A stretch of 36,719 bases of DNA from Crocinitomicaceae bacterium (GTDB lineage: Bacteria; Bacteroidota; Bacteroidia; Flavobacteriales_D; Crocinitomicaceae): positions 1-36,719 of the forward strand of contig JALRKF010000031.1 of NCBI GenBank assembly GCA_023254905.1, in the 5' to 3' direction. The position numbers and the translations under genes were made by a program. Positions 1 to 36,719 of the stretch are shown here, piece by piece. Positions within the stretch are counted from its first letter, which is position 1. Every line of letters begins with the position of its first letter. The notes beneath the pieces were generated by a model that had not been told where the DNA came from, did no database searches, and saw only the letters and a list, made by a program, of their open reading frames with translations.

Positions 1-280
<280 letters not shown>

Positions 281-360
281 ATAAAACGTTTAGTTTTTAA
301 TTGTCGGGCTCATTAATGTGTTATAATTTCAAAAATTACGCTGTTTCCTTATTCTCAATA

Positions 361-372
361 CTTCAAAGAACT
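361..372 (-). promoter_or_regulatory. boxA-like antitermination element in the rRNA leader (AGTTCTTTGAAG)
   Basis: Minus strand AAAGTTCTTTGAAG between promoter and 16S; resembles rRNA boxA. Confidence 0.55.
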
Positions 373-452
373 TTTATGATCTATTAAAACAAACCAATGT
401 CTTAACAGCTTTTCCTTATTTCAAAACCCAAATCTCGTTCGTTTTGGGTGGG

Positions 453-482
453 CAAAGGTATGTATCTTTTTTTTACTCGCAA
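453..482 (-). promoter_or_regulatory. rRNA operon promoter P2: TTG-N19-TACCTTTG
   Basis: Minus strand TTG CGAGTAAAAAAAAGATACA TACCTTTG; matches the Bacteroidetes -33 TTG / -7 TAnnTTTG consensus. Confidence 0.75.
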
Positions 483-568
483 GACCTTTTACATTTTTTT
501 TCTAAAAAAGTTCGTAAACATCCAACAAGCCATTTCTATATATCCTTCTTTACGTTAAAAGCGGGCAG

Positions 569-598
569 CAAAGATAAATACTATCTGTTTAATCACAA
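569..598 (-). promoter_or_regulatory. rRNA operon promoter P1: TTG-N19-TATCTTTG
   Basis: Minus strand TTG TGATTAAACAGATAGTATT TATCTTTG; same consensus and spacing as P2, 116 bp upstream of it. Confidence 0.65.
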
Positions 599-768
599 TA
601 CTTTTCAACAATATATTTTTGAAAAACTGAATTCTATTTGTACTATTTGAAGATAAGCTAGAAATGCATGTATGCAACTCCATTTTTTAGCAATTCAACT
701 TGTGTAAAACTGATTTCATGTTGTCTCGCTGTATTTCAATGAAGTATTTAAGTAGCCTTCTTCATGTA

Positions 769-1812
769 CTATAATTCACGAGCTATTTTGACTCTCGGAT
801 TCATTACTTTGAAAAACAATGGTGGCACAAAAGCCATAAGCATCATACCTGGATATCCAGTCGGCATGCAAGGAGAGTCTTCTCTCGACTCAAGTATCTG
901 ATAAGGTCGATCAGCTTTGAAGTGGTGATCCGAATGTCGACTTAATTCGAATAATATTGCTCTTCCTAAAACATGATCCGAATTCCAGGAATGTTTTCTT
1001 CTCACGCGCTCATACTTTCCTTTGTTATTCTTTACCCTTATCAACCCGTAGTGTTCTATATAATTCACCGTCTCCAAAAGAATGATTCCAATAAACGCAG
1101 CTAGAAAAAAATACGTTAGCCCAACCCAATCAAACTGAATATAAATCAATACGAGAAAAAACAGATGGGAAAGGGAGTATTGAACCATCTTATTTTTCAG
1201 AGACAAGGCTCCCTTTTTCATTATTTTCATTCTATTTATTTCAATCTGCCACGCTTGGAAATAACTTCCTAGCTGAGATCGGAACCAGAAAAAATACAGT
1301 GGCTCACTCATGCGGGCGGTTGCAGGATCTTTTGGTGTTCCAACATTGTTATGATGACCTCTATTATGATAAGGCACGAAATGATTTTCCAAAGATGTCA
1401 ACATTAGTAAATCACCAAAAAGATTTTCAAATTTATTCAAACGGTGGCCTAGCTCATGTCCCACATTTATGCCAATAACTCCGCACATCAGTCCCATTCC
1501 GATAATCCTCCCCACTTTCGTTACAGCACTCACATGATCCCCAACAATGGATAAAAACCAGAACAGAAATCCAAACTGCAACGGGACCATCAGATATAGT
1601 AGAATGTCATAATAGATATCCTTCATTGCTTTGTCTCTATCCTCACCTTCCTTGTTGGAGTAATCTGGTGCAAGAAACAATTCGAAGATTGGAACAAGAA
1701 AAAAGAAAACCAACACTGGGGTATAGGCTAATACTCCTACATTCAAAAATGCTACTGCTACCGAGACTGGTAACGTAAATATTCCAAGGTATTTAATCTT
1801 ATCTATTGTCAT
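769..1812 (-). CDS. AlkB-like membrane non-haem di-iron monooxygenase (alkane 1-monooxygenase family)
   Basis: HELGHR, HNRGHHNNV, NYIEHYGL and LSRHSDHH histidine motifs plus hydrophobic segments; ATG at 1812 preferred to the TTG at 1821. Confidence 0.85.
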   Translation of the reverse strand: MTIDKIKYLGIFTLPVSVAVAFLNVGVLAYTPVLVFFFLVPIFELFLAPDYSNKEGEDRDKAMKDIYYDILLYLMVPLQFGFLFWFLSIVGDHVSAVTKVGRIIGMGLMCGVIGINVGHELGHRLNKFENLFGDLLMLTSLENHFVPYHNRGHHNNVGTPKDPATARMSEPLYFFWFRSQLGSYFQAWQIEINRMKIMKKGALSLKNKMVQYSLSHLFFLVLIYIQFDWVGLTYFFLAAFIGIILLETVNYIEHYGLIRVKNNKGKYERVRRKHSWNSDHVLGRAILFELSRHSDHHFKADRPYQILESREDSPCMPTGYPGMMLMAFVPPLFFKVMNPRVKIAREL

Positions 1813-1818
1813 TGTATA

Positions 1819-1848
1819 CAAATTTAATCAACCAATTATGGATTTCAA
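1819..1848 (-). promoter_or_regulatory. Putative promoter of the AlkB-like gene: TTG-N19-TAAATTTG
   Basis: Minus strand TTGAAATCCATAATTGGTTGATTAAATTTG, 6 nt before ATG 1812. Confidence 0.55.
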
Positions 1849-1872
1849 TAATAATTCGCATCTTACTTTTTA

Positions 1873-2439
1873 ATGGCTTTCTTCCAACGAAAAAAATATA
1901 AACAATTAACCGATGCCGAACTTGTCAATTTGTTGCGTGAAAACAATAATATTCAGCGCGATATCATTGGAGAACTGTATGAACGATACGGCCACTTGGT
2001 AATGGGGACGAGTATGAAATATTTGAAAAACGTGATGGATGCTGAAGACATTACAATGAATATCTTCGAAACACTCGAAAATAAAATTAAAGCACATGAA
2101 ATAAAATATTTCAAATCCTGGCTTTACATGGTTACTAAGAACAGTTGCCTTATGGTTCTCCGAAAAAAAGATGTCTCAACAATTGAACTGAATGGAAATG
2201 AAATATTCGAGGAGGAGGATTCTGAAATTGTTAAAAGAGAGGTATTGCTGGAAGCTCTTGAGCGAGTGATTGAAGATCTTAAGGAGCCACAGCAAACATG
2301 CATTAAGCTTTTCTATTTGGATCAACTTTCCTATCAGGAAATTTCAGAGAAGTTGAACATCGAACTGAAGAAAGTGAAAAGTTCCATTCAAAACGGAAAA
2401 AGAAATATAATGCTACGAATTAAAGGACATGACGAATAA
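1873..2439 (+). CDS. RNA polymerase sigma-70 family (ECF-type) sigma factor
   Basis: Region 2-like DAEDITMNIFETLENKI...FKSWLYMVTKNSCLMVLRK and region 4-like LEALERVIEDLKEPQQTCIKLFYLDQLSYQEISEKLNI. Confidence 0.88.
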   Translation: MAFFQRKKYKQLTDAELVNLLRENNNIQRDIIGELYERYGHLVMGTSMKYLKNVMDAEDITMNIFETLENKIKAHEIKYFKSWLYMVTKNSCLMVLRKKDVSTIELNGNEIFEEEDSEIVKREVLLEALERVIEDLKEPQQTCIKLFYLDQLSYQEISEKLNIELKKVKSSIQNGKRNIMLRIKGHDE

Positions 2440-3529
2440 AAAGAACATATCGAACGAGGCAGGTTTGCGAAGAAAAGATATAGAGCTTTATGTTAATACA
2501 TCTGATCAGAGTAAAAAGCATGCTATTGAAATGAGATCGAACGAATCTGCATTTGAGCAAGATGCCCTTGACGGCTGGGAGGCAATTGGATATAATACCG
2601 ACGCGATGCGACGACTAGACAAACGATTTAAACCAATTGGATTTAACTTCCTAACGATCGGAATAGTTTCAATGACTATGATCCTTATTGTAACTGCATT
2701 ATATTTCTGGAGAGGCAGTCAAATAGAACCGAATAAAACTATCTCCACTGCGGAACAAACTGATCTGACGAGCCCTTCCAAAAATATCAATGTCACATTA
2801 GATGAGGAAGATGTTGTCTTGGATAAAGCTATTGAATTAATGACCGAGGCTGAAAAACCGGAACAGATCAAAGTTCAGATAATACGGTCAGAACAAAAAA
2901 GTATTGACTCTTTTCAGCTTGCCAAGTTTGAAATTGATTCAATACATAAACTTGAGTTAATCCCAACTAGTGAAGTGGATAAGACTAAAATGTCCGTATT
3001 GATAAAAAGTAAGTTGTTTGGAAAAGAAATTTATTTAAACAATCTAAAGTTACTGGACTATCGCGCATATCGCTCAAGGCCAGAGATTAAAACTAAACAA
3101 CTAGTGCTTAGCGGAACTTCTGCTGATAAAGAATCATCCGTGCACGAAGGACATACTTCCGAATGGCGAGATGTTGAAATTCCTTACATCGATTATATCG
3201 ATAAAACAATACGTTTATTTAGTAGAAATAACTTCAAGAAGGCATTAGACAGATGTGAAACGATCATTAAGGCTTATCCGGACGATGTTAATGCATTGTT
3301 CTATGGCGGTATCTGTCTGTATAATTTGAAAGAATATTCTAAGGCTATTGAATACTTCAGTCGTTTAATTGATGTAGACTTTTCCAATTTCGATCAGGAG
3401 GCCAATTGGCTGATCGCAAATTGCTTTGAACAAACTGGATTAGAAGAAAAAGCGAAAAAAAAATACACTCAAATTCTTCGGGCTGGTGGATTTTATGCCA
3501 ATCAAGCGGAGAGAAAACTAAAAAAATAG
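2429..3529 (+). CDS. Single-pass membrane protein with C-terminal TPR repeats; candidate anti-sigma factor
   Basis: N-terminal SAFEQDALDGWEAI motif, TM FNFLTIGIVSMTMILIVTALYFW, TPR-like FKKALDRCETIIKAYPDDVNALFYGGICLYNLKEYSKAIEYFSRLI; overlaps sigma gene by 11 nt. Confidence 0.7.
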   Translation: MTNKKNISNEAGLRRKDIELYVNTSDQSKKHAIEMRSNESAFEQDALDGWEAIGYNTDAMRRLDKRFKPIGFNFLTIGIVSMTMILIVTALYFWRGSQIEPNKTISTAEQTDLTSPSKNINVTLDEEDVVLDKAIELMTEAEKPEQIKVQIIRSEQKSIDSFQLAKFEIDSIHKLELIPTSEVDKTKMSVLIKSKLFGKEIYLNNLKLLDYRAYRSRPEIKTKQLVLSGTSADKESSVHEGHTSEWRDVEIPYIDYIDKTIRLFSRNNFKKALDRCETIIKAYPDDVNALFYGGICLYNLKEYSKAIEYFSRLIDVDFSNFDQEANWLIANCFEQTGLEEKAKKKYTQILRAGGFYANQAERKLKK

Positions 3530-3572
3530 TCGATATCTGTAAGCCTTAGATGATTTTTTACGTTATTCAAAC

Positions 3573-5045
3573 ATGGAGATATTGAGTCTGATTCGCTGCA
3601 CTTTTCTTTTTACCATAATTTTCCTTTTGTCTGCTTCTAAATCAGTAAGTCCGATTGAACGACAGAAAGAAGATTTTCAAGTTTTCAAAGAAGTATTGCT
3701 TAAGAAGGAAGGTACACTTGACCTGCACACAGATTTAAATGTCTTGAGGCAGTCTTTGGATAAATTAGAAAAAGATATGCTTGAGGAAAAAAGCTTGATC
3801 GAACAATATAAACTTTACAGTAGACTACTATCACTGATCAATTGTGGTCATACACAAATACATCCCAATAGGCCTGTCTTAAAAGAATGGCTCGCACAAC
3901 GAAATTCTTTGCCGATTGACTATTATTTAATTGGAAAACGGCTCGTTGTAAATAGACTTTTGAAAGATGATGATCGATATATTATGGATGGCAGATCCAA
4001 CAACGCGAGAAAACGTATAATACCAACAAGTTCTGAAATCATTTCAATTGATAATATGTCAGTACCGGAAATGATGGAAGGAATAAGTAAATATTTATCG
4101 TCTGATGAGGGAGCTATTGACTTTAAGTATTATCAGGCTTCATATGCGTTTGATTTTTATCGACACCTTGCTTTCCCGTTTTCCAAAGATTCAATCCACG
4201 TGAAATATGTATATAAGAATGATACATCAGATATTTACCTGGAAACTGGTGCAGCACCCGTTAACACTATGAACAAGCGAATTGCGGCAACCGTGGCCGC
4301 CTTCAATGCAGGACAGAAAGACCAGGGTAAGTTTCGCATCCTAAATGGTAAATATGGCTATTTTCGATTTACTTCTTTTCAATCTTCTTCCGGAAAATCA
4401 TATGAGAAGTTTTTAGAACAATCGTTCAAGATTCTCAATCAACGTAACATAGGAAAACTAATAATTGATTTGAGAGGGAACACTGGCGGCTCCATGCAAT
4501 ATTCGCTGATGCGTTACTTTATTGGCGAGGATAAACTTCTTGGAAGATATGTTGTGGAAAAACCGAAGCACAGATTTGAAAATAAATACCTCAAAAAATT
4601 TAGTGTTGATTATTTCCAACACAAAAGACTGAGTGCTCAACAACGTCGAGAGATTAGAAGAAATAAATTTGATAATGGACGAGTTTATACAGACGAAATT
4701 GATAATAACCTGATTTATCAAGGTGAAATAATCGTCATCACAGATGAAGGTACATTTTCCTCTGCAGCAATACTTGCATGTCACTTGAAAACAATGTGTG
4801 GTGCAAAAATACTTGGGGCAACACCCGGAGGTAGTTTTTATGCCGGTAATGCTGGTTCTATTCAATTGGGTCTGCCGAATTCCAAACTACATGTATTTAT
4901 TAACCCGAATACTTTCTATTCCCATCTTGCCACCCCTTTGGATCCTCTTAAGATTAAGCGACCTGATATTGAAATTGACAAATTAATTATCGATAAAGGG
5001 CGCAGAGATAAATTCTTTAAGTCAGAGGCAATCAAGGCATTTTAG
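3573..5045 (+). CDS. S41 family (tail-specific/tricorn-like) peptidase, exported
   Basis: N-terminal hydrophobic signal; GHTQIHP, KLIIDLRGNTGGS and TDEGTFSSAAILACHLK motifs. Confidence 0.82.
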   Translation: MEILSLIRCTFLFTIIFLLSASKSVSPIERQKEDFQVFKEVLLKKEGTLDLHTDLNVLRQSLDKLEKDMLEEKSLIEQYKLYSRLLSLINCGHTQIHPNRPVLKEWLAQRNSLPIDYYLIGKRLVVNRLLKDDDRYIMDGRSNNARKRIIPTSSEIISIDNMSVPEMMEGISKYLSSDEGAIDFKYYQASYAFDFYRHLAFPFSKDSIHVKYVYKNDTSDIYLETGAAPVNTMNKRIAATVAAFNAGQKDQGKFRILNGKYGYFRFTSFQSSSGKSYEKFLEQSFKILNQRNIGKLIIDLRGNTGGSMQYSLMRYFIGEDKLLGRYVVEKPKHRFENKYLKKFSVDYFQHKRLSAQQRREIRRNKFDNGRVYTDEIDNNLIYQGEIIVITDEGTFSSAAILACHLKTMCGAKILGATPGGSFYAGNAGSIQLGLPNSKLHVFINPNTFYSHLATPLDPLKIKRPDIEIDKLIIDKGRRDKFFKSEAIKAF

Positions 5046-6199
5046 GCGAAGAAGGTTTGATTATCTCTTACCATTCTGCGTAGTAATGGACTTGGTCTAT
5101 ATCTATCCTCGCCATATTCGTTGAACATATCTTCTAATTTTGTGAGGACATTATCCAATCCAATCTCATCAGCCCAGTTCAACAATCCTTTTGGGTAATT
5201 AACCCCATTAGTCATTGCAAGGTCAACGTCTTCTTTTGAAGCAATATTCAAGAATACGGCGTCAACTGCTTCATTAATTAGCATTACTAATATTCTATCC
5301 AAAATATATTCTCCAAGACGTCGTTCTTTATTCGGCTCAATTCTCACAGCTCCTTCCGTATAGTCAAAGTATCCTCTTCCGGATTTTCTACCAAGATAGC
5401 CCGCTTCAGCGTGCCTTTTCTGTGTGAACGAAGGCCTATATCTTGAATCGTAATAAAATGCCGTAAATACTGACTCCGTGACGGCATAGTTTACATCATT
5501 TCCTATGTAATCCATCAAGGTGAAAGGTCCCATTCTGAACCCACCAAGTTCGGTCATTGCCCAATCAATAGTTGCAAAATCGGCTATTCCTTCTTCGTAA
5601 ATACGTAATGCCTCGCCGTAAAAAGGACGAGCCACTCGATTCACGATAAATCCCGGAGTATCCTTGCACAATACTGTCACTTTACCCCAGCTATCGATTA
5701 GGTCTTTTGCTTTTTTCAATGTTGAATCGCTTGTTTGAACTGCAGGAATTATCTCCACTAATGGCATTAATGGTGCAGGGTTAAAGAAGTGTATTCCGAT
5801 AATTTTCGAAGGCTCTTCTAATGCAGCCCCTATAGAAGCTATTGACAGCGATGAAGTATTCGAGGCTAGGATCACTCCTTTTTTACAAAGTTGTTCAAGT
5901 TTCGCAAAAACATCGCATTTGATGTTAAGGTTTTCAATAATGGCTTCGATCACAATATCACAGTCAGCTAAATCCTGGATATCGCAGCCGTAAGCAATTC
6001 TTCCGATCGCAGCTGACTTCTGCTCATCTGTTATCCTTCCCTTTTCAACAAGTCTTGAAAGAATCTTCACTAGTTTATCTTCTGAGCTATGTAAAATTTG
6101 CTCGTTAAGATCAACCAATGTAACATTGTGTCCGTTTTGCGCAGCTAGCTGTACAATTCCAGAACCCATTGTTCCTGCTCCTAAAACTCCAACCTTCAT
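5042..6199 (-). CDS. 3-hydroxyacyl-CoA dehydrogenase (PaaH/Hbd-like)
   Basis: GVLGAGTMGSGIVQLAAQNGHNV Rossmann motif; SNTSSLSI, GIHFFNPAPLMPLVEI, DTPGFIVNR; two C-terminal 3HCDH-like regions. Confidence 0.92.
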   Translation of the reverse strand: MKVGVLGAGTMGSGIVQLAAQNGHNVTLVDLNEQILHSSEDKLVKILSRLVEKGRITDEQKSAAIGRIAYGCDIQDLADCDIVIEAIIENLNIKCDVFAKLEQLCKKGVILASNTSSLSIASIGAALEEPSKIIGIHFFNPAPLMPLVEIIPAVQTSDSTLKKAKDLIDSWGKVTVLCKDTPGFIVNRVARPFYGEALRIYEEGIADFATIDWAMTELGGFRMGPFTLMDYIGNDVNYAVTESVFTAFYYDSRYRPSFTQKRHAEAGYLGRKSGRGYFDYTEGAVRIEPNKERRLGEYILDRILVMLINEAVDAVFLNIASKEDVDLAMTNGVNYPKGLLNWADEIGLDNVLTKLEDMFNEYGEDRYRPSPLLRRMVRDNQTFFA

Positions 6200-6240
6200 A
6201 ATTCTGTCTTTCTATTTTTTCAATTGATCAAATGCTCGGC

Positions 6241-7014
6241 TCATTCTCCCTTAAAAATCGGTTTTCTTTTCTCAAGAAATGCATTGACCCCTTCTTTGAA
6301 ATCATATGTTGCCCCAGCTTCAGTCTGCAATTTTTCCTCGATATCCAATTGGGTTGAAAGGTCATTCCATATTCCGGCATTCACAGCCTTCTTCGTTAAA
6401 CCTAAACCACGGGTTGGCATTTGAGCAATTTTGGTTGCAAAACCGTTGACAAAATCAACAAAGTCTTCATCGTCCACAGACTTGTAGATCATATTCATTG
6501 CCTCCGCATCGTCAGCCATTACTTTATCACCTGTCATCATGAGTGCCAATGCTTTTTGCATACCGACTAATCTGGGCAAGATGTAAGTTCCACCTGAATC
6601 AGGTATCAATCCGATCTTTGAAAATGCCTGAATGAAACTAGCGCTCCTTTTTGCAATCACAATGTCGCAGGCTAGAGCGATATTTGCTCCTGCACCTGCA
6701 GCAACACCATTTACCGCGGCAATTACTGGTTTTTCAATATTTCTTAATCTTAAAATAATGGGATTATAATGCTCTTTCACAATGGATTGTAGTTCTGGTC
6801 CATCCGGATTAGTGGCTTCAGCAAGATCCTGGCCAGCACAGAATGCTTTCCCCTCACCAATAAGCACGATAGCCCTGATCGTATTATCTTTTTTGCAATC
6901 ATCAAGTGCAACCTGAAGATCAAGTGCCATCTTTCTATTGAATGAATTGAATACCGCTGGACGGTTCATTTTCAATTCACACACTCCGTTATTTATCGTC
7001 TTGATTAATTCCAT
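6241..7014 (-). CDS. Enoyl-CoA hydratase/isomerase (PaaG-like)
   Basis: Crotonase motifs GKAFCAGQDLAE, KPVIAAVNGVAAGAGANIALACDIVIA, GLIPDSGGTYILPRLVG; ATG at 7014 preferred to GTG at 7032. Confidence 0.88.
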   Translation of the reverse strand: MELIKTINNGVCELKMNRPAVFNSFNRKMALDLQVALDDCKKDNTIRAIVLIGEGKAFCAGQDLAEATNPDGPELQSIVKEHYNPIILRLRNIEKPVIAAVNGVAAGAGANIALACDIVIAKRSASFIQAFSKIGLIPDSGGTYILPRLVGMQKALALMMTGDKVMADDAEAMNMIYKSVDDEDFVDFVNGFATKIAQMPTRGLGLTKKAVNAGIWNDLSTQLDIEEKLQTEAGATYDFKEGVNAFLEKRKPIFKGE

Positions 7015-7104
7015 CGAAATTGCAGTTTTCACGAATATACTTAGAAATTAATTCAAGCCGAAGCCCACAAGAGAAAAGGTAATAAATACGTAATTTTATG
7101 CGGT

Positions 7105-7833
7105 ATGCAGCAAAAAGGAACACGTGTCAACAAATACCTGAGCGAAGCAGGCTACTGCTCACGACGTGGTGCAGACAAGTTGATTGAGCAAGGCCGTGTG
7201 CGTGTAAACGGAGCAAGGGCAGAGCTTGGAACACGCGTATCTGAAGGAGACAAGGTTGAGGTAAATGGAAAGGAGATCAATCAACAAGAAGAGAAGTTTG
7301 TATATCTCGCTCTGAATAAGCCAGTTGGAATTGTCTGTACAACTGACACGAGGGTCGAGAAGGATAATATTATTGACTTCTTGAATTATCCGAAACGGAT
7401 TTTCCCCATTGGAAGGCTCGATAAACCAAGTGAAGGGCTCATACTACTTACAAGTGATGGGGATATTGTAAATAAGATCCTTCGAGCGCGCAATCATCAT
7501 GAGAAGGAATACATCGTAACTGTTAACAAACCGATGGACAAAAAGTTCATTAAGGATATGTCAAATGGTGTGCCTATTCTAGATACGGTAACACGAAAGT
7601 GTATCGTAGAAAAGATAGACAATTTAACATTCCGTATAATTCTTACACAAGGATTAAATAGACAAATACGAAGAATGTGCGAATATTTAGGTTACCGTGT
7701 GCGTACCTTAAAACGTATTCGAATTATGAATATCAAGCTGGATGTCCCTGTTGGGAAATGGAGACATCTCACAGACGATGAATTGGGAACGCTCAATGCA
7801 TTAATTTCCGATTCTTCAAAAACACATGATTAA
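7105..7833 (+). CDS. rluF: 23S rRNA pseudouridine synthase, RluF/RsuA family
   Basis: S4 domain [78 protein letters not shown]. Confidence 0.9.
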
Positions 7834-8822
7834 GAAAGAATTGCTTTCGCTCTTTTCTTCAGAATCTCAATCAAGCTTTGGGGTTGCAGGACCTTTACTT
7901 GTCCCGCATAGCTCATAAATTCGCGAATTAGTTCTTCCGTGATACTTGCTTTCATGCTAAATACTGTTTTTCCTTTTGCTTCCTTCTGAATCTCTTGAGA
8001 ATGGTGCAGCGGTTGAGAAACAAGATATTTTGACCCTACATCATCCGCCTCAAAGACAACAATATCCGGTAGTTGCTGACCACTTGTAATACCAATAGAA
8101 TGCTTGAAGAAGTTATCGGCATCGAAATCAGCCGGTCTCTCCGATAAATCTTTTGTAATCTGCAGGTTTTGGATGCGGTCGAGCGCATAAGTAATATAAT
8201 TTGACTTATCTGGATCAAACGAAATAAGGTACCATCTGTTTCTGTATTCCTTCAATAGTAAAGGCGCCACACAACGCAGCTTACTGATGTTTGTTTGGTA
8301 GCTTGCATAATCAAACTTCACCCATACAGCATTCTTAATAGCCTCCAATAGAGGTGCTAAAAACTCATTGCCTCCCGTGGATAAAGCCTGCTCAAATTGA
8401 ATGAACTGCGCTGCATCGTCATCTTCTGATACGTTTATGCGATCTACGATCTTATCAATTGCGGAACCAAACTGACGAAACATGTCTACATTTTTGAACT
8501 GCATTAATGTCTTCGCAGCAAAAGCGATTGCAGATTTATCATTTTCTGTAAGCGGAATATCGTCTATGGTAAATTCAGGATCTTCATAATAGTAGCCTTT
8601 GTATGCCCTGTTATATTTAATAGGAGCATCGTGATCCATTTTCATTGCAAACATATCTTTCTCAATAGTAGAATCACAAATGTGCTCACCATGTATACTG
8701 CCAAAAAGAGCTTCCTCGCATGCCTCTCTTAGATCCTGTTTTGATGGAAATGGCTTGTACTTGTTGCGAATACATTTATCAATGACCCTATATCTGAGTA
8801 ATGCATTCTTAATGTGTGGCAT
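7830..8822 (-). CDS. WYL-domain transcriptional regulator
   Basis: [61 protein letters not shown] is WYL-like; C-terminal extension typical of the family. Confidence 0.82.
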
Positions 8823-8825
8823 AAC

Positions 8826-10244
8826 TTAAATTGTGGATTCAACTTTTTTATAGCCAAAAAGTTCATAGAACTTAATTGCTTTCACAACAACCTCTGGAAC
8901 ATCTTCCTCCCAGCTTGAGGCTCCTGCACGAATTTTCTCTAAAACATCGTCAGACATTATTCCAAGTAAACTCGGATTGTAGTTGTTGAATCCTTCTAAT
9001 TTATTCACATCCATCAAGTACTGCAATAACCCTTTCAGATGCTTTGCAGGTTGGAAATTCTCTAGTGAGTATAACTCGCCTGTCTCCACATCATTTGCCG
9101 GATAAACATAAAGTTTAACATTGCTTCCAAAGCCTCTTCCAAATGCTTCTAGTAAGCCCCCTCGAAGATTGTCATAGTAACGCTCGTCAAAAATAGTTTG
9201 CAGATTATAAATCCCCACGATGATTCCCATTTTATGCCCTCTTCCTATGGAACAAAGGTAATCAGCCATTTTATAATGCTTCAGATAATTGGACACCATC
9301 ACCGTGTATCCTAGTGTACTTAATAATTCCGCTCGATCAACAAAATCCTTATCCGATATTCTCCCATCCGCTGTTAAATCTTTGAGGGTTAACTCCACAA
9401 CCAGTCGTACATTTTTCTTGTCGATACCTTCTTCGCTTAAAAATTGTTCCTTACCGCGCTCCATCATATCGATATGGACCTTTGTTACTGGTCTGAATCT
9501 TCCTCGGACAAGAAGAATATTCTTTTTGTAGAGAGCAGTTGCTGGCTGCAATACATTTCCACTCAGCCCAAACATAGTTGCATCGGTTATTCCTCTTTTG
9601 ACGAGATTTAATGCAATAATTCTGTTGTCTACATCCTCAAATTGTGGTCCCGAAATACGCAGCATGTCAATTTCCATTCTCTCTCTTGGCAAACGATGAA
9701 CAAGATTATCAAGGAATTCATCAAGATCATCATTATGGAAATAAGACGCATAAATCAGATTCACTCCTAATATACCTAAAGCCTCTTGCTGCGCTTTATG
9801 GCTGTTATCATGCATTTTGATATGAAGAATCACATCATTTGGTTCAGCTCCAATCTCTAGTTGAAAGCGAAGACCAACCCACCCATGACCTTGATTTGTT
9901 TTATGATAATTAAGAGCTTCCACCGTGTTACAGAAGGCGAAAAGTCGTGCTTCCTTAGACTTCTTCGGAAGAAGTTCCATCTTTTCTCTATACTCAGTTT
10001 CTAGCATCGTAACAAGACGCTCCTCACAGACATAACGAGAGGCCTCACCGTACATACTATCCGAAATTTTCATGTCATAAGCTGACTGGGTATGTGCAAT
10101 TGTACCAGAACTACCACCAGCTTTGAAAAAATTCGCCGCAACCTCTTGACCTGCACCAATCTCAGCAAAACAACCATAAATATCATTTGTTAAGTTGATT
10201 TTTAATGCCTTCTCCTCCGTTGTTAATCTTCTTTCATCTATCAT
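8826..10244 (-). CDS. Conserved protein of uncertain function with a degenerate nucleotidyltransferase-like motif
   Basis: Long uninterrupted ORF, 3 nt upstream of the WYL gene; RGRFRPVTKVHIDMM resembles GRFxPxHxGH. Confidence 0.6.
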   Translation of the reverse strand: MIDERRLTTEEKALKINLTNDIYGCFAEIGAGQEVAANFFKAGGSSGTIAHTQSAYDMKISDSMYGEASRYVCEERLVTMLETEYREKMELLPKKSKEARLFAFCNTVEALNYHKTNQGHGWVGLRFQLEIGAEPNDVILHIKMHDNSHKAQQEALGILGVNLIYASYFHNDDLDEFLDNLVHRLPRERMEIDMLRISGPQFEDVDNRIIALNLVKRGITDATMFGLSGNVLQPATALYKKNILLVRGRFRPVTKVHIDMMERGKEQFLSEEGIDKKNVRLVVELTLKDLTADGRISDKDFVDRAELLSTLGYTVMVSNYLKHYKMADYLCSIGRGHKMGIIVGIYNLQTIFDERYYDNLRGGLLEAFGRGFGSNVKLYVYPANDVETGELYSLENFQPAKHLKGLLQYLMDVNKLEGFNNYNPSLLGIMSDDVLEKIRAGASSWEEDVPEVVVKAIKFYELFGYKKVESTI

Positions 10245-10279
10245 GATAATTTGTCTATGACTTTAAAATAACTAAAAAA

Positions 10280-11356
10280 TTATTCATCGGGGTCACTAAA
10301 GTCAGGATTATTGATGAATCCTTCATCACTTAATGTCAATAAGAATTTCTTGAGTAACGACTTTTCCAATGCGTCCAATTGAACACCGCCCTGAAAGGCA
10401 AATTCAATCAGTGGATCCAAAGTTGATGACTGCTGTATTCCAAATGAGTAATGGTCGATAACTTCGTCTAGCGTGCTGAATCTACCGTCATGCATGTAGG
10501 GTGCGGTGTAAGCAATATTTCGTAGTGTCGGGATTTTAAACTTCCCTTCATCAAAAGTACTTCCTGTTATTTCCGCCCTGCCGAGATCCGTAAATGTTGC
10601 ATCAAGACCATTATTGCTGAAGCCGTCAATGCGCATCATTGTCCCCTTATGACAGTGTAAACAATCTGCACCATTTAGACTTTTGAACAGATCATATCCT
10701 GCCCACTCGTCTATTGTAACGTTATTTAATATTTGTTGATCTGTGGACGATAATGAAATCCCGTTCTCATATTTATACATCACATCATATTTAGATGTGC
10801 CCGAGATCATTGTCCTTAAAAATTGTGCAATCGCTTTAGTAACTTTGATAGAGTCTATTCCTTCCTCTCCAAAAGCCTTGTAAAAGAGGTTACGGTAGAT
10901 GAGTTTAGATGAAAGCTTCTCTGTTGCATTCGGCCAAGTTTCATGCATTTCAATAGGATTCGTGATCGGATCCAATATTTGTTCTTCCAATGTTATAGCC
11001 CGACCGTCCCAAAAATAATTTTGTGCCCAACCAAGATTGATCAATGCCATGGAATTTCTGTTTCCCTGAATACCGTCGATACCAGTGCTGTACTGTTCTG
11101 GATCTGAAAATGCAGCGTTCGGAGAATGACATGACGCACATGACATTGAATTATCACCACTGAGTAATTCTTCGTAAAATAATTTTCTTCCCAGCTCCAC
11201 ACCCTCTACAGTCATCGGATTATCCTCGGGAATGATCATTTGAGGGAAATGCGATGGGATATCCAATTCGTAAGGTGTAGCGACATATGATACCTTATCT
11301 TTTCTGCAAGAAAGAGACAACATTAATATCAAAAGTGTCACTGCAAATAACCTCAT
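10280..11356 (-). CDS. Dihaem cytochrome c peroxidase / MauG-MbnH family lipoprotein
   Basis: Two CxxCH motifs (CASCH, CLHCH), PYMHDGRFSTLDEVIDHY, lipobox LSLSC. Confidence 0.9.
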   Translation of the reverse strand: MRLFAVTLLILMLSLSCRKDKVSYVATPYELDIPSHFPQMIIPEDNPMTVEGVELGRKLFYEELLSGDNSMSCASCHSPNAAFSDPEQYSTGIDGIQGNRNSMALINLGWAQNYFWDGRAITLEEQILDPITNPIEMHETWPNATEKLSSKLIYRNLFYKAFGEEGIDSIKVTKAIAQFLRTMISGTSKYDVMYKYENGISLSSTDQQILNNVTIDEWAGYDLFKSLNGADCLHCHKGTMMRIDGFSNNGLDATFTDLGRAEITGSTFDEGKFKIPTLRNIAYTAPYMHDGRFSTLDEVIDHYSFGIQQSSTLDPLIEFAFQGGVQLDALEKSLLKKFLLTLSDEGFINNPDFSDPDE

Positions 11357-12105
11357 CAGTAGGTGCTTATAGCGGATTTAAAAAGCTGCATTATCTTTAA
11401 GGAAAGTGGCGCTTGATTAGGTGCTGAGTGCGATGTATGTTCAGTTCTTAAGTCAATGGACTGATTGCCATCATTGAGAAACTTCTCCATGTCCAACTTA
11501 AGGTCCAGCTGATATTCATTTTCAGCAATTAGATTCCACTGTAAGTTGTTTAAGCTAATGTCTTGAAGATTTACATCTCCTCCTACATGAAAGACAACAT
11601 TATGGTCGTAATTCTCAATTGTATCTGGAATAGTATCAACTCTTGCTTCAACTTTCACAAAAATATAACCGGGATTCCAATCCCAATGCATGTCATTAGC
11701 ATTTATAATATTTAGATCACTATTGGTTGGGAATAAGGTGGGGTCACTATGATTTAAATCACTTCGGACGCCTAAATTAAAGTTTAGCGAATCAAATGCT
11801 GCGGGATCTCCTGGTGTTCTAAAAACATCAACTCCCTTGGCTCTGTAATCAAATAATCCAGCATCGATAAGCAAATTTTCGTAACTCCTAATATCCTCCA
11901 AGAAGCATTTCAATTCTGTAAATTGTATCAGATATCCTTCTGAAGATGTTACTGTCTGATCAAGAAATAATTCCTGTCCATTAAATTCTGGATTAATTGT
12001 CATCGACAAATATTTCTCCTGAGGAGTTGGACAATTCTCAACTGAATCATCTTTGCATGATATTAACGATAACACAACGATCAGCGCATAAAAATATCTT
12101 AACAT
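11356..12105 (-). CDS. MbnP-like lipoprotein, partner of the dihaem peroxidase
   Basis: Lipobox LISC; motif NDMHWDWNPGYIFVKVEA; 1-nt stop/start overlap with the dihaem gene; ATG 12105 preferred to TTG 12114. Confidence 0.78.
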   Translation of the reverse strand: MLRYFYALIVVLSLISCKDDSVENCPTPQEKYLSMTINPEFNGQELFLDQTVTSSEGYLIQFTELKCFLEDIRSYENLLIDAGLFDYRAKGVDVFRTPGDPAAFDSLNFNLGVRSDLNHSDPTLFPTNSDLNIINANDMHWDWNPGYIFVKVEARVDTIPDTIENYDHNVVFHVGGDVNLQDISLNNLQWNLIAENEYQLDLKLDMEKFLNDGNQSIDLRTEHTSHSAPNQAPLSLKIMQLFKSAISTY

Positions 12106-12111
12106 AATTAT

Positions 12112-12119
12112 CAAATTTA
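12112..12119 (-). promoter_or_regulatory. Putative -7 element TAAATTTG, 6 nt before the MbnP ATG
   Basis: Minus strand TAAATTTGATAATTATG; no clean -33 TTG at the usual spacing. Confidence 0.4.
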
Positions 12120-12176
12120 CTACAATAGGAAGTGATTACCTAACTAATTCAGTCCCTGTTTTGTAACTTTAACTTC

Positions 12177-15100
12177 GTGAAAAATCATTCTGACCCTAAA
12201 CCTCTAAAAATTTTTAATGCCTCTGCAGGTAGCGGTAAAACCTACCGTCTCGTGAGGGAGTACATCAAATTACTGCTGGATGAAGAAAAGAATGATCATC
12301 AATTCGCACACATACTTGCAATGACGTTCACAAATAAAGCGGCGTTGGAAATGAAAGAGCGAATAATCAAAGCCCTTGACGAAATATCGCGATCTAATAA
12401 TGATTCACTATTGGATCAACTCGAGAAGGAAACAGGAAAGAACCCTGACTGGATTACTGCGAAATGTAAGCGAATTCTGACGCAAATACTTCATCGCTAC
12501 GAAGATTTTCATGTAATGACAATTGATAAATTCAACTTGCGTCTGATCAAGACATTCAGCCGAGATCTTGATCTTCCCTCAGAGTTCGAAGTCATCATGA
12601 ATGAACCCGAAATGATTGAGAAGATCGTTGATGAACTCTTCAGTCGATTGGGAAACAAATCTGCAGATAATCTGGATAAACTAATGTTTGCTTATGCAAA
12701 GTCCAATGTTGAGGAAGGAAATAAATGGAATTTTCGTTCGGACCTTATCAAATTTGGCTTAATACTCAACAAGGAGCAAAATCAACCAATGGTTGAGCAG
12801 CTCTTAGAAATGGACTTCTCAAATGATAAACGATCAGAAATCTACTCGACAAAAGTAATATATGACAAAGAATTTGTTGAACTATGCGATAAATTGAAAG
12901 AGGTCATCCATTCAACAGAACTAGATTCTGACCGTTTACCTGGTAAATCAAAAACATACAACCCGATTATTGGGTTATCTCAAGAGACATCATTCAAAAA
13001 AGACAAAAATCTTTTCAGTAAGACGCTTGAAAAAAATTTGGATGTAGAATTAAAATCAGGCCAGTACTTTCCAGATGATGTTAAGAGGGTACTTCATGAA
13101 CTAAATACCTTTTGGGAAGCGCGAATAGCTGAATATGAATTGCTCGATCTTTTTTTGAAGAACTTCTTCAATATGGCTCTCTTGCAATATATCGCTGCTG
13201 AGATTAAGCAAGTCAGAAAAGAAGAGCAAATGATCCGTATTTCTGAGTTTAATCTCTTGATAGCTGAACTTATTCAAAAAGAGAATGTATTATATATCTA
13301 TGAGCGTCTGGGCTCTAAATTCCATCATTTTTTACTAGATGAGTTTCAAGATACCTCTCGGTTACAATGGTTAAATCTCGTTCCATTGGTGCATGACTCT
13401 TTGGGAAATGAGCGAATGAATTTAATTGTGGGTGATCCTAAACAATCTATCTACCGATTTAAAAATGGTGTTGCCGAACAGTTCATAGAACTTCCTGGAG
13501 TCTACAATCCTGAGAGCGACCCTGAACTTGAACTGAGTTCTAATTATTTCAAACAAGTAGGTAAAGTGGAAGAACTCGATTCAAACTGGAGATCAGCCCG
13601 AAATATAGTTGAGTTAAACAATAGCCTATTTAGTGAATTAAAAGATCAACTTTCTGAGAAAACTACTGATTTTTATCAAAGTATCACCCAAAAACCAGTA
13701 TCCAAACACGATGGGAGAATTCACATTCGGTCTTGCGAAGGTAAACAGGAACTCGCTGATATTATCGATATAATTGAGAGTCAAATAAAAGAGTGTACAA
13801 ACGATGGTTACAGACCCAGTGATATCTGTATACTTGGTTACCGAAACAAAGACTGTAATCAATGGGCAATTGAGCTCACAAAAAGGAATTATAAAATAGT
13901 TTCCAGTGATTCACTTTTGATTAAGTCGGATCTCGGAGTTCAATTAACTATTGCCTACTTAAATTGGAGACTTCATCCAAAAGGTCAAAATGAAATGAAG
14001 CGTTTTGCTGAATTGTTCTTTAGAATTAAAGAAGAAACAAATGTGAATCACTTCCTGAGTTATATAGATGAATTACCGAGAAAAAATGGAGAGGGCACTT
14101 TAAGGTTATTTAATCCATCCAGATTTATAAGCGATGTATTTGGTGGACAAGATAATTTCTTCCCTGAATTTGAAGGTTTATATGATCTCATTCAAAAGTT
14201 CTACGCGATTATGAAATGGAATGAGTTAAAGAATCCTTATCTGCATCATTTAGCCGATTTTGCCTTTGCCTTTAGCTCGAAAAAGGGACCAGATATTCAG
14301 TTTTTCCTTGATGAATACGATCGAACGAAGAAAGATAACGCCGTTCAGGTGCCAGAGAGTGAAGATGCAATTGAGGTAATGACAATGCACAAGGCAAAGG
14401 GTTTAGAGTTTCCCATTGTCATTATTCCGACGTTGAACATGAAAATTGATTTGAAGGGAAGCTTCCTAATAGATGTTGACGATTTTATTGTTTATAAAAA
14501 ACCTTCATCAAATGAAACACTTGAACCACTCTTCAATTTCTACAATAAAGAAAAAGATCAGGTTTTTGTTGATGCACTGAATCTATGCTACGTGGCTATG
14601 ACAAGACCTCAAAACAGACTTTACATTTCGAATACTTTCGAAAAAAATAGTTTTGGGGCATTAATCCATGAAAAATTTAAAGTGCTTCCAGATGTAGCTG
14701 AAAATGAAGGAATATTGGAACTGAATTATTATCCAACTGATGAAAAAGTTCCTAAAGACTTTAAAAATGAAAGCAAATTCTATCCAACGGATAACAGGGA
14801 TATACTTTGGTTCCCCGATATCGCATTGCAGGATAGAGAGGATGTTTTTGAGCAAGAATATCTATCAAATGAACAACGTTTTGGTAGGCAATTTCATTTA
14901 TTAATCAGCAGGGTCTCATCAAAAGAAATGGTCGACAAGGAGTTGAAAAATGGAATCCTCAATGGAGAATATGAATATCTTTTCAAAGATGATCTAAGTG
15001 AGAAAGTGAAAGAAGCTCTTGAATTTGAACCTTATCGTCAGATTTTGAAAAACGCCAAGGAGACATTAGAGGAGCAATCATTTATTGTCGAAAATGGTGA

Positions 15101-15302
15101 GGAGCTCAGACCAGACAAAGTTATTCTGAAAGATCAGGAAACCATACTGATTGATTTCAAAACTGGTATTCCTAATCAACGCGATGAAAGGCAAGTAGCA
15201 AAATACAAGACAACATTGGAGTCAATAGGATATCCGAACGTTAGAAGCTATCTCTATTACATAAGAGATGAAGCCAAAGATCTTCGGATAATCAATGCTT
15301 AA
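12177..15302 (+). CDS. AddA/RecB-like UvrD-family helicase-exonuclease
   Basis: Walker A NASAGSGKTYRLV, LLDEFQDTSRLQW, GDPKQSIYRFKNG, VMTMHKAKGLEFPIVIIP; C-terminal nuclease LRPDKVILKDQETILIDFKTG...QVAKYKTTL; GTG start. Confidence 0.88.
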   Translation: MKNHSDPKPLKIFNASAGSGKTYRLVREYIKLLLDEEKNDHQFAHILAMTFTNKAALEMKERIIKALDEISRSNNDSLLDQLEKETGKNPDWITAKCKRILTQILHRYEDFHVMTIDKFNLRLIKTFSRDLDLPSEFEVIMNEPEMIEKIVDELFSRLGNKSADNLDKLMFAYAKSNVEEGNKWNFRSDLIKFGLILNKEQNQPMVEQLLEMDFSNDKRSEIYSTKVIYDKEFVELCDKLKEVIHSTELDSDRLPGKSKTYNPIIGLSQETSFKKDKNLFSKTLEKNLDVELKSGQYFPDDVKRVLHELNTFWEARIAEYELLDLFLKNFFNMALLQYIAAEIKQVRKEEQMIRISEFNLLIAELIQKENVLYIYERLGSKFHHFLLDEFQDTSRLQWLNLVPLVHDSLGNERMNLIVGDPKQSIYRFKNGVAEQFIELPGVYNPESDPELELSSNYFKQVGKVEELDSNWRSARNIVELNNSLFSELKDQLSEKTTDFYQSITQKPVSKHDGRIHIRSCEGKQELADIIDIIESQIKECTNDGYRPSDICILGYRNKDCNQWAIELTKRNYKIVSSDSLLIKSDLGVQLTIAYLNWRLHPKGQNEMKRFAELFFRIKEETNVNHFLSYIDELPRKNGEGTLRLFNPSRFISDVFGGQDNFFPEFEGLYDLIQKFYAIMKWNELKNPYLHHLADFAFAFSSKKGPDIQFFLDEYDRTKKDNAVQVPESEDAIEVMTMHKAKGLEFPIVIIPTLNMKIDLKGSFLIDVDDFIVYKKPSSNETLEPLFNFYNKEKDQVFVDALNLCYVAMTRPQNRLYISNTFEKNSFGALIHEKFKVLPDVAENEGILELNYYPTDEKVPKDFKNESKFYPTDNRDILWFPDIALQDREDVFEQEYLSNEQRFGRQFHLLISRVSSKEMVDKELKNGILNGEYEYLFKDDLSEKVKEALEFEPYRQILKNAKETLEEQSFIVENGEELRPDKVILKDQETILIDFKTGIPNQRDERQVAKYKTTLESIGYPNVRSYLYYIRDEAKDLRIINA

Positions 15303-17304
15303 TCTTCACGTTAGAAAATACTAACGAAATCAAATCATCATCCACAAATTCTGGAACAGTAACTCGTAATTTCGGCTCTACATCCATCGCTCGTTTAATG
15401 GCGAATATTGCACCTTCGTTGCGTGCCCAATTTCTTCTTGAGATACCATTATTAACATCCCAATGTAGCATCATTGTTAATCTTCTTTCGGCTTCTTTTG
15501 ATCCATCTAATAACATTCCAAATCCTCCATTCATAACCTCTCCCCAGCCGACACCTCCTCCATTATGGATAGATACCCATGTAGCACCTCGGAAACTATC
15601 GCCAATCACATTTTGTATCGCCATATCCGCTGTGAATCTTGATCCATCATAAATATTGGATGTCTCTCTGTAAGGTGAGTCTGTTCCGGAAACATCGTGA
15701 TGGTCTCTACCTAAAACAACTGGACCTATCTCATTTCTTGCAATCGCATCATTGAATGCTCGAGCGATCTTCATTCTACCCTCCGCATCTGCATAAAGAA
15801 TTCTTGCCTGTGAACCGACTACAAGTTTGTTTTCCTGCGCTCCTTTAATCCACTGAATATTGTCAGCCATTTGTTGTTGGATCTCATTTGGACTATTTTT
15901 CATGATCTCCTCAAGTATTTCACAAGCGATATTATCCGTTCTCAGAAGATCCTCAGGTTTTCCTGATGCACATACCCAACGGAATGGTCCGAAGCCATAA
16001 TCGAAACACATAGGTCCCATGATATCCTGAACGTATGATGGGTACCTGAAATCGATTCCATTTTCTGCCATAATATCAGCTCCTGCTCTCGAGCACTCTA
16101 ATAAGAAAGCATTTCCATAATCGAAGAAGTAAGTTCCTTTTGCTGTATGTTTATTTACAGCCATTGCGTGACGTCTCAGTGATTCCTGCACCTTTTTCTT
16201 GTATAGTTCAGGATCGGTAGCCATCATCTCATTTGCCTTTTCAAATGAAAGCCCAACAGGATAGTATCCCCCAGCCCAAGGATTGTGCAGTGAAGTTTGA
16301 TCTGATCCCAAATCGATATGAAGATTCTCCTCATCAAATTTCTCCCAAACATCAACTACATTACCTAGGTAAGCGATCGAAACTACCTCTTTATTTATTT
16401 GAGCTTCTTTGACTCTTGCAACTAATTTTTCTGAATCTTCAATAATCTCATGGACCCATCCCTGATCATGCCTAATCTTGGTGATTTTTGGATTTACTTC
16501 TGCACAAACTGTTATGCAACCTGCAATTGAACCAGCTTTTGGTTGCGCTCCGCTCATTCCGCCAAGACCAGAGGTCACAAATAGGTTTCCTTTGGGCTCC
16601 TTATTGATCTTTCTAAATCCGTTTAATACGGTGATTGTTGTTCCATGAACGATCCCTTGTGGTCCAATGTACATATAGGATCCAGCCGTCATTTGACCGT
16701 ATTGCGTTACACCAAGAGCATTAAATTTTTCCCAATCGTCCTGCTTGGAATAATTTGGGATCATCATACCATTAGTTACAACTACTCTTGGAGCGTCTTT
16801 ATGAGATGGAAATAGCCCCATTGGATGCCCAGAATACATTACTAGTGTTTGATCGTCTGTCATTTCTGCCAGATACTTCATTGTTAATCGGTATTGAATC
16901 CAGTTTTGAAAAACTGCTCCGTTTCCACCATAGGTGATCAATTCATGTGGATGCTGTGCCACGGCGTAATCCAAATTATTTTGGATCATCAACATGATTG
17001 CTTTGGCTTGTAAGGATCTTCCTGGATACTCATCAATCGAGCGTGCATACATTTTATAGCTAGGACGGTATCGATGCATATAGATACGACCAAATGAACA
17101 CAATTCATCAAGAAAATCGGCAGCAAGTTCTTTATGTTGCTCTTTTGGGAAATACCTCAATGCATTTCTAAGGGCCAACATTTTCTCATCCTGAGTTAGG
17201 ATATCCTTTCTTCTTGGTGCATGATTAATATCCTCCTGCCACTCATGTTTCGGTGGAATTATGCTTGGGACTCCCTCCAAAATTTCTCGGTGAAATTCAT
17301 TCAT
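15292..17304 (-). CDS. hutU: Urocanate hydratase (long form)
   Basis: TSGLGGMSGAQPKAG, DQTSLHNPWAGGYYPVGLSF, GRDHHDVSGTDSPYRETS, HNGGGVGWGEVMNGGFG. Confidence 0.95.
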   Translation of the reverse strand: MNEFHREILEGVPSIIPPKHEWQEDINHAPRRKDILTQDEKMLALRNALRYFPKEQHKELAADFLDELCSFGRIYMHRYRPSYKMYARSIDEYPGRSLQAKAIMLMIQNNLDYAVAQHPHELITYGGNGAVFQNWIQYRLTMKYLAEMTDDQTLVMYSGHPMGLFPSHKDAPRVVVTNGMMIPNYSKQDDWEKFNALGVTQYGQMTAGSYMYIGPQGIVHGTTITVLNGFRKINKEPKGNLFVTSGLGGMSGAQPKAGSIAGCITVCAEVNPKITKIRHDQGWVHEIIEDSEKLVARVKEAQINKEVVSIAYLGNVVDVWEKFDEENLHIDLGSDQTSLHNPWAGGYYPVGLSFEKANEMMATDPELYKKKVQESLRRHAMAVNKHTAKGTYFFDYGNAFLLECSRAGADIMAENGIDFRYPSYVQDIMGPMCFDYGFGPFRWVCASGKPEDLLRTDNIACEILEEIMKNSPNEIQQQMADNIQWIKGAQENKLVVGSQARILYADAEGRMKIARAFNDAIARNEIGPVVLGRDHHDVSGTDSPYRETSNIYDGSRFTADMAIQNVIGDSFRGATWVSIHNGGGVGWGEVMNGGFGMLLDGSKEAERRLTMMLHWDVNNGISRRNWARNEGAIFAIKRAMDVEPKLRVTVPEFVDDDLISLVFSNVKIKH

Positions 17305-17324
17305 GATTAATCAGTTTTGTTCAG

Positions 17325-17332
17325 CAAAGATA
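17325..17332 (-). promoter_or_regulatory. Putative hutU -7 element TATCTTTG
   Basis: Minus strand TATCTTTG about 20 nt upstream of hutU ATG; no good -33 TTG seen. Confidence 0.35.
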
Positions 17333-17381
17333 TGGTTTACGAATAAATTGCTGTGAAGCAATGAAACCCAATCTTGAAAAG

Positions 17382-17411
17382 AAAAAATGGCATTACTAAT
17401 GCTTAATGCCA
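17382..17411 (-). terminator. Rho-independent terminator after the CHU_C protein gene
   Basis: Minus strand TGGCATTA AGCATTAG TAATGCCA TTTTTT. Confidence 0.75.
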
Positions 17412-17420
17412 CTAGATTGT

Positions 17421-20066
17421 TTATCTGATTATATTGACATGTCCTTGAAACTGAACTTTTTCGTCGTTGAGTATATTCCTAGTTCTTATCGTCCAGGTAT
17501 AAGTCCCATCCGGTAGAAGTTGTCCATTATAGATACCATCCCAAGGTACATCAATATCAAGTGACTCCCAAATGATTTCACCCCAACGGTTGTATATGGT
17601 AAGCTCCCAGTCGTACTGATCTACTCCCTCCATGTATACTCTCCAATTCTGATTAAACTCATCACCATCGGGTGTAAATGTATTCGGCGCATAAATAATT
17701 ATTTCTGGCTGAACCACCAACTCATGATACATAGTATCCGTACATCCGAGTTCAGAAGTTGTGATCAAAATAATATCATAGGAATCAATAACACCATCGG
17801 GAAACTCTACTTGCACATCCTCTTGAGTTGAGGAGGATGGATAACCACCATCAAAATACCATTCATAAGTACTTCCATTAAATGAATAATTACTGAAGTT
17901 AACCGTGGTATTAAAAGCTGTCACAGGATTTGGAGCATAACCAAAATTTGCGACTGGTTTCGGTTGCACGTACAATGCATTATCTATTCTAATTGAATCA
18001 ACACAACCTTCAAATGAAGTTACCATCATATAAATCTCATAGTAGCCTTGCCAGAATTCTGGAGATACTATTGTATCTTGATTTAAGTATTGATGAATTC
18101 CATCAACTTCCCAGTAAATATATTCACTCATCGCAGGATCCGTAGCATTCACAATTGTAAAAATAGCTGGCTCACATTGGATAGGATTCAATACCTGATA
18201 TTCTGGAATTGGTAGCGGCGCTACACGGATATTAGAAGTTAAAATAAGTGGTGTCGATTCACATCCATCCGTAATCGTAACCGTATAATCCTGAGTTATC
18301 GGAGGACTTACTGTAATTGAGTGTGATCCCACACCATTGTGTGTCTCACCTGATGACCAAATGAATTCATAAGGTTGGCCAATGCCACCCGATGCAATGG
18401 CTGAAATGGTTGTTCCGTAACCAGGGCATATTGTATCCCAAGGAGAAATTACACCTGATAATGGAGGCCTCACTGAGACTTCAATTGCTGCTGGCTGCGA
18501 TATACAGCCGTTTTGATTGGTAGCGAAAACAGTATATACTGTTTGTGTCAATGGACTAACATCTTGGTAGGCTCCTGTATTCGCTGTATGGTCCCAAGTG
18601 TAAAAATAAGACGTGCCTCCTGTTGCTGAAGCAAACATGTATGCCGTACCATTTTCACAAATCAAGGTGTCATTGCTTACATACACTTGAACTGGAGAAG
18701 GATCAAAAACATCAACATCTACGCACTTTTGACATCCTGTCACAGTTCTGCCGCAAACGGTGTAAGTACCCGCACTAAAAACAACAGCAAAGGAATCAAC
18801 TACCCAAGTGGCTCCGCCATCAAAACTATATTCTATTGCATCTAAACTTGTAATGTGAATTTCACCATCTGCGAATCCTTCACAAGTAGGATCAATTACT
18901 GAAGCAATTACATCGAGCTCAGATACATCCACAAGCATTGTATCATACCTATTACCACAAATGGCATTTGTTTCTCTCAGTATAAACTCATAAAGTCCTG
19001 TTTGATTTACAGAAACCTGAGCGTTGAGCGTGGTAAAGTTTGGAGTGAAGTTAACGGTGGGTGTGGGCGAAACTGATGACGCATCGAAGGTCCATAACCC
19101 GCTATTGTTCAGTGGGTCATCTAAAGTTCCATTTAATTGAATTAGGTCTCCCAAACATATCGACTGATCCGGACCAGCATCTGGCTGCTGTGGGTTTTGA
19201 ACGAAAATTGTGAACGTATCTACAGCAGCTAAAACGCCATTATCAAAGATTTCTACGTGATATTCTGTTGTTACTAATGGTGTTACTTGAACATTTACAC
19301 CACTAGTTGTGTTCGATACTCCGGTGGTAACTAACCAATTAAATGTAGGATTAGCTATCACCGCGGGTGCTGTAATAGTAACGTCAGCCGTTTCTCCGAG
19401 GCATATTGTTTGATCTGGTGTATCCGGAGTGCAAGAGACTACGGCACTATTTGGATTGTTATTCCCGGGAATATCATTACCAAAAGTTAAAGGAACATTT
19501 CCAGATCCTGAACTAAAATTGGAAAAACATAAAACATATTGTTCACCTGCAACTACAGGTATAGCATATTCAAAGTTTGATTGGTTTGCTCCTGGAGGAA
19601 GAGAACCCTGCGCATACATTCCAGTAAATCCAGCGGATGAACCATTCCAATTACAAGCAGCTGGGGGAAGCGTATTATTCTGTATGTCTGTACAAGCATT
19701 GCCAGCAGCACCATCGTAATAAGGCCATAAAGCCCAATCGTAATATCCTGAACTACCTGAAGATCCTATCGTGAACTCCAGAACCCCAGATGAACCAACA
19801 TTAATAACAAACCAATTTGGATTGAGTTCTCCTGAAAGCAAACAGCCGGAGTTCCCTGCTGGACCTGGATTAATACTCGGATTTGAAGTGGTACTTCCCG
19901 TTGGAATGTCATTCACGGCTCCGGGTCCTATACTTAAGGAAAAAAGTGTACCATTATCTGAGCACACATATTCCGCGTCTTGACAATCTGGAGCTTGATT
20001 TGGGGCTATCTGAGCAAATAAATTCGCTAAAAAAAAGATTGAAAAAAGTCCTAGCAAATACTTCAT
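17421..20066 (-). CDS. Large secreted protein with PKD-like repeats and gliding-motility-associated C-terminal (CHU_C, type B sorting) domain
   Basis: Signal peptide MKYLLGLFSIFFLANLFAQ; C-terminus IIIYAPNTFTPDGDEFNQNWRV...ELTIYNRWGEIIWES...PWDGIYNGQLLPDGTYTWTI. Confidence 0.88.
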   Translation of the reverse strand: MKYLLGLFSIFFLANLFAQIAPNQAPDCQDAEYVCSDNGTLFSLSIGPGAVNDIPTGSTTSNPSINPGPAGNSGCLLSGELNPNWFVINVGSSGVLEFTIGSSGSSGYYDWALWPYYDGAAGNACTDIQNNTLPPAACNWNGSSAGFTGMYAQGSLPPGANQSNFEYAIPVVAGEQYVLCFSNFSSGSGNVPLTFGNDIPGNNNPNSAVVSCTPDTPDQTICLGETADVTITAPAVIANPTFNWLVTTGVSNTTSGVNVQVTPLVTTEYHVEIFDNGVLAAVDTFTIFVQNPQQPDAGPDQSICLGDLIQLNGTLDDPLNNSGLWTFDASSVSPTPTVNFTPNFTTLNAQVSVNQTGLYEFILRETNAICGNRYDTMLVDVSELDVIASVIDPTCEGFADGEIHITSLDAIEYSFDGGATWVVDSFAVVFSAGTYTVCGRTVTGCQKCVDVDVFDPSPVQVYVSNDTLICENGTAYMFASATGGTSYFYTWDHTANTGAYQDVSPLTQTVYTVFATNQNGCISQPAAIEVSVRPPLSGVISPWDTICPGYGTTISAIASGGIGQPYEFIWSSGETHNGVGSHSITVSPPITQDYTVTITDGCESTPLILTSNIRVAPLPIPEYQVLNPIQCEPAIFTIVNATDPAMSEYIYWEVDGIHQYLNQDTIVSPEFWQGYYEIYMMVTSFEGCVDSIRIDNALYVQPKPVANFGYAPNPVTAFNTTVNFSNYSFNGSTYEWYFDGGYPSSSTQEDVQVEFPDGVIDSYDIILITTSELGCTDTMYHELVVQPEIIIYAPNTFTPDGDEFNQNWRVYMEGVDQYDWELTIYNRWGEIIWESLDIDVPWDGIYNGQLLPDGTYTWTIRTRNILNDEKVQFQGHVNIIR

Positions 20067-20069
20067 GGC

Positions 20070-20411
20070 TTATTGTTGACAATTTTCAAATGGATATAGA
20101 TCAATCTCATCAATACCGTACACTCCTATCTGAACGCACCTAACGGACTCTGAGTAAGTATTAAACCAAGACTTTAGCTCCTGCTCTGTTAAGTGTTCAA
20201 TATCTTTCGTGAGAATAAATGCTCGTTGCGTATTATGATCTAGTCGGACTAACTGAACATTCGGATGTTCTTTTATTTGAGTCTCAACTTGGAGTAATTC
20301 AATTTCATCTGCAATAACAAAAACACACTGTGCAAATAATGTTGGACTCTCCTGCTGCGCAAAGAGATTTGACGCTATCAATACTACGAAAATTAATAGA
20401 TATTGTCTCAT
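20070..20411 (-). CDS. Small exported protein of unknown function
   Basis: Signal peptide MRQYLLIFVVLIASNLFAQ; 3-nt gap to the downstream CHU_C gene; promoter upstream. Confidence 0.65.
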   Translation of the reverse strand: MRQYLLIFVVLIASNLFAQQESPTLFAQCVFVIADEIELLQVETQIKEHPNVQLVRLDHNTQRAFILTKDIEHLTEQELKSWFNTYSESVRCVQIGVYGIDEIDLYPFENCQQ

Positions 20412-20478
20412 ACTCAGAGTAGTTACACTTCCAAGACGTCAATTGTCATGGAAAGTTGCGTTGATCTTAAGTTTGATA

Positions 20479-20510
20479 CAAATCTAGGCCTCCTTGGCGA
20501 ACAATACCAA
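20479..20510 (-). promoter_or_regulatory. Putative promoter TTG-N21-TAGATTTG
   Basis: Minus strand TTG GTATTGTTCGCCAAGGAGGCC TAGATTTG, about 68 nt upstream of the 113-aa ORF. Confidence 0.45.
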
Positions 20511-20545
20511 TTTATCTGCTTTTTTTAACAGAAATAATTGAAATC

Positions 20546-22929
<2,384 letters not shown>

Positions 22930-22989
22930 ATTGAAAATATTTGTACAAAATTATAATTTCACTTAATATTTTGGGTCGAAAGTTATCCA

Positions 22990-23019
22990 CAAAAAAAGGG
23001 CAATGATACCATTGCCCTT
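22990..23019 (-). terminator. Rho-independent terminator of the ribosomal protein operon
   Basis: Minus strand AAGGGCAATG GTAT CATTGCCCTT TTTTT immediately after rplQ. Confidence 0.88.
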
Positions 23020-23040
23020 CTATGCATCTGCATTTTCAAT

Positions 23041-23928
23041 TTACTCTTCTTTCTTTTCTTCTGATTCAGAATCACTATCTTCAGCAGATTCGTCAGCTTT
23101 GTCATCTGCTTCTGCCGCTGGCGTTTCCTCAGCAACTTCTTCTGTAGTCTCTTCCGCTTCAGGAGCTTCTGATACAGTCTCTTCTGCTGCCGGAGTGTCT
23201 TCTACAATTGCCTCTGCATTATCTTCAGCCTCTACCTCAGGAGTTTCCTCCACAACTACTTCTTCAGTATCTGCCGCTTCTACCTCAGGGGTTTCCTCAG
23301 CAACTTCTTCAACAATCTCTTCTGCTTCAGGAGTTTCTTCTACAATTGCCTCAGTAGTATCTTCCGCCTCTACCTCAGAGGTTTCCTCCATAACTGCTTC
23401 TTCAGTATCTGTCGCTTCTGCTTCAGGGGATTCCTCCACAACTGCTTCTGTGGTCTCTTCCAGTTCTACTTCAGAAGAATCCTCTGCTACTGCTTCAACT
23501 GCCTTCGTTTTGCCTCCACCTCTTCTTGAACGTCGCGTTGTTTTCTTCGCAGACTCATTTGTGTACAACTCGTTGAAGTCAACTAATTCAATCAAGCACA
23601 TTTCCGCATTATCACCAAGTCTGTATCCCGTTCGGATAATACGAGTATATCCGCCTTGTCTGTCAATAATTTTTGGTGCAACTTCTCTAAACAGTTCGTT
23701 AACCACATCCTTATTCTGTAGATATCTGAATACTGATCTTCTTGAATGCGTTGAGTCTGTCTTCGCCTTTGTAAGAATTGGCTCCACAAATCCACGAAGA
23801 GCTTTTGCCTTAGCTACAGTTGTGTTAATCCTTTTGTGTTCTATCAATGAGCAAGCCATATTGGAAAGCATCGCTTTCCTGTGTGCAGTCTTTCTTCCTA
23901 AATGATTAAATTTTTTACCGTGTCTCAT
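23041..23928 (-). CDS. rplQ: 50S ribosomal protein L17 with a long acidic repetitive C-terminal extension
   Basis: [45 protein letters not shown] core, basic linker [15 protein letters not shown], then Glu-rich tail. Confidence 0.96.
23201..23445. repeat. Imperfect in-frame repeat, period 138 bp (46 codons), in the rplQ tail
   Basis: tctacaattgcctc at 23201 and again at 23339 with similar flanks; protein unit A(I/V)[14 protein letters not shown]. Confidence 0.7.
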
Positions 23929-24020
23929 AACTTTAATTTCGTAAGTAACGGTTAACTGAATCTTCGTATCGCTTAAGTTCAGCCACCTATTACGCCATTT
24001 TTAAATAATTATCTGCGATA

Positions 24021-25013
24021 CTAGTCTTTATCTAACTTGTATTTAGAAACATTCATCCCGAAAGAGAGTCCCTTGCTATCAACAAGATCCTCCAATTCTG
24101 TAAGTGATTTCTTACCGAAGTTTCTAAATTTCAAGAGATCGTTCTTATTGTAGGAAACTAGGTCTCCCAATGTTTCAACATCTGCTGCCTTAAGACAATT
24201 CAATGCACGAACTGAAAGATCCATATCTACTAGTTTTGTTTTCAATAGTTGACGCATGTGAAGCGATGTCTCATCGAACTCTTCAGTTTCTGATTTAACC
24301 TCACTATCAAGAGTGATACGCTCATCAGAGAACAACATGAAGTGGTGAATAAGAATCTTAGCTGCTTCTTTCAATGCATCTTTTGGATGAATTGAACCAT
24401 CCGTTATGATATCAAAAACTAGTTTTTCATAGTCTGTCTTCTGCTCAACACGATAGTTTTCAATTGTATACTTTACGTTCTTGATTGGGGTAAAGATTGA
24501 ATCTACCGCGATGGTGCCAAACGCTGCATTACTGTCCTTGTTCTCCTCAGCAGGCAAATAACCTCGCCCTTTTACAATGCTCAGTTCCATTTCGATCTTG
24601 ACTGAAGATTCCATGTTACAAATCACTTGATCCGGATTCAATACCTGAAATGCTGATGTAAACTTGCCTATATCTCCCGCAGTCAACTGATCCTGACCAG
24701 AGACAGTAACCACTACAGTTTCTGAATCTGTTCCTTCTATCTGTTGCTTGAATCGAACCTGCTTCAGGTTCAGGATAATTTCCGTTACATCTTCTACAAC
24801 TCCTTTTATAGTTGAAAACTCATGATCTACTCCATCAATGCGAACAGATGCGATCGCGAAACCTTCCAATGAAGAAAGAAGGATTCTTCTGAGTGCATTA
24901 CCAATTGTGATACCGTAACCAGGTTCTAATGGACGAAACTCGAATTGTCCTTCGTGATCATCCGACTGGATCATAATTACCTTGTCCGGTTTTTGAAAAT
25001 CTAAAATTGCCAT
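24021..25013 (-). CDS. rpoA: DNA-directed RNA polymerase alpha subunit
   Basis: [47 protein letters not shown]; alpha-[24 protein letters not shown]. Confidence 0.98.
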
Positions 25014-25107
25014 TTGTTTTTCTTCTTTTTAATTGTTTCCCGGTTGCGCGGTTTAAAGGATTGAAGAATTCCAATAAACCCTTTGGCCGAAATCCAATGG
25101 TTAATTA

Positions 25108-25713
25108 TTACTTCGAGTACAATTCGACGATCAGTTGCTCCTTGATGTTCTCAGGGATCATTTCACGTGATGGTACTGCTACTACTTTTCCTTCCATTTG
25201 TGAAGGGTTCCACTCCAACCAGTCAAATGAGTTAGAGCTAGAAGCCAATGAATTGGAGATTGCCTCAAGAGACTTAGATTTCTCTCTTACACCGATCACA
25301 TCTCCAACCTTAACTGAATAAGAAGGTATGTTTACAACTTCACCGTTAACAGTGATGTGCTTATGACCTACGAACTGTCTTGCAGCTCTACGCGTAGGAG
25401 CGATTCCCATTCTGAAAACTGTGTTATCCAAACGTGCTTCACAAAGTTGCAATAGGTTTTCCCCTGTTACACCTTTCATACGAGACGCTTTATCGAACAT
25501 GTTTGAGAACTGACGCTCAAGAATTCCGTAAGTATACTTCGCTTTTTGTTTCTCACCTAATTGAATGGAATATTCTGATTGCTTTCCTCTTCTTTTGTTT
25601 GGACCATGTTGTCCTGGACCGTACTGTCTGCGCTCCAACGCTTTATCAGGGCCAAAGATTGGATCTTTGAAACGACGTGCGATTTTTGATTTAGGACCTG
25701 TATATCTTGCCAT
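25108..25713 (-). CDS. rpsD: 30S ribosomal protein S4
   Basis: [52 protein letters not shown]. Confidence 0.98.
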
Positions 25714-25726
25714 TTTTAGTTGTGTT

Positions 25727-25767
25727 AAAAAGGGGGTTATGAATTAAGGCTTACTCCTTCGATAACC
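25727..25767 (-). promoter_or_regulatory. Hairpin followed by T5 in the rpsK-rpsD gap; candidate leader/attenuator
   Basis: Minus strand GGTTAT CGAAGGAGTAAGCCTTAATTC ATAACC CCC TTTTT, with inner AAGG/CCTT pairing. Confidence 0.4.
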
Positions 25768-25790
25768 ACTATTCCTTTCTGTTAATAAAA

Positions 25791-26177
25791 TTATACTCTT
25801 CTTCTTTTCGGAGGACGACATCCGTTATGTGGCAATGGAGTAACATCAATGATCTCTGTTACTTCAATTCCACTGTTGTGTAGTGAACGGATTGCAGATT
25901 CTCTCCCAGAACCTGGTCCTTTCACATACACCTTAACTTTTCGTAGTCCGAAGTCATGTGCTTCCTTCGCCGCATCCTCTGCTGCAACTTGTGCAGCGTA
26001 CGGTGTGTTCTTTTTAGAACCTCTGAAGCCCATCTTACCTGCTGAAGACCAAGAAATAACTTGTCCAGCTGTGTTGGTCAAAGAAATAATAACATTGTTG
26101 AAGGTAGCTTGGATATGCGCTTCACCCATTGCATCTACTTTGACATTCTTCTTCTTTTTCTGATTAGACTTTGCCAT
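25791..26177 (-). CDS. rpsK: 30S ribosomal protein S11
   Basis: [51 protein letters not shown]. Confidence 0.98.
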
Positions 26178-26189
26178 CTTACTTATTTA

Positions 26190-26564
26190 TTATTTAGTTG
26201 CTTTCTTCTTGTTAGCAACTGTTTTTCTCTTACCTTTTCTCGTTCTAGAGTTGTTCTTAGTTCTTTGACCTCTTAGTGGAAGACCAGCTCTATGTCGAAT
26301 ACCTCTTTGACATCCTATATCCATAAGACGCTTGATGTTCATTTGTACCTCAGAACGAAGGGCTCCTTCTACTTTGATATCGTTTACAACTGTCCTAATT
26401 GCTCCGAGTTGATCATCATTCCAGTCTTGTACTTTGATGTTCTCATCAACCTTTGCATTAGCCAAGATTTTTTTTGCCGTGCTTCTTCCGATACCGTAGA
26501 TGTAAGTCAATCCAATTACACCTCTTTTATTTTTTGGTAAATCTATACCTGCAATACGTGCCAT
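26190..26564 (-). CDS. rpsM: 30S ribosomal protein S13
   Basis: [54 protein letters not shown]. Confidence 0.98.
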
Positions 26565-26576
26565 ACTAATAATCTT

Positions 26577-26693
26577 TTATCCTTGTCTTTGTTTGAATTT
26601 CGGATTCTTCTTGTTAATCACGTAAACTCTACCTTTTCTTTTAACGATCTTGCAATCGGCTGATCGCTTTTTTACTGATGCTCTTACTTTCAT
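26577..26693 (-). CDS. rpmJ: 50S ribosomal protein L36 (missed by the ORF track, 38 aa)
   Basis: Translated by hand: [38 protein letters not shown]. Confidence 0.96.
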
Positions 26694-26772
26694 TTTTAAA
26701 GTATTTAAGTTAATCCGTTCTCAATTTCCCAGAGGAGACAGATGTTGGTCTGTATATCAAGAACTTCGTTTG

Positions 26773-26991
26773 TTACTTATATCTAAATGTTATTCTACCT
26801 TTTGTTAAATCATAAGGCGACATCTCAACCTTTACTCTATCTCCTGGTAAAATTTTGATGTAGTACATTCTCATCTTTCCAGAGATGTGCGCTGTGATCA
26901 CATGACCATTCTCTAGTTCAACTCTAAACATCGCGTTCGACAATGCTTCGATAATTGTTCCGTCCTGCTCTATTGATGCTTGTTTCGCCAT
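26773..26991 (-). CDS. infA: Translation initiation factor IF-1
   Basis: [72 protein letters not shown]. Confidence 0.98.
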
Positions 26992-26994
26992 AAT

Positions 26995-28326
26995 TTACAT
27001 TCCTGATAATTCTTGTGTCTTCCTTCCCTTCACACGTGTACCTTCCATAAGACCATCCATGTGTCTGTTCAATAGGTAAGATTCAATTTGCTGAAGCGTG
27101 TCCAAGACAACTCCGACCATAATCAGCATGGATGTTCCTCCAAAAAACATCGCGAAAGCATCATTCACACCTGCAAGATTTGCCAAGGCAGGAATAACCG
27201 CAACGAATGCCAAGAATAGTGATCCAGGGAACGTAATTCTCGAAACAAGGGAATCAACATATTCAGCAGTTTCTTCACCAGGACGAACTCCGGGTATGAA
27301 CGCCCCGCTTCTTTTCAAGTCGTCAGCAATTTTTCTTGGATTGATCATTATAGCTGTGTAGAAATACGTAAACACAATAATCAGTACCGCTAAAACTAAA
27401 TTATAACCAAAACCATATATATCACTGAAATTTCTTGCCAAAAATCCACTACCTGAAGCAAACAGCATCACAGGAAGTGTCATTATCGCTTGTGCAAAAA
27501 TGATCGGCATCACACCTGACGCATTCACCTTTATAGGTAGGTAGCTTCGCGCACCTTGGCCTTCAGGTGATCTTGCACCCACTACTCTCTTCGCTGTATT
27601 CAATGGAACTCTTCGAACTCCTTGAACAATGAGAACGGTTGCTAAAACTACTACTACAAACATAAAGATCTCTAATACAATCTTAATCAAGTTGCCTGAG
27701 TCAATGCTAATACCTATTTCTGACATAAAAGCTTCCGGAAGTCTTGCTAAGATTCCCACTGTGATCAACAACGAGATCCCGTTTCCAACTCCCTTATCTG
27801 TAATTCTTTCTCCGAGCCATACAGCAAACATTGCTCCAGCAACGAGCACGGTGATAGACTGCATCCACCAAAACGTTCCTGCTCCTTCCGGAAGGGCTCC
27901 TTTACTCTCCACATATAATGTTAAATATGTAGGAGCTTGCAATGCACAGATGACAATCGTTAGTATTCTTGTGTAACTATTGATTCTTTTTCTTCCCGAT
28001 TCACCCTCTTGTTGCATCTTTTGAACAGCAGGAACTGCAATTCCCAAAAGCTGCATGATGATTGATGCACTGATGTAAGGCATAATACCTAATGCCATTA
28101 TCGATGCATTTGTAAATCCGCCTCCTGAGAATAATGAAAGTAGGGTCTCTATCATATTCTGACCTCCAGCTTCCTGGGCCGCTGACAAAGCGGTGTAGTT
28201 CACTCCTGGAAGGATGATAAAAGATCCGATTCGATAAACTAGAATTAAGCTAAGCGTAAGAATAATTCTCTGCCGTAGCTCTTCTACTTTCCAGATGTTC
28301 TTTATATTTTGAATAAATCGTTTCAT
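26995..28326 (-). CDS. secY: Preprotein translocase subunit SecY
   Basis: Multi-pass protein; GVRRVPLNTAKR, FFTYFYTA-like VFTYFYTAIMINP; internal start MKRFIQNIKNIWK (28326) preferred. Confidence 0.96.
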   Translation of the reverse strand: MKRFIQNIKNIWKVEELRQRIILTLSLILVYRIGSFIILPGVNYTALSAAQEAGGQNMIETLLSLFSGGGFTNASIMALGIMPYISASIIMQLLGIAVPAVQKMQQEGESGRKRINSYTRILTIVICALQAPTYLTLYVESKGALPEGAGTFWWMQSITVLVAGAMFAVWLGERITDKGVGNGISLLITVGILARLPEAFMSEIGISIDSGNLIKIVLEIFMFVVVVLATVLIVQGVRRVPLNTAKRVVGARSPEGQGARSYLPIKVNASGVMPIIFAQAIMTLPVMLFASGSGFLARNFSDIYGFGYNLVLAVLIIVFTYFYTAIMINPRKIADDLKRSGAFIPGVRPGEETAEYVDSLVSRITFPGSLFLAFVAVIPALANLAGVNDAFAMFFGGTSMLIMVGVVLDTLQQIESYLLNRHMDGLMEGTRVKGRKTQELSGM

Positions 28327-28350
28327 TCCAAAAAATGTTGGCAAAGTTAG

Positions 28351-28797
28351 TTAGATTTCTGTACAATTCCCACCTCCTTTCTCAATAGCTGCTTTTGCAG
28401 TCGCTGAGAATTTGTGAGCAGAAACATCAATCTTAGTCTTTAATTCGCCTCTTCCTAGAATCTTAACGCGCTCATTTCTAGACACTAATCCATTATCTCT
28501 CAATACTTCAAGAGTAATTTCTTTCACATCTTTTCTTTCTACAAGCGCCTGAATCATGTCCAAGTTTATCGCCTTGTATTCAACGCGGTTAATATTTTTA
28601 AAACCAAATTTTGGAACTCGTCTTTGAAGCGGCATTTGACCTCCTTCAAAACCAATTTTCTTTGAATATCCAGATCTTGATTTAGCTCCTTTGTGTCCTC
28701 TTGTCGAAGTACCACCACGACCAGAGCCTTGACCACGAGCTATTCTCTTTTTGTTCTGAGTAGAACCTGAAGCTGGAGTTAAATTATGTAAATTCAT
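28351..28797 (-). CDS. rplO: 50S ribosomal protein L15
   Basis: MNLHNLTPASGSTQNKKRIARGQGSGRGGTSTRGHKGAKSRSG. Confidence 0.98.
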   Translation of the reverse strand: MNLHNLTPASGSTQNKKRIARGQGSGRGGTSTRGHKGAKSRSGYSKKIGFEGGQMPLQRRVPKFGFKNINRVEYKAINLDMIQALVERKDVKEITLEVLRDNGLVSRNERVKILGRGELKTKIDVSAHKFSATAKAAIEKGGGNCTEI

Positions 28798-28816
28798 TTC
28801 TTGTCTTTTTTAAAGA

Positions 28817-28993
28817 TTAATCAACAACCTCAATAAGATGTTGAACTTTCTTAACCATTCCTAGGATCTGAGGAGTAGCTTCATGCTCTACTACCTGATT
28901 CATTTTTGATAATCCTAGTGCCTTAATCGTAGCTTTCTGTCTAGCAGGACGATTTATAGCGCTTCTAACTTGCTTAATTTTAATTTTCGCCAT
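28817..28993 (-). CDS. rpmD: 50S ribosomal protein L30 (missed by the ORF track, 58 aa)
   Basis: Translated by hand: MAKIKIKQVRSAINRPARQKATIKALGLSKMNQVVEHEATPQILGMVKKVQHLIEVVD. Confidence 0.96.
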   Translation of the reverse strand: MAKIKIKQVRSAINRPARQKATIKALGLSKMNQVVEHEATPQILGMVKKVQHLIEVVD

Positions 28994-29005
28994 GATGCTA
29001 ACTAA

Positions 29006-29521
29006 TTAACCGTTAAACACTTTATCCAGCGTAACTCCTCTTTGCTTAGCAACTGTAACAGCATCTCTCATCTGAGTTAGTGCGTCCATTGTTGCTTTAA
29101 CAACGTTGTGAGGGTTCGATGAACCTTGTGATTTTGCCAAGACATTGTGTACACCTACGCTCTCCAATACTGCACGCATCGCACCACCTGCGATAACTCC
29201 AGTACCCTCGGCTGCTGGTCTCAACAAGACTCTAGCTCCACTGTATTTACCTTTCTGAACGTGAGGCACAGTACCATGAAGAATCGGAACTCTGATCAAA
29301 TTCTTCTTGGCGTCATCAATTCCTTTCGAAATTGCTTCAGTTACCTCTTTCGCTTTTCCTAATCCGTGTCCCACGATACCGTTTTCATCACCAACTACTA
29401 CTATTGCAGAGAAGCTGAATGTACGACCTCCTTTTGTAACCTTAGTCACACGGTTCACAGCCACAAGCTTATCTTTAAGCTCTATGTCTGCTGATTTTAC
29501 TCTGTTTACTACCTGTGCCAT
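29006..29521 (-). CDS. rpsE: 30S ribosomal protein S5
   Basis: [43 protein letters not shown]. Confidence 0.98.
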
Positions 29522-29523
29522 GA

Positions 29524-29874
29524 TTAAAATTTTAGTCCGCCTTCTCTTGCTGAGTCAGCCAATGATTTAACTCTTCCGTGATACAAATAACCGTTTCTAT
29601 CGAAAACTACTGTTTCAATTCCGGCTTTAATTGCTTTTTCAGCCACCTCTTTACCTACTGCCGCTGCTTGTTCTATTTTTGTTCCTTTCGCAGCTTTATT
29701 ATTGTATGTGGATGCCGAAACTAAGGTGTTTCCAGTTGCATCATCAATAATTTGAGCGTAAATCTGTTTATTTGATCTAAATACAGTCAAACGAGGCTTT
29801 GTAGAAGTTCCAGTAATATTCTTCCTGATCCTTCTTTTAATTTTTGCTCTTCGCGTTACTTTACTAAATGCCAT
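29524..29874 (-). CDS. rplR: 50S ribosomal protein L18
   Basis: [59 protein letters not shown]. Confidence 0.97.
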
Positions 29875-29892
29875 AACTTTTAAGATATCTTA

Positions 29893-30444
29893 CTATTTAG
29901 CTGCTGTTTTACCAGCTTTTCTTCTAATTTGTTCACCTAAGAACTTAATTCCTTTTCCTTTGTACGGTTCTGGTTTTCGAAGGGAACGAATTTTGGCTGC
30001 AGCCTGTCCAACAAGTTGCTTGTCGTGAGACTCAAGAGTCACGATTGGCGCCTTACCTTTTTCAGATACTGCTGATACCTTAATTTCTTTCGGGAGCTCA
30101 ATTACTACAGGGTGCGAGAAACCAAGAGCTAACTCAAGACGCTGTCCTGAAACATTTGCTCGGTAACCTACTCCTACAACTTCAAGCTCCTTCTTGAACC
30201 CTTCCGAAACTCCGACTATCATATTTTGTACTAAGGCACGATAAAGACCATGCTTCGCTCTGTGTGACGGCGCATCTGATTCGCGGGTGAAAGTAATTGT
30301 GTCCCCATCGATGTTCAGTCCTACACACGAATCAACTTCCTGCGTAAGCTCACCTTTCGGACCTTTAACGGTAATTAAACTACCATCCACTTTCACTTCT
30401 ATTCCACTCGGGATTGTTACTGGGGATTTTCCTATCCTTGACAT
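29893..30444 (-). CDS. rplF: 50S ribosomal protein L6
   Basis: MSRIGKSPVTIPSGIEVKV; KPEPYKGKGIKFLGEQIRRKAGKTAAK. Confidence 0.98.
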   Translation of the reverse strand: MSRIGKSPVTIPSGIEVKVDGSLITVKGPKGELTQEVDSCVGLNIDGDTITFTRESDAPSHRAKHGLYRALVQNMIVGVSEGFKKELEVVGVGYRANVSGQRLELALGFSHPVVIELPKEIKVSAVSEKGKAPIVTLESHDKQLVGQAAAKIRSLRKPEPYKGKGIKFLGEQIRRKAGKTAAK

Positions 30445-30462
30445 TTCTAATGAAATTATTAA

Positions 30463-30861
30463 TTAATGTACGTAAGCGAGAACCTCTCCTCCTACGTTTT
30501 CTTTTCTTGCTTGTTTGTCTGTGATAACACCTCTCGATGTAGATACAATTGCGATTCCCAAACCATTAATAACTCTTGGCATATCTTTCGCTCCTGTATA
30601 TTGTCGAAGACCTGGTGTTGATACACGCTGAATTTTTGTAATCGCCGGAACCTTTGTTGACGGATTGTATTTCAATGCTATTTTGATGATACCTTGCTTG
30701 TTATCATCTTCAAATTTGTAATCAAGAATATAACCCTGATCGAAAAGGATTTGCGTCATTGCACGTTTCACATTCGAACCAGGAATCTCAACTACTCTTT
30801 TTCCTGCAGAACTTGCGTTACGAATTCGCGTCAGATAATCTGCTATTGGATCTGTATTCAT
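30463..30861 (-). CDS. rpsH: 30S ribosomal protein S8 (ATG 30861; the longer track ORF includes promoter DNA)
   Basis: [65 protein letters not shown]. Confidence 0.97.
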
Positions 30862-30881
30862 GTTGTTTAATTTTCGGTAAC

Positions 30882-30901
30882 GGTTTTCAATCGCTTGAAC
30901 C
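30882..30901 (-). promoter_or_regulatory. GNRA-type hairpin in the rpsH 5' leader
   Basis: Minus strand GGTTCAA GCGA TTGAAAACC, 21 nt upstream of the rpsH ATG. Confidence 0.4.
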
Positions 30902-30929
30902 TGAAACCAGTTTATAATTTTTAGGGACG

Positions 30930-30960
30930 CAAAGATATAAAGACTAAAGATACTTGACAA
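30930..30960 (-). promoter_or_regulatory. Internal promoter before rpsH: TTG-N20-TATCTTTG
   Basis: Minus strand TTG TCAAGTATCTTTAGTCTTTA TATCTTTG in the 137-bp rpsN-rpsH gap. Confidence 0.7.
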
Positions 30961-30998
30961 GAATGACAGCCATCTTTACCTTTTGACTTTGAAAAACC

Positions 30999-31313
30999 CT
31001 ACCAGCTTGCTTTTTTCACTCCTGGGATCTTTCCTGCCAACGCCATCTCACGGAAGGTAACCCTTGAGATTCCGAACTGACGCATATATCCTCTTGGGCG
31101 ACCAGTTAGTCCACATCTATTATGCACTCTAACTTTAGCTGAATTAGCAGGAAGTTTTTGAAGCTTCATCATCGCTTCCCACTTAGCCTCTGACGCCTCT
31201 TCCGAAGTATCTGAAGATTTTAAGATTTTAGTCAGCTCTTCGCGTTTCGCTGCGTGCTTTGCTGCTAATCTCTCTCTTTTGCGCTCTCGCGCTTTCATTG
31301 ATTCTTTTGCCAT
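30999..31313 (-). CDS. rpsN: 30S ribosomal protein S14
   Basis: [67 protein letters not shown]. Confidence 0.98.
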
Positions 31314-31319
31314 CTCTTT

Positions 31320-31871
31320 CTATTTTTTAGTGAATGGAAAACCGAAAGCATCAAGAAGAGCTTTCGCTTCTTCGTCTGTTTCTGCTGTCGTAACAAAAGT
31401 TATATCCATTCCTAGAATACGGTTTACCTTATCGATATCGATCTCTGGGAAAATGATGTGTTCTTTCACACCCATGTTAAAATTACCTCTTCCATCAAAT
31501 CCTTTCGCCGGAACACCTCGAAAGTCACGTGTTCTTGGAAGTGCCACGGAAAGTAATCTATCTAAGAACTCGTACATGCGCTCTCCACGCAGTGTAACTT
31601 TTGTTCCTATCGGCATCCCTTTTCTCAACTTAAAATTGGAGATATCCTTTCTTGATATTGTCGCAATCGCTTTTTGACCTGCAATTCTTGATAAATCATC
31701 AACTGCGTTATCAACAAGTTTCTTATCTGCTACCGCATCTCCAATACCCTGGCTTATTACGATTTTCGAAAGTTTAGGTACACGCATCTTCGTTTTGTAA
31801 CCGAACTTTTCAGTCAATGCAGAAATAATTTCTGCCCTGTACTTTTCTTGTAGTCTTGGTGTGTAACTCAT
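31320..31871 (-). CDS. rplE: 50S ribosomal protein L5
   Basis: [59 protein letters not shown]. Confidence 0.98.
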
Positions 31872-32197
31872 TATTTTATCTCCTCTCCTGTTTTCTTAGA
31901 ATAACGAACTAATTTTCCATCCTTGTTCTCTTTACGACCAATGCGGGATGCTTGACCATTATGAACAACCATGAGGTTAGATATGTGGATTCCAGCTTCT
32001 GTTTCCACTATTCCACCCTGAGGCTCCTGTGCACTTGGTTTGTTGTGTTTCTTTATGATATTCACACCCTCGACAGTTGCACGATTCTTCTTTCTGTCAA
32101 TTGAAAGTACCTTTCCTTCTTGACCGTTTGATTCACCTGCCAAAACTTTGACTGTGTCTCCTACTTTAATATGTAATTTCTGTTGCATGACTTCCAT
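31871..32197 (-). CDS. rplX: 50S ribosomal protein L24
   Basis: [49 protein letters not shown]; start may be 32188. Confidence 0.96.
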
Positions 32198-32201
32198 TAT
32201 T

Positions 32202-32570
32202 TTAAAGTACCTCAGGAGCTAATGAAACTACCTTCATGTAGTTTGCATCACGTAGCTCACGAGCAACGGGTCCAAAAATACGGGTTCCTCTCATTTCACC
32301 AGCTGCATTCAAGATAACGCAAGCGTTATCATCGAATCTGATGTAAGAACCGTCTGGACGACGTACTTCTTTTTTTGTTCTTACTACTACTGCCGTGGCA
32401 ACTGATCCTTTCTTCACAGCTCCAGAAGGCATTGCGCTCTTCACAGTAACAACGATTTTATCTCCAATGGAGGCATAACGTCTTTTTGTTCCACCCAATA
32501 CGCGGATACAAAGAACTTCTTTTGCTCCTGAGTTATCGGCTACTGATAGTCTTGATTCACTCTGTATCAT
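32202..32570 (-). CDS. rplN: 50S ribosomal protein L14
   Basis: [44 protein letters not shown]. Confidence 0.98.
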
Positions 32571-32579
32571 TACTAAAAA

Positions 32580-32837
32580 TTATTTAGCTCTTTCAATTAC
32601 TTCAACTAATCTCCAGTTCTTAGACTTTGATAAAGGTCGAGTCTCCATTATGCGAACTGTATCCCCGATATTACAATCGTTTGTTTCGTCATGAGCCACG
32701 AATTTACTTGTCTTTTTAACGAACTTTCCGTATTTCGGGTGTTTCACTTTACGCTCTACAGACACTACTATTGATTTGTCCATTTTATCGCTTGTCACAA
32801 CTCCGATACGTTCTTTTCTTAAATTTCGCTTTTCCAT
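32580..32837 (-). CDS. rpsQ: 30S ribosomal protein S17
   Basis: [45 protein letters not shown]. Confidence 0.98.
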
Positions 32838-32863
32838 ATAAGCTTTTTTAAAGTTTGGCGCGC

Positions 32864-33058
32864 CTAAGCTTCCGCCTCACGTTTCGTTAATTCTGTTTTC
32901 AATCTTGCGATCGTTTTTCTTGTGTGACGGATCTGTAACGGATTCTCCATCGGAGCTACTTTATGAGAGATTTTCATCTTCATTAGTGACTCGCTAAGAT
33001 TTTCGATCTGTGCTTTCACGTCTTCCAAAGACATTTTTGCGATTTCTTGTTGTTTCAT
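32864..33058 (-). CDS. rpmC: 50S ribosomal protein L29
   Basis: [57 protein letters not shown]. Confidence 0.97.
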
Positions 33059-33065
33059 AATTCAA

Positions 33066-33494
33066 TTATTTTCCTGGTACAACATAGTCGTTACGGGTAA
33101 CGAACTTACATTTTACAGGTAATTTTTGAGCGGCCAAACGCATTGCTTCTTTCGCTGTTTCATAAGGTACTCCCTCAGCTTCAAACAAAATTCGACCTGG
33201 TCTAACAACTGCTACCCAATGACTAGGAGCACCTTTACCTTTACCCATACGTACCTCCGCAGGTTTCGCTGTAACAGGTTTGTCAGGGAATATTCTAATC
33301 CACACCTTTCCTTCACGCTTCATGTAGCGAGTTACCGCAATACGAGAAGCTTCTATCTGGCGTGAAGTGATCCACCCTGGCTCCAAAGTCTTCAATCCAA
33401 AAGATCCGAAAGCAACAGTACTACCTCTATGAGCTAAGCCTCTGTTTCTTCCCTTTTGGGCTTTTCTAAATTTGGTTCTTTTTGGTGATAACAT
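33066..33494 (-). CDS. rplP: 50S ribosomal protein L16
   Basis: [46 protein letters not shown]. Confidence 0.98.
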
Positions 33495-33532
33495 TTTTCT
33501 CTAATTTTAATGTTAAACTGTCAAGCAGTTTT

Positions 33533-34243
33533 TTATTTTCTCGCTCTTCTTTTACCTCCTGGTTTTCTTCCACCACCTTTTCCTGACTTCGCGCCAATGT
33601 TTGGTGATAGATCTCTTTTACCATAAACCTCACCCTTACAAATCCATACCTTGATACCGATACGACCGTAAGTTGTATGAGCTTCTGCAAGAGCATAATC
33701 GATGTCAGCTCTGAACGTGTGTAACGGAGTACGTCCATCTTTGTACATCTCTGAGCGAGCCATTTCTGCACCATTCAAACGTCCAGAAATCTTAACTTTG
33801 ATTCCTTCAGCTCCCATGCGCATTGTACTAGCGATTGCCATTTTGATTGCACGACGGAAAGAAATTCGAGCTTCAATCTGACGTGCTATACTATCTGCAA
33901 CAAGACGGGCATCCAGCTCTGGACGCTTTACCTCGAAAATATTGATCTGAATCTCTTTTTTCGTCAGTTTTTTTAACTCTTCTTTCAATTTGTCAACCTC
34001 TTGACCACCTTTACCAATAATTACCCCTGGACGTGCTGTGTGGATTGTAACGGTAACCAACTTCAACGTTCTTTCGATGATAATCTTGGCAATACTTGCT
34101 CTAGATAAACGAGCGTTGAGGTATTGACGAATCTTGTCATCCTCAACTAACTTATCTCTATAGTTTTCACCTCCATACCAGTTTGATTCCCAACCTTGGA
34201 TGAAGCCTAATCTATTCCCTATTGGATTTGTCTTTTGTCCCAT
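33533..34243 (-). CDS. rpsC: 30S ribosomal protein S3
   Basis: [58 protein letters not shown]. Confidence 0.98.
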
Positions 34244-34254
34244 TTATCTACTAA

Positions 34255-34650
34255 TTAATTTGCACCATCAATTACGATAGTAACGTGGTTTGATCTTTTT
34301 CTAATTCGATGCGCTCTACCTTGTGGAGCCGGCTGGATTCTTTTTAACATTCTTCCACCACTCACTTCAATTGATTTAACAACCAATGTTTCTTCCTCAA
34401 TACTTCTGTCTTCATTTTTCTGCTCCCAATTAGCGATTGCAGAACGAAGAAGTTTTTCCAAACTATTAGAAGCCTCTTTCGCATTATGTTGCAGAATATT
34501 AAGGGCTTTATTTACCTCAACCCCTCTAACAAGGTCTGCAACTAGTCTCATCTTGCGCGGAGCAATTGGAGAATTGTTCAACTTGGCAATTGCCATTGAT
34601 TTTTTCTCTTCTTTCAGCTGCTCAGCTTTTAATCTTTTTCTAGCACCCAT
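34255..34650 (-). CDS. rplV: 50S ribosomal protein L22
   Basis: [56 protein letters not shown]. Confidence 0.97.
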
Positions 34651-34661
34651 AACTCTGCTTA

Positions 34662-34937
34662 TTATCTTTTCTTATCCTTTTTCCCTGCATGTCCACGGAA
34701 ATTACGCGTTGGTGCGAATTCACCTAATTTGTGACCCACCATATTTTCCGTAACAAATACAGGAATGAATTTATTACCATTGTGAACTGCAAACGTCAAA
34801 CCTACAAAGTCAGGAGTAATAGTACTCGCTCTAGACCATGTCTTGATGACCTGCTTTTTTCCTGATGCTTGTGCATCATCCACCCTCTTCATTAGCTTGT
34901 AATGAACAAAAGGAGGTTTTTTTAATGAACGACTCAT
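34662..34937 (-). CDS. rpsS: 30S ribosomal protein S19
   Basis: [38 protein letters not shown]. Confidence 0.98.
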
Positions 34938-34944
34938 ATCCTAA

Positions 34945-35769
34945 TTATTTTTTTCTCTTTTCAACTATAAACTTGTCAGAATACTTCTTCTTAGCACGCG
35001 TTTTGTAACCTTTTGCAGGCATACCATTTCGTGATCTCGGATGTCCTCCTGAGTTACGTCCTTCACCACCACCCATTGGGTGATCAACAGGATTCATAAC
35101 TACACCACGAACTCGTGGACGACGACCTAACCATCGAGATCTTCCGGCTTTACCAGAAACTACCAAGTTGTGTTCAGAATTGGATACCGATCCGATCGTA
35201 GCTTTACATGTAATCAAAATCATTCTAGTTTCTCCAGAAGGCATTTTAACTACTGCATAACGACCATCACGCGCGTTCAACTGAGCATAAGTACCAGCAC
35301 CTCTTGCGATAGCACCTCCTTTACCCGGTTTGAGTTCGATGTTGTGAATCACAGTACCTAGAGGAATATCACTCAAGTACATTGTATTCCCAACATTTGG
35401 AGTGGCATCTTTACCAGACATAACTTTGTCTCCAACTTTCAATCCTTCTGGAGCAATGATATATCTCTTTTCACCATCCGCATAGTACAACAAAGCGATG
35501 TTAGCCGTTCTGTTCGGATCATATTCGATCGCTTTAACAGTAGCTGGAACACTTTCTTTGTCTCTCTTAAAATCAATAACTCGGTACTTTTGTTTGTGAC
35601 CACCACCAATGTAGCGCATCGTCATACGACCGTCGTTATTACGACCACCAGATTTACTCTTACCCTTTACTAGGCTTTTCTCAGGCTTAGCTGCAGTAAT
35701 ACTCGAGTAGTCACTGTTGATCTTGTGTCTTTGCCCTGGAGTGATAGGCTTGAATTTTTTAAGACCCAT
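34945..35769 (-). CDS. rplB: 50S ribosomal protein L2
   Basis: [45 protein letters not shown]. Confidence 0.98.
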
Positions 35770-35779
35770 TTTTTACTAC

Positions 35780-36082
35780 TTAAAAATTATTAAACAAATC
35801 AATCGTTTCTCCATCTGCAACAGTAACCAAAGCTTTTTTCCACTTGTTGTTACGTTGATAAACGATACCTCTATTTGTATACTTCATAGAGGGTTTCCCG
35901 CCGCCATAATTCATTGTACGAACATCAGTCACCTGAACCCCGTACATTCTCTCGACAGCTTCTTTTATTTCCAATTTATTCGCCTTATTATCTACAGCAA
36001 ATGTAAATCTGTTGAACTTCTCAGTATCACCAGTTGCTTTCTCTGTAATTATTGGCTTCTTAATTATTGTGTTCATCTCCAA
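35780..36082 (-). CDS. rplW: 50S ribosomal protein L23
   Basis: IIKKPIITEKATGDTEKFNRFTFAVDNKANKLEIKEAVERMYGVQVTDVRTMN. Confidence 0.97.
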   Translation of the reverse strand: MEMNTIIKKPIITEKATGDTEKFNRFTFAVDNKANKLEIKEAVERMYGVQVTDVRTMNYGGGKPSMKYTNRGIVYQRNNKWKKALVTVADGETIDLFNNF

Positions 36083-36709
36083 TTAGTTTAGAATCTTTTC
36101 GATTGCTTCGATTGAACTTTTAGCCATAACTACTTTACTCGCATTCAATACATCGAATGTGTTCACAGAGTCTGCTGTTACGACCTTTACTTTCTTTAGG
36201 TTACGAGAAGACAAGTAAACATTGTCATTTTTCTCACCAAGAATCATCAATACCTTGTTGTCCTCAAGCTTTAGATTTGATATCAAATCTTTGAATCCTT
36301 TGGTATTTGCATTATCAAACTTTACATCCTCAATGATCATTAGGCTCTCGTTTTTAACCTTGTAGGAGAATGCAGATTTTCTAGCTAGTTGCTTCAACTT
36401 GGTATTTAACTTGAAATGGTAGTTTCTTGGTCTTGGACCAAAAATACGACCTCCACCAACACGCGTACCAGATTTAATACTACCTGCACGAGCACCTCCT
36501 GTACCTTTTTGCTTCTTGATCTTTTTGGTAGATCCTTGAATTTCAGCTCTCTCTTTTGCCTTGTGCGTTCCTTGTCTACGGTTCGCCAAATGCTGCTTAA
36601 CATCTAAGTAGATAGCGTGATCGTTCGGCTCAATTCCGAAAACATTGTCTGATAAGCTAACTGACTTAGAAGTAGCGTTTCCTTTTGCACTTAATACTTT
36701 CAATTCCAT
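36083..36709 (-). CDS. rplD: 50S ribosomal protein L4
   Basis: RRQGTHKAKERAEIQGSTKKIKKQKGTGGARAGSIKSGTRVGGGRIFGPRPRNY. Confidence 0.97.
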   Translation of the reverse strand: MELKVLSAKGNATSKSVSLSDNVFGIEPNDHAIYLDVKQHLANRRQGTHKAKERAEIQGSTKKIKKQKGTGGARAGSIKSGTRVGGGRIFGPRPRNYHFKLNTKLKQLARKSAFSYKVKNESLMIIEDVKFDNANTKGFKDLISNLKLEDNKVLMILGEKNDNVYLSSRNLKKVKVVTADSVNTFDVLNASKVVMAKSSIEAIEKILN

Positions 36710-36719
36710 TACTTCTCAA

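Follow-up and report, generated by a model that had tools for sequence, protein, structure and literature searches.

In Escherichia coli, ribosomal protein S8 is the autorepressor of the spc operon and acts by binding an mRNA element that copies its site on helix 21 (PMC10931766, PMC4176348), with the operator located at the start of rplE (rplX-rplE; PMC10931766). On the rRNA, the S8 site comprises A595-(A596-U644), (G597-C643)-641 and the invariant A642, which contacts the protein (PMC4176348). Small covarying hairpins preceding ribosomal protein genes are known from Bacteroidota, namely the S4-Flavobacteria leader (RF03141) and other leaders of Eckert and Weinberg 2020; Table 1 of that study contains no S8 or rpsH leader (PMC7247131). 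Our literature search, which covered main texts, found no rpsH leader; an earlier listing without a name may exist in supplementary tables of structured 5′ regions, such as Table S7 for Flavobacterium psychrophilum. Here we describe a hairpin that, like these leaders, precedes a Bacteroidota ribosomal protein gene and that, like the E. coli spc operator, is proposed to mimic the helix 21 site of S8.

The DNA analysed (the window: the whole 36,719-nucleotide stretch from the metagenome-assembled genome of a Crocinitomicaceae bacterium) carries the S10-spc-alpha ribosomal protein genes, rplD through rpoA, on its minus strand, and the S8 that it encodes is nearest to that of Crocinitomicaceae-type Flavobacteriales (identity up to 86%). 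CP034120.1, a record titled Glaciecola amylolytica (a gamma-proteobacterium) and possibly mislabelled, encodes an S8 of flavobacterial type that shares 76% identity with the S8 of the window. The gap between rpsN and rpsH and the elements around it are as follows:

30862-30998, minus strand: rpsN-rpsH gap, 137 nt from the rpsN stop to the rpsH ATG
30463-30861, minus strand: rpsH (S8), true start ATG at 30861
30869-30916, minus strand: conserved leader RNA (model R1), proposed S8 operator; sole R1 match in the window, E 4e-16
30875-30909, minus strand: helix with asymmetric internal loop; lower part 30909-30903 with 30881-30875, upper part 30901-30895 with 30890-30886 and 30883-30882
25735-25767, minus strand: S4-Flavobacteria ribosomal leader (RF03141) just before rpsD, E 4e-7; positive control for the window

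The initial annotation gave the gap the same length of 137 nt and took the 165-aa open reading frame that begins at TTG 30960 for a spurious start, a view that the relatives bear out: their S8 proteins align from the same, conserved ATG, and the frame upstream of it is open in just 4 of 48 gaps of at least 100 nt. Read from ATG 30861, the N-terminus of the protein is collinear with that of E. coli S8, and the VSTS loop of E. coli S8, which contacts A642, is retained. There is next to no chance that S8 is truly 165 aa long with a 33-residue N-terminal extension; the frame is indeed open in the window, but, besides bypassing the conserved start, the extension would overlie the conserved RNA structure. 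Judged by these alignments, the 165-aa reading is mechanical.

The leader is 48 nt long (30916-30869) and ends 7 nt before the rpsH ATG. Covariance model R1, built from the 41 distinct leaders aligned in A1, gave three matches in a search of the whole genome; the leader was the best of these, and the next had an E-value of 0.1. In A1, 8 of the 14 pairs of the helix have changed on both sides (independent MAFFT alignment), with a covariation of 0.242 as compared to 0.131 ± 0.009 in shuffles and a maximum of 0.10 when the partners are slid. The larger alignment A4 (71 rows, 70 distinct sequences for covariation) has both-side changes at 9 of 14 pairs and a covariation of 0.318, as compared to 0.178 ± 0.009 in shuffles and no more than 0.12 for slid partners; because the A4 rows were fitted to the structure, A1 gives the cleaner measure. 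One row of A4 is false (L163:2198, E 0.54) and does not materially change the counts. Folded as a single sequence, the leader does not stand out (z 0.10 and -0.90), and we therefore dropped single-sequence folding as support; as far as the alignments go, the support for the hairpin is conservation and covariation, not fold energy. A search of Rfam 15 (E up to 1) gave no match at the leader or in 14 relative loci. The initial annotation described a GNRA-loop hairpin, GGTTCAA-GCGA-TTGAAAACC. While this hairpin is present, the signal is carried by the lower helix and the internal loop, both of which had been overlooked, and the GNRA tetraloop is ruled out as the key feature, the hairpin loop being variable in length and sequence among the aligned leaders.

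In Crocinitomicaceae, Flavobacteriaceae and Sphingobacteriaceae, the R1-type leader immediately precedes rpsH; the Sphingobacteriaceae leaders (Arcticibacter, Daejeonella), found in the same place, are mostly outside the model-building set, and all the members of the Sphingobacteriaceae-type family f52 that we read carry the same leader. Whole-genome R1 searches were positive in 28 of the 32 listed members of the genus, and R1 also matched a few genomes from elsewhere in the family, as well as family f65, apparently Flavobacteriaceae. As is typical of ribosomal protein leaders, the covarying structure is consistently found just upstream of the gene, and rpsH follows directly at each of the 43 loci that were fetched with a solid R1 match. 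We treated as chance three weak R1 matches that are not followed by rpsH (L165-L167), and likewise a second, weak match in genome G031. The leader recurs in front of rpsH both in relatives that have the promoter considered below and in others that lack it; many have the leader alone, and it does not depend on the promoter. Our survey of the class covered about 90 members from about 60 families; many Bacteroidia, including some members of the genus, have an rpsN-rpsH gap of about 19 nt and no leader, and the leader is thus dispensable.

The internal loop of the leader contains the nucleotides that resemble the S8 site (16S numbering):

30899-30902, minus strand: 5′ half of the S8 core, A595 (30902), G596, G597 and U598 (30899), each invariant in 71/71 leaders
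30882-30886, minus strand: 3′ half of the S8 core, A640 (30886), A641, A642 (30884), C643 and C644 (30882), in the aligned leaders

Over the 71 leaders the core reads [C/A/U]AGGU...A[A/U]ACC: A640, A642 and C643 are present in all 71, C644 in 70, and position 641 has A 69 times and U twice. For comparison we used the 16S genes of order relatives, the window's own 16S amounting to 280 nt at the window end with no match elsewhere in the genome. These genes read UAAGU...GA[U/A]ACUG over the core, i.e. A595 A596 G597 U598 and A640 [U/A]641 A642 C643 U644, with A641 in two of them. Common to leader and helix 21 are A595, G597, U598, A640, [A/U]641, A642 and C643 together with their pairing: A642 is invariant and C643 pairs with G597 in 71/71 leaders, A595 lies beside the 596-644 pair, 598 pairs with 640, and the 3′ strand has two extra nucleotides (641 and 642). 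The two differ at 596-644, which is G-C in the leader and A-U in the 16S of the order. While this swap preserves the pair, it means that the triple with A595 is altered; Thermus thermophilus also varies at this position (PMC4176348). The flanking helices of the leader are unrelated in sequence to those of helix 21, and R1 run against 16S gave no score, the shared part being the core only. Dinucleotide shuffles of the window gap matched the S8-core descriptor as well as the leader in 2 of 1500 cases. A descriptor match at 18109 (minus strand), within an 881-aa coding frame, was taken as chance; sought elsewhere in the spc region of leaderless relatives, the core gave scattered matches, none consistent. 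The proposal of the initial annotation that the leader is a candidate S8 target is strengthened by the match of its invariant nucleotides to the helix 21 core and by the covarying helices.

Going by the sequence comparisons, we consider it likely that the leader is an autoregulatory operator, at which S8 binds the 16S-like core and represses rpsH and the downstream genes. What speaks against an operator is, besides the altered 596-644 triple, the sharing of the core alone with 16S and the existence of leaderless relatives, its location: the site is found directly before rpsH, not at the start of rplE as in E. coli. The strand order seems to differ as well, since the E. coli operator triple A+80-(A+81-U+11) (PMC4176348) puts the AA side on the 3′ strand, whereas in the leader, as in rRNA, it is on the 5′ strand. 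Leader ligands have often been guessed from position only, and the element could be a regulatory RNA for another ligand (L6, L18, S5, S14 or a small molecule) with an incidental likeness to the S8 core. We regard this as unlikely, given that rpsH is the first gene downstream in every solid match fetched, that the invariance coincides with the S8 core, down to the variable 641, and that a second rpsH leader, that of family f23, has the same core. It is more improbable still that the hairpin is passive, i.e. that without any protein ligand it sets the rate of translation or is a site, between rpsN and rpsH, that governs RNA processing or stability: while the AUG is nearby, and initiation in Flavobacterium johnsoniae is tuned by structure close to the start (PMC6847099), a passive stem would have no need of the seven letters, in the internal loop or closing the loop, that are invariant across three families.

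Other covarying hairpins occupy the same spot before rpsH:

Gap before rpsH, family f23 (L182, L195, L224, L238, L239, L240): f23 leader with S8-like core
Gap before rpsH (L204, L213, L216, L217, L226, L235, L243, L254): third rpsH motif

The f23 hairpin is different from the R1 type and has a long covarying lower stem and the core [U/A]AAGA / U[U/A]ACU, which in 16S numbering corresponds to A595 A596 G597 / [U/A]641 A642 C643 U644; the model built for it matches f23 at the rpsH position and gives one borderline match besides. The third covarying motif, UAUAAUU-stem-UAACAUAUAAA, is found in seven families (f18, f19, f32, f39, f49, f53 and f56) and is present in 37 of 296 genomes. None of the rpsH leaders matched Rfam 15 in the members scanned. 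Two members tested against the strict S8-core descriptor (L204 and L213) gave no match, and we thus do not claim the third motif as an S8 site. Families f44 and f68 (L209, L227, L249) have another small hairpin, AUAUUGUC..GAUNAAU, before rpsH. It is conceivable, at somewhat less than even odds, that Bacteroidota control S8 at rpsH by several separate leaders (R1 type, f23 type and the third motif), S8 control having arisen repeatedly or having diverged beyond recognition around a fixed core.

The gap also contains a putative promoter, which can be compared with those of the rRNA genes:

30930-30960, minus strand: promoter, -33 TTG (30960-30958), N20, -7 box TATCTTTG (30937-30930)
598-569 and 482-453, minus strand: two TTG-N19-TAnnTTTG promoters in tandem, ahead of the 16S gene (start at 280)
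30925, minus strand: predicted transcription start, from the F. psychrophilum box position (PMC9723704)
30930-30991, minus strand: inverted repeat overlapping the promoter, MFE -14.8, z -3.69

The two boxes are present as described in the initial annotation and agree with the Bacteroidota sigma-A promoter (-7 TAnnTTTG, -33 TTG, spacing 19-21). Extended by one nucleotide, the motif TTG-N20-TATCTTTGC spans 30960-30929 on the minus strand; the 2.27-Mb assembly as a whole contains five instances of TTG-N19-21-TATCTTTGC as compared to one of the reversed control pattern, one of the five being the rpsH-gap site and two being copies of the 16S promoter (598-568 in the window and a second contig). The 16S promoter at 598-569 and the rpsH-gap site have the same -7 box. 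Nine matches to the looser TTG-N18-22-TAnnTTTG are found in the window, and the three notable ones (sense, before a gene) are the two rRNA promoters and the rpsH-gap site. While the site shares both boxes and their spacing with Bacteroidota primary sigma promoters, it differs from them in its place within the spc operon and in its overlap with an inverted repeat. In F. psychrophilum the TAnnTTTG box occupies -12 to -5 (PMC9723704), and we therefore predict a start at 30925, the position given in the initial annotation, which would result in a 64-nt 5′ UTR.

We surveyed 106 distinct rpsN-rpsH gaps of at least 40 nt, the rows being phylogenetically non-independent. TAnnTTTG was found in sense orientation in 32 of the 53 gaps of at least 85 nt, as compared to 5 in antisense and 4.5 (maximum 9) in shuffles; the corresponding figures for TAnnTTTGC are 29, 2 and 0.9. 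Hymenobacter, family f27, Sphingobacteriaceae-type and Flavobacteriaceae-type genomes and the window's own genus all contribute promoter-bearing long gaps. Conservation in relatives, which the initial annotation had named as a check on its promoter, is evident in long gaps and nearly missing from those of 40-84 nt (sense TAnnTTTG in 1/53), and it is patchier than that of the leader. An inactive promoter-like sequence, in a long gap that is a remnant or a repeat insertion, would fit with the spacer being an inverted repeat and with the loss of the -33 TTG in most promoter-bearing relatives. This reading, which concerns the promoter only, we hold to be rather unlikely in view of the excess of sense over antisense boxes in long gaps, the rarity of the full motif in the genome and its presence in the rRNA promoter.

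The inverted repeat at 30930-30991 is predicted to form a hairpin in any read-through transcript. Such structure is common in the spacers between rpsN and the leader, with z at or below -3 in 26 of 34 long spacers, that of the window included, as compared to 1.6% of random windows; the rRNA promoters gave no comparably strong hairpin when folded. In Hymenobacter (L060) and in one f52 genome (L248) the spacer hairpin is followed by a U-run and is terminator-like, and in L216, L238 and L254 the two arms of the spacer repeat resemble mirror-image -7 boxes. In the window no U-run terminator follows the hairpin, and read-through from rpsN into rpsH thus remains likely. The splitting of the operon proposed in the initial annotation is therefore supported only in part: a strong hairpin overlaps the promoter, but the window has no U-run terminator; the spacer hairpins point to a divided operon without proving it.

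We propose that free S8 would grip the leader hairpin via the same internal-loop core as on 16S helix 21 and would thereby prevent 30S loading at rpsH. The helix ends (30875) 13 nt from the rpsH AUG (30861), a distance that lies inside the 30S footprint, and bound S8 would therefore block initiation. Synthesis of L6, L18, S5, L30, L15, SecY and IF1 would drop together with that of S8, via coupling or mRNA decay. Occlusion is proposed over Shine-Dalgarno sequestration because Bacteroidota do not use Shine-Dalgarno sequences (PMC6847099). In the window genome and some relatives, the extra promoter would start a transcript with its 5′ end about 16 nt before the operator and would let the S8-to-IF1 half be transcribed separately from L14-S14.

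The leader provides a sequence-level operator candidate, with named nucleotides to mutate, in Bacteroidota, a phylum without known control of the spc operon, and suggests that an S8 operator can sit before rpsH instead of rplE. It is also linked to a putative promoter, which in some lineages would uncouple the S8-IF1 half of the operon from the L14-S14 half.
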